From contig JAGWUV010000009.1 of the NCBI GenBank assembly GCA_028875875.1, positions 1 through 64,000 of the forward strand: DNA of 64,000 nt, given 5' to 3'. Position numbers and translations under genes: made by a program. Within the stretch, counting starts at the first letter, position 1, and each line of letters begins with the position of its first letter. The stretch is from Bacteroidota bacterium. GTDB lineage: Bacteria; Bacteroidota; Bacteroidia; Chitinophagales; Chitinophagaceae. The notes beneath the pieces are model-generated. The model made no database searches. It worked only from the letters and a program-made list of their open reading frames with translations, and was not told where the DNA came from. Positions 1-64,000 of this stretch are shown here, piece by piece.

Positions 1-792
1 CACAATATCAGCCTCCAATACAATAGAACTGCCATCCTGTTTCTTTACGGTGGCTTTTACGCCAGTACCGTTTGTATCCACTGCTTCCACCGAAGCGTTG
101 GTCATAATGTCAATACTTTGTTTTTTATATTGCTTCTCCAGTTCTTTAGAAATATCCTCATCTTCTACAGGAACGATACGAGGCATAAATTCAACAATGG
201 TCACTTTTGTACCCATGCTGTTGTACACATAGGCAAATTCAACCCCAATTGCTCCACTTCCCACAATGATCATGCTCTTGGGCTGAACAGGCAATACCAT
301 TGCTTCGCGGTAACCGATCACTTTCTTACCATCGATAGGGAGGTTAGGTAATTGTCTTGCACGGCCACCTGTAGCAATGATGATATATTTTCCTTCTACA
401 ACAGATTTACTACCATCAGCGGCTGCTACTTCCACTTGTCCCTTTGCTTTGATCTTTCCATACCCCATGATCACATCGATCTTATTCTTCTTCATCAGGA
501 ACTGAACCCCTTTGCTCATTTTATCAGCCACGCCACGGCTGCGTTTGATCACTGCACCAAAATCATGCTGCACACCCGCAGCAGTGATTCCATAATCTGT
601 GCTGTGTTTCATATATTCATAAACCTGTGCACTTTTCAATAAAGCCTTGGTTGGAATACAACCCCAGTTTAAACAGATACCGCCTAAACTTTCTTTTTCA
701 ATAATTGCCACTTTGAACCCTAACTGAGAAGCTCGTATAGCCGCAGGATAACCGCCGGGCCCGCTGCCTATAACAATTACGTCGTACGCCAT
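1..792 (-). CDS. lpdA: Dihydrolipoyl dehydrogenase (E3), C-terminal part beyond window
   Basis: This is the FAD flavoprotein that reoxidises the lipoyl groups of 2-oxoacid dehydrogenase complexes with NAD+. It starts at the ATG at 792 and stays open to the window edge, so about 264 of the usual 460-470 residues are present. An N-terminal FAD Rossmann motif GSGPGG lies at residues 9-14, and the redox-active disulfide motif GGICLNWGC at residues 37-45 gives the C-x4-C pair C40/C45. The second, NAD-binding Rossmann motif VGSGAIG lies around residue 180. The dimerisation domain and the catalytic His-Glu pair lie outside the window. The gap upstream (793-956) has a promoter-like TATTTTCG on the minus strand at 852-859 but no good -33 element. 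Identification is firm; which 2-oxoacid complex it serves cannot be told from here. Confidence 0.93.
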   Translation of the reverse strand, partial: MAYDVIVIGSGPGGYPAAIRASQLGFKVAIIEKESLGGICLNWGCIPTKALLKSAQVYEYMKHSTDYGITAAGVQHDFGAVIKRSRGVADKMSKGVQFLMKKNKIDVIMGYGKIKAKGQVEVAAADGSKSVVEGKYIIIATGGRARQLPNLPIDGKKVIGYREAMVLPVQPKSMIIVGSGAIGVEFAYVYNSMGTKVTIVEFMPRIVPVEDEDISKELEKQYKKQSIDIMTNASVEAVDTNGTGVKATVKKQDGSSIVLEADIV

Positions 793-956
793 AATGATTC
801 GGTTTTCTTTTTGATTTGAAATAACAACCCTTACCTCTAAGAATTGAGTTGCGAAAATACTTGCAAAAAGGCAAATGAAAAAAAACGATTCGACTATGCT
901 TCAATGTTCAAACGGAATCGTTTGCAGCTGAAGTAAATCATCGCTATTATAAAAAT

Positions 957-1775
957 CTATCCAAAAAATACCCGAACGGTTTGATAGAACCATTTATTCT
1001 GTACAGTTCCCTGTTGGTGCATTTTTTCGTTGAATCCCTGTAGGCCAAATAATCCTGCTATATTACCTTTATTCATGGCGATCTCCAGGTAACCGGCAGA
1101 ATTAAACCAGGCCATCTTCTCCCCTTCGTACACGGAAGCGTAGTTCTCACTGATCTGTTCAATTATTTCATCTCTTTTGAATACAATTTTAAACGAACGT
1201 CCTCTCCGATTTTGTTCAAATTCTTCTTTGGTAATGTTGATTACCACATTCTCAAACCGATCTATGAAAAGTATCTGTCCTTCTATCCAATCCGGCCCTG
1301 TAGTTGCACGGAGCGGATATTTCTCTACCATACTGCTTATAGGGCTTCCGAAAACACTGATATCATTTTGCAGGATGAGACGTTGCAGATTTTTTGCCAA
1401 TGAAGCCGTTATGTTTAGCAAAGAAGAGCCACTCTCTACAAGTATTGCATATACATTAGCGGGCTTTCCATTGGTGATCATAGTGAGCAAGCCATTATCA
1501 GGACAAATAATGTATTGGGAACGATGTTGTGTAACCAGCAAATGTTTAGGCTGTGTTTCGAAAAGGTTTACAATGATGATATGAAATGTTCCCGCCGGAT
1601 AATATTTAAAAGCATTACCGCATATATACGCAGCTTGAGGATAATTAGAGGGTGAAAGATAATGTGTAATATCAGCTATGTTCAATAAGGGAGAGGATGA
1701 GAGCAATTGTCCTTTAATTGCTCCCACCAGATAATCATGTTCTCCTATATCAGAGGATAATGTTACGATCGGCAT
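957..1775 (-). CDS. SAM hydroxide adenosyltransferase / SAM hydrolase (DUF62 family)
   Basis: This is a 272-residue protein of the DUF62 family, related to chlorinase and fluorinase, whose bacterial members hydrolyse S-adenosylmethionine to adenosine and methionine. The N-terminus reads MPIVTLSSDIGEHDYLVGA, the typical start of the family with its conserved Asp in the adenosine pocket. Length fits the family (about 260-280). The frame can be extended to a TTG at 1787 (four more residues), but the ATG at 1775 matches the family start and is preferred. It lies 29 bases downstream of the SDR gene on the same strand, so the two are probably co-transcribed. The biological purpose of SAM hydrolysis in such organisms is unsettled. 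Confidence 0.85.
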   Translation of the reverse strand: MPIVTLSSDIGEHDYLVGAIKGQLLSSSPLLNIADITHYLSPSNYPQAAYICGNAFKYYPAGTFHIIIVNLFETQPKHLLVTQHRSQYIICPDNGLLTMITNGKPANVYAILVESGSSLLNITASLAKNLQRLILQNDISVFGSPISSMVEKYPLRATTGPDWIEGQILFIDRFENVVINITKEEFEQNRRGRSFKIVFKRDEIIEQISENYASVYEGEKMAWFNSAGYLEIAMNKGNIAGLFGLQGFNEKMHQQGTVQNKWFYQTVRVFFG

Positions 1776-1804
1776 GCACTTATACAAACGATGCTACGAA
1801 TAAC

Positions 1805-2611
1805 TTATTTCACCAGTTCGCCGTTTTTGAAGAAAAATTTACGCACCAACTTATCTGCTAATGAAGGAAAGAACCTGTTCAGGAAAACGGTTTCTTTTCC
1901 CTGAAATGTTAGCACAAGTGTTCGCTTTCTTTTTTCGATAGCCTTTAATATGTGTTTGCTGCAAGCTTCGGCACTCATCATTTTCCCCTCATCCATCGGG
2001 CTTTCGCCTTGCGGGCTTCCATCTTTGCTTAAAGCCACATTTCTAATGTTGGAAGCTGTAAAACCCGGGCAAACCCACATTACATTAGTACCTGAATCGA
2101 GCAGTTCGGTGCGTAGTGCCTCAAGCCAGCCGTTCACTGCATATTTAGATGCGGAATAACCACTTCTGCCGGGCAATCCTCTATACCCCGCAATGGAAGA
2201 GACACCTACAATGGTACCTTTATTTTTAAGTATATAGGGTAATGAAAATTTAGTGCAGTAAACAGTACCCCAAAAATTTATGTCCATTACTTTTTTCAGT
2301 GTTTCCAATTCAACATCCTGTACCAGAGAACGCATGGATACACCAGCATTGTTAATGATAATATCAATAGTACCATACCGCTGGATAACACTATTGATAA
2401 AGTTTTTACAATCCTGTTCTTTACTAACATCAGCCGTGTGAATTAATAAAGGCTTACCTGCGTATAATGATTGCAAGTGATATAACTTATCATAATTTCT
2501 TCCACAAGTGGCCACTTTGGCCCCCTGCGCTAAAAAAGCATCAACCAAAGCCTTTCCTATTCCTTCAGATCCACCGGTGATAACGACTACCTTGTTATTG
2601 AAATAAGCCAT
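1805..2611 (-). CDS. SDR-family NAD(P)-dependent oxidoreductase
   Basis: This is a classical short-chain dehydrogenase/reductase of 268 residues. It shows the cofactor motif GGSEGIG near residue 14, the NNAG motif near residue 90, and the catalytic Ser-Tyr-Lys set in SSIAGYRGLPGRSGYSASK around residues 138-156. The C-terminal 50 residues are basic and hydrophobic (RFFPSLADKLVRKFF), as in SDRs annotated as 3-ketodihydrosphingosine or membrane-associated reductases, but the substrate cannot be assigned. An in-frame GTG at 2629 exists. The ATG at 2611 is preferred because a TATTTTTG -7 element lies on the minus strand at 2629-2636, just upstream of it. Confidence 0.85.
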   Translation of the reverse strand: MAYFNNKVVVITGGSEGIGKALVDAFLAQGAKVATCGRNYDKLYHLQSLYAGKPLLIHTADVSKEQDCKNFINSVIQRYGTIDIIINNAGVSMRSLVQDVELETLKKVMDINFWGTVYCTKFSLPYILKNKGTIVGVSSIAGYRGLPGRSGYSASKYAVNGWLEALRTELLDSGTNVMWVCPGFTASNIRNVALSKDGSPQGESPMDEGKMMSAEACSKHILKAIEKRKRTLVLTFQGKETVFLNRFFPSLADKLVRKFFFKNGELVK

Positions 2612-2690
2612 ACGAATTTTTTGTTGCACAAAAATAAGTGCATTATCAAGGATATGTGAATAATAAAATTGAGAAAGAATTTGAAAAAAA

Positions 2691-2721
2691 TTTGGAAGGA
2701 AAATGAATTCTCCTATTTTTG
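2691..2721 (+). promoter_or_regulatory. Bacteroidota housekeeping promoter of tRNA-Lys
   Basis: TTTG at 2691-2694, a 19-base spacer and TATTTTTG at 2714-2721 match the Bacteroidota consensus TTTG-N19-TANNTTTG exactly. The bases after the -7 box (GCACTCCCAAAAC) recur identically in front of tRNA-Val at 40.5 kb. Transcription should begin near 2725-2729, about 40 bases before the mature tRNA. Confidence 0.85.
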
Positions 2722-2768
2722 CACTCCCAAAACAAACAGGGATAGCCCCTGAAAAGTTAAAACGGGAT

Positions 2769-2841
2769 GATTCCGTAGCTCAGTTGGTAGAGCAATACAC
2801 TTTTAATGTATGGGTCCTGGGTTCGAGTCCCAGCGGGATCA
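2769..2841 (+). tRNA. tRNA-Lys (anticodon TTT)
   Basis: A complete cloverleaf of 73 bases can be folded. The acceptor stem GATTCCG/CGGGATC has one G-U pair, the D stem is GCTC/GAGC, the anticodon stem ATACA/TGTAT carries loop CTTTTAA (anticodon TTT), and the T arm is CTGGG-TTCGAGT-CCCAG. The discriminator base is A and CCA is not encoded. Confidence 0.96.
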
Positions 2842-2855
2842 CAATAAAAAAACAG

Positions 2856-2890
2856 AAGCCTTGATAGTTACAACTTTCAGGGCTTTTTTG
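2856..2890 (+). terminator. Rho-independent terminator after tRNA-Lys
   Basis: AAGCCTTGA at 2856-2864 pairs with TTTCAGGGCTT across 2877-2885 (nine pairs including one G-U, 12-base loop) and runs into TTTTTT. It lies 15 bases after the tRNA 3' end. Confidence 0.65.
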
Positions 2891-3001
2891 TTTTCTGGTA
2901 TCAAAGTTTGTTGCCAACATTCAGTTATCATATCATCACTTTGATTTTTCGTTTAACTATTCTCACCTCTCTTTAATGAGATCTTTTAACTATGTTGTAG
3001 A

Positions 3002-4339
3002 TCATACACCAAAAGGATAGGTTTCAGGCATCTGGTGTCCATCCGGTTCTATGTGCAAAGGATGCAATGCCTTCGTTTCGTTCAGGTAAATGAATGCATC
3101 ATAGCGCAAAGGGATCAACGATGGTACATAGTTCCCATACTTTTCATATAAAGGATTATACACCACACCTACAGCACGATGAGCAAGATGGTTTTCCAAT
3201 AGAGCATCATTACGCATAAAATCATCCATCAACAATAGTTTGTTCTCCTCACCTGCTTTATGTAAATAACGCTCCCAACTATCTTCCCTTCCTTCAGGTA
3301 AATGCATTACTTCCATTGTAGCCCCCCATCGTTTGCCTGCAACTACTGTTCCCTGGTATGATCCAAAGCCAACCAACACTACATCCTTATTCGCATAGGC
3401 CATACGAGCCAATTCACCAATATTATACATTCCTTCTTCACTCATATCTGTAGCTCTTGCATCTCCAATGTGCGTGTTATGTGCCCATACAACTATTTTA
3501 CTTTTAGGCCCGTAAAAATGCAACAACCTGTCTATCGTATCCGCCATGTGCCTATCTCTCACATTCCAGCTATGCACACTTCCCTCAATCATTGCCCTGT
3601 AATATTCTTCGGCATGAACGGCTACCAATGCATTCTGTTCTGTATTAAAAACATTTTCATAATCGCTATTGTATGATGGCATCTTACTTTGTATCTCCTT
3701 CAATAAGCCTACTACTTCATTCTTGCACAATTCAGGTACTAGATGTGCTGCCTTTGCATAAGATCTTCCCTCTTCTTTTTTATAAGGTTCAAAACATCGG
3801 TAGGCCTCCTGTGCAACCTGTAAGGCAGCCGGGTCTGTATTTTGCAGGTATTGCATAATACTATCCATACTTTCCCAGAGGCTATATACATCCAGTCCAT
3901 AAAAGCCAATTTTCTTTTCGTTAGGTAAGCCTATATTATATCGCTGCATCCAGTCTGCAAGAGCCACTGTTTCCCAATTCGCCCACATCCATGTTGGCCA
4001 TCTATTAAAAGCGTGTAATACTTTAAATGCACTTTTCGAATATTGATCATAGCCTTTAACAAACCTGTTCAACCGGTAACAATCGGGCCAGTCGCCTTCT
4101 ACGGCAATACAACTAAACCCTTTTTCTTCAATCAGTCTTTTTGAGATAGCGGCTCTCCATGTATAATATTCATGCGTACCATGAGTTGCTTCACCAAGCA
4201 TCACAATTCTTGCATCCGCTATTCTTTCAAACAACGGATCTAAATCAGCTTTACTTTTTAAAGGATACGACCATTGCTTAATTGCATTAACAACTTCGGC
4301 TTCCTTCACTTCCTGCGTCTGCGTAAAATAGTATTTCAT
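3002..4339 (-). CDS. Erythromycin esterase family protein
   Basis: This 445-residue protein belongs to the erythromycin esterase (Ere/EreA-like, PF05139) fold. The hallmark segment VMLGEATHGTHEYYTWR (around residues 46-62) holds the conserved Glu-His pair. EKGFSCIAVEGDWPDCYR follows, and VVWAHNTHIGDARA near residue 285 supplies further conserved His residues. Family length is about 400-450. It is probably not a resistance gene: homologues of this type commonly sit with Hsp20, phosphoribosyltransferase and PfkB genes in stress regulons, and the same partners are found here. It is divergent from the DUF892 gene, with about 150 bases between the starts. The real substrate is unknown. Confidence 0.85.
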   Translation of the reverse strand: MKYYFTQTQEVKEAEVVNAIKQWSYPLKSKADLDPLFERIADARIVMLGEATHGTHEYYTWRAAISKRLIEEKGFSCIAVEGDWPDCYRLNRFVKGYDQYSKSAFKVLHAFNRWPTWMWANWETVALADWMQRYNIGLPNEKKIGFYGLDVYSLWESMDSIMQYLQNTDPAALQVAQEAYRCFEPYKKEEGRSYAKAAHLVPELCKNEVVGLLKEIQSKMPSYNSDYENVFNTEQNALVAVHAEEYYRAMIEGSVHSWNVRDRHMADTIDRLLHFYGPKSKIVVWAHNTHIGDARATDMSEEGMYNIGELARMAYANKDVVLVGFGSYQGTVVAGKRWGATMEVMHLPEGREDSWERYLHKAGEENKLLLMDDFMRNDALLENHLAHRAVGVVYNPLYEKYGNYVPSLIPLRYDAFIYLNETKALHPLHIEPDGHQMPETYPFGV

Positions 4340-4486
4340 CTTACCTGCTTTTTCAATTGATATAATCTTTTTTAAAGCAAGTTTTTTTTATGTAGAACAG
4401 CAATGATGAAGATTACTGTTTCGGCTGATTGCAATCATTGGCAAGCATTTTATACTCTTCTAAATTGGACTTTAAATTTCAATGCC

Positions 4487-5050
4487 ATGCGAAATACCAT
4501 CCATAACACCGCTGTATTACAAAACCTGGTAGATTTAGAAACATTTCAATTTACTGCTGGCGAAACAGAATTAAGAAATGCATTACCCCGCTGGATACAC
4601 AGGGCTAGTTCCTCTCCCCTAAAAAAAGTATTGGAGCAATATCTTGCCGTAACGGAAGAACAATTACAAAAGCTGGAAGAAGTAAAAGAACCAGTGATGA
4701 GTATATCATCTGCCATCACCAACAACGTTATCAAAGCTTTGATTGAAGATGCAGAAGAAAAAATTGAACAATGTAAAGGCAGTGAAATACAGGATGCCTG
4801 TTTGCTTGCCTGCATACACAGTATTAACCACTTTAAGCTTATAAACTACAACACAGGCTATGCTTTTGCCAATGCATTGGGGATGGAAAAAGAAAAAAGT
4901 GTTTTTATGGATGCGGAAATCAACGAGAAACAAATTGATGAAACACTTTCAGATCTTGAAGATGAAGAATATGCTCTGCAAAATTCAATACCCACTACTT
5001 CAAAAATATTCAAATCATACAAGCAATACATTGGCTCTAAAGTGTTTTGA
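4487..5050 (+). CDS. DUF892 (YciE/YciF-like) ferritin-fold protein
   Basis: This is a predicted four-helix ferritin-like protein of the DUF892 family, associated with stress responses. Recognisable parts are the opening helix LQNLVDLETFQFTAGETELR and RALPRW-type segment (residues 10-35), and the later ACIHSINHFKLINYNTGYAFA helix and MDAEINEKQIDETLSDL helix. Their Glu, His and Tyr positions correspond to the family's di-metal ligands. An upstream in-frame ATG at 4403 would add 28 residues, but those residues (CNHWQAFYTLLNW) look unlike the family, so the ATG at 4487 is chosen with moderate certainty. It is the first gene of a plus-strand series that continues into PNPOx, PRT, Hsp20 and GlgP. 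Metal binding is inferred from the family. Confidence 0.75.
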   Translation: MRNTIHNTAVLQNLVDLETFQFTAGETELRNALPRWIHRASSSPLKKVLEQYLAVTEEQLQKLEEVKEPVMSISSAITNNVIKALIEDAEEKIEQCKGSEIQDACLLACIHSINHFKLINYNTGYAFANALGMEKEKSVFMDAEINEKQIDETLSDLEDEEYALQNSIPTTSKIFKSYKQYIGSKVF

Positions 5051-5087
5051 AAAAAGATAACCGAATTATGAATTTAAAATATCTATC

Positions 5088-5537
5088 ATGCTTGGAAAAC
5101 TCAATCATGATCAAATGCTAAATGTGCTTGCAAGCCAGGCATTAGGAAGGCTGGCCTGTACAGATGGTACACAGCCTTACATCGTTCCTGTTACGTATAC
5201 GTTCGATGGAAAATATATTTACGGGCAAAGCAATGAAGGTAAAAAAATGAAGATACTCAGGAATAACCCGAACGTTTGTTTTGAAGTAGATATGATGACC
5301 GATATGGCCAACTGGCAAAGTGTACTTGTATATGGAACTTTTGAGGAATTGAATAACGAAGCAGCAGTATCGGCGAGAGAAAAACTTTTCAGTAGGGTGT
5401 ATTCACTAATGACAAGCAGCACTATTCATGGTTATGAACATGAGGTTACCAATACAGTAGATGATGCGAACAGGGTAAAACCTGTGATGTACAGGATACA
5501 TATCAAAAGTATGACAGGCCGGTTCGAAAAGAAATAA
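5088..5537 (+). CDS. Pyridoxamine 5'-phosphate oxidase-like FMN-binding protein
   Basis: This is a 149-residue split-barrel flavin-binding protein of the Pyridox_ox_2 / NimA-like group. The opening LGRLACTDGTQPYIVPVTYTFDGKYIYG is the standard first beta strands of the family. KMKILRNNPNVCFEVD supplies the segment that normally contacts the FMN phosphate. It is not PdxH, being too short and lacking the PLP-specific C-terminus. It lies 37 bases after the DUF892 gene and 10 bases before the phosphoribosyltransferase gene, so an operon is likely. Related flavoproteins reduce nitro compounds or bind heme or F420; which applies here is unknown. Confidence 0.83.
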   Translation: MLGKLNHDQMLNVLASQALGRLACTDGTQPYIVPVTYTFDGKYIYGQSNEGKKMKILRNNPNVCFEVDMMTDMANWQSVLVYGTFEELNNEAAVSAREKLFSRVYSLMTSSTIHGYEHEVTNTVDDANRVKPVMYRIHIKSMTGRFEKK

Positions 5538-5547
5538 AAATCATTTC

Positions 5548-6219
5548 ATGTTTACAAACAGAGAACAAGCCGGTATTCAACTGGCTGCAGCGCTGACGCA
5601 TTATAAAGGCCGGGATGCTGTTATACTCGCTGTTCCGCGTGGTGGTGTTCCTGTTGCCTATGAAGTGGCTAAATATCTTGAGCTTCCTATGGATATCATC
5701 CTTACCAAAAAAATCGGACATCCCATGAATAAAGAATATGCAATCGGAGCTGCCAGCATGGATGATTATTTTGTTATCACGCATGAAGATGTTTCACAAA
5801 AATATATTACCTCTGAAGTTGAAGACATTCGTTCTAAACTAAAAGCATCGTATGATAAGTTTATCAACAACAGACATCAGGAAACTTTGTATAATAAGAT
5901 TGTAATAGTAGTAGATGATGGTATTGCAACAGGAAACACATTGCTCGCAACCGTTAATTTATTAAAGAAAAGCCATCCTTTAAAAATCATCATTGCCACT
6001 CCTGTAGCTTCTTCCAGCGGAAAAATAAAATTGGCATCAGTTGCTGATGAAGTAATAAGTTTATTGGTTCCCGAAGAGTTTTATGGCGTTGGGGCTTTTT
6101 ATGAAGATTTTGAACAGGTTAGTGATACAGAAGTAATATGCCTGCTCAATGAAATTCAAAAAAGGAAAAAAGTACCTCTGCCCTTCTCCGATAATAAGAA
6201 AGTTGACCGTGGTCAGTAA
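5548..6219 (+). CDS. Phosphoribosyltransferase family protein
   Basis: This is a 223-residue type-I PRTase domain protein. The PRPP loop VVVDDGIATGNTLLA lies around residues 117-131. The early segment GRDAVILAVPRGGVPVAYEVAKYLELPMDIILTKKIGHP is typical of the stress-associated PRTases that are often fused to erythromycin-esterase or dienelactone-hydrolase domains. Here all three are separate genes: the esterase homologue at 3002-4339 and an alpha/beta hydrolase at 30342-30995. The base acceptor is unknown and it should not be named as a specific salvage enzyme. A short G+C inverted repeat (GGTCAG/CTGACC, 6211-6230) spans the stop codon but has no T run. Confidence 0.85.
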   Translation: MFTNREQAGIQLAAALTHYKGRDAVILAVPRGGVPVAYEVAKYLELPMDIILTKKIGHPMNKEYAIGAASMDDYFVITHEDVSQKYITSEVEDIRSKLKASYDKFINNRHQETLYNKIVIVVDDGIATGNTLLATVNLLKKSHPLKIIIATPVASSSGKIKLASVADEVISLLVPEEFYGVGAFYEDFEQVSDTEVICLLNEIQKRKKVPLPFSDNKKVDRGQ

Positions 6220-6424
6220 AATTTCTGACCCGCATCATTGTCTTAAAGCTTTTTTTAATTTTTCTTTGACATGAAAAGACTCTGCAATAATAACCCCATT
6301 AGCAGTACACTTATTTAATGAGAAAGATATATTCCCTGTTTTAAGTAAAATGGTTTGGCAATACAAGTAAGGGCTATCAGGTAGAGTAAACAGTCGGTAT
6401 ACTCAACACATAAAATACCCAGCC

Positions 6425-6874
6425 ATGAACAATGTTACTACTACACGTAAAAGCACCGTGTACCCGGGAGAGTTCACTTCCCTGATCAAAGAAGATGCCT
6501 TGAAAGAATTGCTTGAACTGGCACACAAAAACGAGGATTACCTGGTAATGCCACCCGTGAACGTAAAAGAATCTACTAATTTTTTTACTGTTGAAGTTGT
6601 AATTCCAGGCATAAGCAGGGAGGAACTTTTGGTGTTTACGGATGAGCAGGTGATCTCTGTATTTGTGATGAATGAAGCAAGTAAAGATCACGCTGCTGCT
6701 ACTTTTACAACACATGAATTTAAAGACCGTTGTTTTGGAAGACATATTATTCTTCCGAAATCAGCGGATACGGAATTTACGTGTGCAGAATATAAAACCG
6801 GTATACTATACCTGTTCATCCCGAAAGGAGAAAACAGCACAGGGCACGGGCACACGCAGATAGTTGTTTATTAA
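6425..6874 (+). CDS. Hsp20/alpha-crystallin family small heat-shock protein (divergent)
   Basis: This is a 149-residue small heat-shock protein, an ATP-independent holdase. The alpha-crystallin domain spans roughly residues 42-145, with VNVKESTNFFTVEVVIPGISREELLVF as first strands and a degenerate C-terminal motif (YKTGILYLFIPK). It is more divergent than the second Hsp20 at 8679 and lacks an obvious C-terminal I-x-I/V tail apart from QIVVY. It is separated by 205 bases from the PRTase and by 9 bases from the phosphorylase-like gene, so it probably heads a short unit with the latter. Confidence 0.8.
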   Translation: MNNVTTTRKSTVYPGEFTSLIKEDALKELLELAHKNEDYLVMPPVNVKESTNFFTVEVVIPGISREELLVFTDEQVISVFVMNEASKDHAAATFTTHEFKDRCFGRHIILPKSADTEFTCAEYKTGILYLFIPKGENSTGHGHTQIVVY

Positions 6875-6883
6875 AAACAAACG

Positions 6884-8533
6884 ATGAGTTTTTCGTTTAC
6901 GCATCCTTATTTAATTAACGCTGCTTTTCAAAAAAAAGTGGCTTACTTCTGTATGGAGTTTGCCATTCATCAACCTTTGAAAATATATGCAGGAGGACTC
7001 GGTTTTTTAGCAGGCTCTCATATGCGGAGTGCATTTGAGTTACGCCAGAATATGATAGGCATCGGTATCTTGTGGAAATATGGTTACTATGACCAGGTAA
7101 GGAAACAAGATCAAACAATGGATGTTTTGTTTGAAGAAAAGAAGTACGGATTTCTTGAAGAAACAAATATCAAGTTTACCATAAAGGTTGCCAAACATGA
7201 TGTATGGGTTACTGCTTACTACCTGCCTCCGCATATATTTAATACCATCCCTGTTTTTTTATTAAGCACTGATCTTCCGGAGAATGATTATCTCGCGAAA
7301 ACTATTTCGCATAAATTATATGACGCTAATCCTGAAACTAAAATAGCCGCTACCATTTTACTGGGAGCAGGTGGCGCAAAACTGCTGGAACACATAGAAT
7401 GGACGCCGGATGTTTATCACCTTAATGAATCACATGCCTTACCTCTTATTTTTTACCTGTACGATCAATTCAAAAAACTGGAAGAAGTGAGAAAGAGAGT
7501 TGTTTTCACCAATCATACTCCAGAAGATGCAGGCAATGAAAAAACACATATGGCATTACTTGAGAAGATGAGTTTCTTTTGCGATGTTCCGATAACTGAA
7601 GTCAAAGCCATCACTCAAACAGGTGACTCAGACATACTCGATCATACACTTACTGCATTACGTTTATCGCACAAAGCAAACAGCGTTTCACAACTTCATC
7701 AGCAAACACTCCGGCAAATGTGGAGCGGTTATACTGATATATGTGAGATCATTTCCATTACCAATGCACAAAATTATCAGTACTGGCATGATGAACGATT
7801 ATACCAGGCTTTTGCAGCAGATGACCATGAGGAAATGAGGAAAGTAAAAAGCGAAAGAAAAAAAGAATTATTTGAAATTGTTGCAGATCAGAACGGTGAA
7901 ATTTATGATGAAAAGATTTGTACGATTGTTTTTGCTAAACGTTTTGCCGGTTACAAAAGGCCAGATATTTTCTTTCACGACATGGAAAGATTTCATAGAC
8001 TGGTAAGCAATAAAGAAAGACCTGTGCAAATTATATGGGCCGGGAAGCCTTATCCCATGGATTATGCAGGCATCGGCATATTTGATAAGATAGTAGACAT
8101 TTGTAAAACATATACCAACTGTTCCATACTGGCAGGCTATGAACTAAGATTATCTAAGCTTCTTAAAAACGGAGCGGACGTGTGGTTGAATGTACCTAGG
8201 CTAACTCATGAAGCTTCCGGAACCAGTGGTATGGCTGCTGCTATGAACGGCACTATCAACCTTTCTTTACCTGATGGATGGTTCCCTGAATTTGCGAAGG
8301 ATAAAATCAATTCATTCATTATCCCATCCTGTGATATTTCATTAGCAGAATATATACAAGATGATATAGACTGTGGTAGCTTATATGATGTTCTTGAAAA
8401 AGAAGTGTTACCCATGTATTATGATTACCCTAACCGATGGACAGAGATCATTAAAACGGGCATGAAAGATATACTTCCCCAGTTCGATAGCAACCGTCTT
8501 GCACGTGAATACTATGAACGTTTATACACCTGA
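6884..8533 (+). CDS. Alpha-glucan (glycogen/starch) phosphorylase family protein lacking the PLP lysine
   Basis: This 549-residue protein has the GT35 alpha-glucan phosphorylase fold of the short form. Family marks are VAYFCMEFAIHQPLKIYAGGLGFLAG (residues 19-44), DVYHLNESHALP, VVFTNHTPEDAGNE, RFAGYKRPDIFFHDMERF and VQIIWAGKPYPMDYAG. The family's C-terminal PLP site normally reads E-A-S-G-T-S-(G/N)-M-K. Here the codon after Met450 is GCT, giving GTSGMAAAMNG, so the lysine that forms the Schiff base with PLP is Ala451. The phosphate-site Tyr-Lys-Arg (YKR) is kept. The gene is intact, with no frameshift. It may be an inactive or repurposed phosphorylase, or a glycosyltransferase-like enzyme with changed chemistry. 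It sits between two Hsp20 genes in the stress island. Confidence 0.8.
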   Translation: MSFSFTHPYLINAAFQKKVAYFCMEFAIHQPLKIYAGGLGFLAGSHMRSAFELRQNMIGIGILWKYGYYDQVRKQDQTMDVLFEEKKYGFLEETNIKFTIKVAKHDVWVTAYYLPPHIFNTIPVFLLSTDLPENDYLAKTISHKLYDANPETKIAATILLGAGGAKLLEHIEWTPDVYHLNESHALPLIFYLYDQFKKLEEVRKRVVFTNHTPEDAGNEKTHMALLEKMSFFCDVPITEVKAITQTGDSDILDHTLTALRLSHKANSVSQLHQQTLRQMWSGYTDICEIISITNAQNYQYWHDERLYQAFAADDHEEMRKVKSERKKELFEIVADQNGEIYDEKICTIVFAKRFAGYKRPDIFFHDMERFHRLVSNKERPVQIIWAGKPYPMDYAGIGIFDKIVDICKTYTNCSILAGYELRLSKLLKNGADVWLNVPRLTHEASGTSGMAAAMNGTINLSLPDGWFPEFAKDKINSFIIPSCDISLAEYIQDDIDCGSLYDVLEKEVLPMYYDYPNRWTEIIKTGMKDILPQFDSNRLAREYYERLYT

Positions 8534-8623
8534 TCATATCACTGTGAACATGGTTACAATACGCACTGATTACAATCAATACTTGAACTGACTACAGTTC
8601 TTTCTTCAGCGAAGCGACGTAAA

Positions 8624-8631
8624 TACATTTG
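8624..8631 (+). promoter_or_regulatory. -7 promoter element of hsp20
   Basis: TACATTTG matches TANNTTTG exactly, 47 bases before the Hsp20 ATG. The -33 region is only TTCTTTC-like, so the promoter is incomplete by consensus and may need an activator or another sigma factor. Confidence 0.5.
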
Positions 8632-8666
8632 TTCTAACAAAACAAAACACCAATTAAAAAATAAAA

Positions 8667-8673
8667 AAGGAGG
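8667..8673 (+). promoter_or_regulatory. Strong Shine-Dalgarno sequence of hsp20
   Basis: AAGGAGG lies five bases before the ATG at 8679. It stands out because almost no other gene in the window has a recognisable Shine-Dalgarno sequence, as is usual in Bacteroidota. It fixes the start and suggests high translation. Confidence 0.75.
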
Positions 8674-8678
8674 CAACT

Positions 8679-9125
8679 ATGTCAACACGAACACTTACAA
8701 GAAGCAGTGAAATGCGTCCAACTTTATTGGAAGAATTTTTCCGTCCCTGGTACGATTGGATGGATACAGATGGAGGATCCTTCAGAACACTGAGTAGTCC
8801 TGCTGCCAACATCATTGAAAACAAAGATGCCTATCATGTTTCGCTAGCTGTACCAGGCATGAAAAAAGAAGACTTCAACATAGATATTGATGGAAATATT
8901 TTAACCATCAGTTGCGAGAAAGAGGAAAAGAAAGAAGAAAAAGAAGCAAAGTTCACCAGGAAAGAATTCAACTATACTTCTTTCACCAGAAGTTTTACCT
9001 TACCTGATGAAATAAACAAGGATAAGATTGATGCACATTATGAAGATGGCATTTTAAAACTTTCACTTCCCAAAAAAGAAGAAGCTAAGAAGCTGCTAAA
9101 CAGTAAACATATTGCAGTGAAATGA
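8679..9125 (+). CDS. hsp20: Hsp20/alpha-crystallin family small heat-shock protein
   Basis: This is a canonical bacterial small heat-shock protein of 148 residues. The N-terminal arm contains LEEFFRPWYDW. The alpha-crystallin domain spans about residues 40-140, with PAANIIENKDAYHVSLAVPGMKKEDF, a charged loop of E and K (residues 86-96), and the motif YEDGILKLSLPKKEEAK ending the domain. The tail ends in KHIAVK, an I-x-V motif of the kind that docks into neighbouring subunits. It is monocistronic: it has its own -7 box, a strong Shine-Dalgarno sequence and a terminator 21 bases after the stop. It closes the stress island. Confidence 0.93.
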   Translation: MSTRTLTRSSEMRPTLLEEFFRPWYDWMDTDGGSFRTLSSPAANIIENKDAYHVSLAVPGMKKEDFNIDIDGNILTISCEKEEKKEEKEAKFTRKEFNYTSFTRSFTLPDEINKDKIDAHYEDGILKLSLPKKEEAKKLLNSKHIAVK

Positions 9126-9145
9126 AGCAGTGAATATCAGCCAGC

Positions 9146-9184
9146 AAGGCCTCATCAGTACAGTCAGTCTGGTGGGGCTTTTTT
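9146..9184 (+). terminator. Rho-independent terminator after hsp20
   Basis: AAGGCCTCATCAG (9146-9158) pairs with CTGGTGGGGCTTT (9169-9181) through 13 pairs with three G-U, a 10-base loop and a following T run to 9184. Confidence 0.85.
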
Positions 9185-9493
9185 ATAGAAAACAACTTAC
9201 CGGGAAGAAGAAAGATATACCTGGTAAAACTCCCACAATACAGCACCATAAAAAGATAGTACAAGGTGAATGGCAAAATGATAAGATCCATCACCATAAG
9301 ATAAAAGAACCGCCGGTATAGCTACTACAAGCATCCGCGAAAAAATTGTTTTCAGCTTCATCTTTGATATAAATACTATTAGCTGGTAATAAACTTAATT
9401 GATGTGCTAAAGTATTACTACAAAAAACAAAGTATTATAAAGCTTTCGGCAGCCTTTTTCACTTTTTAATCAATTATAAAAAGGCTAAAAAGC
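9185..9493. other. Gene-free spacer between convergent units
   Basis: The whole stretch 9126-9539 has no gene. Besides the two terminators it holds a further A+T-rich inverted repeat, AGCCTTTTT (9451-9459) with AAAAAGGCT (9478-9486), which may be a weak extra terminator. I see no promoter with outward polarity and no credible short gene. Confidence 0.6.
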
Positions 9494-9522
9494 AAAACGC
9501 CTTCATTTCTGAAAGCGTTTTT
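9494..9522 (-). terminator. Terminator of the efflux operon
   Basis: CGCCTTC (9498-9504) and GAAAGCG (9511-9517) form a seven-pair stem with a six-base loop, flanked by A and T runs on both sides, so it could act in both directions. It lies 18 bases after the stop of the ABC ATPase gene. Confidence 0.75.
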
Positions 9523-9539
9523 ATGTATGAATCCCCAAT

Positions 9540-10247
9540 CTAAAACCCATGTTTATGTAATGTATGTGATGAAAGAAGACATCCATCACTCAATTCAATA
9601 ACCCGATCACTGTTTAAAGCAAAATCATCATCATGGGTAACTGCTATAATCGTTTGCCCATTCTGTCTTGCCAGTTGTTTAAAAATATCAAATACAACTT
9701 TTGTATTCTTTGAATCAAGATTACCTGTAGGTTCATCACCCATGATAATCGATGGATCATTGATCAATGCTCTTGCAATGGCCACCCGTTGCTGCTGACC
9801 ACCTGATAAACGATTTGCAGGTTTCAATGCCTGTTGTTTTAAATCGAGCATTTCAAGATGTTCATACGCTTTATGTTCAATCTCTTCCTTGCTCTTCTTT
9901 CCTAATTTCAAAGCAGGCAACATCACATTCTGTAAAGCAGAAAATTCAGTTAGTAAATAATGAAACTGAAATACAAAACCAATATGCTCATTTCTAAATG
10001 CAGATAATTCATTCTGTGTTTTATGCTTGAGGCTAACGCCATTGATCTCCAATTCTCCTTCAAAATCGGTATCCATTGTAGACAATACATACAGCAACGT
10101 GGATTTACCTGATCCTGATTTGCCAATGAGAGTAAGAAACTCGCCTTTCTGCACATCAAAGCTTACATCTTTCAGCACTTTGAACTTTTCGGGCTGATAA
10201 AAAAACTTGGAAATATTTGTTGCCCTTAATGCAATATTCGTTGTCAT
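9540..10247 (-). CDS. ABC transporter ATP-binding protein (LolD/MacB type)
   Basis: This is the 235-residue cytoplasmic ATPase of a MacB/LolCDE-type mechanotransmission transporter. Walker A GKSGSGKST lies around residues 42-50, a Q-loop in FVFQFHYLLTEF, the signature LSGGQQQRVAIARAL near residue 146, Walker B IIMGDEPTGN near residue 170, and the switch His in VTHDDDFAL. It is the last gene of a five-gene unit (DUF2147, TolC, adaptor, permease, ATPase), two bases after the permease gene. With these it forms a tripartite exporter across both membranes. The substrate is unknown. Confidence 0.92.
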   Translation of the reverse strand: MTTNIALRATNISKFFYQPEKFKVLKDVSFDVQKGEFLTLIGKSGSGKSTLLYVLSTMDTDFEGELEINGVSLKHKTQNELSAFRNEHIGFVFQFHYLLTEFSALQNVMLPALKLGKKSKEEIEHKAYEHLEMLDLKQQALKPANRLSGGQQQRVAIARALINDPSIIMGDEPTGNLDSKNTKVVFDIFKQLARQNGQTIIAVTHDDDFALNSDRVIELSDGCLLSSHTLHKHGF

Positions 10248-10249
10248 GG

Positions 10250-11494
10250 TTACCCCCTTATTATTGTTACAGGATCTATTTTTGATGCTTTACGTGCAGG
10301 AAGATATCCTGCTATAAACGTGGTAATAATTCCAAACACAAATGCCATTACGTAATCTTTTTGCTCATAAGCCATCGGTAATGTAGAAAGCCCGGCTATT
10401 TTAAATGGTATATGATTCACGGCATCAGCCACCAGGTATCCCAGCATCATTCCTGCCAGGCCCCCTACGCAGCCAATTACCAAAGCTTGCGTTAAAAAAA
10501 TTTGAGTTACATCGGTTCCTGAAAAACCCATCGCCTTAAGAATCGCTATTTCACGAATTTTCTGATTAACAGTCATGTTCATGATATTATAAATACCAAA
10601 ACCAGCAACGAGCAAAATGGTAAGCGAAACAGCTTTGGCAATGATATCTCTTAGGCTGGAACCTGCTTCCAGCTGGCCGTTGGCCATTTGCCAGGATTCA
10701 ACTTTATAAGGAATTTGCGGAGCTAGTTTCTTTGCAACAATCGATGAAAGGTTATAGTCTTTCACATTCATCATAATATCAGTAACATAATCCTGATTCT
10801 TCAGTAATAACTGTCTTGCAGAGGCAATATTCAGGTACGCCTTTGTTTTATCCACACCTGCTATACTTGTTTCAAATATGCCAATGATCTTAAAGTTCTT
10901 CGAAACCCCATCACCCGTTAATACATTGAGATTATCATTCACTTTAAGGCTAAGGTTTTTGGCAAGGCCGCTTCCAATAATCACACCATCAGTTCTATAT
11001 TGCAAATTGCCCCAGTTACCTTGTGTAACAAATTTTGCTGTACCAAAAAGCCTGTTCTCATTCTCTACTTCAACACCAGAAAGAATACCATTTACTTTTG
11101 TTGCCCCAGCCCTGAAAAACACATTGATATTTACCTGTGCGGCTACACCCGTTGCTTCTGGCTGATGCTGCAACAGAGCAATGATCCCTTTTGTATTCTT
11201 AATACCATCTGTGTATTGAATGAGCTTTGCGTTTCTAATATTAACTAACTGGTTGTTTGAAAGATGACCGGAAAGCAGATTGGTATTGTCTTTCGGGCCA
11301 TCATTATAAACCCGTACATGTGCAAGTGTACTAAATGCCAGATCAGACTGCGATTTGTTTACGCCTGTCATGAAGCTATTCATAAACACATACATAGATA
11401 TACCAAACGTTACACTTAATACGGCCACAATGGTTTGCCTGATATTAGAGGTAAGATGAACAGCAGAAATACTATTATTAGTAGAAGATAACAT
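10250..11494 (-). CDS. ABC transporter permease (MacB/FtsX type)
   Basis: This 414-residue inner-membrane protein has the MacB layout. The first transmembrane helix is near residues 15-38, followed by a large periplasmic domain (about 40-285) with the MacB core signature, then three helices at about 290-312, 335-365 and 380-400. Between the last helices lies the motif REIAILKAMGFSGTDV, typical of FtsX-domain coupling regions. The C-terminus YLPARKASKIDPVTIIRG is diagnostic of MacB/LolC permeases. It is one subunit of the efflux system encoded here; its ATPase is the next gene, two bases on. Confidence 0.92.
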   Translation of the reverse strand: MLSSTNNSISAVHLTSNIRQTIVAVLSVTFGISMYVFMNSFMTGVNKSQSDLAFSTLAHVRVYNDGPKDNTNLLSGHLSNNQLVNIRNAKLIQYTDGIKNTKGIIALLQHQPEATGVAAQVNINVFFRAGATKVNGILSGVEVENENRLFGTAKFVTQGNWGNLQYRTDGVIIGSGLAKNLSLKVNDNLNVLTGDGVSKNFKIIGIFETSIAGVDKTKAYLNIASARQLLLKNQDYVTDIMMNVKDYNLSSIVAKKLAPQIPYKVESWQMANGQLEAGSSLRDIIAKAVSLTILLVAGFGIYNIMNMTVNQKIREIAILKAMGFSGTDVTQIFLTQALVIGCVGGLAGMMLGYLVADAVNHIPFKIAGLSTLPMAYEQKDYVMAFVFGIITTFIAGYLPARKASKIDPVTIIRG

Positions 11495-11498
11495 GAGA

Positions 11499-12590
11499 TC
11501 AGGATTTAGGAAGTATGATCACTTCTTTTTCATTAATTCCACTTACAATTTCCGTCCATTCTAAATTTGATATCCCAATCTTTACCGGCACTCTCTTATC
11601 ATTATCCTTGAGCATTACTTCCCCGTCTTTATCAATATAATTTGATGGAATTACCAATGCATTTTTCTTCTCTCCTACAATAATATTGGCCTGTAATTGT
11701 GTATTGGATTTTATTGAAGAAGGCAATTGTACAAAAGTTGCTTCTGCTACAAAAGCCTGCTGGTCGCTATCGAATGCCGGATAAATTTTTGATATCCTTG
11801 CCTGGTAGTTTTTTTGTTTATCTGTATTCAATGCAATAACAAGATCCTGCCCTACTCTTACCCGCTGAATATCATCTTCAGAGATAAAAAGCTTTGCCAA
11901 CAAAATACCGGCACCCACTCTTGCAACAGGTTCTCCCTTTTTCACAAAATCCCCCGGCTTCTTATAAACGTTTAGTACGGTTCCGGTAATGGCAGAAGTC
12001 AAATTATTGTAATGATAGCTTTGTTGTTGAATGACAAGTTGAGACTTCGCATTATCAGTACTTTGAGCCAGGTCAGTTTCCAAATTTGCTAATGATTGTT
12101 CCAGCATTTTCAGTGCGGATACAGAATTCTGGTATTGCAGCTTCATTTTTTCAAAATCTACTTCTGCAACGGCTTTTGTTTTTACCAGTCGCTGGTACCT
12201 CGCATAATTAAGTGAATCTGTGTTGCATTGTTGCTTTGCCTGCATGATCTGCACCTCCAGTTCTTGTATCTGCGGGCCATCAGCCATTGCTTTCTTCCTG
12301 GCATAGTCGTAATTCGTAGCTGCATTATTTACCTGTGTTTGCTGCACATCATTCGCTAAACGAAAAAGCACCTCATCTTTTTTTACTGAATCACCCTCCG
12401 CAACAAATGATTGCTGCAAAAAACCTTCGGCATTAGCAGTTACAACAAATTCGTTGGTACTAATAATATTTCCGCTGGCAAATACAGCATCAATAATATC
12501 TTTTCGTTCCGGTTTTGTTTCCTGTACATGATTACAAGAAACCGTTGCAACCGCAATTAAAAACGACCAGTAAACATGTTGCATTTTCAT
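11499..12590 (-). CDS. Efflux periplasmic adaptor subunit (HlyD/MacA family lipoprotein)
   Basis: This is a 363-residue membrane-fusion protein joining the MacB-like permease to TolC. The lipoprotein signal reads SFLIAVATVSC, with the acylated Cys near residue 19. Then follow the barrel/lipoyl part VTANAEGFLQQSFVAEGDSVKKDEVLF, a long alpha-helical hairpin (about residues 90-190), and the second lipoyl half TGTVLNVYKKPGDFVKKGEPVARVG. The frame can be read 24 residues further upstream, but the ATG at 12590 gives the signal peptide directly. It lies four bases before the permease gene and 25 bases after TolC. Confidence 0.9.
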   Translation of the reverse strand: MKMQHVYWSFLIAVATVSCNHVQETKPERKDIIDAVFASGNIISTNEFVVTANAEGFLQQSFVAEGDSVKKDEVLFRLANDVQQTQVNNAATNYDYARKKAMADGPQIQELEVQIMQAKQQCNTDSLNYARYQRLVKTKAVAEVDFEKMKLQYQNSVSALKMLEQSLANLETDLAQSTDNAKSQLVIQQQSYHYNNLTSAITGTVLNVYKKPGDFVKKGEPVARVGAGILLAKLFISEDDIQRVRVGQDLVIALNTDKQKNYQARISKIYPAFDSDQQAFVAEATFVQLPSSIKSNTQLQANIIVGEKKNALVIPSNYIDKDGEVMLKDNDKRVPVKIGISNLEWTEIVSGINEKEVIILPKS

Positions 12591-12615
12591 AAGAATTCTT
12601 TTTAAATCAGATGAT

Positions 12616-13932
12616 CTATCTCCTGGATTGTATAACTGAATAATTATTGTAAAGGGCTGCAAGATTGTTCAGATGTGCATTCTCTGCTTTCAGATAATCT
12701 TCAAAACTCTTCAGGTACACATCTATGCTGGTCACTCCTTCTTTATACTTCTGTTCAACCAATCTGCAATTGTCGTGGTACAAATAAAAATTTCGTTCCG
12801 ATGCGGCAGTAATCATTTTATTGTTAGCAAGAGAGCTTAGCAATAAACTATCTTCCTGAATACTTTGCAATTGTGCATTCTTATACTGCTGCTCTGATAT
12901 ACGGGCAGAAGTTTCAGCAGACCTGATCTTATTCTTCGTGCTAAAGCCCGTAAATATGGGAACACTCAGGTTCAACGCTAAGTATTGATTAGGTGTCCAC
13001 GCTCCACTTGAGAATGACATACCCAGATCTTTCCGGTATTGTTGCTCTCCTAAATAATTATCCAAACCAAGTTTGGGTATTGTTGCTGACCGCTGCACTT
13101 TCTCCTGCAGTTTGGCATTTTTCAACGCAGCTTCATATACCAATAGATTTTTATCATCTCCAATAGCAACATCCTGCATTTGCTTGTAAGCATCGAGTAC
13201 GATATCTTCTTTTAATTCTATGCTATCAGCAGGTTGTACACCTAATAAGATTTTCAAATTCTGAATACTTTGTTCGAACAGAAGTTTATTCTGTAACTGG
13301 TTTTGTAAAACAGAATTATAATTGATCATAGCCTGGTTAGCAGAAGCAGCATCTATCACCCCTTCCTGAAGGCGCTGCGCTGCTATTTTAGCAATGCTAT
13401 CTGCTATCATCAAATCCTGCCCGCTAATATGTATAGCCGCTTTTGCAATAAGTGCAGTATAATAAAACTGTGCAGCCTGTTGTTTCAAAGTTTGTTCGTA
13501 AGCCATTCCCTGCACCTGAGAAAGAGCAATATTATTCTTTGCGAGTTGTGCCTGGCAATTTGATTGCCAATCGAATAATGACTGTGTGATCGTAACACCG
13601 GTATTGTACACATATTTTTGGCCGAATTGCGTATATATAATTTTCCCTGGTTGTCCGAATATCTCACCCGGTATAGGTGTGGTAGCCAATACAAGATTAT
13701 CCTGCCCAGTAAAACCGGCTGCTACAGTGGGGTATAAAAAACCTTTTGATACTTTAAAATCCCATTGTGCTTTTTGTATATTAAGATCATAAACCCTTTT
13801 GGTAGGATTATTTTTTTGGACACTCAACCATAGATCCTCAAAACGATTAAATGATAAATCTTCGGCTGCATGTTGTGAAAAGAGACAGGCCGGAATGATC
13901 AGTACACAAAGTATAACTAACAGTTTCTTCAT
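12616..13932 (-). CDS. TolC family outer-membrane protein
   Basis: This is an outer-membrane channel protein of 438 residues. It has a signal peptide (MKKLLVILCVLIIPACLFSQ) followed by long Gln-, Asn- and Ala-rich helical repeats with the OEP repeat look (AQFYYTALIAKAAIHISGQDL, NYNSVLQNQLQNKLLFEQSIQNLKILLG). Two starts are possible, ATG at 13944 or 13932. The second overlaps the stop of the DUF2147 gene as ATGA and begins the signal peptide cleanly, so it is preferred. It is the outer component of the tripartite efflux system. Confidence 0.9.
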   Translation of the reverse strand: MKKLLVILCVLIIPACLFSQHAAEDLSFNRFEDLWLSVQKNNPTKRVYDLNIQKAQWDFKVSKGFLYPTVAAGFTGQDNLVLATTPIPGEIFGQPGKIIYTQFGQKYVYNTGVTITQSLFDWQSNCQAQLAKNNIALSQVQGMAYEQTLKQQAAQFYYTALIAKAAIHISGQDLMIADSIAKIAAQRLQEGVIDAASANQAMINYNSVLQNQLQNKLLFEQSIQNLKILLGVQPADSIELKEDIVLDAYKQMQDVAIGDDKNLLVYEAALKNAKLQEKVQRSATIPKLGLDNYLGEQQYRKDLGMSFSSGAWTPNQYLALNLSVPIFTGFSTKNKIRSAETSARISEQQYKNAQLQSIQEDSLLLSSLANNKMITAASERNFYLYHDNCRLVEQKYKEGVTSIDVYLKSFEDYLKAENAHLNNLAALYNNYSVIQSRR

Positions 13933-14351
13933 AGTTTTATCCATGTTTTAGTTGTACTGAAAATCCCTTTGCTTACCTGGAGCAACATGGTGTGTTCATC
14001 GGGCATCCGAATTACACAATCTGCATATATTCCCCTTTCCGGGCTGTATATTTTACTTCCCCTCCAACACTCTTTTTCATACTTCAATCCGGATAAGATG
14101 ATGATGCCCACAACCTGACGGTTTCTAAGCCCTGCATCAGGATTTTTTTTATCAAGTACCTTTATTCCTTGTTCTCTTTCTTTTGAAAGTGCAATGATTT
14201 TAACAGCGTAAGTATTATCGGTTCTATACACTTCAAATATGGCCGTATTATCAGTATCCTTCCATTTCCCAAGAATAACATTACCGGTATGCTGTGCATT
14301 CAGATAGATTACACAAAAGAAGAGGACAACCAACACAGCGATTCGTTTCAT
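13929..14351 (-). CDS. DUF2147 domain secreted protein
   Basis: This is a 140-residue protein with signal peptide MKRIAVLVVLFFCVIYLNAQ followed by a DUF2147 domain. GKWKDTDNTAIFEVYRTDNTYAVKIIAL is the domain start, and a WRGSKIYSPERGIYADCVIRM-type middle with KTWIKL at the end completes it. The family is a small secreted lipocalin-like fold of unknown role. It is the first gene of the efflux operon, and its stop overlaps the TolC start by four bases, so its product is made with the exporter. Its promoter region carries the LytTR-type direct repeats at 14413-14443. Confidence 0.82.
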   Translation of the reverse strand: MKRIAVLVVLFFCVIYLNAQHTGNVILGKWKDTDNTAIFEVYRTDNTYAVKIIALSKEREQGIKVLDKKNPDAGLRNRQVVGIIILSGLKYEKECWRGSKIYSPERGIYADCVIRMPDEHTMLLQVSKGIFSTTKTWIKL

Positions 14352-14412
14352 GCCAAACGTTTATGGCACAAAGATGTACAACGGTAGTACAGGATGAAAT
14401 AGAAAAAAGGGT

Positions 14413-14443
14413 GAACTGAACAAAAAGGAAGACGAACTGAACA
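14413..14443 (-). promoter_or_regulatory. Candidate LytTR regulator binding site (two direct repeats)
   Basis: On the minus strand TGTTCAGTTC occurs twice, at 14434-14443 and 14413-14422, exactly 21 bases apart and extended by a matching C two bases on. LytTR regulators such as AgrA bind 9-bp direct repeats (ACAGTTAAG) spaced 12 bp apart, that is, with a 21-bp period. The pair lies between the response-regulator stop and the DUF2147 start, about 60 bases before the latter, with a CATCTTTG -7-like box further down. Confidence 0.6.
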
Positions 14444-14447
14444 GGCT

Positions 14448-15215
14448 TTAGGCCTTTTCAAGCCATTGCAAAAAAGGCGTTACCTTAAGACGACTAACCA
14501 CCGGTGGCGTTTTAACCGGAATACAGAGTTTTACAATTACCTTACGGTTGAAGAAAGGCTCAATTTCTGTTACTGCCTTACGCTGAACAATGGTTTGCCT
14601 GTTAATACGAAAAAAGCGTTTGGGATCGAGTGCATTTTCAATATCATCAATGGATTTGATGATGATGTGTTTTTCATTATTAAATGTAAAGAAATAAGTG
14701 ATCTCATTTTCCAAAAGCACAAGAGCAATATCTTCTGCCGCAACAGGGTACATTTTTTCTTTCACTTTAATAAGAAAAGACGAATTAATTGTTTTATCTG
14801 CACCGGACAAGCGACTCAGTAGCTGTTCAGCAATATCCAAAGAAAAAACAGATTGCCCTTTCAGCAGTTGCAATTTTTGAAACGCCTGGATTATATCTTC
14901 TTCTTCAAATGGCTTAAGAATATAATCTACCCCATTCGATTTAAATGCATCCAACGCATAGTTATCAAACGCAGTACAAAAAACAACCGGCACTTTAATT
15001 TCAACCTGTTTAAATATTTCGAAACTCATTCCATCAGCCAACTGAATATCCACAAATATCAATTCCGGTATATTCCCATGCTCTTTCAGGTATGCTACCG
15101 TTGATTCAATGCTATCGCATACACAAACAACTTTATTTTGGTCATCTACCAACTCAATAACTTCTTTCAGATATCGAGCAGCTTTGGGTTCATCTTCAAC
15201 AATCAAAATATTCAT
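14448..15215 (-). CDS. LytTR-type response regulator
   Basis: This is a 255-residue response regulator. The receiver domain spans residues 1-118, with the acidic cluster VEDEP at the start, the phospho-acceptor Asp in ELIFVDIQLADG near residue 55, and the conserved Lys in DYILKPFEEED. The LytTR DNA-binding domain spans about residues 145-250 (KEKMYPVAAEDIALVLLENEITYFFT, FFRINRQTIVQRKAV). The ATG shares one base with the stop of the histidine kinase gene upstream, which indicates a coupled pair. The likely target is the efflux operon directly downstream, which has 21-bp-period repeats in its leader. Confidence 0.92.
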   Translation of the reverse strand: MNILIVEDEPKAARYLKEVIELVDDQNKVVCVCDSIESTVAYLKEHGNIPELIFVDIQLADGMSFEIFKQVEIKVPVVFCTAFDNYALDAFKSNGVDYILKPFEEEDIIQAFQKLQLLKGQSVFSLDIAEQLLSRLSGADKTINSSFLIKVKEKMYPVAAEDIALVLLENEITYFFTFNNEKHIIIKSIDDIENALDPKRFFRINRQTIVQRKAVTEIEPFFNRKVIVKLCIPVKTPPVVSRLKVTPFLQWLEKA

Positions 15216-16219
15216 TACAGCAATTTTAGAGCAACAATAAAAGCATTTTCAGATTGGGTGATGGTTACTCCGTTTTTAACCTCTAATAATTCATAACGCT
15301 TTTTTAAATTTATCAATCCTATCCCGGAGGATTCTTCTTTTGTAGTTTTTAATTGAAGATTATTTTCAACTATAATTTCATCATCCTGGTTTTCGTAAAT
15401 GGATAAGCGAAGCGGCTTTGAAGCAGATATGACGTTATGCTTGATCGCATTTTCTACAAGCAACTGGAAACTGAAAACGGGTATCTTTCGTTGATAATTA
15501 TTTGGTGAGATTTGAATTGCCACCTGCAGCATATCTTCAAATCGAGATTGCAGCATGAAAAGATAGGCATGCAGAAATTGCATCTCTTCAGAAAGTTCAA
15601 CCAATACAGAATCCCGTTTGGCCAGTAGCTGCCTGTACACATCAGAAAGATGAAGTACAAACTTTTCGGCGTTAGGATCTTTACTGTGAATCATGCTACG
15701 CAAAGTGCTTAACGCATTAAAGAGAAAATGCGGATTAATTTGCTGCTGAAGAGCTCCTAATGCGGTTTTAAGATTCTCATTTTGCAGCCTTTCATTTTGA
15801 AGTTTAATTTCCTGCTTTTCCTCTAAAGAGTCCATCGTTTGTTGTACCACAAGAATAAGAAAAGCAGCCACTATAAGTTTAAAGAATTTACCCCACAAAG
15901 GAACATCCTTGCCTAAGGTATCGAGAGAATTACCAACTATGTTTACAAAATTCGCAATTAAAAATATTACAATAAGATTAGCTGCTATTATAATTATCAT
16001 CTTTAAGAAAAAGGATTCCTTTCTCTGAATGAAGTACTTTTTCTTCCTGAGAAAACTATTTACAAACCAGATAAGAGAAAGTAATACGGAAATAAAAAGC
16101 CAAAGCCCGAAGATTTTATGAATATTCCCATTCATCCTGTTCATGTTGCTGTTCACAACATTCAGTGCGGTAAGAAACCCGCTGAAGAATAAAGGGAAGA
16201 GGTTTTTCCTGATTTTCAT
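15215..16219 (-). CDS. LytS-like sensor histidine kinase
   Basis: This is a 334-residue membrane sensor kinase of the His_kinase (PF06580) class. Four hydrophobic helices occupy about residues 8-130, a coiled coil follows (SLEEKQEIKLQNERLQNE), and then the H-box QQINPHFLFNALSTLRSMI with the phospho-accepting His near residue 164. The N-box QLLVENAIKHN and the G-box SSGIGLINLKKRYELL lie in the ATPase domain. There is no large extracellular sensing domain, so the signal is probably membrane-related. It starts 50 bases downstream of the PbfA-like gene with no visible terminator between, so some read-through from the phosphonate locus is possible. Confidence 0.9.
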   Translation of the reverse strand: MKIRKNLFPLFFSGFLTALNVVNSNMNRMNGNIHKIFGLWLFISVLLSLIWFVNSFLRKKKYFIQRKESFFLKMIIIIAANLIVIFLIANFVNIVGNSLDTLGKDVPLWGKFFKLIVAAFLILVVQQTMDSLEEKQEIKLQNERLQNENLKTALGALQQQINPHFLFNALSTLRSMIHSKDPNAEKFVLHLSDVYRQLLAKRDSVLVELSEEMQFLHAYLFMLQSRFEDMLQVAIQISPNNYQRKIPVFSFQLLVENAIKHNVISASKPLRLSIYENQDDEIIVENNLQLKTTKEESSGIGLINLKKRYELLEVKNGVTITQSENAFIVALKLL

Positions 16220-16269
16220 TTAAACTAAGATATGGAATCAGGAATAAAAAATAACACTAAACAAAAGAA

Positions 16270-17622
16270 TTATGCTATTGAAGATAATTGTATAAAAGCT
16301 ATTGCTTCTTCTATTATTTCCAGTGCCGATCGCAGCTCTGTTCTTGTTATAATGAGCGGAGGGCATAATTGTAATACATTGCCCTGCGATACTTTAAAAC
16401 TTAGTCCATTTTCAAGACACCTGTACATCACCTGTTCTGCTTCTTTGATGGCTTTTTCTTTTGTAATCCTGTCTTTTACCAATTCAATTCCCCACAATAA
16501 ACCAACACCTCTTACATCGCCGATGAGCTTATACCTTTCCTTCATTTCTTTCAGCTTCATTCGCATGAACACTTCATCCTCCTTCACTTTTTCAAGTAAG
16601 TCGTTATGCTCCATATATTCCAGTACAGCCAGTCCTGCAGCAGCACCGAGCGGACTTTTTTCATGTGTGTAATGACCTAATGAAACATCTGCAGCTATAT
16701 TGAATTCATCCTTTGTAACAATTCCTGCAAATGGAACAACAGCACCGCCCATACCTTTTCCAAGACAAAGAATATCGGGCACAATTCCATAATGTTCAAA
16801 TGCAAACATTTTACCTGTTCTACCAAAAGCAATGGGAATTTCATCAAGTATCAATAACACATTATGTTTTGAACAGATCTCCCTAACCTTTTTCCAGTAA
16901 GCTTTTGAAGGGATTTGTACATCTGTATTGCGAATAGTTTCTGCAATAAAAGCACCAATATCAGGATGGTTATGCAACACTTCATCTAAATATTCTGCAT
17001 AACGGATATCATCGAAACGATTGTTGTTCCTGTAAAAAGTAGGTGGAGGAATATTGATAGACGCGTTATGAAATGTGCCAAGATGCTTTTTAAACTGCTC
17101 TTCCCCACCTGCTTCTATGGCATCTAGCGAAGCACCATGAAATGAATCCTGAAGAGAAACTACTTTTTGTTTACCGGTAACGACCCTTGCCAGTTTTAAA
17201 GCCATACCAACAGCGCTTGTACCTCCGGGAGCAAACAAAACACGGTGGAGTTCCGCAGGTAAGCAGCCAGTTAGTTTACGTGCAAACTCAATGGCAACAG
17301 GATTGGTGTAGCGGCGTGGCGAAAAAGGCAATACATCCATCTGCGCCTTTACTTTTTCTAACACATAGGCATTTCTATACCCTAACTGGTGCACATTATT
17401 CCCATGAAAATCCATATACCGCTTTCCCTGAAGGTTGCTGATATAAATGCCTTCACAGGAAGTAATCACATCCAAACAAGGGGTTGATAAAGACTGGTGC
17501 AGAAAATGATCACTATCTTCCTCCAACACAGCTAACGTTGCTGCGTCCTGTATGGCATACCATTGTTGCCGTGATGCAGAAAAATTAATATCTCCTTCTG
17601 TTAGCAAACTGGTTTCCTTCAT
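16270..17622 (-). CDS. pbfA: Class-III PLP enzyme, probable (R)-1-hydroxy-2-aminoethylphosphonate ammonia-lyase
   Basis: This 450-residue protein has the class-III aminotransferase fold. Marks are the opening YMDFHGNNVHQLGYRN, the PLP-phosphate region LFAPGGTSAVGMALKLAR, the cofactor Asp in LLILDEIPIAFGRTG and the Schiff-base Lys in DILCLGKGMGGAVVP. Class-III enzymes include transaminases and also eliminating lyases such as ethanolamine-phosphate phospho-lyase and PbfA, which converts (R)-1-hydroxy-2-aminoethylphosphonate to phosphonoacetaldehyde and ammonia. I prefer PbfA because of its neighbours, a phosphonatase-like HAD hydrolase and a phosphonate-type FAD oxidoreductase. The frame can be extended to a TTG at 17634; the ATG at 17622 is chosen. 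The fold call is firm and the substrate call is inference. Confidence 0.68.
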   Translation of the reverse strand: MKETSLLTEGDINFSASRQQWYAIQDAATLAVLEEDSDHFLHQSLSTPCLDVITSCEGIYISNLQGKRYMDFHGNNVHQLGYRNAYVLEKVKAQMDVLPFSPRRYTNPVAIEFARKLTGCLPAELHRVLFAPGGTSAVGMALKLARVVTGKQKVVSLQDSFHGASLDAIEAGGEEQFKKHLGTFHNASINIPPPTFYRNNNRFDDIRYAEYLDEVLHNHPDIGAFIAETIRNTDVQIPSKAYWKKVREICSKHNVLLILDEIPIAFGRTGKMFAFEHYGIVPDILCLGKGMGGAVVPFAGIVTKDEFNIAADVSLGHYTHEKSPLGAAAGLAVLEYMEHNDLLEKVKEDEVFMRMKLKEMKERYKLIGDVRGVGLLWGIELVKDRITKEKAIKEAEQVMYRCLENGLSFKVSQGNVLQLCPPLIITRTELRSALEIIEEAIAFIQLSSIA

Positions 17623-17663
17623 GTAATAACCCAATACTTTTTGATTGATAGAAACAGCTAATT

Positions 17664-20093
17664 TTAATCGTCTTCTTCCTGCGTATTCGATTTTACGAAA
17701 GCGGCTCGCTTAGGAGCCGGAACCACAGCGCCCACTCCTTTCATCGCTTTCCAAATCACTTCAGTTAATTGCCTGTCCGGCACACGATCTTCTTTAGAAA
17801 AATCAAATTTCTCACTCATTTGCTGCCATGCATTAACAGCAGTATTCTTCTCATTAATATCCCAACCCAATGGCTTTGCAACAAACCCTTTCTCATCAGC
17901 AGTACTTTGAAAACTATGCCACATAGGTGTTGCGGCAGCATCGTACTGGCTCATCGGCGGAATACCCAATATCAGCTCAATTGTACGCAACATGGAGGAA
18001 GTGGAATACATAGTATGGTCTACAAATCCTCTTTTCACAAAACCTCCTGCCACATACGCTGTTGTTCTGTGAGCATCCACGTGATCCGGCCCGTTTTGAG
18101 CATCATCTTCCACTATAAAAACAACGCTCTCCTTCCAAACCGGACTTTTACTCAAATGTTCAATGAACATACCCACTGCCAAATCATTATCCGCACAATG
18201 TGCTGCCGGCGTAGGCCTTCCCAAATTCAAACCTTCCGTATGATCGTTAATGAGACGTAACGTATTTAGTTGAGGCAACGCATTCGCCGCCACCAATGAA
18301 TCAAAGTCTCTCTTCCATTGGCCTACTCTTGTTGTATCCCGAACCTTCTGATCCCAACTAGTAAAATATGGACAAAAGTGATCTTTCAGTACCGGGATAT
18401 TCGGCTTATAATTATCAGCAAACTCACCATAGGTTCTGTAGCTCACACCCGCTCTTTTAGCATGATCCCAGATAAAGCCTTTTTTATTGTTGGCGATTGC
18501 CCTATTGCCTTCTGCATCGTAAGAACCGCCCCTTCCACCATAACTTGTAACCCAGGTTTTTTCCAGATAATCTGTAGCATAAGCACCCAGGCTCCAGTTG
18601 TGGCCATCAGCACTCACTTCTCCATCTGCATAAAAATTATCCAGCAATACAAATTCCTTTGCGATTGCATGCAGATTCGGCGTTATCTTCTCCCCAAACA
18701 AACAAAGATTTTTATCGCCATTCCCTTGTGGTAAATCACCCAGTACCTGATCGTATGTTCTGTTTTCTTTAATGATATAGAATACATATTTTATTGGGGA
18801 AGGATCACCCACTTTATGTGGGATAGGGTTTCCTTCTTCACCCACCGTTACCAATTCTTTTGATTTATTGTAAGGAGTATTGCTATACACCGCCTGCGAA
18901 TACACACTTAGCTGCTTTTCTGTGGGAGTGGGTATGATACTCAATGTGCCTTTGAACAAACCCCCAATATATTGCACCTCCCTGGGTTTATTCATTAAAC
19001 CTTTTTGATACCCCATTTGTGTTTTTCTCTTGTAAGGATCAGGGCCGAAAGGATTGGCCATAGAAGAAAATCCTTTACCATTGGCAACAAAAATATTTTT
19101 ACCTATCACTTTGATACTTGTAGGATACCAGCCTACTGGAATGAAACCTTTTGAACGGGCATTCCCAGTCTTACTTACATCAAAAACTGCAAGACAATTA
19201 TTATCTGCATTCGCAACATATAAAGTCTTCTCATCCGCACTTAAAGCTACAGCATTGGTTGTAGAGCCAGTTGGAGCATCGGGGTATAAAGCGGCATTTA
19301 GCGTTTCTATTGTTTTACGTTGATGCACATCAACCACTGAAACACTATTATCATTAGCATTGGCAACGAAAATGTAATGGCCATTCTTTGTCATGCACAG
19401 GTCATTGGGATTACTGCCTACAGCTATTTCATCGGTGATCATTGCTTTGTCTACAGCATATACCAATATTTTTGCAGCACCCCAGCAGGTGATATAAAGT
19501 TCTTTTTTATCAGGTGAAAGAAGGCATGTATACGCTTCACCGGGTAATTGAATTTGGTTTATTACTTTTTTAGACAGAAGATCAACGATATAAAGACTGT
19601 TATTTTCCTTGGTTACAACATACAGCACATGCTTACGATCATCTATGCATAAACCTGCCGGAGAAATTTTCTCAGGCCACTTTTTACCGAGCGTAATCGA
19701 ATCTTTCAGCACTAATTTTTGATGCTGTAGTTCGTATTGCAATATCCAGTTATCGTTTCCTCCGGAAGCATACAAATATTTTTCATCTTTAGAAAAAGCA
19801 AGGCCCAGCCAGGCTTTAGCGATCACTACACTATCTAATATTTTTTGTTGCTGAATATCAATTAACTGAAGTGTTTGAGTACTTTGACCGTTATTGGTTA
19901 CAGCAAGATATTTTTGAGAAGGGGATACGACAATGTTCAGGGGCAGATCGCCCAAGGGCAAACTTTTTCCAACGGGTGTTAATGACCATCCGTTAGGAAG
20001 CATCACACGATTGGATTGAAGCTGTGTAAGCGTTTGAGAAAAACCAAGGAAACAGGTAAACAACGCCATGAAAACAAATAATACTCTTCTCAT
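17664..20093 (-). CDS. Exported YncE-like beta-propeller fused to phosphoesterase (PF04185-type)
   Basis: This is an 809-residue two-domain exported protein. It has a signal peptide (MRRVLFVFMALFTCFLGFSQ), then YVTN/YncE-type beta-propeller repeats over about residues 35-395 (for example KYLAVTNNGQSTQTLQLID, HYIFVANANDNSVSVVDV, KTLYVANADNNCLAVFDV). A phosphoesterase domain of the alkaline-phosphatase superfamily spans about residues 430-780, opening with YVFYIIKENRTYDQVLGD and containing NFYADGEVSADGHNWS and VFIVEDDAQNGPDHVDAHR as metal-site segments. Length fits known fusions of this kind. The frame reaches a TTG at 20126, but the ATG at 20093 starts the signal peptide. In this locus it may release aminophosphonate from phosphonate esters outside the cytoplasm; that is inference. 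Confidence 0.83.
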   Translation of the reverse strand: MRRVLFVFMALFTCFLGFSQTLTQLQSNRVMLPNGWSLTPVGKSLPLGDLPLNIVVSPSQKYLAVTNNGQSTQTLQLIDIQQQKILDSVVIAKAWLGLAFSKDEKYLYASGGNDNWILQYELQHQKLVLKDSITLGKKWPEKISPAGLCIDDRKHVLYVVTKENNSLYIVDLLSKKVINQIQLPGEAYTCLLSPDKKELYITCWGAAKILVYAVDKAMITDEIAVGSNPNDLCMTKNGHYIFVANANDNSVSVVDVHQRKTIETLNAALYPDAPTGSTTNAVALSADEKTLYVANADNNCLAVFDVSKTGNARSKGFIPVGWYPTSIKVIGKNIFVANGKGFSSMANPFGPDPYKRKTQMGYQKGLMNKPREVQYIGGLFKGTLSIIPTPTEKQLSVYSQAVYSNTPYNKSKELVTVGEEGNPIPHKVGDPSPIKYVFYIIKENRTYDQVLGDLPQGNGDKNLCLFGEKITPNLHAIAKEFVLLDNFYADGEVSADGHNWSLGAYATDYLEKTWVTSYGGRGGSYDAEGNRAIANNKKGFIWDHAKRAGVSYRTYGEFADNYKPNIPVLKDHFCPYFTSWDQKVRDTTRVGQWKRDFDSLVAANALPQLNTLRLINDHTEGLNLGRPTPAAHCADNDLAVGMFIEHLSKSPVWKESVVFIVEDDAQNGPDHVDAHRTTAYVAGGFVKRGFVDHTMYSTSSMLRTIELILGIPPMSQYDAAATPMWHSFQSTADEKGFVAKPLGWDINEKNTAVNAWQQMSEKFDFSKEDRVPDRQLTEVIWKAMKGVGAVVPAPKRAAFVKSNTQEEDD

Positions 20094-20112
20094 AGTAATA
20101 GACTTATAATTT

Positions 20113-21237
20113 TTACATTTTTTCAACCAGTTCTTCAGCCAGTCCGAATGAAAGGGTCATTCCGGCACCACTTAAGCCATTGACCACATAAACACCCTGT
20201 TCGGCCTGAACAAATATTTCAGTTTGACCTACTGTAGATTTGGGATAAATGCCATTCCAACTCTGCACCAACTTCCAATCATTGCAGATCATAAACTGCC
20301 TTAGGTATTGAATGATCAACTCATTGATAAAAGATTGATCAAACGGGTCAAAAGTTAAACCATATTCATGAGAATCGCCAACAGTTAATTCTCCTTTTTC
20401 ATTTTGAGACACCATCACATGAATTCCCCACTGCAAATATTCACTCATTTCACCACTATACCGTTCTTTTAAAACAGGTAAAGAAGGTGCTACTTTAAAG
20501 CTGTTATAGTGAATCAAAGACAATCCACCACAAACAGCTGTACCTATTCTCCAATCGTGTTCCAGCGGGGCAAAACGCAGCATTTGCAATTTGCATTTAG
20601 TAAGCTGTTGTTGCTTGTACATTTCGGGATACAAAGTTTCAAAATCAGCACCGCTGCAAATGCAAATCAAATCCGCCTGTATTATTGTATTGCCGGCTTT
20701 TACTTTTCCTGTTTGTACTTCTGTAACAGCCGCATCCCATATAAACTCAACTTCCAAAAATTCTTTCAGATAATCCGCGATACTTGTTATTGCAACTCTC
20801 GGATCAACGATCAGTTCTGTTGCACTGTATAATCCCCCAATAAGTTCATTCTCATTAACACCATTGAACTTTTCCAACACATCTTTTTTTGAGAGTAACT
20901 GTACCGGCCTCCCGTTAGCCTTAAAAGCATCATACAGTTCCTGCAATACTTGCCATTCATCTTCATAATAAGCCGTATGCAAACTTCCGCATTCATCATA
21001 CCAAAAACCAATACTATCCGCAACACTTTTCCATACAGAACGACTTTTCATGGCCCGTTCATACAATACACCATCAGGTTGGCCAACTGGCCACACCATT
21101 CCAAAGTTTCGTACAGAAGCACCTACTGCTTTCGACGAACGCTCTATCACCGTTACCTTATATCCTCTAATACTTAAAGCCCGTGCAGTTGCCAATCCTA
21201 CGATCCCGGCACCTACTATTATTGCAGATGAGCTCAT
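20113..21237 (-). CDS. FAD-dependent oxidoreductase of the phosphonate-associated (TIGR03364-like) family
   Basis: This 374-residue protein has the DAO (glycine oxidase-like) fold. The N-terminal FAD motif is VGAGIVGLATARAL. The segment ASVRNFGMVWPVGQPDG near residue 42 is the hallmark I associate with the phosphonate-linked family TIGR03364, and the C-terminal GVYVVNGLSGAGMTLSFGLAEEL closes the FAD domain. Members of that family are proposed, and some shown, to oxidatively deaminate 2-aminoethylphosphonate or its N-methyl form to phosphonoacetaldehyde. The start overlaps the permease stop by four bases, and the next gene follows at 20 bases, which places it inside one operon. Confidence 0.8.
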   Translation of the reverse strand: MSSSAIIVGAGIVGLATARALSIRGYKVTVIERSSKAVGASVRNFGMVWPVGQPDGVLYERAMKSRSVWKSVADSIGFWYDECGSLHTAYYEDEWQVLQELYDAFKANGRPVQLLSKKDVLEKFNGVNENELIGGLYSATELIVDPRVAITSIADYLKEFLEVEFIWDAAVTEVQTGKVKAGNTIIQADLICICSGADFETLYPEMYKQQQLTKCKLQMLRFAPLEHDWRIGTAVCGGLSLIHYNSFKVAPSLPVLKERYSGEMSEYLQWGIHVMVSQNEKGELTVGDSHEYGLTFDPFDQSFINELIIQYLRQFMICNDWKLVQSWNGIYPKSTVGQTEIFVQAEQGVYVVNGLSGAGMTLSFGLAEELVEKM

Positions 21238-22541
21238 ACTAACTGATTGAATTTTTTATGAAGAGAAGATGCCATGAATGTGCCCAGTAAAACAAGTACA
21301 ATTCCTATGACAGATGTAGCATAAAACAAAAAGCTGAAAAAACTAACCCAACTGTAATGTACTTTGATAAACTCCTTCAGCAATAGCACAAATACAGTTC
21401 CCAAATAGCCAAAAGCATCGGCTATGTACATTACAAAACCAACGTTGCCACGGATTTTAAATGCAGCGAGCATTCTTTCGAAATACAAACAATTATAAGG
21501 AACATAACCAAGGTATAAGCCCGATGTGGCAGACAATACCCACACAAAAGGATTAATGAAATGGGATTGGTATAAAAAAGTTGTTACTAATGCCAGTACA
21601 AACCCGGCAAGAATAGTAACATGTGCTAACTGAAAAGCTTTATAATTATTTTTTATAAGAAAAAAACCACCCACAATAGCCAATACAGTTAAAGATATGA
21701 TGGTACTTGTTTGTGTAAAAATGGCTGCATTATTTTGGAAACCTGTTTCTTTCCAGAGTTCATTAGCAAAATCTTCACAAAAATCCCGCAACAAGGTTAG
21801 CATGGCATAGGCCGTGATAACTGGTGTTAGAAAAAGACCGAACCGTTTAATAAACTGTTTTCTTTCTCTCGAATCCATGGGAAGACGTATGGTACGAACC
21901 TCAACATCTTTATCTGTTGGTGGTGGCGTTTGTTGTAAAAGCCATACCGAAATGCACAATGGCAAAATGAAGACAGTTCCTGCAACAAAAGGCATCTGCC
22001 ACTCTGAAATATGATATTGCAGCATTACCCATTTACCTACTGTTTTTGCCAAACCCGAGGCAAAAATAAAACTGGTGGCCAGTACAGAACCCATCAACTC
22101 TGTCAATTTCCTTCCTTCTACAAATCCAAATACCAGGCCCCATATCATTCCCAGCGGCAATCCGTTTATGAACATAAAAACAAAGTTGAAGGGATATGGA
22201 ACCAATGAAAACAACAATAATGAAAGCCATGCTATAAAGATCAGCCTGATAATGGTAACACTTCTTTTTTCTGGTTTCATAGAACCGATAAAGCGAATTC
22301 CATAAAACTTACTGAGCATATAACCCAATACCTGTGCAATTACGAGTATCGTTTTATAGGAAACGCCCCACAACTCCAGGCCCTCGTATGATGCTGCTGT
22401 AAAGGGTTTCCGAAAACCATACATGCAGGTATATACCATAAAAGAAGAAAACGAAACATACAAAACAAATACTACCGGGGAAACCAACTGCAGTCTTTGT
22501 TTCAAAGTTTTAGCAGGCATTGATGTAAGTGCTTGTTGCAT
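21234..22541 (-). CDS. MFS-like membrane transporter (DUF5690-like)
   Basis: This is a 435-residue polytopic membrane protein with about 12 hydrophobic helices. It resembles MFS organophosphate-type permeases: the first helix is followed by YGFRKPFTAASYEGLELWG, and the loop FVEGRKLTELMGSVLATSF lies mid-way. From memory it fits the Bacteroidota family DUF5690. It overlaps the FAD oxidoreductase gene by four bases and follows the HAD hydrolase by 11 bases, so it is almost certainly the inner-membrane uptake step for the small (amino)phosphonate released in the periplasm. The substrate is inferred from position only. Confidence 0.72.
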   Translation of the reverse strand: MQQALTSMPAKTLKQRLQLVSPVVFVLYVSFSSFMVYTCMYGFRKPFTAASYEGLELWGVSYKTILVIAQVLGYMLSKFYGIRFIGSMKPEKRSVTIIRLIFIAWLSLLLFSLVPYPFNFVFMFINGLPLGMIWGLVFGFVEGRKLTELMGSVLATSFIFASGLAKTVGKWVMLQYHISEWQMPFVAGTVFILPLCISVWLLQQTPPPTDKDVEVRTIRLPMDSRERKQFIKRFGLFLTPVITAYAMLTLLRDFCEDFANELWKETGFQNNAAIFTQTSTIISLTVLAIVGGFFLIKNNYKAFQLAHVTILAGFVLALVTTFLYQSHFINPFVWVLSATSGLYLGYVPYNCLYFERMLAAFKIRGNVGFVMYIADAFGYLGTVFVLLLKEFIKVHYSWVSFFSFLFYATSVIGIVLVLLGTFMASSLHKKFNQLV

Positions 22542-22552
22542 GAAATGTAGTT

Positions 22553-23239
22553 TTAAAACCGATCGATGATAGGCAGTAATTCATAAAGTGAATCGATGAT
22601 AAAATCAGGATGGTAGGGCACCAATTCTTCTTTTGAAAAAGCACCTGTTGTAACAGCCACTACAGCACCGCAACCGGCATTTCTTCCTTCATTAATATCA
22701 ACCTCTGTATCGCCAACCTTAATCACAGCAACAGGATCTGCTACTCCAGTTTGCTGCATTATTTGCTGTATCATAAAAGGATGCGGCCTACCTTCCGGCA
22801 CTTCATCACTGCAAACAACGCAATCGATCAACCCGGATTGATCCCAACCTATATTTCTAAGTACGGCATTTGTAATAGGCCTTGTAAAACCTGTATCTAG
22901 TCCGATTTTTATTCCGCGTTTCTGTAATTTTTCGAATATTAATTCGGCATAAGGAAGCGGCGCCAGCATGGTATCCTGCTCGTAAAAGGATACCATTTGA
23001 CTGGTAAATTTGTTATGTATCTCATGAATCAAATCTGCATCATCACCTAATTCCGGTGCATAATGCTGAATAATTTTCCTAATTGCATCTATTTTCCTGT
23101 ATCCCATTAACCTGTTTACATCACCTGCCTCCACTTTAATCCCTGCCATTAAAAAAGCATCAATAAAAGCTTGTGTAATATTACCCTTATCCGATACTGT
23201 TGTTCCTGCTATATCAAAAACCACTAACTGTACTGCCAT
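22553..23239 (-). CDS. Phosphonatase-like HAD hydrolase (PhnX/TIGR03351 type)
   Basis: This 228-residue HAD-superfamily enzyme is closest to phosphonoacetaldehyde hydrolase. Motif I is FDIAGT (Asp9, Ala11), the phosphonatase form, instead of DxDxT. In the cap, LMGYRKIDAIRKI places Lys49 where PhnX has its Schiff-base lysine. The later motif GRPHPFMI has Arg where other HAD enzymes have Lys, again as in phosphonatases, and VIKVGDTEVDINEGRNAG is the acidic motif IV. The expected reaction is cleavage of the C-P bond of phosphonoacetaldehyde (or a close analogue) to acetaldehyde and phosphate. The ATG overlaps the upstream phosphoesterase gene by 26 bases. Confidence 0.83.
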   Translation of the reverse strand: MAVQLVVFDIAGTTVSDKGNITQAFIDAFLMAGIKVEAGDVNRLMGYRKIDAIRKIIQHYAPELGDDADLIHEIHNKFTSQMVSFYEQDTMLAPLPYAELIFEKLQKRGIKIGLDTGFTRPITNAVLRNIGWDQSGLIDCVVCSDEVPEGRPHPFMIQQIMQQTGVADPVAVIKVGDTEVDINEGRNAGCGAVVAVTTGAFSKEELVPYHPDFIIDSLYELLPIIDRF

Positions 23240-24341
23240 AGTTCATTTTGTTTTTAGTCTTGTTTTTCATAAGGCCTATAACAGGATCTGCTACAGGATG
23301 ATTCGCTGTAAAATTGAAACCGAGTAAACGAGCAATCGTTGCTGCAAACTGTTTCTGATATAATTGTTCTGATGACTTTATTTCACCTAAAGCTTCTGTG
23401 TCGGGTCCCATGGCTGCCACCCATATCTGGCTGGCTTCAGGAATCTTTTGTCCATGATGACGCCAGTTATCTTTCACCAGGTCTCCTCTCCCATGGTCAC
23501 ATGTGATCAATAAAGTAGTTTTGTCTTTGTATTTCGGTGAAGATTGAATATAGTTCCACAAATCAGCAATCATTGCATCCTCAGCATGTGCACTTTTTAA
23601 ATACTGATCATATTCCCCGCCATGAGCAAAATCATCCGTTTCATCAAAAGCGATATACAATACTCTTGGCTGATAGGCTTTCATATATTCACGGGCTGCC
23701 ATGTACGTAAGAACATCAAGGCGAACATCTATAGGCTTTGCAGCGAGAAACTGGAGATCATTGATCAACGATAAAGACTTATCGCTAAACTTTAAACTAT
23801 CTACATCAGAATTTACATATACGCCGCTTCTCCATTTATTAAGAATATATGGAAATGCATCCCAAGTGCTGAAAGCCGCTACTTTTCCTTCAAATCCGTT
23901 TTGCTGGTTAAGAAACTCAAGTACATTGATATTCTTATTCTTTATTTTATCATTTGAATTAACAGCAGTGTCTGGATAGCCTGTAAAAATTTCATTATAA
24001 CCCGGATAAGAAAAGCTATAAGGATTAGCCACATTTACAAAACTCCCTTCATTCCTGTTACCATGTAATTGACCATTTTTCATAACAACTGACCACAGGA
24101 AAGGGAATAATTTTTTTCTTCTTTCTGAAAGATCAGTTGACCAAAACTTCTTGTTAGTGCCTACACTATCTTTTGTATATTTTTTATTACGTAACAACAC
24201 CGAGTCAGCTCCTCCAAATACCTCCTGCCAGCGCATTCCATCGAGTGTTACGATAATAATATTTTCAGTTTTTCTTTGTGCAAATGCAGAAACACTTATA
24301 CCTAATATCAGCATAAGTGTAATTACTTTATTCTTTATCAT
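23214..24341 (-). CDS. Exported alkaline phosphatase family (NPP-like) phosphoesterase
   Basis: This 375-residue protein has signal peptide MIKNKVITLMLILGISVSAFAQ and an alkaline-phosphatase-superfamily domain of the nucleotide pyrophosphatase/phosphonoacetate hydrolase type. Metal ligands can be traced: Asp34 in TLDGMRW, the DETDDFAHGG segment, TCDHGRGD, and the His in RHHGQK. The nucleophile position appears to be Ser111 in YSFSYPGYNE, where NPP enzymes usually have Thr. It is the first enzyme gene after the susD terminator, with no room for a separate promoter. It is probably periplasmic and a candidate for hydrolysing phosphonate or phosphate monoesters or diesters. Confidence 0.82.
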   Translation of the reverse strand: MIKNKVITLMLILGISVSAFAQRKTENIIIVTLDGMRWQEVFGGADSVLLRNKKYTKDSVGTNKKFWSTDLSERRKKLFPFLWSVVMKNGQLHGNRNEGSFVNVANPYSFSYPGYNEIFTGYPDTAVNSNDKIKNKNINVLEFLNQQNGFEGKVAAFSTWDAFPYILNKWRSGVYVNSDVDSLKFSDKSLSLINDLQFLAAKPIDVRLDVLTYMAAREYMKAYQPRVLYIAFDETDDFAHGGEYDQYLKSAHAEDAMIADLWNYIQSSPKYKDKTTLLITCDHGRGDLVKDNWRHHGQKIPEASQIWVAAMGPDTEALGEIKSSEQLYQKQFAATIARLLGFNFTANHPVADPVIGLMKNKTKNKMNYGSTVSGF

Positions 24342-24360
24342 TGAATCTGTTTTAAAGATT

Positions 24361-24390
24361 AAAAAAAGCAGGGCTAGGAAAAGCCCCGCT
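24361..24390 (-). terminator. Intra-operon terminator between susD and the enzyme genes
   Basis: On the minus strand AGCGGGGCT, a six-base loop and AGCCCTGCT (one G-U pair) are followed by seven T. It lies 48 bases after the susD stop and only 20 bases before the next start. A second small palindrome, TTCACAT-N4-ATGTGAA (24404-24421), precedes it. It probably attenuates read-through so that SusCD are made in excess. Confidence 0.8.
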
Positions 24391-24437
24391 ATTATGCTAC
24401 GGCTTCACATTGTCATGTGAAATCAATCATCTAAATT

Positions 24438-26045
24438 TTATTTCAACAGCCACATGGTTTGATTTAAATCATCTACACTAAATTGTTGGGCAGTAACAGC
24501 AGCTTTCCAATTATTAGCATTTTGAGCTTGTTCAGACACTGGATATGCCCAACGTTTTGGAACCATTCCATTGTTACCTACCCCACTTCCGCCCTGGAAT
24601 GCAGGCACACCTGTTCTACGCCAGTTATAATAAGCCTCGTATCCTGAATTTTGAAACCCTGCAATATATTTCTGTGTAACAATTTGCGCAACGGCTGTAG
24701 ACTGTGTAGAAGAAAGCTTAACCGAAGGCTGATTATAATATGTAGAAAAATTAAAGTTTACAGTATATGGTTGCACCTGCGTAACAGATGTTTTTCCCGG
24801 AGGAAGAAAATAAGCTGTAAAAGAGGCTTGCGTTGTATCAATACCATAAAACTTCATCGATTCGGCGATGCCTGTTTTATAATACGCTTCAGCATTACCC
24901 GATACCCATCCTCTAGTAATTCCTTCAGCAATATTAAAGCATAGCTCTTTATAACCTACCAGCACATCTGGCTCTCCTACGAATGAAGAATAATATCTTT
25001 TTCTGTTAGGGAAAGAATAAACACCCGAATTGGCATTATTATACATGCTGGACAATGGCTCTCCGGTACTGGCCCCTGCAAAGTATTGATACTGGGCAGG
25101 ATTAGGATCATTCCCTACTAATGCCCAGGCAGGTTCGCAAGTGACAAACACTCTGGGATCATTAGTCGTCGTTAATGCACCTACGTAAGTAGAAGCCATA
25201 TTATTACGTGCGGCAATGGAACCGAAGTTAGTTGGATTAAAAGGATATTGGAGATAAACTGCATCATACTTCGCTGCAAAATCATCCGACTGACTTGTAA
25301 ATACCGGATACTTGCTTGGATTGTTGATAATGTTAGCAAATTGGGCAGCCACATTTAGTGTAGCATCTGAAGTTTTAGCACTTAATGCGATCAATACTCT
25401 CAGCTTGAATGAGTTTACCAGCTTCTGCCATTTTACAAGGCTACCCTGGTAAAAAAGATCCTGCGAAGCAGATAACGACTGATCGTTATTAGCAATCAAA
25501 GTGGCAAAATGCGTATTCGCTGTATCTAAAACATTCAATACATAAGCAAATACCTGCTGCTGTGAAGTATAAGCAGGCGTTGGATTGGAGGAAGCCTGCA
25601 ATGCCTGTGTCAGTGGAACATCTCCAAATAAAGAGGTTAAATTATAATAGTAGTAAGCTCTTATAAATTTACCTACTGACTCATAAGGATTCACAGCTGA
25701 AGCACCTCTTGTAAGCGCTTCTTTTTCCATCTGAACAACATTTTTCAATACCAAATAAGGATCAAAAGAGCCATTTGTCCATGAGTAAATATTATTTCCA
25801 TAATAATCGTAATTATTACAGAAATACTGGTTCCAGTTCTGTACGTTGTTCCATGAGCCAACACCGCCTAAAGCACCACTGTTACCATTACCTGCAACAT
25901 CAGTTAATACTGTTCCCAGTATAAGTGAAGGCGGAACGCTTGTGGGGTTATTGGGATTACTCTGCAACTCTTCAATCTTTTTATTGCAGGAAGCCAGCAA
26001 CAATCCTCCCACAACGCATACTAATATATTCTTGATCTGCTTCAT
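24438..26045 (-). CDS. SusD/RagB-like (SusD-like_2) outer-membrane lipoprotein
   Basis: This is a 535-residue surface lipoprotein that caps its SusC partner and captures substrate. The lipoprotein signal reads CVVGGLLLASCNKK, with the acylated Cys at residue 20. The next residues, IEELQSNPNNPTSVPPSLILGTVLTDV, and the TPR-like helices (YESVGKFIRAYYYYNLTSLFGDVPLTQAL, YQGSLVKWQKLVNSFKLRVLIALS) are typical. The C-terminal part, YNWRRTGVPAFQGG with RWAYPVSEQAQN, is characteristic of the SusD-like_2 group. It lies 18 bases after the susC gene and is followed by a terminator. The linked genes point to a phosphonate-containing substrate and there is no glycoside hydrolase nearby. Confidence 0.93.
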   Translation of the reverse strand: MKQIKNILVCVVGGLLLASCNKKIEELQSNPNNPTSVPPSLILGTVLTDVAGNGNSGALGGVGSWNNVQNWNQYFCNNYDYYGNNIYSWTNGSFDPYLVLKNVVQMEKEALTRGASAVNPYESVGKFIRAYYYYNLTSLFGDVPLTQALQASSNPTPAYTSQQQVFAYVLNVLDTANTHFATLIANNDQSLSASQDLFYQGSLVKWQKLVNSFKLRVLIALSAKTSDATLNVAAQFANIINNPSKYPVFTSQSDDFAAKYDAVYLQYPFNPTNFGSIAARNNMASTYVGALTTTNDPRVFVTCEPAWALVGNDPNPAQYQYFAGASTGEPLSSMYNNANSGVYSFPNRKRYYSSFVGEPDVLVGYKELCFNIAEGITRGWVSGNAEAYYKTGIAESMKFYGIDTTQASFTAYFLPPGKTSVTQVQPYTVNFNFSTYYNQPSVKLSSTQSTAVAQIVTQKYIAGFQNSGYEAYYNWRRTGVPAFQGGSGVGNNGMVPKRWAYPVSEQAQNANNWKAAVTAQQFSVDDLNQTMWLLK

Positions 26046-26063
26046 ACTATTTTCTTTAATTGA

Positions 26064-29000
26064 TTAGAAAGATAAATTCACATTGAAACCAAAGCTTCTT
26101 GTAGTGGGTGTTTGTAAACCTGAACCACTATCCTGTGTGTATTGATCAACATCCAGGTCTTTATACCTGCTGGGGAAGAAGTATAATACATTCCTTGCTA
26201 CCAGTGATACACTTGCATTTCTTATGAATGAAGAAGGTTTGATTTTATTGGAAGGAAGATTATAGGTTAATGTGATCTCTCTCAATTTGGCATAGGTTTT
26301 CTTGATGATGTCTAAATCGGGAATAGAGGCCATGCGTGTTACAAAAGGCTGTACCTGGCTCTTTGTTGTATTAGATGTTACGGTTAGGCTCTTCATGTTA
26401 GTGATCTGACCGGTAATAGGATCAAGCGTGATAGGCGTACCTGTAAGGTTTACACCCTGGCCAGTGTAAGCTGCAACATTCGCTTCATCAAAAGGCCTTG
26501 CTACACCAAAAGCGCCGGTAGCACTTTCAATATGCCTTCCCCCCTGTAATGTTTTCTTTCTTACATAATCTTCCATCACACCTCCCACCATTCCATCAAA
26601 CTGGAATCGGAGAGAAAAGTTTTTATAACTAAGGGTGTTAATAGCAGCCCATTGAAAATCTGGATCAGAGTGTCCATATACTTTCTTAGCTGATGAACCG
26701 AGGTCTGAAAATCTCAGGTATAATCCTGACGCAGGATCTATCACCATTTGTCCATCGGGTGTTCTAACGAAAGCATTACCATATACAAGGTCAACCCGCT
26801 CACCATTCTTCTCATAATTATCCGGGTTAGAATTATTCACCCATTTTCTTACGTAAGTAGAAACGTTTGCAGTAACATTCCAGCTAAAGCCATGAGGATT
26901 GGTTACTGGGGTAGCATTCATTGTAAATTCCCATCCATCATTCGTATACGTATTACCGTTAGTTAAGAAGCTTGAATAACCTGTAGCCGCTGATGTTCCC
27001 TGGTTAACAATACCTGAATTAAGGTAATGATAGTGTGTGATATCGAAACCTAATCTGTTATTCAGGAAGCGGATATCAACACCAATCTCCGTAGCTTTTC
27101 TTTCAGCAGTTTGAATGCTGCTACTAACTGTTTGGTTGGTAAAACTGGCACTGCTGCTGTACTGATTGGTATAAGTAGGTCTTAAAGTATATGGTTGAGA
27201 AAATTGGTAACTGGGCCCACCATAGGGCGAATTCCATGTATAACCATAGCCTGCTGCAGGTGTTGAGCTGATATCAGGTGAGAAGAATGCATTGGTACCT
27301 CCACTCTTACTTTGTGCATAAGAACCACGAATCTTTAAGAATGAAATAGCCTTAGGCAACTTTACATAGTCTGATACTACTGTAGCCAGGTTTAAAGAAG
27401 GATAAAAATAACTATTGCTGTTGGCAGGTAAGGCTGAAGACTTGTCCACCCTTCCTGTTACGTTGGCTATTAAATAAGATTTATATCCAAGATCAACGGA
27501 ATAGTAAGCACTTAATACTTTCATCTGTGAATGGAAACTACTTCCGGTTAATGGATTTAAAGTATTGGAGAAAGCATAAATGCCGGGTACGTTGAGATAG
27601 TTGGTAGAAACAAAATTGGAATTGAATGAAAAGCTTCTCACTGTTCCACCACCCAACACATCCATATCAATGAAGCCTAACATTTTTCTCTTAGTATAAC
27701 GAACCTGTCCATCAACATATGAATCGAAAGAAGATCTTCTATCTTCACGATAGTCTCCCATTCTCAATTCTCTTCCGTATACACCAGCCGAGTAAGGTAA
27801 TTTCTCTGTATTCAGCATATCATAGCCTGAAACGCTTGGCCTTAACTGAAACTCAAGATCTTTTGTAGGTTTATAGTTCAGCGATACATAACCATAGTTA
27901 TTATTTTGGTAATGGCCCCTTAACCATTCGTAAGACATGAAGTATGGATTATTATACCTGTAGAACTCCTCATATTTCTGCTGAACACCAGCGAGACCTG
28001 GTTGCCAGTAATTACGCATATCACTCATTGCCCAATCTGCACCACCCCAAAGGATAATGTTATAAATGATACTATTTGGACCATAACTTACATCGGGCAC
28101 ATTAGGCGTTGACTGCCTGCTGTAATTAATATAAGTAGATAATGTAAGCTTAGGATTGAAGCGGTGAACGATACTAGCCGTTGCATTAAAATTATTCAGT
28201 TGTGTATTTGGAACAATACCTTTTTGATACGTATTTCCCAATGAAAATCTTACATCAGTTTTCTCTGAAGAAGATGATAAAGAGATACTGTTACTCGATA
28301 ATAATCCTGTTTCAATAAATTTCTTAAGGTTATCTTTTCCACGGGCAATCCAAGGTGTAGGCTTAACATTGCCCATATATTTAGTACCATCAGCAAAGAC
28401 TGTTGTATACGTTTGTGTAGGATCGTATGTTCCATCATATTGAGGAATCAATTGTCCCCTGAACTGTGGCCCCCAGACATCATAGTCATAATCATTCACA
28501 CCCACACCTATGGCACCACCACCGCGATAGTTTGCCGGACCAGATCCACCACCACCAAATGCATATTTTCCGTTATCGCCAGGACCGTATGTATCCTGGT
28601 ATTTAGGCAATGCTATAAAACCCGTGTTGAACTGAGTACTCGAGTTAAAATCTACATGCATGCCTTTCCCTTTGGCTGCTTTTTTTGTGGTGATGATAAT
28701 AGCACCATTCTTACCCTGGAAACCATATAAAGAAGCGGCATTAGGGCCCTTTAATATAGTGATGGATTCAATATCATCTGGATTAACGTTGTAAGAATCG
28801 GAAGTAAAAGGAACACCATCTACCACAAACATGGGCCTGTCGTTGGGATTGTTTTCACCACGAATAATTACATCAGGTGAATGACCTATCTCCTGGTTAA
28901 TATTAACTGTTAAACCGGCTGCATTTCCTTTTAAAGAATTCAAAGGATCCGGTTCTCTTGCCTGTGTTAATTTAGAACCATCAATTGTTTGCACGGCATA

Positions 29001-29381
29001 TCCTAAACGTTTTGCTTCTTTTTTGATACCTGTTGCTGTTACTACAACATCATTCAACTGGCTAACAGAAGCTTTAAGGTTAATGGTAAGAAAGTTATCG
29101 TTGCTTATTTTAACCGACTGATCAGCATAACCAACAGATGAAACCACTACCCTTTCTCCTTTGAAAGTAGGTAATGAAAATTCACCATTGCCATCAGAAA
29201 TAGCCGTTTTACCGGTTTGAGAACGCAATACAGCACTTTGAATGGGTTTCGAAGTAGATGCATCTACGATCTTTCCTTTTAGTAAAATTGTTTGCGCCGA
29301 AGTGGGCAGATAAGCGAGTAAGATGGCAAGTAAGCTTAGTGCCATAATACCCGGCTTTCGGAGGTGTTGCTTCATAAACAT
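26064..29381 (-). CDS. SusC/RagA-type TonB-linked outer-membrane transporter
   Basis: This is a 1105-residue TonB-dependent transporter. A signal peptide (cleavage near LPTSAQ) precedes a carboxypeptidase-regulatory-like domain (residues 33-110, KGKIVDASTSKPIQSAVL). The plug domain then runs from VVVTATGIKKEAKRLGYAVQ through VDGVPFTSDSYNVNPDDIESITILKGPNAASLYG to GAIIITTKK, and a long beta barrel ends in NVNLSF. ATG codons at 29381 and 29375 are both possible. Length is normal for the family (about 1000-1100). It is the first structural gene after the regulator and forms an energy-dependent import pair with SusD. A 148-base gap upstream holds a candidate operator. Confidence 0.95.
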   Translation of the reverse strand: MFMKQHLRKPGIMALSLLAILLAYLPTSAQTILLKGKIVDASTSKPIQSAVLRSQTGKTAISDGNGEFSLPTFKGERVVVSSVGYADQSVKISNDNFLTINLKASVSQLNDVVVTATGIKKEAKRLGYAVQTIDGSKLTQAREPDPLNSLKGNAAGLTVNINQEIGHSPDVIIRGENNPNDRPMFVVDGVPFTSDSYNVNPDDIESITILKGPNAASLYGFQGKNGAIIITTKKAAKGKGMHVDFNSSTQFNTGFIALPKYQDTYGPGDNGKYAFGGGGSGPANYRGGGAIGVGVNDYDYDVWGPQFRGQLIPQYDGTYDPTQTYTTVFADGTKYMGNVKPTPWIARGKDNLKKFIETGLLSSNSISLSSSSEKTDVRFSLGNTYQKGIVPNTQLNNFNATASIVHRFNPKLTLSTYINYSRQSTPNVPDVSYGPNSIIYNIILWGGADWAMSDMRNYWQPGLAGVQQKYEEFYRYNNPYFMSYEWLRGHYQNNNYGYVSLNYKPTKDLEFQLRPSVSGYDMLNTEKLPYSAGVYGRELRMGDYREDRRSSFDSYVDGQVRYTKRKMLGFIDMDVLGGGTVRSFSFNSNFVSTNYLNVPGIYAFSNTLNPLTGSSFHSQMKVLSAYYSVDLGYKSYLIANVTGRVDKSSALPANSNSYFYPSLNLATVVSDYVKLPKAISFLKIRGSYAQSKSGGTNAFFSPDISSTPAAGYGYTWNSPYGGPSYQFSQPYTLRPTYTNQYSSSASFTNQTVSSSIQTAERKATEIGVDIRFLNNRLGFDITHYHYLNSGIVNQGTSAATGYSSFLTNGNTYTNDGWEFTMNATPVTNPHGFSWNVTANVSTYVRKWVNNSNPDNYEKNGERVDLVYGNAFVRTPDGQMVIDPASGLYLRFSDLGSSAKKVYGHSDPDFQWAAINTLSYKNFSLRFQFDGMVGGVMEDYVRKKTLQGGRHIESATGAFGVARPFDEANVAAYTGQGVNLTGTPITLDPITGQITNMKSLTVTSNTTKSQVQPFVTRMASIPDLDIIKKTYAKLREITLTYNLPSNKIKPSSFIRNASVSLVARNVLYFFPSRYKDLDVDQYTQDSGSGLQTPTTRSFGFNVNLSF

Positions 29382-29460
29382 TAGTTTAATTATGAAGCAA
29401 AACTCTCTCTCGAATGTTAAGGAATTGTTGGTACCAGATTAACTAAAAGTAAAGTTATAG

Positions 29461-29508
29461 TAAACAAAATGATATCAAAAAGGCATATTGTTTACAAATA
29501 TTAAACAA
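29461..29508. promoter_or_regulatory. Candidate operator upstream of susC
   Basis: An inverted repeat TTGTTTA (29488-29494), seven bases, TAAACAA (29502-29508) is followed toward susC by a third half-site, TAAACAA at 29461-29467, 41 bases (four helical turns) away. It lies in the gap between the XRE-cupin regulator and susC. The sequence is A+T-rich, so chance is not excluded. Confidence 0.45.
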
Positions 29509-29529
29509 ATCCGCTTTAAGTAAAGTCAC

Positions 29530-30105
29530 TCATTTTCCTTGCTTGAAGAAATATACTACCAGCATGGTTGCTGGATCACTGCCTGTGTTTACCGGGTTAT
29601 GCATCTCCCCGGCATCGAAAAATAGCGAGTCGCCCTGTTCCATTACATACTTTTCATTGCCGATATAGTATTCTACCTGGCCACTCAGCAGATACTTAAA
29701 TTCAAAAGCATCAGTACTTACAAATGGCCGTTCAGCTCCTGGTAAAAGTGTTAATAAAATAAAGTCAAGATGATATTCATGAAAAGTAGCAGTAAATAAA
29801 CGCTGGTATAAAAAACCATTGGCATTTTCCTTTTCAAACGACTGATAGGTTTCTTTTTTTCTAAAAATGGCTTTTTCTGTGGGCTGCAGGTTGATATTCC
29901 TGAAAAAATCATTCAGATCTATATTCAATGCTTTAATCAAATTCAATAATACACTTAAAGAGGGTATCGTACGGTTATTCTCAACCTGACTTAACATGCC
30001 TTTGCTTACGCCGGCTTTATCGGCTAACTCTTGCAAAGTGATGTTTTTATCTTTCCGAATATCTTTTAAGCGGTTACTGATTTGTATAATGATATCTTCC
30101 TGCAT
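29530..30105 (-). CDS. XRE-family regulator with C-terminal cupin
   Basis: This is a 191-residue one-component regulator. The helix-turn-helix spans residues 8-63 (LKDIRKDKNITLQELADKAGVSKGMLSQVENNRTIPSLSVLLNLIKAL), and a small-molecule-binding cupin domain spans about residues 105-187 (FEFKYLLSGQVEYYIGNEKYVMEQGDSLFFDAGEMHNPVNTG). Regulators of this layout often control amine or amino-acid catabolism and bind the pathway substrate or product in the cupin. It lies directly upstream of susC on the same strand and is the obvious candidate regulator of the phosphonate locus. It may be autoregulated. Confidence 0.9.
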   Translation of the reverse strand: MQEDIIIQISNRLKDIRKDKNITLQELADKAGVSKGMLSQVENNRTIPSLSVLLNLIKALNIDLNDFFRNINLQPTEKAIFRKKETYQSFEKENANGFLYQRLFTATFHEYHLDFILLTLLPGAERPFVSTDAFEFKYLLSGQVEYYIGNEKYVMEQGDSLFFDAGEMHNPVNTGSDPATMLVVYFFKQGK

Positions 30106-30341
30106 TAGTGTGGCTTTACATTCTTTAATAAAATGAAATTATGATTTTTCAATAATCAACTGTTGATCCTGCTTTTTTATTTCCTCTGCCTCCTGCTGTT
30201 AAAACATTTAGTGAAGGAAAACAATGCATGAGGATGATTATAATTAGCCAAAGGACTAACCACCATCATTGCAGGCTTATTTACAGCGATATAAATTGAC
30301 ATTCTATCTGAACATTCATTCTTCACACTAAAAAAATTTAT

Positions 30342-30995
30342 ATGGAATACCGTTTTTATGATGAGGTGTTAATTCCTGTTCGGGGTGTTGAACTTAAAGG
30401 AGAACTTATTATTCCTCAAAGGGCCAAAGCCATTGTTATTTTCTCACATGGCACAGGCAGCAGTAGGCTCAGTCCACGTAACCAAAAAGTTGCCCAGCAA
30501 TTACACCAACACCATTTTGGAACATTATTACTCGATTTACTTTCAGAAAAGGAAGATGCCAACTACGCCAACCGTTTTAACATTGAATTACTAACCAGGC
30601 GATTGGCTGGTGCCACCGAATGGCTGGAAGAACAAAAAGCAGCCAAAGAATGTAGCATTGGTTATTTTGGGGCTAGTACAGGTGCTGCGTCAGCCTTAAG
30701 AGCCGCATCTTATATGCCGCAGGTGAAAGCTGTTGTATCAAGAGGCGGAAGGCCCGACCTTGCAGAGGCTTATTTAAGCGATGTTGAATGCCCCACCCTT
30801 CTGATTGTAGGAAGCTTAGATGTAGATGTTTTACAGCTCAATGAAACAGCTTTCGAAAAACTTAATTGCGAAAAAAAAATAAAAATAATAGAAGGCGCCA
30901 CACACTTATTTGAAGAAAAAGGAATGCTGGATAAAGTTGCTGAACTCGCTACCAGTTGGTTTGAGAAATATTTATTAAAAATTCATGTAACTTAA
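30342..30995 (+). CDS. Alpha/beta hydrolase (dienelactone-hydrolase-like)
   Basis: This 217-residue alpha/beta hydrolase has nucleophile elbow GYFGASTGAASA (Ser near residue 110), acid in LLIVGSLDVDVL and the His in EGATHLFEEKG. It begins with VLIPVRGVELKGELIIPQRAKAIVIFSHGTGSSRLSPRN, typical of the stress-associated hydrolases often fused to a phosphoribosyltransferase domain. Here the PRTase is a separate gene 24 kb away (5548-6219). It lies 19 bases before a PfkB kinase gene and forms a two-gene unit with it. Substrate unknown. Confidence 0.85.
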   Translation: MEYRFYDEVLIPVRGVELKGELIIPQRAKAIVIFSHGTGSSRLSPRNQKVAQQLHQHHFGTLLLDLLSEKEDANYANRFNIELLTRRLAGATEWLEEQKAAKECSIGYFGASTGAASALRAASYMPQVKAVVSRGGRPDLAEAYLSDVECPTLLIVGSLDVDVLQLNETAFEKLNCEKKIKIIEGATHLFEEKGMLDKVAELATSWFEKYLLKIHVT

Positions 30996-31014
30996 ATTTC
31001 TAATCCATACAATA

Positions 31015-31944
31015 ATGCCTTCGATTGTTACGATCACTTTTAATCCCGCAATAGATAAAAGCACTTCCGTGGCCGCAATGGTTCCGGAAAAGAAAATGCG
31101 TTGTACCAGTCCCTGCTTCGAACCAGGTGGAGGGGGTGTTAATGTAGCCCGTGCCATTCATAAATTGGGTGGACAAGCTACGGCCGTTTACCTGGCAGGA
31201 GGCTATACAGGTCTATTTTATCAACAGTTACTGGAGAAAGAAAATATTCCCTCGAAAGTAATTACCATACAGCAACACACTAGGGAGAACCTGATCGTGT
31301 TGGATGAATCTTCCAACCAGCAATATCGTTTTACAATGCCCGGACCTACCGTTGAGGAAAAGGAATGGCAACAGTTATTACAATGGCTTGAACAATCGAA
31401 TGATATTGGTTATATCGTTGCCAGTGGCGGCTTACCGAACGGCGTTCCCAATGACATATTCGGAAGAATTGCTGCTATCGCGAAAAAGAAGAATAGCCGG
31501 TTGATCATAGATACATCTGGCGAAGCTTTTCGGCAAGCCTTACAGGAAGGTGTTTTTTTAGCTAAGCCTAATCTTGGCGAATTGAGTGACTGGGCTGGAA
31601 AAGAAGCATTGCATATGGATGAAGTGAACACAGTAGCTCAGGAAATCATCAGCCGGGGCCAGTGCGAAGTTTTGGTTATATCAATGGGAGCTGCGGGAGC
31701 TATGATGGTGACAAAAAATTTTACAAAAACCATAGTACCTCCGGTAGTAAAAAGAAAAAGTACTGTAGGTGCAGGCGACAGTATGGTTGCTGGAATTGTA
31801 TTATCTCTATTCAACCAAAAAACTTTAGTTGAAGCCGTACAATATGGAGTTGCGTGTGGTACCGCAGCTACAATGAATATGGGAACAGCACTTTGTAAAA
31901 AAGAAGATGCCGATCATCTTTATGCTTATATCCAGCAGCAATAA
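31015..31944 (+). CDS. pfkB: PfkB-family sugar kinase (1-phosphofructokinase / Pfk-2 type)
   Basis: This is a 309-residue ribokinase-fold kinase of the hexose-phosphate group. The opening IVTITFNPAIDKSTSV is the family start, GGGGVNVARAIHKLGG is the first PfkB signature region, YRFTMPGPTVEE is typical of LacC/FruK/Pfk-2 enzymes, and the second signature STVGAGDSMVAGIVL carries the catalytic Asp. It most likely phosphorylates fructose 6-phosphate or a similar sugar phosphate with ATP. The company of an alpha/beta hydrolase resembles dormancy and stress regulons (for example the M. tuberculosis DosR genes) more than a sugar-catabolic operon. A terminator follows 20 bases after the stop. Confidence 0.85.
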   Translation: MPSIVTITFNPAIDKSTSVAAMVPEKKMRCTSPCFEPGGGGVNVARAIHKLGGQATAVYLAGGYTGLFYQQLLEKENIPSKVITIQQHTRENLIVLDESSNQQYRFTMPGPTVEEKEWQQLLQWLEQSNDIGYIVASGGLPNGVPNDIFGRIAAIAKKKNSRLIIDTSGEAFRQALQEGVFLAKPNLGELSDWAGKEALHMDEVNTVAQEIISRGQCEVLVISMGAAGAMMVTKNFTKTIVPPVVKRKSTVGAGDSMVAGIVLSLFNQKTLVEAVQYGVACGTAATMNMGTALCKKEDADHLYAYIQQQ

Positions 31945-31963
31945 CCTGTAATCCCGCCAATTA

Positions 31964-31988
31964 GAAAGCCGGTATTAACCGGCTTTTC
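31964..31988. terminator. Bidirectional terminator between pfkB and ald
   Basis: GAAAGCCGGT (31964-31973), a four-base loop ATTA and ACCGGCTTTT (31978-31987) form a near-perfect stem with A and T flanks, between two convergent genes. Confidence 0.85.
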
Positions 31989-32013
31989 AACACTCAATGC
32001 TCATCATCAACAA

Positions 32014-33099
32014 TTATGCGTAAAAGGCATCTGCCACACCTTTATGATAAATTTTTCCTGCCCTGATATTTAATCCTTTTGCGAGTGCAGCATTTTCGGC
32101 ACAGGCATTTTCCCATCCTTTATTCGCAATGGCCATTGCATAGGGCAAAGTGGCTTGTGTTAATGCTCTGGTAGAAGTTTGCGGAACGGCACCAGGCATA
32201 TTTGCCACACAATAATGTACTATTTCATCTTCAATAAATACCGGATTTTCATGCGTGGTAGGTACACAAGTTTCTATACAGCCCCCCTGGTCAACAGCAA
32301 CATCTACCAATACTGTTCCAGGTTCCATTTGAAGTAGATCTGATTTTTTAATCAGATGTGGCGCTTTCGCTCCATGCAATAAAACGGCACCAATCACCAG
32401 GTCTACCTGTGGTAATTTTTCTTTAATTGCCATTACCGTGGAATATTGAGTAACCACATTAGCGGGCATAACATCAGCCAGGTATCTTAACCTGCTCAAA
32501 TTGGTATCCATGATAGTTACACGGGCACCTAAACCGGCAGCCATTTTTGCCGCCTGCGTTCCCACTATTCCTCCACCCAATATCAAAACTTCCGCAGGTT
32601 TTACACCGGGAACACCTCCCAATAATTTACCTTTTCCTCCAAAAGGTTTACCCAGGTAATACGCTCCAACGGTTATTGCCATTCTTCCGGCTACCTCAGA
32701 CATAGGTACCAGCAATGGCAATGAGCCATCTGCCAATTCTACTGTTTCATAAGCGATACAGATAGCATTTGACTTCATCATAGCTTCTGTCAATTCTTTT
32801 GAAGCCGCAAAGTGGAAATAGGTGAATAAGATCTGGCCGGAACGTATCAAACCGTACTCTGAAGCAAGGGGTTCCTTCACTTTAATGATCATTTCTGCAA
32901 TATCATACACTTCTTTCGCGGTGGCTAATATGGTGGCACCTGCTTTTGCATAGGCTTCATCAGAAAAACCAGATCCCGCACCTGCCTTTGTTTCTACATA
33001 AACTTTATGGCCCTGAGTACTTAAAGCATCAACTCCTTCGGGAGTTAAACCAACCCTGTACTCCTGTACTTTTATTTCTTTGGGAACACCGATAATCAT
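32014..33099 (-). CDS. ald: Alanine dehydrogenase
   Basis: This 361-residue NAD-dependent enzyme interconverts L-alanine with pyruvate and ammonia. It starts with MIIGVPKEIKVQEYRVGLTP, the classic family opening. Catalytic residues lie in KVKEPLASEYGLI and FTYFHFAASKEL, the NAD Rossmann motif is GGGIVGTQAAKMAAGLGARVTIMD, and AVLLHGAKAPHLI with SVDQGGCIETC-like VDVAVDQGGC follow. Length is typical (about 370). It is divergent from an Lrp/AsnC gene 195 bases away, a common arrangement in which the regulator senses the amino acid. Confidence 0.95.
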   Translation of the reverse strand: MIIGVPKEIKVQEYRVGLTPEGVDALSTQGHKVYVETKAGAGSGFSDEAYAKAGATILATAKEVYDIAEMIIKVKEPLASEYGLIRSGQILFTYFHFAASKELTEAMMKSNAICIAYETVELADGSLPLLVPMSEVAGRMAITVGAYYLGKPFGGKGKLLGGVPGVKPAEVLILGGGIVGTQAAKMAAGLGARVTIMDTNLSRLRYLADVMPANVVTQYSTVMAIKEKLPQVDLVIGAVLLHGAKAPHLIKKSDLLQMEPGTVLVDVAVDQGGCIETCVPTTHENPVFIEDEIVHYCVANMPGAVPQTSTRALTQATLPYAMAIANKGWENACAENAALAKGLNIRAGKIYHKGVADAFYA

Positions 33100-33203
33100 A
33101 AATAGAGGTTTTATTTCTGTTCAAATTTCTTAAAACAAAAATTATTTTTAGATATAAGAAAAAATTAAGTATAAAATACTGTTTATTTAATTTTTAAAAG
33201 AAA

Positions 33204-33211
33204 TATTTTTG
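33204..33211 (+). promoter_or_regulatory. -7 promoter element of lrp-type gene
   Basis: TATTTTTG matches TANNTTTG exactly, 83 bases before the ATG. No TTTG is seen at the expected upstream distance. The surrounding ald-lrp gap is very A+T-rich, as expected for Lrp binding. Confidence 0.45.
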
Positions 33212-33294
33212 TTACTTACTTGGAAAGAAAAGATTATCAGGAATAATTTCTAAGCCTGAGAACAGAAACGTAGCTAATACACAAAGCAAACACA

Positions 33295-33759
33295 ATGAAA
33301 ACTGATTTAGATATAACCGATATTACCATTCTTAGAATGCTTCAGGAGAATGCTCAAGCGAAATTAAAAGAAATAAGCGCTGAGGTAAATCTTTCCGTTA
33401 GCCCAACTCACGACAGGATCAAACGGCTGGAGAATGAAAAATACATCCTTCAATATGTGGCTTTATTAGATAGAAAGAAGATAGACCTTGGCTTAGTAGT
33501 ACATTGTCATGTTACTTTAGACAAACAAACGAGAAATAATTTTTCTGAATTTGAACAGGCAATTTTACAGTTCCCTGAAGTGATCTCATGCAGTCTGGTA
33601 TCAGGCAACTTTGATTATTATCTGAAGCTGGTTACAAAAGATGTGGAATCCTACAATAAATTTTACCAGGAAAAGCTGGCTGTTTTGCCAATGGTTGCCC
33701 ATATCAGCAGCTTATTTGTAATGGATGAAATAAAATCAACTACTGCATTACCATTATAA
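33295..33759 (+). CDS. Lrp/AsnC family transcriptional regulator
   Basis: This is a 154-residue feast/famine regulator. The N-terminal winged helix-turn-helix spans residues 4-63 (DITDITILRMLQENAQAKLKEISAEVNLSVSPTHDRIKRLENEKYI), and a RAM effector/oligomerisation domain spans about residues 68-150 (PEVISCSLVSGNFDYYLKLVTKDVESYNKFYQEKL). It is transcribed away from alanine dehydrogenase, its probable target. The 3' end converges on the 603-residue gene with only 17 bases between. Confidence 0.92.
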   Translation: MKTDLDITDITILRMLQENAQAKLKEISAEVNLSVSPTHDRIKRLENEKYILQYVALLDRKKIDLGLVVHCHVTLDKQTRNNFSEFEQAILQFPEVISCSLVSGNFDYYLKLVTKDVESYNKFYQEKLAVLPMVAHISSLFVMDEIKSTTALPL

Positions 33760-33776
33760 ACAGAATTTTTTTTCAC

Positions 33777-35588
33777 TTAAGCAAGAACAGGTTCCATCAA
33801 GCGAGCCTCTATTTGGTGTAATGTTTGCTCAGCCAAATTCAATGCATTTAAAAATTGATCTTCCTGGTTTGCAGCAATATCAGGTAATTGACGGTAATAC
33901 GCTATTCCGTTCCTGATATTACGGAAGAACTCTTCAAAATACTTTTTCTTCTTTGTATCTGGCTCCTGATTTTCATGTTCATCTAATTGTTCTTTAATAA
34001 AATCAACATACAAGTTCAGCTCGGCGATAAACATATGCGGCCTTTTAGCATCGGTTATAAGATTAGTTCGGCCATAAATATGATCTACCATGGTTTTGAG
34101 CGATACCGTTTTAGAAAAATTGACAATATTAGGACCCGGGCAAATAGTAACGGCTTCCAAACTTTTAAGAAACGGAACTTTATATTCCTTAGAAGCAGCA
34201 TTACTTAATCCAACACATAAACATTCCTTATCTAAAACTTCTTTCAATTGTTTTTGATATTCTTTTTCAGGAAGCTGCTGCGCCTGTAATTGTGCAATCT
34301 TTAATTTTTGATACTTTTTCGATGCAGTACAAAGCGGTTCTTCCGTAAACTCGGTATTGAAAGCCAAATGTTTTTCAGGACATGGGCTACCGGGGTTTCC
34401 GGCACTAATACGGTCTTGTTTCTCTATGGCTGAACTCGTTTCTTTTAAATAATGAAAACGAATTCCTAAAGGAGAATTTTTACTTAATACCACATTGCCC
34501 TTTTCAGCTTTGCGTAATAAACGCATCGTGTCTTCATCTACTGTGGTAGCTTCTGGTACAAGTAAAAAAGGAGATCCCCAACCTGCACTTTCAACACCAT
34601 AATAAGTACTCAAAAATTTTTGTTCTTCAAAAGTACCGATACCTCCCTGCGCTGTTATTTTAACAGGGTGCGGTGTTGTAAAAACTTTTAACCCTTTCTT
34701 TTGCAAGGCTTGGCTGTAAATGTCAAATAAGGTACTTACAAGCTCTTCCTTTTTTGATTTGAATTCTTCTAAAATTGGTCCCATTAAATAACCATCTGTT
34801 GCAAATGCATGGCCACCACAATTCAAGCCCGATTCTATTCTAAACTCACTTACCCAAATACCTTTCTTTGCGAGGTATTTTCCCTGGATTAGAGCCGAAC
34901 GGTAATCACTTACTTTAATAACGATCTTCTTTTTAAATTCACCCTGTTCATCAGCATTAAATGCATCAAACTGCTCGAGGTAATTGTATAAGCGAGGATT
35001 CATTCCTGCTGAAAAAATAATGGATGAATTGGTTAAATCACTGCGTACATATCCCCGTAAAGCAGCTACAGCGTCCGAACCATCTTCTATCAGTACTTTA
35101 TTTTGATCGTATTTATTACCGTCTACTTTGGTCATAATGTTTACATCAATGCTACCCGGCACAACCTGTGAGCGAAGAAAAGATTCAACTTTTGCTTTCT
35201 CCAGTTCATCCTCGGTATGCATCATGTAAGTGTACAGATGCTTCAACTTACTATCATCGGGAAGCATTTCAAAGTATTTCACAATTTCAGAACCAGCTTC
35301 AAAAGCAGACTTCTTAAGTTTTTCTACCTGCTCCTGAACAATCTTATTAACAAGATTTAAATAATCCGTAATTCGCTTGGCACGGTAATCTTCTTCTTTA
35401 GTAGTGATAGGTTTATACACCTGCTGTATACTCTCATAATAGTAACTTCTCATCATTTCTATCAACCTGTCTTCCACAATAGAAATAACAGATGCAATAC
35501 CAAACCTTGCAACTTTTATAGGAGAATCAATAGTATAGGCAAGGCCCATAACAGGGATATGAAATTTGTGTTCAGAAGAATTGTACAT
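33777..35588 (-). CDS. Uncharacterised 603-residue protein with a nitronate-monooxygenase-like barrel
   Basis: I do not recognise a named family. The start IPVMGLAYTIDSPIKVARFGIASVISIVEDRL (from residue 11) resembles the first strand of FMN-dependent TIM barrels (nitronate monooxygenase/PfaD). ITAQGGIGTF (residues 311-320) with GWGSPFLLVPEATTVDEDT (336-354) resembles their phosphate-binding loop and the following GTxFLxxxEA segment. A stretch around residues 60-145 is helical and is not found in simple NMOs. Cysteines cluster at 257, 403, 420, 456, 458 and 483, suggesting metal or Fe-S binding. There is no signal peptide. It lies 254 bases downstream of an NsrR-like gene and a nitrosative-stress operon on the same strand. 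Confidence 0.6.
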   Translation of the reverse strand: MYNSSEHKFHIPVMGLAYTIDSPIKVARFGIASVISIVEDRLIEMMRSYYYESIQQVYKPITTKEEDYRAKRITDYLNLVNKIVQEQVEKLKKSAFEAGSEIVKYFEMLPDDSKLKHLYTYMMHTEDELEKAKVESFLRSQVVPGSIDVNIMTKVDGNKYDQNKVLIEDGSDAVAALRGYVRSDLTNSSIIFSAGMNPRLYNYLEQFDAFNADEQGEFKKKIVIKVSDYRSALIQGKYLAKKGIWVSEFRIESGLNCGGHAFATDGYLMGPILEEFKSKKEELVSTLFDIYSQALQKKGLKVFTTPHPVKITAQGGIGTFEEQKFLSTYYGVESAGWGSPFLLVPEATTVDEDTMRLLRKAEKGNVVLSKNSPLGIRFHYLKETSSAIEKQDRISAGNPGSPCPEKHLAFNTEFTEEPLCTASKKYQKLKIAQLQAQQLPEKEYQKQLKEVLDKECLCVGLSNAASKEYKVPFLKSLEAVTICPGPNIVNFSKTVSLKTMVDHIYGRTNLITDAKRPHMFIAELNLYVDFIKEQLDEHENQEPDTKKKKYFEEFFRNIRNGIAYYRQLPDIAANQEDQFLNALNLAEQTLHQIEARLMEPVLA

Positions 35589-35842
35589 ATTAAAACAATT
35601 GAAAGAATCTAAGCAGGCGAGAGATAGATAAACTTAAAAACAAGCAATGAAATTTGAACTTAATTTTAAAGACTTATTTAGCAACCAGGACCAGCTATTA
35701 CAATTATATTTTAAAACGAAGATAATCTATAATACAGGATGAAAGTAAATGCTTTTCAATTTTAAGATTTATTTGCTCTTCTTTCAGAGATCTAAGCGGA
35801 GAAGAAGTTCATATTATTTATCAAAACTAACGTCAGTTATTT

Positions 35843-36274
35843 TTATCCAATTAAATAGGCAAGACCATTATTAACCGGCTCACAGAGATCACTCATTTTT
35901 TTTACCCTGCACATTTGCTCGAAAAGGTCTCTTACTTCTTTGTAATCGTTATGAATGGGACAAGGATGTGTTGATGAACATTTACTCAATCCTAATCCAC
36001 ATTGCTTAAACACTTCTTTCCCATCAATGGCCTCTACTACATTAATGATAGGCTGGTTCTTTTGCTTAGCAGTAATATAAAAACCGCCGTTCGGACCTTT
36101 GACACTATTGATCACTCCTTCTTTAACTAAAGTTTGCAGCATCTTACCTACAGTATGTTCACTGGCTTCAATGAACTCTGCAATTTCTTTAATACCGGAC
36201 CGCTCTCCTGATTCAAATTTGGAGGCAAGAAAGATAACCGCTTTGATCGCTATTTTACAAGTTAGACTTAGCAT
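35843..36274 (-). CDS. Rrf2 family regulator (NsrR/IscR-like)
   Basis: This 143-residue Rrf2 regulator has a winged helix in residues 5-65 (MLSLTCKIAIKAVIFLAS, EHTVGKMLQTLVKEGVINSVKGPNGGFYI). Three cysteines, C92, C99 and C105 (C-x6-C-x5-C), are placed to bind an Fe-S cluster as in NsrR and IscR. The neighbours are an RIC repair protein, a heme-copper-like membrane protein and a DUF59 protein. These favour an NO-sensing (NsrR-like) role over IscR, since no isc/suf genes are adjacent. It is the last gene of that operon, seven bases after the DUF59 gene. Confidence 0.88.
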   Translation of the reverse strand: MLSLTCKIAIKAVIFLASKFESGERSGIKEIAEFIEASEHTVGKMLQTLVKEGVINSVKGPNGGFYITAKQKNQPIINVVEAIDGKEVFKQCGLGLSKCSSTHPCPIHNDYKEVRDLFEQMCRVKKMSDLCEPVNNGLAYLIG

Positions 36275-36280
36275 ATTCTT

Positions 36281-36607
36281 TTATTCACCATTTAAAAATT
36301 CTTTTCCTTCTTCGGATATCATTTCATGATTCCATGGAGGATCGAATACCAATTCAATTTTTACTTGAGTGTTATCAAAACTTAGTTCCAGCATTCTTTT
36401 TACTGCATCAGTAATTGATTCTCCCATTGGGCAGAACTGCGTTGTTAAAGTCATCCGAACATATATAGAATGAATGGCTTCATCAAAATCAATTTGATAA
36501 ATCAGGCCAAGATCAACCACATTCAGTCCTATCTCAGGATCATAAACATCTTTCAGCACATTATGGGCCCGTTCACACTGTACAGGATCATTGGTTATCA
36601 TACTCAT
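36281..36607 (-). CDS. DUF59/MIP18-type metal-sulfur cluster assembly factor
   Basis: This 108-residue protein belongs to the DUF59 (PaaD/SufT-like) family that helps assemble Fe-S clusters on target proteins. Marks are LKDVYDPEIGLNVVDLGLIYQI near residue 18, RMTLTTQFCPMGESITDAV with the conserved Cys, and VFDPPWNHEMISEEGKEFL at the end. The start overlaps the stop of the membrane-protein gene as ATGA. In this operon it fits repair of NO-damaged Fe-S clusters alongside RIC. Confidence 0.9.
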   Translation of the reverse strand: MSMITNDPVQCERAHNVLKDVYDPEIGLNVVDLGLIYQIDFDEAIHSIYVRMTLTTQFCPMGESITDAVKRMLELSFDNTQVKIELVFDPPWNHEMISEEGKEFLNGE

Positions 36608-37893
36608 GGCTTAACAGGTTTATGCAACAACACTTTTAATACATTCCAGTTATACAAAAATGCAGTAATCATTAATAATACCGCTGCAAAATTCATCAGA
36701 AAAATATTCACTGCACAAATGCCGGCAACAAAAAGTACAAACCCTAAAAGATAGACCGGGATCATAGCTCCGAAAATACGATTAGCAAAAAGATCTTTAG
36801 GGCTTGGCGTTTTACCGGCACCTGAAATATGACGATATATTTTGTTCCACACAATAAAAGGCAGTGTTTTAAAGGTCATACCTAAAATAATTGACGTTAA
36901 CCACCCGAAGAAAATTACAAATCCATAGGCAATTACAACATGAATGTTTAAAGTATCCAACATTAACCAAGCTACTATAATAAATAGCAATAAGAATGGC
37001 ACAATCATCATTACAACCGAAAGCAGGGACGTTTTCATTGGAGCATCTACTTGTTTTCTTATCCTTTCTTTAAAGCTGCGATAACAATAATAAGCGAATA
37101 AGAATAATGCTAAAAGAATGGCAAGAACAGGAATGAATAAAAAAGCAGTATGAGGCCAGTATAAAAAAAGGCCTATAAAAGTCAGTAAAGCCGCATTAAT
37201 AAGGCAATAAATTATCCATAATAATTTTTCATTGCTGTATTTTGAAATGAGGAACATGGGTATCAGCCTCGAACCTACCCCAATAACCAATAACAAAAAC
37301 CAACCCGCAATACCCAAATGAGCATGCAGCGGAAGATACTCGGTGGAATTTTTTGAAAGAAAAGAATGTGTAAAATTAAAAACCAATAGTACCCCAATAA
37401 TCACAGTAATCAATAACCACAATGCTGCCGTGAATACAAAAAAAGCATGTACATTATGTACTTTGCTTTCTGTTACACTAACGCCCACATTAATTACAAA
37501 TAATAATATAGAAATTAGAATTGTTAAGCCGCCAAGTTGAGCAGGCCATCCCATATCAAACACATAAAAACCATATACCAGTAATGGTATTCCTGCTGCA
37601 GCGAACACAAATGAAAGATAAGCCAAAGTGATGCTGTATAATTTTCCTTCAATCAATACGGGCACCAATTGATGACTCGCACCAAGTATGACCATGGTAC
37701 CCCAGCCCAGAGCCATCATGTGGGTAATAGCAAGTATTTGAGGATGAAAAAAGTGTTGTGTAAATGCGGAAACTGAAAAAAATAAAAATACTGTACTGAT
37801 AAAAAACGATGCAGACGAATATATGTAAAATGGCAGTACCACTTTATGTGTAGTATTTTTAACCAGGTTGTTACTATGACTATCGGTATCCAT
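36604..37893 (-). CDS. Heme-copper oxidase-I/NnrS-like 12-helix membrane protein
   Basis: This 429-residue protein has about 12 transmembrane helices. Conserved-looking histidines sit in helices: LAITHMMALGWGTMVILGASHQLVPVL (around residues 55-80) and YLPLHAHLGIAGWFLLLVIGVGSRLIPMF (around residues 187-215). This pattern is shared by NnrS and by single-subunit relatives of cytochrome oxidase subunit I. No charged active-site set for a full heme-copper oxidase is evident. NnrS proteins are heme/copper membrane proteins made during nitrosative stress, which suits the neighbours. It abuts the DUF2249 gene (1 base) and overlaps the DUF59 gene. The exact family is uncertain. Confidence 0.72.
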   Translation of the reverse strand: MDTDSHSNNLVKNTTHKVVLPFYIYSSASFFISTVFLFFSVSAFTQHFFHPQILAITHMMALGWGTMVILGASHQLVPVLIEGKLYSITLAYLSFVFAAAGIPLLVYGFYVFDMGWPAQLGGLTILISILLFVINVGVSVTESKVHNVHAFFVFTAALWLLITVIIGVLLVFNFTHSFLSKNSTEYLPLHAHLGIAGWFLLLVIGVGSRLIPMFLISKYSNEKLLWIIYCLINAALLTFIGLFLYWPHTAFLFIPVLAILLALFLFAYYCYRSFKERIRKQVDAPMKTSLLSVVMMIVPFLLLFIIVAWLMLDTLNIHVVIAYGFVIFFGWLTSIILGMTFKTLPFIVWNKIYRHISGAGKTPSPKDLFANRIFGAMIPVYLLGFVLFVAGICAVNIFLMNFAAVLLMITAFLYNWNVLKVLLHKPVKP

Positions 37894-37894
37894 A

Positions 37895-38707
37895 CTAATC
37901 TTTAAAAATTAAGAGCTGTACATCCCCATCTGTGATCTGCTTCACACGATACTCAAACTTACGTTCTCCCAGTTCAGGTAATAAAAAAACAGGAATACGC
38001 TTATGCTGAACGAATAAGGCATTACCAGGTTGTAAATTGTCTAAAGCATTAAGAATGGCTAGCATGGGAGTCGGCATTTCCAGGTTACGTACATCGATCA
38101 CCTGCATTTTATGTTCGAACTTTTTTAGACAGTCGTCCCAACTATTGCAGGGCTGTGGAAAAGCAGCAGTTGAACCGGCTAAAATAGCGTTTGTATTTTT
38201 ATAAAAATAAGTAGCCACAACACCAGTAGCCTCATGTAAAGTAAAAGACTGGAATCCTTGCCTGCCAAGTAAAAGCATTAATGGTTTAGGCTCAAAACTG
38301 TTGATGATCTTAAGTGTTTGTCCTTCCTGCAATGCTTTTACCTGCTGCAGGATATCATTAAGCGGATCTTTACCGTTGTCCAAAATAGGCCTCACATCCA
38401 ATTCAAACAATTGCTCCGGTTGAAGATCTTGTAAGAATGCCGGAAGGTTAGCTACTTCTCCTTCGTCTACCTCTATGTCTTCATCTACCAAAAATCCCAG
38501 TGGCTTCAGTTTTATAAAAAAATCATTCACATCACAGCCTCCTATACCACTTGCCATAGCAAGGGAAGTTCTTCCCGCCATCAGCTTTCGTAAAAGCGGG
38601 TTTCGTAACTTTTCAAATTTTGAAGAGATGCTGATAATTGCATCTAAAGCATCCGGGCTGGCTTTTAAGATAGTAGCAATTTTGGTATTAGCATTAATGG
38701 TTATCAT
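37895..38707 (-). CDS. DUF1858-DUF2249 domain protein
   Basis: This is a 270-residue cytoplasmic protein with three small domains. A DUF1858-like N-terminus (residues 1-65) reads TKIATILKASPDALDAIISISSKFEKLRNPLLRKLMAGRTSL. A DUF2249 domain (about 95-170) contains LDVRPILDNGKDPLNDILQQVKAL, and a second DUF2249-like domain (about 195-270) contains VIDVRNLEMPTPMLAILNALDNLQPG. DUF2249 proteins resemble SirA/TusA sulfur carriers and commonly accompany RIC and hemerythrin proteins in nitrate/NO-respiration loci. It lies 36 bases after the RIC gene. Confidence 0.82.
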   Translation of the reverse strand: MITINANTKIATILKASPDALDAIISISSKFEKLRNPLLRKLMAGRTSLAMASGIGGCDVNDFFIKLKPLGFLVDEDIEVDEGEVANLPAFLQDLQPEQLFELDVRPILDNGKDPLNDILQQVKALQEGQTLKIINSFEPKPLMLLLGRQGFQSFTLHEATGVVATYFYKNTNAILAGSTAAFPQPCNSWDDCLKKFEHKMQVIDVRNLEMPTPMLAILNALDNLQPGNALFVQHKRIPVFLLPELGERKFEYRVKQITDGDVQLLIFKD

Positions 38708-38743
38708 CGCTCAAAAATTTTATCAATCCTATTAGCAACTGAA

Positions 38744-39706
38744 TTAAGCTCCCAACTTCTTCTCAACTTCTATTGCTTTAGGAAATAGTATATTATTTTC
38801 CAAATGAACATGTACATGCAGATCATTCTCAAACTGCTCAAGCATCTTGTATAATAGACTGTAAGAAGCACAGGCATCTTCGGGTAAAGTATAATTACCA
38901 CTTAGCGTTCTTATTTGCTCCATTGCATTTGCAACAAGTTCATGTTCCATTTCCATCATGCTAATTGGGCTTTGCACAGATCCAAAGTGCGCTGCATGTA
39001 GCGACTGGTTGTTTTTGCTAGCAGAAGTCAATTCTTTAATATAAGGGAACAATACTTTTTCTTCCTTAATCATATGGGCAGATAATTCACCATTAACATT
39101 GTCTACCAATTGTTTGATCTGATATAGCTCTGCATGATGATCACCATGTACTGATGCAACTTTAGCTGCATAGTTCACTAATTCTGGCAATGTTTTCTTA
39201 ACGTAAGCATGATGCGTGTTTACAATATAATCAGATAAAAAATCTAACGACCATTCATTGTAAGGTATTGGATGAGCAAGTACAACTTTATCGGCTTGCT
39301 GTAACTCCTGTTCAATCTTTACTACATCCAACCCTTTTTCAGCACAAGCCTCTATAATTGTTTTCTTCCCACCGCAGCAAAAATCCAATCCATACTTTTT
39401 AAATACTTCTGCCTTACGTAAATCTTTTGCTGCAATAGATCCAAGCGTTTCTTCACTTTCCCCCGTAATGCGTTTTGTAATTTTTACTTTCCACCACTCA
39501 GGGCCTTGCTCCAGATACTCCCATGTAAATACATTACCCCTTTCTCCAAGCAATTGATAATATAAAGGCTTGGGATCATGATCGTTGTGAATGGTTAAAC
39601 TCTTGCCTTCTTGCATCTCATCGAAACGGGCAAAAATAGCAGGGTGCTTTTGCCTTGGCTCAAGCAGGGTTACATTGAGAATGTTTTCTTCTGTTGTTGT
39701 ATACAT
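38744..39706 (-). CDS. ric: Iron-sulfur cluster repair protein (RIC/ScdA/YtfE) with N-terminal DUF2249
   Basis: This is a 320-residue di-iron protein that repairs Fe-S centres damaged by NO or oxidants. The N-terminal DUF2249 domain spans residues 10-80 (FDEMQEGKSLTIHNDHDPKPLYYQLL). The ScdA_N domain starts near residue 90 with KDLRKAEVFKKYGLDFCCGGKKT (CC at 110-111). A hemerythrin-like four-helix domain spans about residues 150-315, with His and Glu ligands in VNTHHAYVKK, HGDHHAELYQIK, HMIKEEKVLFPYIKEL, MEMEHELV and HVHLENNILFPK. The added DUF2249 makes it longer than E. coli YtfE (220 residues). It heads the operon and has a strong palindrome in its promoter. Confidence 0.93.
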   Translation of the reverse strand: MYTTTEENILNVTLLEPRQKHPAIFARFDEMQEGKSLTIHNDHDPKPLYYQLLGERGNVFTWEYLEQGPEWWKVKITKRITGESEETLGSIAAKDLRKAEVFKKYGLDFCCGGKKTIIEACAEKGLDVVKIEQELQQADKVVLAHPIPYNEWSLDFLSDYIVNTHHAYVKKTLPELVNYAAKVASVHGDHHAELYQIKQLVDNVNGELSAHMIKEEKVLFPYIKELTSASKNNQSLHAAHFGSVQSPISMMEMEHELVANAMEQIRTLSGNYTLPEDACASYSLLYKMLEQFENDLHVHVHLENNILFPKAIEVEKKLGA

Positions 39707-39731
39707 AGCTTTTTGTTTTAGTTAGCTATAA

Positions 39732-39776
39732 CAAAGGTATGTATTTTAATAATAAAAGTATATAAATACTTTTATT
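39732..39776 (-). promoter_or_regulatory. ric promoter with perfect 11-bp palindrome
   Basis: On the minus strand a -7 box TACCTTTG (39732-39739) lies 26 bases before the ATG. Upstream, AATAAAAGTAT-N4-ATACTTTTATT (39751-39776) is a perfect inverted repeat with 11-bp arms, centred roughly 36-40 bases before the likely transcription start, where the -33 box should be. No TTTG is found at the proper distance. It is probably the site of an NO- or redox-responsive regulator. Confidence 0.65.
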
Positions 39777-39838
39777 TTACAGATTACTGACAATCTCCTT
39801 TCATTTGTTTCAGCTTTCCGTAAAAGTTTACCATATTA

Positions 39839-40288
39839 CTATTTACTGCCAGAATTAGCAGCTCTCATCCATTTTTCTTTACTGCCAAATCCTTTTTTAT
39901 TATTGGTGAATTTGATACTGTTAATCCGAATGATCCAAATACTGCCTGGCATAGCTAATGCAAAAGGGTATTTATGATGATAGTGATGGGCAGCTTGTTT
40001 AAGCAATCCCTCCGAGGGATTTACTATTTCCCCTTCAAATTGAATTCCCTGTAACTGCATAAAGACTAACTTATCGGGGAGAATTGTTCCGGCAACGGCA
40101 TAATTATTTTTTAAAAGCTGGGCATGATGTGTTTCTGAAGATGATTTAAAATAAAGAAGCCCATCCTCGCTGTTAAAAGCATAAAAACAATTAAAACAAT
40201 ATGGATGATGTTCTGTATCAACACAACAAACTGTTGCACACTTCTGCTCTTTAATAAAATGCGTAATAGAAGATTCTAAAGCTTTCAT
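39839..40288 (-). CDS. Pyridoxamine 5'-phosphate oxidase-like protein
   Basis: This 149-residue split-barrel protein of the PNPOx-like superfamily is related to the YhbP-type general-stress group. KCATVCCVDTEHHPYCFNCFYAFNSEDGLLYFKSS is the typical pair of opening strands, here unusually rich in Cys (five within about 20 residues). TLPDKLVFMQLQGIQFEGEIV-like strands follow. It is on the same strand as, and just upstream of, the RIC operon but separated by 132 bases with the RIC promoter. Flavin or heme binding is inferred from the family. Confidence 0.72.
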   Translation of the reverse strand: MKALESSITHFIKEQKCATVCCVDTEHHPYCFNCFYAFNSEDGLLYFKSSSETHHAQLLKNNYAVAGTILPDKLVFMQLQGIQFEGEIVNPSEGLLKQAAHHYHHKYPFALAMPGSIWIIRINSIKFTNNKKGFGSKEKWMRAANSGSK

Positions 40289-40419
40289 AAAATTTTAACA
40301 TGCCATAAGGCCCATCAATAATGAATAATGGTGAATTGAATAGATTAAAATTGTTGCTTTTGTTAACGATAGAAAATGATAGAAATCAGCAGAGATATTT
40401 CCGGCGATGGTAGAAAATA

Positions 40420-40452
40420 AAAAAAAGAGTTTCAGAAATGAAACTCTTTTTT
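40420..40452 (-). terminator. Terminator after tRNA-Val
   Basis: AAAAAAGAGTTTCA (40421-40434), loop GAAA and TGAAACTCTTTTTT (40439-40452) form a perfect 14-bp stem, ending four bases from the tRNA 3' end. The minus-strand transcript ends in a T run. Confidence 0.92.
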
Positions 40453-40455
40453 CTG

Positions 40456-40530
40456 TGGGAGTTGACGGGATCGAACCGCCGACCCTCTGCTTGTAAGGCA
40501 GATGCTCTAAACCAGCTGAGCTAAACTCCC
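40456..40530 (-). tRNA. tRNA-Val (anticodon TAC)
   Basis: The 75-base cloverleaf on the minus strand has acceptor GGGAGTT/AACTCCC, D arm with GCTC/GAGC, anticodon stem TCTGC/GCAGA around loop CTTACAA (anticodon TAC), and T arm CGGCG-GTTCGAT-CCGTC type with one mismatch. The discriminator is A; CCA is not encoded. Confidence 0.95.
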
Positions 40531-40549
40531 TTTGTTCGTTTTGGGAGTG

Positions 40550-40580
40550 CAAAAATAGGAGCTATTCAATATCCTCCAAA
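40550..40580 (-). promoter_or_regulatory. Bacteroidota housekeeping promoter of tRNA-Val
   Basis: On the minus strand TTTG (40577-40580), a 19-base spacer and TATTTTTG (40550-40557) match the consensus exactly. The box and the bases after it (to 40538) are identical to those in front of tRNA-Lys. Confidence 0.88.
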
Positions 40581-40693
40581 AAAAAAAACAGTTTATTTAA
40601 AAAAAGTTTTTCGGCATCGTTAGCATCATCATAAAAACAAATCTATACAATACAATGAAATGCTTACTGAGTGCGTTATTTGCAAGAGTGCAT

Positions 40694-40701
40694 TATTTTT
40701 G
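40694..40701 (+). promoter_or_regulatory. -7 promoter element of clpS
   Basis: TATTTTTG lies five bases before the chosen ATG of clpS. Transcription would begin at or next to the start codon, giving a nearly leaderless message. No consensus -33 box is present. Confidence 0.4.
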
Positions 40702-40706
40702 TGATT

Positions 40707-41021
40707 ATGATTTTATTTTCCGGTCATACTTCCGTTAAGCCATGGGAAAGTGAAGAGGTACTTACTGAAGTATCTTTCAAAAGTCCTTTTAGCCTTATTG
40801 TATGGAACGACGAGGTAAATACTTTTGAATGGGTGATTGATACGCTTATAGAAGTATGTGGCCATTCCGAAGAACAGGCAGAGCAATGTGCACTTATTAT
40901 TCATTTACAAGGAAAGTACGCAGTGAAGCAAGGTGATTACGACACACTAAAACCAATGTGCGATGCCATTACCGAAAGAGGCATCGGAGCAACCATTGAA
41001 GAAGTGTCGCAAAATGCATAA
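40707..41021 (+). CDS. clpS: ATP-dependent Clp protease adaptor ClpS
   Basis: This 104-residue N-degron adaptor delivers proteins with destabilising N-terminal residues to ClpAP/ClpCP. The core is SLIVWNDEVNTFEWVIDTLIEVCGHSEEQAEQCALIIHLQGKYAV. It keeps the Asn-Asp of the substrate pocket and the His of the HxxG(K) motif. The frame extends 12 residues upstream to a non-convincing start at 40671; the ATG at 40707 gives the usual length. The aat gene follows after 36 bases, so tagging enzyme and adaptor are probably co-expressed. Confidence 0.93.
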   Translation: MILFSGHTSVKPWESEEVLTEVSFKSPFSLIVWNDEVNTFEWVIDTLIEVCGHSEEQAEQCALIIHLQGKYAVKQGDYDTLKPMCDAITERGIGATIEEVSQNA

Positions 41022-41057
41022 GTTCCTCCCCTTACATAAATCCTACTTATACTCTTT

Positions 41058-41702
41058 ATGCCTTTGCATGCTTTAAGTGATGCGTTATGGTTCCCTCCTG
41101 TAGAAGATGCCCTACCCGACGGGCTATTAGCTATTGGTGGAGATCTGCGTATTGAAAGGATTTTACTGGCGTACAGAAAAGGTATTTTCCCCTGGTATGA
41201 TGATACGCTTCCACTTTGGTGGTGCCCTAACCCTAGATTCGTTTTATTTCCTGATGAAATAAGAATCAGCAAAAGCATGAATGCTTTAATAAAACGAAAT
41301 GCTTTTGAATTTACGGTAAATAAAGCCTTCAATGAAGTGATTCATCATTGCAGAAATACGGAAAGAAAGGGGCAAGATGGAACATGGATTAATGATGATG
41401 TTGAAATTGCATACACAAAACTGCACAACCTTGGCTATGCACATAGTGCTGAAGCATGGAAAGATGGGAAACTTGTTGGTGGCCTCTACGGCATAAGGAT
41501 GGGAAAAATTTTTTTTGGAGAAAGTATGTTCTCGCATACCAGTAATGCCAGTAAATATGCTTTTATTCTGTATACACAACTATTACAAAAGGAAGGTGTT
41601 CAGGTAATAGATTGCCAGGTATATACGGAACACTTAGAAAGCCTTGGGGCCAGGATGATTATGCGTGAACAGTTTCTTCAATTACTGGCATCATTTATTT
41701 AA
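41058..41702 (+). CDS. aat: Leucyl/phenylalanyl-tRNA--protein transferase
   Basis: This 214-residue enzyme adds Leu or Phe from aminoacyl-tRNA to proteins with N-terminal Arg or Lys, making them ClpS substrates. Signature segments are FPPVEDALPDGLLAIGGDLRIERILLAYRKGIFPWYDD, LWWCPNPRFVLFPDEIRISKSM, and GGLYGIRMGKIFFGESMFS near residue 150. Length is normal. The stop codon shares the palindrome TTAA (41699-41702) with the stop of the convergent DUF4294 gene. Confidence 0.95.
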   Translation: MPLHALSDALWFPPVEDALPDGLLAIGGDLRIERILLAYRKGIFPWYDDTLPLWWCPNPRFVLFPDEIRISKSMNALIKRNAFEFTVNKAFNEVIHHCRNTERKGQDGTWINDDVEIAYTKLHNLGYAHSAEAWKDGKLVGGLYGIRMGKIFFGESMFSHTSNASKYAFILYTQLLQKEGVQVIDCQVYTEHLESLGARMIMREQFLQLLASFI

Positions 41703-42313
41703 CTTCTGTACCCATACATACGTTCTACATCACGAACGATTTTTTCCATATCAAGATCTTTCCCGTTAGGATCGTACACCTGCTTCAGGCTGGTACCAAA
41801 GAGAAAGGCTACCGACTGGTACAATACCGCATTGAATGAACCTTTATATTCATCCAATATTTCATAGCAACTATTGCCTGTTTCCCGGAAAATAAGTTTC
41901 ATCAACACTTTGCCCTGGTAGATGGAAAGGTTCACAAGCTTATCAGTAAACTCTCTCCTCAATTCTTTTTCTTTGGAGCGGATAATTAGCCGCCGCTGTT
42001 TTTTATCTGTTACGTTCTGCAGCCTTGCATTGATCTCATTCATAATTCTCGATGCGGCCTTAGCATAAGGATATGTAACATACACCGCATTCCGCAACCT
42101 CGTCCACTCCTGCCAGTATCTTCTTTGTTGTGGAGAAAGTTTTGCATTCACCATAACCAAGGGAAGGTAACTCATGGGAATAGTATCACCGGTTGGTGTA
42201 ATAAAAGCATGAACACGTATGGTATCATCTATACCATGGTCCTGTGCTTTTACTAAGTAAGAAGCACCTAACAATAAACAGAATAAAAGGATGTGTTTAA
42301 AGCAGGTTTGCAT
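41699..42313 (-). CDS. DUF4294 domain-containing exported protein
   Basis: This is a 204-residue protein with signal peptide (KHILLFCLLLGASYLVKAQ) and the Bacteroidota-specific DUF4294 domain. Recognisable parts are IPMSYLPLVMVN, RLRNAVYVTYPYAKAASRIMNEIN, RRLIIRSKEKELRREFTDKLVNLSIYQGKVLMKLI and ETGNSCYEILDEYKGSFNAVLYQSVAFLFGTSLK. Its function is unknown; it is probably periplasmic. It lies 56 bases downstream of ccmF on the same strand and overlaps aat by four bases at the 3' ends. Confidence 0.85.
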   Translation of the reverse strand: MQTCFKHILLFCLLLGASYLVKAQDHGIDDTIRVHAFITPTGDTIPMSYLPLVMVNAKLSPQQRRYWQEWTRLRNAVYVTYPYAKAASRIMNEINARLQNVTDKKQRRLIIRSKEKELRREFTDKLVNLSIYQGKVLMKLIFRETGNSCYEILDEYKGSFNAVLYQSVAFLFGTSLKQVYDPNGKDLDMEKIVRDVERMYGYRS

Positions 42314-42369
42314 AGCACTAAAATAGACATTGCTTTCTATATTAATGCTGCCCCTGTAAAATTGTAACC

Positions 42370-44802
42370 TTATACTTTGGTTAAAGAAGCTTTTTTAACA
42401 CGATCAGCAATGGACATTCCAAAACCTGTGACCATAACAACAACTCCCATCCAGAGTACAATGATCATAGGGAACTCGTATACTTTTAAAGTAACAAGGT
42501 CTGAAACGGCAGAACTTTCCTTCATACCAATCTCCAGCTTGCCGGTTTGTGGATCAGATACTTTATTAAACTGAATTATAAGACTTTGTGCTTTCACGGT
42601 ATCAGGCAGTTTTCGCATGGTAGAACCTTTAATAATAATACCGGGATTTACAGGGTATCTTCTGCCATCTTTCGAAATAGCTGTCATATCCAGGAAGAGA
42701 GCCGTCTCATCTTTATCAAACTTAGCTTTCTGCTCTTCAGGATTAATAGATACTTTATTTAGTATAACTAACCCGTTACTGAAAAAAGTAGTATCACCCT
42801 TTTGCAATTCAATATTCCTGAAACTAGCCGTATCAGGTTTGTTCTCCTGAAATGAAGATATATAAACAAAAATGTCTTTATTCCAGTAATGCTTAGCGGC
42901 TGGGTTAGCTGCAAAACCTTCCATGCCTTTATTATTCTTAATGATATCAGGATACAGGCTAAACTCTTCTTTACCATCCTTCGACTTAAAATGAATCTCG
43001 TAAAAACGTTTCCGTTCCTTCTCATTAAAAGTATCTCTAGCGTAGGTAACCATGTACTTGCCCATATCGGTGGCTACCGTTTTGAACAAAGTGATATTCT
43101 CGGCAGGATCTTCATTCTTCTCTTTCTTAAAAACAGCCACCCCTGTTGTATTCCAGCTTAACACAGCCTTCTTACTCGAAGACAGCAATACACCCAGTAA
43201 AACCATCCCAAATCCAACATGGGCAACAGAAGCTCCGGCAATTTTAATCTTGCCTTTCATCACTATCCATATATAAGAAGCATTGGCAACAATGGCATAA
43301 ACGCTGGCAAAAATGGCTACATGAATAGCCGCTAAGAAACCGATGCCTTTCTTTTCAAAATTGATATTTCCAAACAGGCTAATACAAACGCTAAGCACAA
43401 TGGCAATTAAAGTAGGGATACCCACTTTCTTTCCAAAATAAGCATTGGGCGTGTCCTTGTACTTGAGGTATTGTGTTACCGCTGTTAAGATGCCTATGAT
43501 AATAGCTACGAAAACCTGTATTTGATTATAAGCGTATTCAGGGTCTTCCGGCGGGGCAATATTGGTTCCAAATAATTTATTAAAAACAGGTACTGATGTT
43601 TTAGCAATGATGATGATAGCAGCAAGAAATAATACTAATGAACCAATGAACATCCAAAACTCACGACTATAAGAGCTTTCTTCTTTGGCAATAAAAGGGA
43701 TTTTTTTGTAGCGGTAGAAGAACATAGCCAATGCCGGAATTAAAAATATCAACAGGAACAGCAATAACTGCGTATTCATTCCCAAATCGGTGAACGCATG
43801 AACAGAGGTATCACCTAAGATTCCGCTTCTGGTGAGGAAAGTGGAATACAGCACCAATGAAAACGTAATAATGTAAAAGAAATAAGTACTTCTGAGCGAA
43901 TAGCCGGTTGATTTGTAAATAAGATTAGTATGCAAACCCGCTACCAAGGTGATCCATGGAACCAATGAAGCATTTTCTACCGGATCCCACGCCCAATATC
44001 CCCCAAAAGATAAACTTTCATAAGCCCATGCTGCTCCCATCATAATTCCTGTACCTAGAACAGCAGCAGAAAAAGACGCCCAGGGCAATGAAGTTTTAAC
44101 CCAGCTATGGTCATTCTTCTCCAATCCGGCATATGCGTAGGCAAAAGGTACAATGGTTGAAGCAAAACCCAAAAATAATACCGGCGGGTGAATCACCATC
44201 CAGTAATTCTGTAATAAAGTATTCAGGTCGTTCCCTTCAAAAACCCTTGGCAACTGTAAATAATTTGGATCGGAAAACAAAGGAATTTCAGGCATCTGCT
44301 GGCGCCAGAGAATGAATGGATTACTTCCCACTTTTGCACCAAAAAAGTAAATGCCAATTAGCATAGAGGCCAGGCAAAACTGGGCAAAACTTACCACGGT
44401 CATCACACCTGCTTCCCATGATTTTGATGTTTTGATCAATACCCACCCCAACACGCAATGCCAGAAACTCCACAACAAAAAACTTCCTTCAGAACCTTCC
44501 CAAAAACAACTGAGGATGTATTTTAAAGGAAGAGATCGTGAAGAGTGGTTCCAGGCATAATAATATTCGTGATAATGGTTGGAAATGATATAATACAGTG
44601 AGGCGAAAATGCCAAGCACAGAACCCGTTTCTAACAAAAAAGAAAAACGGGCAATGCGTACCCAGCTTTTTTTTCCGGATAATTCATCTGTTCTGTTGGC
44701 CTTGAAATATGCTATAGTGGCTACCAAAGAAGCCACCAGCGATAAAACTGAAAAAAAATGTCCTAACTGTCCGGGGAAAAGGTGCTCTCCTATATATTGC
44801 AT
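42370..44802 (-). CDS. ccmF: Cytochrome c maturation heme lyase subunit CcmF
   Basis: This is an 810-residue integral membrane protein of the CcmF/CcsA heme-handling superfamily. The WWD-type motif reads FGGYWAWDPVENASLVPWITLVAGLH, and conserved His residues lie in adjacent helices (YWMVIHPPVLFLGFA and VAHVGFGMVLLG). A periplasmic domain at about residues 560-770 precedes the last helix. It receives heme from CcmE and attaches it to apocytochrome c. It lies 12 bases downstream of ccmE. Other ccm genes are not in the window. Confidence 0.93.
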   Translation of the reverse strand: MQYIGEHLFPGQLGHFFSVLSLVASLVATIAYFKANRTDELSGKKSWVRIARFSFLLETGSVLGIFASLYYIISNHYHEYYYAWNHSSRSLPLKYILSCFWEGSEGSFLLWSFWHCVLGWVLIKTSKSWEAGVMTVVSFAQFCLASMLIGIYFFGAKVGSNPFILWRQQMPEIPLFSDPNYLQLPRVFEGNDLNTLLQNYWMVIHPPVLFLGFASTIVPFAYAYAGLEKNDHSWVKTSLPWASFSAAVLGTGIMMGAAWAYESLSFGGYWAWDPVENASLVPWITLVAGLHTNLIYKSTGYSLRSTYFFYIITFSLVLYSTFLTRSGILGDTSVHAFTDLGMNTQLLLFLLIFLIPALAMFFYRYKKIPFIAKEESSYSREFWMFIGSLVLFLAAIIIIAKTSVPVFNKLFGTNIAPPEDPEYAYNQIQVFVAIIIGILTAVTQYLKYKDTPNAYFGKKVGIPTLIAIVLSVCISLFGNINFEKKGIGFLAAIHVAIFASVYAIVANASYIWIVMKGKIKIAGASVAHVGFGMVLLGVLLSSSKKAVLSWNTTGVAVFKKEKNEDPAENITLFKTVATDMGKYMVTYARDTFNEKERKRFYEIHFKSKDGKEEFSLYPDIIKNNKGMEGFAANPAAKHYWNKDIFVYISSFQENKPDTASFRNIELQKGDTTFFSNGLVILNKVSINPEEQKAKFDKDETALFLDMTAISKDGRRYPVNPGIIIKGSTMRKLPDTVKAQSLIIQFNKVSDPQTGKLEIGMKESSAVSDLVTLKVYEFPMIIVLWMGVVVMVTGFGMSIADRVKKASLTKV

Positions 44803-44814
44803 CTGGGGGATAAA

Positions 44815-45258
44815 TTACTTTGTACTGCCGTTTTCGGGGTTATTTGCTGAAGTATTTACAGAACTAAGGTTCTGCTTGGATGCAGCTACATCATCCTTGT
44901 ACTTCGATGGACATTTTAAAAGTATGTCTTTACAGTCAAACTCATTTCCAACCATCTTTCCTTTTAAAACAAGCCTTTCGCTTTTTTCCATATCGGTAGG
45001 CTTAGTATTATGATACACCACTTTAACGGAATTACCCAACGTATCTACAGCCGTAAAGCTGAGGTAATTAGGATTTTTTACCGCATCATATTCCAGTGGT
45101 TGCGTTTTATCAATCTTGGCAATAAGATTTACAAATTTTCCGGGCTTCTGTTTAGCAGAAGCAATGGTTTCGTAAGTAGTTAAATTTCCGGTGTAACTGA
45201 TCAGCACTGTAATAGCTGCTGCAATTAAAACCAGGATAACAATGTGTGTTTTCTTCAT
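44815..45258 (-). CDS. ccmE: Heme chaperone CcmE, Cys-x3-Tyr variant
   Basis: This is a 147-residue periplasmic OB-fold heme chaperone anchored by one N-terminal helix (residues 5-22). The domain core FVNLIAKIDKTQPLEYDAVKNPNYLSFTAVDTLGNSVKVVYHNTKPTDMEKSERLVLKGKMVGNEFDCKDILLKCPSKY fits CcmE in several short segments. The classical covalent heme site H-x3-Y is replaced by Cys116-x3-Tyr120. Such Cys-type CcmE proteins are known from systems lacking CcmH. The TACTTTTG box at 45277-45284 is a likely -7 element. It forms an operon with ccmF. Confidence 0.9.
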   Translation of the reverse strand: MKKTHIVILVLIAAAITVLISYTGNLTTYETIASAKQKPGKFVNLIAKIDKTQPLEYDAVKNPNYLSFTAVDTLGNSVKVVYHNTKPTDMEKSERLVLKGKMVGNEFDCKDILLKCPSKYKDDVAASKQNLSSVNTSANNPENGSTK

Positions 45259-45276
45259 AACAAATCTTTACCGTTG

Positions 45277-45284
45277 CAAAAGTA
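45277..45284 (-). promoter_or_regulatory. -7 promoter element of ccmEF
   Basis: On the minus strand TACTTTTG (TANNTTTG) lies 18 bases before the ccmE ATG, with a TTTG at 45302-45305, 17 bases upstream instead of 19. Confidence 0.5.
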
Positions 45285-45381
45285 GTTGTAAAATGTTTAC
45301 ACAAACCTGATGGTTTGCATTCAAAAAGGATAAACGGCATTTTGTTCCACAATTATTTCGTTTTCCAAAAATGAATGATGC

Positions 45382-45389
45382 TACTTTTG
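45382..45389 (+). promoter_or_regulatory. -7 promoter element, possibly leaderless transcript
   Basis: TACTTTTG lies seven bases before the ATG at 45397, so transcription should start at or beside the A of the start codon. The -33 region is TTTCG-like. Confidence 0.45.
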
Positions 45390-45396
45390 CCTTCCT

Positions 45397-46017
45397 ATGC
45401 CTACCGTAAAAACATACGATTATATTCTGGTACTCAAAAGAACCCGGTCATCCAACCTGATCGATTTGATCAGCAGATTGATGTTAGTAATGGCACTGGT
45501 TACCTTTTTGTTTGAGAGTGTTTTTTGGGTTATTTCCAACGAAACCCACGCCATTCCTGCAAGATCGGTATTGTTTACAGCATTGGCAATCATCATCATT
45601 GGCTGGTGGTTCTATTGCTACGGGCTTTCCAAAAAAGGTGAAATTCCTTATTACCGCTTTGCGCTGCTCATTGCTGCGGTGGGTTGGTTCCTGCATCCGA
45701 AAGGTACCATTCTGTTCATTATTTACCTGGTGGCTACCATTTTAGAAAGACCTGTTAAATTACCTCCGGAGATTGCATTCGATCATGAATCGATCGTTTT
45801 TAACAGTTTCCCTGCAAAAAAATATTCCTGGAACGAGTTAAACAACGTGGTGTTGAAAGATGGATTATTAACTATTGACCTGAAAACGAATAAGCTGATC
45901 CAGCGGGAAGTGAATGCCGAAGTTTCTGCAGAAACAGAAAAAGAGTTCAACGATTTTTGTAACAAACAATTCCAGGCTTACCAACAAACCAAAGCTCCAG
46001 GCGAACAGCCTTTATAA
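45397..46017 (+). CDS. Uncharacterised membrane protein
   Basis: I do not recognise this 206-residue protein. Four hydrophobic helices occupy about residues 27-46, 55-78, 85-100 and 103-115. A soluble C-terminal domain (about 120-206) follows, with VKLPPEIAFDHESIVFNSFPAKKYSWNELNNVVLKDGLLTIDLKTN in overlapping short beta-like segments. That part resembles the PH-like tails seen in small membrane proteins (a 'W-x-E-L-x-x-V' strand followed by LTIDLK). It ends rich in Gln. It lies 26 bases before the radical SAM gene and is probably the first gene of that operon. Confidence 0.7.
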   Translation: MPTVKTYDYILVLKRTRSSNLIDLISRLMLVMALVTFLFESVFWVISNETHAIPARSVLFTALAIIIIGWWFYCYGLSKKGEIPYYRFALLIAAVGWFLHPKGTILFIIYLVATILERPVKLPPEIAFDHESIVFNSFPAKKYSWNELNNVVLKDGLLTIDLKTNKLIQREVNAEVSAETEKEFNDFCNKQFQAYQQTKAPGEQPL

Positions 46018-46043
46018 CAACTAATTTTTAATTACAAGTAAAT

Positions 46044-47342
46044 ATGTCTTTATCAAGCTCTCCTTATATTTTATATTCCGATGGCAAGGGAAATATTTTT
46101 GAAGATACTTCTCTCTATGCTGTTGGTCGTGCCGGATGGGATGCTTTCCCTGTTGAAGCAGAAGACTGGATTCCCTTACCCGATGGAGGTAATTTGTATG
46201 AATTACCCGGCAGGCAGGGTATTGGAATTGACGTGGTTACGGGAGAAATGCGTTTGTGCGAAAAAGGATGGGCTGTTGCAGCCTTTATTCCGCCCGCTCA
46301 TACCGGGTTGTTCCTTGCTGCTTATGAAACAGCGCCCGATGCGCCTACTCTCCCTCTTTTTTGTTACACAGCTGCAGGATGGCATGATGGAAATTTTTAT
46401 GTTCCTGCTGTTCGAATTGAAAACGATATCAGGCAGGAATGTGCCGGTTACGACCAGGATAAAATTGAAGCAGGTACCGGTTTTTTATTGAAGAACTATC
46501 CCAATAACCGACTGGTAAAGCATTTAATGGAGAACTGTTGTATGACCTACACCTGCCCTGCTGCCCGCAACTTTGCCATGGGAAGATGGGAGTGCCCTGT
46601 TCCCTCATCTCCCGCCTGTAATGCCAATTGCATTGGTTGCATTTCTTTCCAGCCCGAAGAAGAAACCATCGTTTCTACACAAGATCGTTTAACATTTAAA
46701 CCTACCGTGGAAGAGATCGTGGAATTTACCGTTCCACATTTACTCAATGCGCCGTATCCCATCATAAGTTTTGGACAAGGCTGTGAAGGCGAACCTTTGT
46801 TAATGTGGGAAACGATAAGAGATTCTATTATTGAGATCAGGAAACATACCGGTGCAGGCAGTATCAATATCAATACCAACGGTTCTAAACCTGATGCGGT
46901 AAAAGCTTTATGTGAAGCGGGTTTGAACAGCATCCGTGTGAGTACCAACTCCGCCAGGAAAGAGATCTATACAAGATATTACCGTCCTAATAATTACCAG
47001 TTTGAAGATATCATTGAAAGCCTGAAAGTAGTACGAAGCTACGGTGGATGGGCCAGCATCAACTATTTTGTGTTTCCCGGAATGACGGATACAGTTGAAG
47101 AATATGAAGCATTACGCAAACTGATCATCGACACCGATCTTTCCATGATTCAATGGCGCAATTTTAATATTGATCCCGACTGGTACCTGGGTCAGATCGG
47201 TGTAACCGAAACCGGCGAGATGCTCGGTGTAAAACAACTACAGGAATTGATCAGAGAAGAATTTCCCAACCTGAAATTCGGGTATTTTAATCCGCCGATG
47301 GAAAGAATCAAAGGAAATTACGAAGCCGATTTTGCCCATTGA
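46044..47342 (+). CDS. Radical SAM protein of unknown function
   Basis: This is a 432-residue radical SAM enzyme. The 4Fe-4S motif is CNANCIGC (C-x3-C-x2-C) near residues 193-200, unusually far from the N-terminus. It is preceded by a domain of about 185 residues that I do not recognise (SSPYILYSDGKGNIFEDTSLYAVGRAGWDAF). More Cys lie just before the motif (ENCCMTYTC, GRWECPVPSSPAC). The TIM-barrel strands follow: ISFGQGCEGEPLL (GGE-like), INTNGSKPDAVKALCEAGL and IRVSTNSARKEIYTRYYRP. The stop overlaps the start of the EamA gene. Probable small-molecule or peptide modification; no peptide substrate gene is visible. Confidence 0.82.
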   Translation: MSLSSSPYILYSDGKGNIFEDTSLYAVGRAGWDAFPVEAEDWIPLPDGGNLYELPGRQGIGIDVVTGEMRLCEKGWAVAAFIPPAHTGLFLAAYETAPDAPTLPLFCYTAAGWHDGNFYVPAVRIENDIRQECAGYDQDKIEAGTGFLLKNYPNNRLVKHLMENCCMTYTCPAARNFAMGRWECPVPSSPACNANCIGCISFQPEEETIVSTQDRLTFKPTVEEIVEFTVPHLLNAPYPIISFGQGCEGEPLLMWETIRDSIIEIRKHTGAGSININTNGSKPDAVKALCEAGLNSIRVSTNSARKEIYTRYYRPNNYQFEDIIESLKVVRSYGGWASINYFVFPGMTDTVEEYEALRKLIIDTDLSMIQWRNFNIDPDWYLGQIGVTETGEMLGVKQLQELIREEFPNLKFGYFNPPMERIKGNYEADFAH

Positions 47343-48262
47343 TACCCAAAACCTCAGATAATAAAAACCTGCTGATCGGTATTGCACTGGCACTAACCAC
47401 CGTGATCATCTGGAGCGGTAATTATATTGTTGCAAGAAGCATTGCCAAACAAATACCACCTGTGCACCTGGCATTCTTCCGCTGGGGAACAGCTACGATT
47501 TGTTTATTGCCCATCGCCGGCAAAAAATGCTGGAATGAAAGGCATTTATTGTCGCAACATAAATTATACCTGTTATTCACTGCCATCATGGGTATTTCTT
47601 TGTTCAATACATTTATCTACCTTGCCGGGCATTACACTTCTGCTATCAACCTGGCACTTATAGGCACTACTTCTTCCCCTGTTTTTATCACATTTATGGC
47701 AGCCATCTTTCTTCATGAGAAAATATATTTTCTCCGGTTAACCGGCATGCTGGTTTGTGTAGCTGGAATAATATACCTGCTATCGCAGGGAAGTTTTCAA
47801 AAACTGGCTACGCTGCATTTCGGGAAAGGTGATGTACTGATCCTGTTGAGCTCATTTTTCTTTTCCATATACAGCATATTGGTACGAAAAAAACCGGCAG
47901 CCATTTCTCCGTTGAGTTTTTTGATGCTACTTTTCATTACAGGTACCATTATTTTGATCCCTTTTGTATGGATAGAATCATTGCACACTCCGGCCGTTGA
48001 ATGGACCAACAATATGCGTTTCACCATTTTATACCTGGGGATAGGAAATTCTGTTATTGGTTTTCTTTGCTGGAACCTGGCGATCAGTAAGATGGGGGCA
48101 GCCCGTACATCTTTATTTGCCAACCTAATGCCTTTGTTCAGCACTATTGAGGCGATATTGATATTGAATGAACAATTTACAGCCATTCATCTTGTGAGTG
48201 GTGTGCTTTTGCTGGCCGGACTTATCATTGCCAACCTACCTGAAAAAATATTAAAAAGGTGA
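47339..48262 (+). CDS. EamA/DMT family transporter
   Basis: This is a 307-residue inner-membrane exporter of the drug/metabolite transporter superfamily. Ten hydrophobic helices form two EamA repeats (IALALTTVIIWSGNYIVAR at the start of the first, KGDVLILLSSFFFSIYSILVRKK at the start of the second). GNSVIGFLCWNLAISKMGAARTSLFANLMPLFSTIEAILILNE is typical of the end of repeat two. There is no ATG; the start is a TTG at 47339 that overlaps the radical SAM stop (TTGA), implying translational coupling. Its substrate may be the product of the radical SAM enzyme. Confidence 0.85.
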   Translation: MIPKTSDNKNLLIGIALALTTVIIWSGNYIVARSIAKQIPPVHLAFFRWGTATICLLPIAGKKCWNERHLLSQHKLYLLFTAIMGISLFNTFIYLAGHYTSAINLALIGTTSSPVFITFMAAIFLHEKIYFLRLTGMLVCVAGIIYLLSQGSFQKLATLHFGKGDVLILLSSFFFSIYSILVRKKPAAISPLSFLMLLFITGTIILIPFVWIESLHTPAVEWTNNMRFTILYLGIGNSVIGFLCWNLAISKMGAARTSLFANLMPLFSTIEAILILNEQFTAIHLVSGVLLLAGLIIANLPEKILKR

Positions 48263-49029
48263 CCATCGAAATTATTATTCTCTTATGCTGCATAGCTTTT
48301 GCCGCCGGATTTGTAGATGCCATTGTTGGCGGCGGCGGATTGATACAAACACCTGCATCTTTGATTGTGTTACCCGGTTACCCGGTGGCTACCGTAATTG
48401 GTTCATTAAAAATTCCTTCTTTTAGCGGCACAGGTTTCGCTGCCATTCAATACATCAAAAAAGTACAACTGCAATGGCGATTGCTGATCCCGATGATGTT
48501 CGTGGCCATGATCGCTGCTTTTTGCGGGTCACAATTGCTTACTATTGTTCACAACGATTTTATGAAACCTGTTTTGCTTGTAGTATTAACTATTGTGGCC
48601 ATTTATACTTATAGCAAGAAAAACTTCGGGCAGCATACCAGCAAAAATCATTCTCCATCACAACAAAAAGTGATCGCTTTTCTCATCAGCCTTATTATTG
48701 GTTTTTACGATGGTTTTATCGGGCCGGGAGCCGGAAGCTTCCTTATACTGGCTTTCATTACTTTAACAGGGATCGACTTTTTGCATGCTTCTGCCAACGC
48801 AAAGCTCATTAATCTTGCCACCAACACGGGTTCCATTATTTTATTTCTCTTAAAAGGAAGCATCCTCTGGAACATTGCCATTCCAATGGCTCTTTGTAAT
48901 GCTATCGGCGGCGCTTTGGGTGCTCGGCTGGCCATTAAAAAAGGTAACCGGTTCATCAGGATTTTTTTCCTGCTGGTAGTAATCGGCACATTGGTACGTT
49001 TTGCGTTTGATGTGTTTTGGAAGCGATGA
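48259..49029 (+). CDS. TSUP family (TauE/SafE) membrane transporter
   Basis: This is a 256-residue membrane protein with about eight helices and the TSUP repeats: FAAGFVDAIVGGGGLIQTPASLIV in the first half and GFYDGFIGPGAGSFLILAFITLTGIDFLHASANAKLINLATN in the second. Members export or import sulfur-containing anions such as sulfite or sulfoacetate. The start is a GTG at 48259 overlapping the EamA stop (GTGA). It is the last gene of the operon. Sulfur-related cargo is the family expectation and has not been shown here. Confidence 0.85.
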   Translation: MTIEIIILLCCIAFAAGFVDAIVGGGGLIQTPASLIVLPGYPVATVIGSLKIPSFSGTGFAAIQYIKKVQLQWRLLIPMMFVAMIAAFCGSQLLTIVHNDFMKPVLLVVLTIVAIYTYSKKNFGQHTSKNHSPSQQKVIAFLISLIIGFYDGFIGPGAGSFLILAFITLTGIDFLHASANAKLINLATNTGSIILFLLKGSILWNIAIPMALCNAIGGALGARLAIKKGNRFIRIFFLLVVIGTLVRFAFDVFWKR

Positions 49030-49146
49030 TCAAAGCCCAGAAAAACTGCCTAATAGTATTGCAAGCGCTGAAGAGTGCGACGCAAGGGACGTTAAATTAA
49101 GCACAGCTGCCGGTTACATAAATTATCAAAAAAATAGCTGAATGGT

Positions 49147-49203
49147 TTTGTGGATTCAACCAAAACAAACCTATATTTGTTAATAGTTGCATAAACAACT
49201 ATT
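49147..49203 (+). promoter_or_regulatory. etfBA promoter and overlapping palindrome
   Basis: TTTG (49147-49150), a 21-base spacer and TATATTTG (49172-49179) form a good Bacteroidota promoter. Right after it, AATAGTTG (49182-49189), six bases and CAACTATT (49196-49203) make a perfect 8-bp inverted repeat over the likely transcription start, well placed for a repressor. Confidence 0.6.
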
Positions 49204-49216
49204 TAAAATTGTCCGT

Positions 49217-49960
49217 ATGAAAATTTTAGTCTGCATTAGCAAAACTCCAGACACCACTTCCAAGATTGCTTTTAAAAATGGCAACACAGTTTTTGATGAT
49301 GCCGGTGTTCAATGGATCATTAATCCTTACGATGAATGGTACGCTTTAGTAAGAGCGATTGAATTGCAGGAAAAAGATCCTTCTGCTGTAATTCATCTGG
49401 TAACTGTTGGCGGTGCCGATTGCGAACCTGTAATCAGGAAAGCCCTGGCTTTAGGGGGTAATGAAGCGATAAGGGTGAACGCCGATAGTACCGATAGTTA
49501 TTTTATTGCTGCACAAATTGCAGAGATCGCAAAGCAAGGTGGGTACGATCTGGTATTAACAGGTAAAGAAACCATAGACTATAATGGATCTACCGTTGGT
49601 GCAATGGTGGCTGAGTTGCTGGATATGCCATATGTTTCCCTGGCTACAAAATTTGATTTAAACGGTACAACAGCTACAATAAATCGTGATATTGAAGGCG
49701 GTGAAGAAGTGAATGAGGTGGGTTTACCGGTTGTAGTGAGCTGCCAGAAAGGGGTGGCGGAACAACGTATACCCAACATGCGTGGTATTATGGCTGCCCG
49801 TACCAAACCTTTAAAAGTAACAGAAGCCACTGCTGTTGAGGCATTGACCGGTATTGTTAGTTTTGAGCTACCTCCTGCAAAAGCCGGCGTGAAACTGGTT
49901 CCTGCAGATAATGTAGCAGAACTTGTTCGCTTGCTACACGAAGAAGCAAAAGCTATCTAA
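49217..49960 (+). CDS. etfB: Electron transfer flavoprotein subunit beta
   Basis: This is the 247-residue small ETF subunit, which passes electrons from acyl-CoA dehydrogenases toward the quinone pool. The start MKILVCISKTPDTTSKIAF is typical, though the usual order VKRVPD is replaced. DLVLTGKETIDYNGSTVGAMVAELLDMPYVS is the nucleotide/AMP-binding core. GLPVVVSCQKGVAEQRIPNMRGIMAARTKPLKV contains the conserved recognition-loop region before the C-terminus. The frame extends ten residues upstream to a TTG, but the ATG at 49217 is clear. etfA follows after 49 bases. Confidence 0.94.
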   Translation: MKILVCISKTPDTTSKIAFKNGNTVFDDAGVQWIINPYDEWYALVRAIELQEKDPSAVIHLVTVGGADCEPVIRKALALGGNEAIRVNADSTDSYFIAAQIAEIAKQGGYDLVLTGKETIDYNGSTVGAMVAELLDMPYVSLATKFDLNGTTATINRDIEGGEEVNEVGLPVVVSCQKGVAEQRIPNMRGIMAARTKPLKVTEATAVEALTGIVSFELPPAKAGVKLVPADNVAELVRLLHEEAKAI

Positions 49961-50009
49961 ACCATCAGGGGCTTACGCCCATACACCATCATCACTAAAA
50001 AAGAAAATC

Positions 50010-50972
50010 ATGTCAGTTCTAATATTTGTTGATCAGTCTGAAGGACACATCAAAAAATCATCTTTCGAAATATTGACCTACGGTGCACAGCTCGCCACAC
50101 AATTAGGCGTTGCTGCACAGGCACTTGTTGCGGGTACTGTTGCTGACGACCTGAGTGCATTGGGCAAATATGGCGTAACTAAAGTTTTACATGCACCCGC
50201 AGAGGCACTCAACCATGTAGATTCACAAATGTATGCTCAACTGGTGGCTACAGTCGCAACAACACAAAACGCATCAGTAATCATTTTTTCACACAACCAA
50301 ACCGGCAAAGCGGTTGCCGGCCGTGTAGCTGCAAAACTAAAAGCCGGATTGGTAACAGGTGCAGTAGCATTACCCGATACTACCAGTGGTTTTGTAGTGA
50401 AAAGAACCGTATTTAGTGGAAAAGCCTTTGCCAATGTAAACATCCTATCAGCCGTTAAAGTTATCTCTGTAAACCCGAATAGTTTTCATGTAACGGCAAC
50501 AGAAGGAAAAACAGCAGAAGTTGAAACCATTGAAATTGCAGCTACTCCTAAAATAAAAGTTACGGCTGTAAACAAAGTAAGTGGCGATGTTCCATTAACA
50601 GAAGCTGAAATTGTAGTAAGTGGTGGCCGTGGTTTGAAAGGCCCTGAGAATTGGGGAATGCTGGAAGACCTTGCCAAAGTATTACATGCTGCTACTGCCT
50701 GTAGCAGGCCTGTAGCAGACAGCCATTGGAGACCTCACCATGAACATGTGGGACAAACAGGCTTTCAAATTGCACCTAACCTATATATTGCCATTGGTAT
50801 TTCAGGAGCCATACAGCATCTGGCTGGTGTGAATAGAAGTAAGGTGATTGTAGTCATCAATAAAGACCCCGAAGCACCATTCTTTAAAGCCGCGGATTAC
50901 GGTATAGTGGGTGATGCTTTCGAAGTAATTCCACAATTAACGGCAGAAATTAAAAAGATGAAAGGAATATAA
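50010..50972 (+). CDS. etfA: Electron transfer flavoprotein subunit alpha
   Basis: This is the 320-residue FAD-binding ETF subunit. It begins [20 protein letters not shown]. The FAD domain near residue 200 contains [30 protein letters not shown]-type segments, then [39 protein letters not shown] and [22 protein letters not shown], all standard for EtfA. Upstream in-frame codons to 49923 overlap etfB and are not used. A strong terminator follows 23 bases after the stop. The dehydrogenase partners and ETF:quinone oxidoreductase are not in the window. Confidence 0.95.
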
Positions 50973-50994
50973 TTTCCTTCACTTTCAATAATCA

Positions 50995-51030
50995 AAACCC
51001 ATATCTTGTAACCTCAGGATATGGGTTTTT
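50995..51030 (+). terminator. Terminator after etfBA
   Basis: AAACCCATATC (50995-51005) and GATATGGGTTT (51018-51028) form a perfect 11-bp stem with a 12-base loop and a T run. Confidence 0.92.
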
Positions 51031-51187
51031 CATTGCCCTCTCCGTTTCTGAAACAAGACCAGTTAAATTATAAATCAGAATTTTCGGTCACCTGCATCTC
51101 CCCTTTCAAAAGATTCACATCATAATTTCAGCAAACCAAAAAGGGCTGCATGTTTATGTAGCATTTTGATTTATTTTCGTGTGCGAT

Positions 51188-51781
51188 ATGAAGAAGATAG
51201 AACTGGAAATAGTTGCCTTATCTCACAGTATTACACAAACGCATTCGTATGCCGTTGTTCTGGGAGAAGTGAATGGCTTACGCAGATTGCCAATAGTAAT
51301 TGGAGGCTTTGAAGCACAGGCAATTGCCGTTGCATTGGAAAGAATGCAACCGAGCCGTCCGTTAACTCATGACCTCATGAAGAATTTCATGAATGCTTTT
51401 AACGTAGAGCTTCAGGAAATCATCATCAACGATCTCCAGGAAGGAATTTTCTATTCTAAACTTGTTTGCTTTACAGAACACGATACAGTAGAAATTGACA
51501 GCAGAACCAGTGATGCGTTAGCTTTGGCCGTTCGTTTTGGCTGCCCTATTTATACTTACGAGCACATTATCGAAAGTGCTGGCATTTTGATGGATGATAC
51601 GTCCGGTAAAAAGAAAAAAGCGGAGGCAGTTGGTGTAGAAGAACCTGCTGCATCCGGTACTACAGAAGATCTAAGCAATATGAGCCTTGAAGAACTGCAA
51701 AACTTATTGAACGAGGTTTTGGAGCATGAAGATTATATCAGGGCCATTGCTATAAGGGATGAGATCAATAAACGAAAATAA
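51188..51781 (+). CDS. Bifunctional nuclease family protein (DUF151) with UVR motif
   Basis: This is a 197-residue protein with an N-terminal DUF151 (bifunctional DNase/RNase-like) domain, residues 1-135: LSHSITQTHSYAVVLGEVNGLRRLPIVIGGFEAQAIAVALER is the family start, and SRTSDALALAVRFGCPIYTYE the conserved end. A linker rich in Lys, Glu and Ala leads to a C-terminal UvrB/UvrC motif (residues 162-197, LSNMSLEELQNLLNEVLEHEDYIRAIAIRDEINKR). A GTG at 51179 is possible; the ATG at 51188 is preferred. A TATTTTCG box at 51172-51179 suggests a very short leader. In vivo role is unclear. Confidence 0.88.
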   Translation: MKKIELEIVALSHSITQTHSYAVVLGEVNGLRRLPIVIGGFEAQAIAVALERMQPSRPLTHDLMKNFMNAFNVELQEIIINDLQEGIFYSKLVCFTEHDTVEIDSRTSDALALAVRFGCPIYTYEHIIESAGILMDDTSGKKKKAEAVGVEEPAASGTTEDLSNMSLEELQNLLNEVLEHEDYIRAIAIRDEINKRK

Positions 51782-51815
51782 GAACCTCATTTTTCATTTC
51801 GTAATGCTGTAAGCC

Positions 51816-52658
51816 GTGGTAGTTTTCCCCAACGCAAAGATCAATCTCGGACTGAATATTATCAGGAAAAGGGAAGACGGCTATCACGACCTGGAAACAA
51901 TTTTCTATCCTTTATTGATACAAGATATTGTTGAGGTGATTACAAATTCTTCCTCGATAACTAGTAATCAGTCTATTAATTTTTCAGCTACAGGTCTTCC
52001 TGTTAACGGAGATGAGAATAACAATCTCTGTATTAAAGCATACCGTCTTCTTAAAAAAGATTTTCCCACTCTCCCATCGATACAGATGCATTTGCATAAA
52101 ACCATTCCCATGGGTGCCGGCTTGGGCGGCGGGAGCGCTGATGGCGCTTTTGTTTTACGATTATTGAATGAAAAATACCAGTTGGCGCTTACACCACAGC
52201 AGCTAATAGAATATGCTTTGCAGCTGGGAAGTGATTGTCCTTTCTTTATCGTAAACCAACCTTGTTTTGCAACAGGAAGAGGCGAACATATGAAAGCAAT
52301 TACACTAAACCTTTCTGCCTACCATTGCATTATAGTAAATCCGGGTATTCATGTGGCAACGGGATGGGCCTTTTCTCAATTAACGCCCCAAGAACCAATT
52401 CATTCACTGCAGGAATTGATACAAGCTCCTGTGGAAAGCTGGAAAGAAACCATCAGTAACGATTTTGAACAACCCGTTTTCAAACAATATCCTGCAATCG
52501 AAGCTATTAAAAAACAGCTCTACAACGCTGGAGCCGTTTACGCTGCTATGAGTGGCAGTGGTAGCACAGTATTCGGATTATTTGAAAAAGAAAATACACC
52601 AAAGCTGGCTTTCCCTTCCAACTATTTTGTGAGAAGCGTTGATGCAATCTTGCCATAA
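51816..52658 (+). CDS. ispE: 4-diphosphocytidyl-2-C-methyl-D-erythritol kinase
   Basis: This is a 280-residue GHMP kinase of the MEP isoprenoid pathway. The N-terminus FPNAKINLGLNIIRKREDGYHDLETIFYPL holds the substrate-binding Lys. The ATP loop is PMGAGLGGGSADGAFVL near residue 95, and the third GHMP motif AMSGSGSTVFGLF lies near residue 250. There is no ATG; the only reasonable start is the GTG at 51816, which gives the standard length. It lies 34 bases after the nuclease gene. Confidence 0.95.
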   Translation: MVVFPNAKINLGLNIIRKREDGYHDLETIFYPLLIQDIVEVITNSSSITSNQSINFSATGLPVNGDENNNLCIKAYRLLKKDFPTLPSIQMHLHKTIPMGAGLGGGSADGAFVLRLLNEKYQLALTPQQLIEYALQLGSDCPFFIVNQPCFATGRGEHMKAITLNLSAYHCIIVNPGIHVATGWAFSQLTPQEPIHSLQELIQAPVESWKETISNDFEQPVFKQYPAIEAIKKQLYNAGAVYAAMSGSGSTVFGLFEKENTPKLAFPSNYFVRSVDAILP

Positions 52659-52681
52659 GATCAATATATTTACTGATATTC

Positions 52682-53461
52682 ATGCGGCACATGAAACTAA
52701 TGCTTTGGCCATTAAGAATTGTTTACAGCGTTTATGCTTTCATACTTTTTGTTGCACTTATGCTGCTGTCCTTTCCCTTTATTATGGCGGCAACACCTTT
52801 TGGTACCAAAGGAGGCAATTTTATTTATAAAGTTTGTTCAGCCTGGGCTAAAACATGGTACTTGTTCATAGGTATCATTCACAAAGAAATTTATGAGGCC
52901 CCGCACGATCTTTCCAATCAATATATTTTCGTGGCCAACCATATTTCCTATATGGATATTCCTCCCATTGTAGCCACTATTCAGCAACCGGTAAGGGTTT
53001 TAGGAAAATACGAGATGGTGAAGGTTCCGATATTCGGTTGGATCTATAGGGCGGCTGTTATTCTGGTAGACCGGAGAGATGCAGAAAGAAGAGCAAAAAG
53101 TGTTCGTGCTTTAAAATCCGCCATACATAAAGGCATTTCCATTTTTATTTTCCCGGAAGGAACGTTCAATGAAAGTGAGCAACCCTTAAAAAGTTTTTAC
53201 GATGGTGCTTTCAGGCTGGCGATTGAAACACAAACACCTATCAAACCATTATTATTCGTAGACACGAACGAAAGGCTGCACCAAAGCAGTATCTTCTCTC
53301 TTTCTCCGGGCAAGAACAGGGTTGTATTTCTGGAAGAAATAAGCACTTATAGTTATACAATGGAAGACCTCCCCTATTTAAAGCAATTGGTATTTGATAA
53401 GATGGAGGAGGGCCTCCGCCGCTACAGGAAATATACTTCCGATCTTGCAAATTCCAACTAA
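52682..53461 (+). CDS. plsC: 1-acyl-sn-glycerol-3-phosphate acyltransferase
   Basis: This 259-residue membrane-bound acyltransferase makes phosphatidic acid from lysophosphatidic acid. Two N-terminal hydrophobic segments (residues 10-50) precede motif I NHISYMD (H-x4-D), the substrate motif FPEGTFNESEQPL and the region IKPLLFVDTNERL. Length is typical. Starts at 52682 or at the ATG nine bases on (52691) are equally possible. It lies 23 bases after ispE. Other PlsC-like acyltransferases of lipid synthesis cannot be excluded. Confidence 0.9.
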   Translation: MRHMKLMLWPLRIVYSVYAFILFVALMLLSFPFIMAATPFGTKGGNFIYKVCSAWAKTWYLFIGIIHKEIYEAPHDLSNQYIFVANHISYMDIPPIVATIQQPVRVLGKYEMVKVPIFGWIYRAAVILVDRRDAERRAKSVRALKSAIHKGISIFIFPEGTFNESEQPLKSFYDGAFRLAIETQTPIKPLLFVDTNERLHQSSIFSLSPGKNRVVFLEEISTYSYTMEDLPYLKQLVFDKMEEGLRRYRKYTSDLANSN

Positions 53462-53501
53462 TCAATCTGCGTAACGCATGTTATCTTAGCAAAGATTAAA
53501 C

Positions 53502-55988
53502 ATGAATAACAACACTACCGATAACCATCTTTTTGCCACAACAGCAACATTGTATGCCGAAGTGATCATTCCCTTGGCTCTGCCTACCAATTATACATGG
53601 GCCATACCCGAACATTTAAAAGAAGCGGTACAACCCGGTATTCGTGTAGAAGTGCAGCTACGCAACAAAAAATATGCAGGTATCATTAAAACACTGCATC
53701 AGCAAAAGCCGGAAGCCTTTGCCCCGAAGGATTTATTAAATGTATTGGATGAAGAACCGCTGGTATATCCAACACAATTACAGTTCTGGCAATGGATAGC
53801 ACAATATTATTTATGCTCTGAAGGTGAAGTGATGCAAGCAGCTGTTCCTTCCAATCTTAAATTATCCAGTGAAAGTATTTTGATATGGAATGAAGAATAC
53901 GGCATTGATTTTTCTGACCTGAATGATGAAGAATACCTTGTAGCCGAAGCCCTGGAAGTAAAGAAAGAATTGCGTTTAAGCGAAGTACAACAATTATTGG
54001 ATGCATCGCATGTGTATCCTGTAATCAAGAAGCTGATCGATAAACAGGTTTGTTTTATCTGGGAGGAATTGAAAGAAAAATATAAACCTAAAACAGAGAC
54101 CTTTATTGTTCTTCACCCCGATTATCACAATGAAGAGAAACTGGAAAAACTGCTGAATGAATGGAGCCGGGCACCTAAACAAATGGAATTATTACTGGCC
54201 TACCTGCACCTGATCAAAACATCAGGAGAGGTTACTCAATCTGAATTACTTAAAAAAGCAAATGCCAGTAACGCACAACTCAAGGGCCTGATTGAAAAGG
54301 AAATACTTAAGGCGGAGAAAAGATCTACAGACAGGATCAAATCATTACCTAAAAACCTGGTAATTGATTTTGAATTATCCGAAGCACAACAAAAAGCTTA
54401 TGATAATATTCAAACGATCTTTAACACCAAACAAGTTTGCCTTTTGCATGGCGTTACCGCCAGTGGAAAAACCCAACTATATATTAAGCTGATAGAACAG
54501 TCCATCAAACAAGGTAAACAGGTATTATACCTCTTACCCGAAATAGCACTAACGGCACAGATTATACGAAGGCTGCAAAAACATTTTGGAGGATATATTG
54601 CGATCTATCATTCCAAATTCAATCCCAATGAGCGTGTTGAAATATGGAATAAAATTAAAAGCGGCGAAACTAAAGTAGTACTTGGCGCAAGATCTTCTCT
54701 CCTATTGCCTTTCAAAGAATTAGGCTTGGTGATCGCGGATGAAGAACATGATGCCAGTTATAAACAACAAGATCCTGCCCCACGTTATCATGCAAGAGAT
54801 GCAGCCGTATATTATGCCTCTTTGTTTAATGCGAAAGTTTTATTAGGCAGCGCTACCCCTTCGATAGAAAGTTATTACAACTGCCTGCAACAAAAATATG
54901 GACTAGTTACGCTCACAGAGAGATTCGGCAACGTAGAACTTCCTTCTATTGAGCTGGTGGATGTAAAAAAACTGATGCCGAAAGATAAGAGCAAAGTGGC
55001 TTTTACACCAGCCTTAACAGAAGCAATTCAAACCTCGTTGCAGCAACACAAACAAGTGATCCTATTCCAAAACAGGCGTGGCTATTCGCCCTATCAGATA
55101 TGCAATACTTGCGGATGGATACCGCATTGTAAGAATTGTGATGTAACCTTAACTTATCATAAAGCCAAACATACTTTAAGTTGCCATTATTGTGGCACCG
55201 CTTATCCCGTGATCAACACCTGTGCCGCATGTGGTAGTCATAACTTTACTCAAAAGAATTTTGGCACAGAAAAAATAGAAGAACTGCTGTCAGAACAATT
55301 TCCTGAAGCGCATATTGCCAGAATGGATTATGATACTGTGAAAGGCAAGAACGATCACGATAACCTTATTAAACTGTTTGAACAACAACGCATAGATGTA
55401 TTGGTAGGAACACAAATGGTAGTAAAGGGGTTAGATTTTGAACATGTAAATCTTGTTGGCATCATTGATGCAGATGGCATTTTGAACTTCACTGATTTTC
55501 GTGTGAATGAACGGGCTTTTCAATTGATGGAACAGGTAAGCGGAAGAGCCGGCAGAAAAGATGGCAAAGGAAAAGTATTGATACAGGTGAGCAATACCCA
55601 TCATCCTGTATTACAATTTGTAAAAGAACACGATTACCAACAACTGTTCAATTACGAGATACAAAGCAGGCAGTTGTATCAGTACCCGCCATTCTTCCGT
55701 TTGATTGTTCTTACATTTAAACATAAGGAAAAACATATTGCCGAAGAAGCAGCGAACCTGATGATGCATGGATTGAAGACCAACTTTGCGAACTATTTAA
55801 ACGGGCCCGCACAACCTGTAGTTGACCGTGTTCGTAATCAATACCTTTGGGAGATCATGATAAAATTACCTAAAGATGCCGCACTGATTCAGCAATGTAA
55901 AAGAGAAATACTACAACAAACAGCCATCATTCAATCCAATAAAAATTATCGCAGCGTAAGTATTGTACCAGACGTTGATCCGATATAA
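53502..55988 (+). CDS. priA: Primosomal protein N' (replication restart helicase PriA)
   Basis: This is an 828-residue superfamily-2 helicase that reloads the replisome at stalled forks. The N-terminal 3'-DNA-binding domain starts AEVIIPLALPTNYTWAIPEHL. Walker A is LLHGVTASGKTQLYIKL near residue 325 and the DEAH box VIADEEHDASYKQQD. Eight zinc-binding Cys lie in ICNTCGWIPHCKNCDVTL, LSCHYCGTAYP and NTCAACGSH. Motif V and VI regions are VLVGTQMVVKGLDFEHV and QLMEQVSGRAGRKDGKG. Length is typical for Bacteroidota. A TATCTTAG box just upstream may be the promoter. Confidence 0.97.
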   Translation: MNNNTTDNHLFATTATLYAEVIIPLALPTNYTWAIPEHLKEAVQPGIRVEVQLRNKKYAGIIKTLHQQKPEAFAPKDLLNVLDEEPLVYPTQLQFWQWIAQYYLCSEGEVMQAAVPSNLKLSSESILIWNEEYGIDFSDLNDEEYLVAEALEVKKELRLSEVQQLLDASHVYPVIKKLIDKQVCFIWEELKEKYKPKTETFIVLHPDYHNEEKLEKLLNEWSRAPKQMELLLAYLHLIKTSGEVTQSELLKKANASNAQLKGLIEKEILKAEKRSTDRIKSLPKNLVIDFELSEAQQKAYDNIQTIFNTKQVCLLHGVTASGKTQLYIKLIEQSIKQGKQVLYLLPEIALTAQIIRRLQKHFGGYIAIYHSKFNPNERVEIWNKIKSGETKVVLGARSSLLLPFKELGLVIADEEHDASYKQQDPAPRYHARDAAVYYASLFNAKVLLGSATPSIESYYNCLQQKYGLVTLTERFGNVELPSIELVDVKKLMPKDKSKVAFTPALTEAIQTSLQQHKQVILFQNRRGYSPYQICNTCGWIPHCKNCDVTLTYHKAKHTLSCHYCGTAYPVINTCAACGSHNFTQKNFGTEKIEELLSEQFPEAHIARMDYDTVKGKNDHDNLIKLFEQQRIDVLVGTQMVVKGLDFEHVNLVGIIDADGILNFTDFRVNERAFQLMEQVSGRAGRKDGKGKVLIQVSNTHHPVLQFVKEHDYQQLFNYEIQSRQLYQYPPFFRLIVLTFKHKEKHIAEEAANLMMHGLKTNFANYLNGPAQPVVDRVRNQYLWEIMIKLPKDAALIQQCKREILQQTAIIQSNKNYRSVSIVPDVDPI

Positions 55989-56012
55989 AAGACGAATAAA
56001 GCAGAACAGCTT

Positions 56013-57023
56013 ATGAATATCCAGGAAAATATTTCATTGAAACCATTCAACACTTTTGGTATTGATGTTATAGCAAAAGTATTTACAACATTTTCTTCGA
56101 AGGAAGAATTAACAGATGTACTCAATACCTATCAAAAAAATCCACTGCTTATTTTAGGTGGTGGCAGCAATATTCTTTTCACTAAAAACTTTGATGGGCT
56201 TGTTTTAAAAAATGAATTGAAAGGCATTGAACTTGTAAAAGAAGATGATGAATATTACTATGTAAAAGCAGCGGCCGGAGAGGTATGGCATGAGTTTGTG
56301 CTGCATTGTTTGGAACACAATTATGCGGGCATTGAAAACCTTAGCCTCATTCCCGGCAATGTAGGTGCCAGTCCTATGCAGAACATTGGCGCTTATGGTG
56401 TTGAGATAAAAGATGTGTTTTATGAACTGGAAGCTTATCATATTCAAAGCCATGCTATACAAACCTTTGGCTTGAAGGATTGCGAATTCGGATACAGGGA
56501 AAGTGTGTTCAAAAGAAAATTCAAAGACCAGTTCATCATTCTTAATGTAACTTATAAATTAAGAAAGCAACCTGTGTTTCATACCTCATATGGAGCAATT
56601 GAAAAAGAGCTGGAGAAAATGAGTGTAAAAGAATTATCTATTAAGGCCATTTCACAAGCAGTTATCAATATCAGGAGCAGTAAACTACCTGATCCTAAAG
56701 TAGTTGGCAATGCAGGTAGCTTCTTCAAAAATCCAATAGTATCAAAATTCCGCTGGCATGTAATATGGGAAGAATATAGGGATATACCCTATTACACATC
56801 AGATAATTATCATTATAAAATCCCCGCAGCCTGGTTAATAGAACAATGCGGATGGAAAGGTTACAGGAGAAATGATATAGGCTGCAATCCTTTACAGCCG
56901 CTGGTTCTGGTGAACTACGGAAATGCCACTGGAAATGAAATTATAGAATTAAGCGAACAGATCATTCAATCTGTTAAGCAGAAATTTGGTATTGAACTGG
57001 AGAAGGAAGTTAACATCATCTGA
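56013..57023 (+). CDS. murB: UDP-N-acetylenolpyruvoylglucosamine reductase
   Basis: This is a 336-residue FAD enzyme reducing UDP-GlcNAc-enolpyruvate to UDP-MurNAc with NADPH. It has LILGGGSNILFTKNF near residue 45, ENLSLIPGNVGASPMQNIGAYGVEI near residue 110, the catalytic-site segment FGYRESVFKRKFKDQ, and GNAGSFFKNPIVS with the catalytic Ser. The C-terminus contains AAWLIEQCGWKG. Length matches type I (E. coli-like) MurB. It starts 24 bases after priA. Its last eight bases overlap the 3' end of the convergent giant gene. Confidence 0.96.
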   Translation: MNIQENISLKPFNTFGIDVIAKVFTTFSSKEELTDVLNTYQKNPLLILGGGSNILFTKNFDGLVLKNELKGIELVKEDDEYYYVKAAAGEVWHEFVLHCLEHNYAGIENLSLIPGNVGASPMQNIGAYGVEIKDVFYELEAYHIQSHAIQTFGLKDCEFGYRESVFKRKFKDQFIILNVTYKLRKQPVFHTSYGAIEKELEKMSVKELSIKAISQAVINIRSSKLPDPKVVGNAGSFFKNPIVSKFRWHVIWEEYRDIPYYTSDNYHYKIPAAWLIEQCGWKGYRRNDIGCNPLQPLVLVNYGNATGNEIIELSEQIIQSVKQKFGIELEKEVNII

Positions 57024-60000
57024 TGATGGTCACCGAGCCACTCATTGTTTGCCTGCCATTCCCCGGGTTGATGACATAATAATATGTTCCAACAGGCAAA
57101 GGTGAACCGTTATAAGTTCCATCCCACTGTACATCATAACCCGTAGCACTGAATAATAACTGGCCGTAACGGTTAAACACGGAAACTTTTGCCCCTGGAT
57201 AATCGTTCAGGTATCGGATCATCCAGGTATCGTTAATGCCATCCCCGTTAGGAGAGAATGCATTAGGAATGATTGGCGTTTTCAACATCTTCACAAAAAC
57301 GGTATCTGTAGTTATACAGCCTCCTTTCCCGGTAATGGATAACCGATAGGTAATATCATCCAATGGTGTAGTAGTTGGAACCAGGACAGTATCAGTATTC
57401 AAATACAAACTTGGCGACCATTGATATACTGGTGCCGGAGGGCCATCTATCCAAAAAAATATTGGCTGCAACATGGCACTGTTTCCTTGCAGCACATTCA
57501 CTCGATGTGGTAAGATCAATACCGGGTAAGGATCAACAATTACAGAATTCGAAGCCGTATCGCTCACACAGCCTTTGGCATCGAAAATATAAAGACTGGT
57601 TACAAAAGTTCCTGAATCGGCAAATTGTCTTGAGGTATTTGGAAGCGATGCAAAAACACTTTGAGAAAGATCCCAATGCCATGACACTATAGAATCTGTA
57701 AAGCCTGTTGTAGCATCATAAAAATGAATACTGTCGCCCCTGCAAACTTCGCTTCTGTCTGTTGTAAATGAAGCCTTGGGCTGAGGATAAATATTACTGA
57801 ACATCTTATCTAATGAATCTACACACCCATCCTTACTTGTTACAATTAATTCAACCGGGTATGCTCCTAAAGCTGAATACTGGTGTACCGGGTTTTTAAG
57901 CAACGATTGTTCGCTTTGGCTTCCATCTGAAAACTTCCATACATAGGTGAACAAGTTTTGTGATTGGTCGGCTATTTGCGAAGAATCGTAAAAACGGGCA
58001 TGCCCATCGGGAAGACAAACAGCATTAGGCACACCAAACGATACAACGGGCAAAGGATGTACGATAATATTTTTTGCAGTTGGAGAACTGACGCAACCGC
58101 TATCGGTTGTTACCACCAGTGAGACCGTGTAATTTCCATACGCAGCATATTGCTTAGGGAAAGGAAGGCTATCACTCCGTGTTTGAGTAGTTTGATCACC
58201 AAACTGCCAATCCCATTTTTGTATTTTACTAAAATTAGCTGCGGAACTATCTATGAAGAGAATATCATTTTTCTCACATTTCGGATTAGCTACCCCCCAT
58301 TTTGCTTGCGGTGAAGGCCAAACGGTTAATACCTGGTAAGCTGAATCACGGCAACCTGCACTGGATACATACAAAGCCATCACAGAATCTTTTCCAACAC
58401 CAGCCTGCACTGGGTTAATGAGGCCAGTTGCACTAATACCTTTTCCTACATAACTAAACACACCCAATTGTATGTTATTTATTTCAATCGCTTCGGTTAT
58501 TTGTCTGGCAGAAGCATCATAACATATTCCAGGTAAGGTTGTGAATTGCACAACAGGACTTGAGGTTAATGTAATCACTGTATCTTTTGAAGATACACAG
58601 GTAATACCTGAAAAAGCCATGTAATGTATCGTCACGTTTTTAGTAGCAGTATTGAAGTTTTTATACAAATGCGTATAAATATCATTGAACGAAGGATTAG
58701 CAACAGAATCATATACCAAAGGTTCGTTGCTGTAATCCCAATAGATCTTAACGGCTGTAATATTGCCAAAATCAACGGTAGATAAATTTTGAATTTTCAC
58801 TGAATCATTACTGCACTTTGTACCTGTATTTAACAATGAGAAGGCAGCCTTAGGTATGGCTCCGTTCACGATGAAGTTTTGTGTTAAACTATCGCTACAA
58901 CCGTTGGCCGAGGTGACCTGTAGCGCCACTTTATAATAACCACTTTGATTATAACGATGTTTCGGATTTTGAAGAATAGAAGTATCTGGATTACCTATGC
59001 CAGCAGTCGCATCACCAAAATTCCAATGATAGGTAAACCCAGTCGACTGGTCTGCAATAGAAGATGTATCGGCAAACTGTGCGTAGGCATCACTTAAACA
59101 TACTTCCGGTAAAATAAAACCTGGCTTTGGCAAAGGATGTACCGCAATATTTTGAGCAGCTGTATCGCTCTTACAGCCCAGGCTCGACTGCACAGCTAAC
59201 TTCACAGGATAGCTACCCCAGGAACTATAGGTTGTTGTGAAAGTATCCCTGTTATAAACATCTCTTACAGAACCATTGACAATCCAATACCAATGTGTTA
59301 AAGTATCTAAACTTGCAGTAGATTGGTCAAACACACGAATCGTATGCTTTTCACAACTAGGATTATTATAACCAAACTTAGCAACAGGTAGTGGATTTAC
59401 GATTAGTGTATCCTGCGGAAGTTTAAGGCTATTGGATACACTAGTAACACAACTATTGGAATCAGTAACAGATTGCACTGCATAGATTGTATTGGAAGAA
59501 AGTGTTGGGGTATAAAAAGAAGCTGTATCCTTGGCAGTAGTTAAGGTTTGCGTGCTAACACCATTCGCCATCCCATAAGTGATAGTAAATGGCGCAGTAC
59601 CCAATAGACTAAAATTTACTTTTCTGTTGTCACCATAACAAACAGTATCCATCGGTTTTACAAAAGCTAACGTAGGCAAGGGATGAACTATTACTGAAAC
59701 ACTATCAACAGATGTTCCGCAACCATTAATGTTCGCAGTTAAAAAATACATGCCGGAATTAGCATAGGTAGGGTTTGCAATCACAGGATTATACACAGTA
59801 CTGGTAAAACCATTTGGCCCCGTCCACTGATAAGAGGCATCCGTAATTTTTGTAGCCAGCAGTTGTATGTTATTGCCAAAACAACTGATGGATGCGACGG
59901 ATGGACTTGTTTTCACAGTTGAATAATTAGAAAAATAACCTAACCTTGATCCTGTACTGGTACCTCCATTCAAGAACCCAAGATGGAACAAGCCTGTTGT

Positions 60001-61266
60001 ATTGGCCACTACCGAAGGACTTGTGGTCGTAAACAGTTGGTCTATATTTGGTAATAAGGATGCATCTATTCTGGCTGCCTGCCAAATTCCACCCATACCC
60101 GGAACAGGTTGGAACATAGCAGCTGTAATGATGCCGCTCTGGCCATTCAAAGTAAAATTTCCTATATCAGGTGTTTTACAAAGTAAATTCAGTTGAAAGG
60201 TTTCAGTGGTAGAACGAATAAATGAAACCAATTGCGAGCCTGTACATTTAATCGCCGGAAGATTAGTAGAGGCCATTTCTCCTCCAATACCGGTTACCTG
60301 GTAAACATAGGATGGTGTACTGGTTTGAATATAAGCACTATTGCTTGAGATAGTTCCTCTGTAACATTGTCCGCGGTTAACGGTAGCAAGGATAGAGCCA
60401 TTTACGGAAATGGTTGTGCCATCCACTGTTGGCCACACATAATAATAATCCTGTGTTTGATTTGAATACGACAATGCTCCCCGAACAATAATAAAGTCTG
60501 TACCATTATTATTTTCCGGTAGTATCTGGTCTCCAATTAAATCTCTGTTACCCGTACTTGACGGGCCAACAGAATCATCATAGATCGTTACTGCAATGGG
60601 CTTGTCAGCCGTTACAGTGCTACCTCCTAAATGTGTACCTGCTGCAATATTCTGGGCAACTACCGCATAAGACTGCCCCTTATTTAATGTGATCGAAAAT
60701 GTTGATCCTTTTGAATGTCCTATTGCATCGTTGCTCACCGTCACTGTCACTGTAGTATTATCTTGCGTAGCAACAACAACAAAACCATTTTTCGGTTGGG
60801 GTACATAAAGCCCACCTGTACCATTTGCAAAATCTGTTTGTCCTGGTATGAGGAAGTTAAGCCCGGTTCCAAGCTTTCCTTTAAGGGGGAATATCTCAGG
60901 GTTCTTACTGTGACCAACTTCATAATAGGCTGAAATGCTGTTCGTAGCAGTTATTTTAATCCCATAATTCAATTTGGTATCCGCAGGATTATTCTCCACC
61001 ATACTCATCTGTGAAGTGATGTCTTGCGTTATCTCCTGGTAAGCATTAAGATGAATTGAATATGGCTGAAAGTTAGGATTAGCAGGTTGGGATATTGTAA
61101 TATCAGCAGCCTTATCATAAGTAGCTAAACGAAAAACTTCGGGTATATTTTCATGACCTGAACAGATAGAAGGAGCTGCAAACCAAAAGGAAGTATCAGA
61201 TTGTGCGTTCACCCCAACCGATACAAAACATCCGATCAATAGAATAAATTTCCGTATAAAACTCAT
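57016..61266 (-). CDS. Giant secreted protein: IgGFc-binding domain, PKD-like repeats, T9SS type-B sorting domain
   Basis: This is a 1416-residue secreted or surface protein. The signal peptide is MSFIRKFILLIGCFVSVGVNAQ. Residues of about 25-440 form an IgGFc-binding-like region (DTSFWFAAPSICSGHEN, TKLNYGIKITATNSISAYYE, GQTDFANGTGGLYVPQPKNG). Ig- and PKD-like domains follow (about 480-1320), for example FTYHWNFGDATAG and KWDWQFGDQTTQ. The last 85 residues, starting IIPNAFSPNGDGINDTWM and ending MSGSVTIIR, are the gliding-motility/T9SS type-B sorting domain. A two-domain PKD module is duplicated about 1.08 kb apart. The frame extends to a TTG at 61323, but the ATG at 61266 starts the signal peptide. 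Function is probably adhesion or surface structure. Confidence 0.92.
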   Translation of the reverse strand: MSFIRKFILLIGCFVSVGVNAQSDTSFWFAAPSICSGHENIPEVFRLATYDKAADITISQPANPNFQPYSIHLNAYQEITQDITSQMSMVENNPADTKLNYGIKITATNSISAYYEVGHSKNPEIFPLKGKLGTGLNFLIPGQTDFANGTGGLYVPQPKNGFVVVATQDNTTVTVTVSNDAIGHSKGSTFSITLNKGQSYAVVAQNIAAGTHLGGSTVTADKPIAVTIYDDSVGPSSTGNRDLIGDQILPENNNGTDFIIVRGALSYSNQTQDYYYVWPTVDGTTISVNGSILATVNRGQCYRGTISSNSAYIQTSTPSYVYQVTGIGGEMASTNLPAIKCTGSQLVSFIRSTTETFQLNLLCKTPDIGNFTLNGQSGIITAAMFQPVPGMGGIWQAARIDASLLPNIDQLFTTTSPSVVANTTGLFHLGFLNGGTSTGSRLGYFSNYSTVKTSPSVASISCFGNNIQLLATKITDASYQWTGPNGFTSTVYNPVIANPTYANSGMYFLTANINGCGTSVDSVSVIVHPLPTLAFVKPMDTVCYGDNRKVNFSLLGTAPFTITYGMANGVSTQTLTTAKDTASFYTPTLSSNTIYAVQSVTDSNSCVTSVSNSLKLPQDTLIVNPLPVAKFGYNNPSCEKHTIRVFDQSTASLDTLTHWYWIVNGSVRDVYNRDTFTTTYSSWGSYPVKLAVQSSLGCKSDTAAQNIAVHPLPKPGFILPEVCLSDAYAQFADTSSIADQSTGFTYHWNFGDATAGIGNPDTSILQNPKHRYNQSGYYKVALQVTSANGCSDSLTQNFIVNGAIPKAAFSLLNTGTKCSNDSVKIQNLSTVDFGNITAVKIYWDYSNEPLVYDSVANPSFNDIYTHLYKNFNTATKNVTIHYMAFSGITCVSSKDTVITLTSSPVVQFTTLPGICYDASARQITEAIEINNIQLGVFSYVGKGISATGLINPVQAGVGKDSVMALYVSSAGCRDSAYQVLTVWPSPQAKWGVANPKCEKNDILFIDSSAANFSKIQKWDWQFGDQTTQTRSDSLPFPKQYAAYGNYTVSLVVTTDSGCVSSPTAKNIIVHPLPVVSFGVPNAVCLPDGHARFYDSSQIADQSQNLFTYVWKFSDGSQSEQSLLKNPVHQYSALGAYPVELIVTSKDGCVDSLDKMFSNIYPQPKASFTTDRSEVCRGDSIHFYDATTGFTDSIVSWHWDLSQSVFASLPNTSRQFADSGTFVTSLYIFDAKGCVSDTASNSVIVDPYPVLILPHRVNVLQGNSAMLQPIFFWIDGPPAPVYQWSPSLYLNTDTVLVPTTTPLDDITYRLSITGKGGCITTDTVFVKMLKTPIIPNAFSPNGDGINDTWMIRYLNDYPGAKVSVFNRYGQLLFSATGYDVQWDGTYNGSPLPVGTYYYVINPGNGRQTMSGSVTIIR

Positions 61267-61342
61267 ATGGTTACTCGTTCCTTTCAAACTGCATTTCATC
61301 GCAGTTGCACTTGCTCTATGCAAAGCAGAAAAGGCGTTTAAC

Positions 61343-61350
61343 CAAAGATA
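61343..61350 (-). promoter_or_regulatory. -7 promoter element of the giant secreted protein gene
   Basis: On the minus strand TATCTTTG matches TANNTTTG exactly, 76 bases before the ATG at 61266. No TTTG is found at 19-21 bases upstream. Confidence 0.4.
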
Positions 61351-61451
61351 ACTTCAATACGCTTGCCGATGCCTTAAAAACGGTTAATCCTAATATAATT
61401 TGTTAAACATTAATGCCAGTTGCATTCTTCGTTAACCATACGCTATTTACA

Positions 61452-61478
61452 ACAAAGCCCTGCAATGCAAGGCTTTGT
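61452..61478 (-). terminator. Possible terminator of the AAA+/VWA operon
   Basis: ACAAAGCC (61452-61459) and GGCTTTGT (61471-61478) form an 8-bp stem with an 11-base loop, starting four bases after the AAA+ stop. The T run on the minus strand is poor (TTTGTTG). Confidence 0.55.
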
Positions 61479-61481
61479 CAA

Positions 61482-63029
61482 CTATCTAAAATCGTCTTCA
61501 TTTAAATCTTCATCTTCTTCACTAAAATTCATCGACCCTAAATTCATCATACTCCCGATCAGGTCTTTGAATTCGATCTTACCCTCTATTACTTTTTTAC
61601 TAATAAGCGAATAAGCTGCCAACCCATGCAGCACAAACTCCATCAACAAAGCATTCTCCTTTTCATTGGCATGATGATAATGCTTCTTGATAAACGCATA
61701 TAAACCATCTACTTTATACAAAGCCTGAACCTTATCTTCATCTTTCATGTCTACAAACAAGTCTACATGATTGCCGGCATCAAACCACCTGGTAATGGCC
61801 TTATAAGGATTCTCCGGTTCCTTTTCTTCTACTGATTTCTTACCGGCTACTCTCCTTTTCTTGCTCTGTTCCGGGTTAGGAAAATATTGAATGAACTGAG
61901 AACGGATCGCTTTGTCTAATAAATTTACGGCCACCTGGTAAGGCCCTTCCTGCTCTCCTTCATACACCAATTCAATTTTACCTGTGATGGCAGGAATGAT
62001 ACCTACAAGATCACTGATCCAAACCTGCGTATGTTTTTCGGTGTGAATGATGGCTCTCCGTTCTGCACTGCTCACCGCATTTTCAAATGCAGCAATGGTA
62101 AGCCTCGCACTCACCCCGCTTTTCTTATCAACATACTCATTATTCCTCGCCTCAAACGCCAACTGTTCTATCAGGCGTTTTACAAGATCACTTACATCAA
62201 TTTTTTCTTTTTGCTCCTCTAATATGTGAGCTTCTTGTTCTGTAATAGCGAGTGAGGTTTCAATATTTTTAGGGTAATGCGTTAATATCTGGCTCTCGAT
62301 CCTGTCTTTCAAAGGCGTTACAATACTGCCACGGTTGGTATAGTCTTCGGGGTTAGCGGTGAATACAAAAAGTATGTCCAAAGGCATTCGCAACTTAAAC
62401 CCTCTGATCTGGATGTCGCCTTCCTGTAAAATATTGAAGAGTGCCACCTGTATTCTTGCCTGCAGGTCGGGTAATTCGTTGATAACAAAGATTCCCCTAT
62501 TGCTGCGTGGGATAATGCCATAATGTATTACCCGTTCATCTGCAAAACTCAAACGCAGGTTAGCTGCTTTGATCGGATCAATATCGCCAATGAGATCGGC
62601 AACGCTAACATCAGGGGTTGCCAGCTTTTCACCATATCGCTCTGATCTGTGCATCCATTGGATTGGCGTTTCATCTCCATGCTCAGCAATAAGATCTTTG
62701 GCATATTTACTCAACGGATGTAAAGGATCATCATTTACTTCACTTCCTGCTATAACTGGAATATATTCATCCAGTAAATCTACCATTTGCCTGGCCATAC
62801 GTGTTTTGGCCTGGCCACGCAAGCCGAGGAACAAAATATTATGACGTGATAATAATGCTCTTTCTGTATCAGGAATCACCGTATCCTCATAACCTAAAAT
62901 GCCTGTAAAAGGATTCTCTTTGTTGCGTATAGACGTGATCAAATTCTTTCTCACTTCCTCTTTTACGCTTAACGATTTATACCCACTTTTTTTAAGATCT
63001 CCTAATGTTTTAATCTTTTGAATATCCAT
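61482..63029 (-). CDS. Magnesium-chelatase/MoxR-like AAA+ ATPase
   Basis: This is a 515-residue AAA+ protein. The nucleotide-binding region contains ILFLGLRGQAKTRMARQMVDLL (degenerate Walker A), GIFVINELPDLQARIQVALFNILQEGDIQIRGF (Walker B and presensor insertion as in MoxR and Mg-chelatase ChlI/BchI), FVFTANPEDYTNRGSIVTPLKDRIESQI (sensor 1 and Arg finger region), and GVSARLTIAAFENAVSSAERRA as sensor 2 helix. The C-terminus is acidic (EEDEDLNEDDF). It pairs with the VWA-domain gene 61 bases upstream, the usual AAA+/VWA chaperone arrangement, and does not belong to chlorophyll synthesis. An in-frame extension to 63143 exists; the ATG at 63029 is preferred. Confidence 0.88.
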   Translation of the reverse strand: MDIQKIKTLGDLKKSGYKSLSVKEEVRKNLITSIRNKENPFTGILGYEDTVIPDTERALLSRHNILFLGLRGQAKTRMARQMVDLLDEYIPVIAGSEVNDDPLHPLSKYAKDLIAEHGDETPIQWMHRSERYGEKLATPDVSVADLIGDIDPIKAANLRLSFADERVIHYGIIPRSNRGIFVINELPDLQARIQVALFNILQEGDIQIRGFKLRMPLDILFVFTANPEDYTNRGSIVTPLKDRIESQILTHYPKNIETSLAITEQEAHILEEQKEKIDVSDLVKRLIEQLAFEARNNEYVDKKSGVSARLTIAAFENAVSSAERRAIIHTEKHTQVWISDLVGIIPAITGKIELVYEGEQEGPYQVAVNLLDKAIRSQFIQYFPNPEQSKKRRVAGKKSVEEKEPENPYKAITRWFDAGNHVDLFVDMKDEDKVQALYKVDGLYAFIKKHYHHANEKENALLMEFVLHGLAAYSLISKKVIEGKIEFKDLIGSMMNLGSMNFSEEDEDLNEDDFR

Positions 63030-63090
63030 GAAAAATTTTTTATTTCGAGATAATAGCCATTCATAACTTATCATTCCTAACTCATCACTC

Positions 63091-64000
63091 CTAGTATACC
63101 GTTTTCCGTTTACCGCTTTCAAAATCTTTGAATATAAATGCACCTAATTTATCAAGCGATGCAAAAAAAGCTTTTCCCTGGTTCATTTCAGTGAACTCCT
63201 GTACAAAGCTTTGCAGGTAAGGGTCTGAGGCGATCATGAATGTTGTAATAGGTATCTTCAGCTTCTTACACTGGGCAGCAAGGTTAATACAACGGTTCAC
63301 CACTTTACGATCTAATCCAAAGCTATTCTTGTAATAACGGCCCCCGATCTTTAAACAGGTAGGTTTGCCATCTGTGATCATAAATATTTGCTTGTTCGGG
63401 TTCTTTCTTCTTCGCAGCAAATCCATTGACAATTCTAAACCGGCAACAGTATTGGTATGATAAGGGCCTACTTGCAGGTAAGGCAAATCCTTCACTTCAA
63501 TGGTCCAGGCATCATTACCAAACACAACAATATCTAATGTATCCTTGGGATATTTTGTTTGAATAAGTTCACTCAATGCCATTGCTACTTTTTTTGCAGG
63601 CGTGATGCGGTCTTCCCCGTACAAGATCATCGAGTGGGAAATATCAATCATCAACACTGTGGAGGTTTGTGTTTTAAAATCAGTTTCCCTGATCTGCAGA
63701 TCATCTTCATGCATTGAAAAACTTTCTATTCCACGATTGATCTGTGCATTACGTATACTTTCAGTGAAATCTATTTGTTCCAGCATATCGCCAAACTGGA
63801 ATGGTCTTGTTTCCGGATTGATCTCATCTCCCTGGCCCGGCTTAAAAGTTTGGTGATTGCCCTGCTTTGTTTTTTTCAGCTTTCCAAAAATTTCTTCAAG
63901 ACTACGTTTACGAATGGATTGCTCGCTCTTCCCGGTAATATTGAAACTACCGTCAACAGGATTTTCTTTCAGGTAACCATTCTGTTTCAGGTCTTCAATA
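63091..64000 (-). CDS. VWA domain-containing protein, 5' end beyond window
   Basis: The C-terminal 302 residues of a VWA protein are present, and the frame is open to the window edge. The part nearest the edge is Gly-, Lys- and Gln-rich (SIRKRSLEEIFGKLKKTKQG, GDEINPETRPFQFGD). The VWA domain follows with the MIDAS motif MIDISHSMILYGEDRITPAKK (D-x-S-x-S), the conserved Thr in MITDGKPTCL, and ends KTVY. It works with the AAA+ ATPase directly downstream, probably in a metal-dependent protein-remodelling pair like MoxR/VWA systems. The specific target is unknown. The ATG at 63786 is internal to this frame and is not the start. Confidence 0.88.
   Translation of the reverse strand, partial: IEDLKQNGYLKENPVDGSFNITGKSEQSIRKRSLEEIFGKLKKTKQGNHQTFKPGQGDEINPETRPFQFGDMLEQIDFTESIRNAQINRGIESFSMHEDDLQIRETDFKTQTSTVLMIDISHSMILYGEDRITPAKKVAMALSELIQTKYPKDTLDIVVFGNDAWTIEVKDLPYLQVGPYHTNTVAGLELSMDLLRRRKNPNKQIFMITDGKPTCLKIGGRYYKNSFGLDRKVVNRCINLAAQCKKLKIPITTFMIASDPYLQSFVQEFTEMNQGKAFFASLDKLGAFIFKDFESGKRKTVY

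Follow-up and report, generated by a model that had tools for sequence, protein, structure and literature searches.

Across many Bacteroidota, a branch of the alpha-glucan phosphorylase family has lost the lysine that binds PLP in its relatives. We put it at about even that its PLP pocket has been naturally converted, giving either a PLP-free phosphorylase or a nucleotide-sugar synthase-like enzyme, and that the Ala/Ser branch of the family forms a two-gene unit with a dedicated Hsp20. Judged from the sequences compared, loss of the Lys is a trait of the whole clade, in which the Ala of the gene studied here is one of three states.

The protein and its lysine-less clade

The gene lies in the window, by which we mean the whole 64,000-nucleotide stretch analysed (positions 1 to 64,000 of contig JAGWUV010000009.1, from a bacterium of the Chitinophagaceae).

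6884..8533, + strand: Lys-less GT35-type protein (549 aa, intact frame, TIGR02094 match, AlphaFold2 model)
8234..8236, + strand: codon GCT for Ala451, at the position of the PLP-binding Lys (from translation and family alignment)

Translation of the gene met no internal stop, and the motif of its product is EASGTSGMAAAMNG, with Ala at residue 451, so the unbroken frame and the replaced PLP lysine that the initial annotation had described both hold. The protein scored 417.1 bits against the NCBIfam model TIGR02094 (alpha-glucan family phosphorylase), above its cut-off of 191.7, and fell below the cut-offs of both TIGR02093 (canonical phosphorylase; 46.5 bits, cut-off 552.9) and TIGR02095 (GT5 glycogen synthase; 38.9 bits, cut-off 328.45), while Pfam PF00343 aligned to residues 315–465 alone (59.7 bits). 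Where PLP-dependent GT35 enzymes carry the Lys of GT(S/G)(G/N)xK it has Ala451, but the phosphate-site Arg and Lys and the active-site Glu and His are present (R353, K358, E443 and H211, matched to phosphorylase numbering by motif). By sequence, then, it is a TIGR02094 member and, by the defining residue, not a PLP-dependent GT35 phosphorylase. The decay of catalytic residues that marks a GT35 pseudoenzyme was not seen, the PLP Lys alone being lost among the motif residues followed. The RxxxxK phosphate motif, as in GT4 trehalose phosphorylase, reads R353-F-A-G-Y-K358, and no GT4 family model was among the protein's Pfam and NCBIfam matches at E 0.001. A weak match to BshA, which we take to be a GT4-type enzyme, was found in a paralogue (19.2 bits, cut-off 273.7) and in 7 of the 63 members of alignment A2.

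The genome that contains the window has a second copy, 56% identical to the window protein and with Thr at the PLP-Lys site, and no further PF00343 protein beyond these two. Counting both, the site residue in 104 group sequences was Thr in 79, Ala in 13, Ser in 12 and Lys in none. These sequences (24 plus 80) come from 107 loci, the 80 being the best 80 of 591 relatives, so that the survey is weighted to near relatives; the motif was not obtained from three loci (L028, L029 and L030), and two others (L024 and L110) run off contig ends. The substitution is therefore fixed among the homologues surveyed, and the loss cannot be read as a one-gene event, given its clade-wide spread and the Thr-bearing paralogue in the same genome. 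With Lys absent from every group sequence, a sequencing error at 8234–8236 is excluded in practice, and a recent pseudogene was rejected because the frame is open and dN/dS is low (0.006–0.127) in the six of 16 pairs with computable dS, all six being Thr or Ser pairs and three having dS above 1.5; the remaining 10, including all five Ala-Ala pairs, were saturated. We found nothing in favour of either error or pseudogene and regard their joint probability as negligible.

Lys was present at the site in all 30 comparison loci, which are longer forms (the best 30 of a phylum-wide TIGR02094 search that matched in 255 of 296 genomes). In the alignment with 15 plasmid loci added (106 Lys-less, 43 Lys-bearing and 2 canonical sequences), it was present in all 43 other TIGR02094 enzymes compared and in both canonical phosphorylases. 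One locus (L167) reads LKASGTSGMK, with Lys at the PLP site and the motif Glu also replaced by Lys. The named carriers of the Lys-less form are all Bacteroidota: Niastella, Ferruginibacter, Flavihumibacter, Spirosoma, Runella, Pontibacter, Mucilaginibacter (a MAG), Persicobacter and Sediminibacterium. Among plasmid-borne relatives (15 of 47 records read) the Lys-less form occurred only in Runella and Pontibacter. Among the relatives examined here (the best 80 of 591, and 15 of 47 plasmid records), the Lys-less branch was seen in Bacteroidota only.

In a tree of 84 rows and 552 columns, with the PLP-Lys column left out, the 57 Lys-less rows were split off together by one branch (SH-aLRT 99, stem 1.51) and the 25 Lys-bearing rows by another (SH-aLRT 89), with two canonical rows as outgroup; the root falls on a very long branch where long branches meet, so the Lys-less clade may be sister to TIGR02094 or nested in it. 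The minimum number of label changes was 8 for Thr, 6 for Ala and 8 for Ser, and 12 over K/T/S/A. From the tree, Thr looks to be the ancestral state within the clade, and a side chain that is small but variable would fit a position that needs to be free rather than one that reacts.

Kept residues, the altered pocket and the fold

Four features of the window gene bear on the active site.

7514..7516, + strand: H211, in 106/106 Lys-less and 43/43 Lys-bearing sequences
7937..7957, + strand: phosphate site of basic residue 352, R353 and K358 (RxxxxK), common to Lys-less and Lys-bearing proteins
8135..8167, + strand: apparently rebuilt pocket segment G418–K428, with G418, E420, S424 and K428 in 106/106 Lys-less sequences
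8210..8224, + strand: EASGT motif, E443–T447, in 106/106 Lys-less sequences

By motif, and in rabbit numbering, we take EASGT to correspond to the region around E672 in glycogen phosphorylase and H211 to the active-site His, H377. Together with H211, residues N294, R353 and K358 were found in all 106 Lys-less and all 43 Lys-bearing sequences, as was T447, and E443 was found in 106/106 and 42/43, respectively. At least 95% conservation in both sets was seen for GGLG (37–40), Y357, R359, G387, K388, D432 and W434, and the fold and YKR phosphate site described earlier as intact are indeed so. By motif, these kept residues appear to correspond to those that bind glucose and phosphate and carry out catalysis in glycogen phosphorylase.

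The surroundings of the lost Lys differ between the two sets, although these site-by-site counts were taken on the alignment used to choose the sets and so describe the split rather than test it independently. Segment G418–K428 presumably lines the PLP pocket, as judged by motif. All 106 Lys-less sequences have G418, E420, S424 (presumably the counterpart of the pocket-lining Ala, A653) and K428, whereas among the 43 Lys-bearing sequences the same positions hold N (32) or D (9), N (24) or D (17), A (41), and V (33), I (6), T (3) or Y (1). Outside this segment, V349 (103/106) stands against G in all 43 Lys-bearing sequences, P389 and Y390 (each 104/106) against A and H (each 42), and F478 (105/106) against W in all 43; position 157 is Glu in 43/43 Lys-bearing sequences and mostly F, S, A or Y in Lys-less ones. 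Residue 352 is basic (R or K) in all 106 Lys-less sequences, and we take its counterpart in phosphorylase to contact the PLP phosphate. As far as the alignment can tell, the cofactor-pocket region was rebuilt, then held, in the Lys-less clade.

Invariant K428, one helical turn behind S424, raises the prospect that PLP is still bound covalently through a relocated lysine on the pocket helix. We consider this very unlikely, since the helix position should place K428 at a greater distance from the cofactor than the lost Lys, and since K33, K65, K86, K322 and K326 are likewise near-invariant Lys in the Lys-less clade and variable in Lys-bearing relatives.

A rebuilt pocket would allow a nucleotide donor, and the chief alternative, itself rather doubtful, holds that the PLP pocket now (again) accommodates ADP- or UDP-glucose and that the enzyme extends alpha-glucan like the related GT5 and GT3 synthases. 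For this alternative, GlgA of the window's genome (GYHEGLSHQMYAGGD) has a stretch similar to the Lys-less consensus GY...LS...K...D, and the G-Y-x3-L-S segment of this consensus is like that of the GlgA proteins of four related genomes, unlike Lys-bearing relatives, which mostly have N or D before that Tyr and Ala in place of Ser. TIGR02095 also matched 51 of the 63 members of A2 (61 Lys-less and 2 Lys-bearing sequences) versus 2 of 20 Lys-bearing cores; against it, the same model matched (E 0.001) Lys-bearing proteins from plasmids too, namely 4 of the 6 short ones and 1 of the 3 long ones, the scores seen were far under the cut-off, and residue 352 is still basic, compared with Gly at that position in the four GlgA proteins read. 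Profile comparison by hhalign was given no weight, its scores against GlgA being weak throughout (22.2 over 431 columns for all Lys-less sequences, 23.2 over 438 for a size-matched Lys-less sample and 17.9 over 36 for Lys-bearing ones).

The AlphaFold2 model of the window protein (pLDDT 95.5, pTM 0.93) aligned by VIA-align with Segatella copri glycogen phosphorylase (9l6i; Z 34.6, rmsd 2.3, 536 aligned), with E. coli maltodextrin phosphorylase bound to glucose 1-phosphate (1l5v; Z 33.5, rmsd 2.2, 532 aligned) and with E. coli glycogen synthase bound to ADP and glucose (2qzs; Z 32.3, rmsd 2.8, 439 aligned). A Lys-bearing control model (the L045 core) gave Z 40.9 to the S. copri phosphorylase and 28.7 to maltodextrin phosphorylase, with no synthase among its 50 best matches (Z 27.5 or more). 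The control model is poorer (pLDDT 81.6) and was built from 20 sequences versus 63 for the window protein, and this contrast in closeness to the synthase is only suggestive of a nucleotide-sugar transferase.

Glycogen genes and genomic neighbours

Glycogen genes were compared between all 21 carrier genomes and 6 non-carriers of the same family, out of 39 genomes (12 other non-carriers were left out); counts here and in the class-wide sample below come from related genomes and do not represent independent events. GlgB scored above its cut-off in 21/21 carriers versus 2/6 non-carriers (Fisher p 0.0009), and full GlgA was found in 19/21 versus 1/6 (p 0.0014), the two carriers without GlgA (G027 and G036) having GlgE, maltokinase and GlgB in a row. 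The Lys-less protein was the sole GT35 (PF00343) homologue in 19 of the 21 carriers, a canonical phosphorylase being found only in G009 and G025. In the window's genome, GlgA, GlgC, GlgB and a cyclomaltodextrinase-type amylase lie in one region, GlgA being a gene separate from the window gene. Occurrence of the Lys-less protein beside both GlgA-type and GlgE routes points to a shared need downstream of synthesis, and the presence of GlgA or GlgE in every one of these carriers argues against another nucleotide-sugar transferase.

A class-wide sample of 119 genomes, sharing three carriers with the first set, contained 13 genomes with a close relative of the Thr copy, carriers being defined by score (a match to the Thr copy at E below 1e-180) with the site itself read in G000, G004 and G014; 10 genomes with weaker matches were not counted. 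GlgB was present in 7 of these 13 carriers versus 13 of 106 others (p 0.0012), and canonical TIGR02093 at E 1e-50 was found in none of the 119 genomes. The six carriers without GlgB also lacked full GlgA and GlgE (GH57 branching enzymes and GT3 synthases lay outside the search), so that glycogen genes do not strictly accompany the protein, and their lack of GlgA- and GlgE-type synthases would suit a nucleotide-sugar transferase.

Two further kinds of protein were observed during these searches. Three genomes (G361, G389 and G413) have open frames of 1337–1360 codons that contain a family-related region and are perhaps fusions. All 27 genomes of the first set encode a protein that matches the N-terminal part of GlgA only (positions 2 to about 213; for example G000:C35:29432-30097), mostly in frames of 270–350 codons and even where glycogen genes are absent; a review mentions a GlgA-GT5 fragment retained in Bacteroidetes (PMC11046441).

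In the window itself the gene has the following neighbours, in line with the earlier description of a stress island with an hsp20 gene on either side.

3002-4339, - strand: erythromycin-esterase family (Pfam; stress island)
4403-5050, + strand: DUF892 (Pfam; stress island)
5088-5537, + strand: Pyridox_ox_2 (Pfam; stress island)
5548-6219, + strand: phosphoribosyltransferase domain (Pfam; stress island)
6425..6874, + strand: divergent hsp20, whose end lies 9 bases ahead of the GT35 start codon (PF00011, 42.5 bits)
8679..9125, + strand: second hsp20, downstream (PF00011, 93.4 bits; 25% identical to the first)

The upstream hsp20 and the GT35 gene are probably co-transcribed. Neighbours were surveyed at 83 loci of unequal length (the best 80 of 591, two plasmids and the window). 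Among the Ala/Ser loci of the best 80, 13 of 21 testable ones (8 Ala and 5 Ser) had an hsp20 immediately upstream in the same orientation (-61 to +70 bases relative to the open frame), versus 0 of 60 Thr-type loci, a contrast with p 5e-10 if relatedness is ignored. L067, which has no upstream DNA, stands outside the testable loci, and no upstream hsp20 was found at two Ser loci (L005 and L006) with 1.5-kb flanks. Pairs occur at L061–L064, L068–L071, L074, L075, L077, L078 and L087, with the window as one further pair, and the upstream Hsp20 proteins are divergent (26–44% identity to that of the window).

This pairing, the loss of the cofactor lysine and the repeated switching of the site among T, S and A would suit a glucan-binding protein with no catalysis left, such as an adaptor through which the neighbouring Hsp20 reaches glycogen. 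We judge this unlikely: the catalytic and phosphate residues are kept in 106/106 sequences, and the Thr type goes without an upstream hsp20. Most carrier genomes have no GT35 besides the Lys-less type, which, taken with the invariance of H211, N294, R353, K358 and E443, likewise makes the regulatory pseudo-enzyme suggested in the initial annotation less probable. Its other suggestion, PLP-free glycosyl transfer, may yet apply.

Thr-type genes are often found in other company. A group defined by the motif PRVPR occupies 37 of the 83 loci (36 Thr and the Ser-type L096) and sits among housekeeping genes, with hsp20, DUF892 and Pyridox_ox_2 nearby at 0/37 loci versus 16, 7 and 11 of the other 46, and phospholipase-D-like, universal stress and cation-ATPase genes at 0/37 versus 10, 6 and 10. 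Presence of Pyridox_ox_2 (PNPOx-like) near the Lys-less gene at 11 of 46 stress-type loci probably reflects a stress-island habit rather than a link to PLP.

A general linkage to glycogen genes was rejected, as these lay nearby at only two of the 83 loci: L101, with glgB directly upstream, and L096, with glgX (its apparent glgB match being a weak match of the same glgX gene). Further neighbours were phosphoketolase with acetate kinase at L094 (phosphoketolase occurring at one of the 83 loci), acetate kinase at L095, and type II GAPDH with DUF1622 at L177. Short Lys-bearing relatives in other phyla adjoin type II GAPDH, phosphoketolase, GlgX or DUF1622, and one long Lys-bearing relative lies between transketolase and acetate kinase. 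A promoter scan gave no excess (16 found versus 16.6 expected). Upstream of the Thr-type copy in the window's genome, L183:12148-13092 encodes a protein that begins like a lipoprotein and matches no Pfam family; look-alikes judged by eye recur beside other Thr-type loci, and a cluster of flank proteins was found at 31 of 81 loci.

A candidate phosphorolytic enzyme and its relation to known systems

The reading we lean towards, tentatively and at slightly less than even chances, is an active GT-B alpha-glucan enzyme without the PLP Schiff base, most likely still phosphorolytic. For the activity, phosphorolysis, cofactor state and residue roles of the Lys-less enzyme, we infer the following. A branch of the alpha-glucan phosphorylase family would have lost the PLP Schiff base once, and its members would mobilise glycogen or maltodextrin phosphorolytically, yielding glucose 1-phosphate, with R353 and K358 holding the substrate phosphate and E443, H211 and N294 the glucose. 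The acid/base role of the PLP phosphate may be filled by non-covalently bound PLP, by a different anion at residue 352, which has stayed basic, or, in the manner of GT4 trehalose phosphorylase, by the phosphate of the substrate. The Ala/Ser paralogue, the type of the window gene, would have been drawn into a stress operon alongside a small heat-shock protein.

The PLP imine itself is not catalytic in phosphorylase, and with the PLP phosphate as proton carrier the loss of the Lys need not end catalysis if an anion occupies the phosphate pocket. In classical enzymes this phosphate donates and accepts a proton, according to the review cited above (PMC11046441), and glycogen phosphorylase is counted among the earliest cases of chemical rescue in another review (PMC12018205), whose reference 2 concerns, by its title, the pyridoxal-reconstituted enzyme with phosphate analogues. 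Breakdown is favoured by the catabolic neighbours and by co-occurrence with two separate routes of synthesis. Against phosphorolysis, PRVPR-group copies lie among genes without an evident glucan link, and a nucleotide donor would be equally compatible with the altered pocket and with the similarity of the model to glycogen synthase in its ADP-bound form.

GT4 trehalose phosphorylase, which is PLP-free, is a retaining phosphorylase with RXXXXK like the window protein, and its substrate differs. Use of RXXXXK as its phosphate site is described in PMC12018205. It was not among the matches listed for the window protein's model, an absence to which we attach no meaning. The TIGR02094 phosphorylases (S. 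copri 9l6i, and short plasmid forms such as that of Simkania) share with the Lys-less proteins the whole fold, the HMM and the phosphate and glucose residues, and the short Lys-bearing forms also share length and some gene neighbours; in contrast, every Lys-less member read lacks the PLP lysine, and segment 415–428, loop 389–400 and the residues around 147–157, 295–297 and 467–478 are changed together. GlgP2 of Chlamydiae, also found on the Simkania plasmid, is described as a phosphorylase isoform (PMC7935935). Canonical GT35 enzymes (TIGR02093, MalP) have the GT-B fold, EASGT and RxxxxK in common with the window protein, which lacks their Lys and scores below their cut-off; GT5 GlgA shares the fold, the GYxxxLS segment, RxxxxK and the Glu of an E-x-x-G motif, again with the window protein below the TIGR02095 cut-off.

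According to a review (PMC4336185), GT35 contains phosphorylases exclusively, and these are the only phosphorylases that require PLP. No report of a Lys-less GT35 branch was found in the literature searched, a search that most subscription journals lay outside. The Lys-less genes on the Runella and Pontibacter plasmids are annotated glgP, and for such Bacteroidota neither this annotation of Lys-less genes nor any model of glycogen breakdown that depends on it can be taken as proven. A conserved branch of this kind would test how nucleotide-sugar transferases and phosphorylases interconverted, and why phosphorylases need PLP at all.
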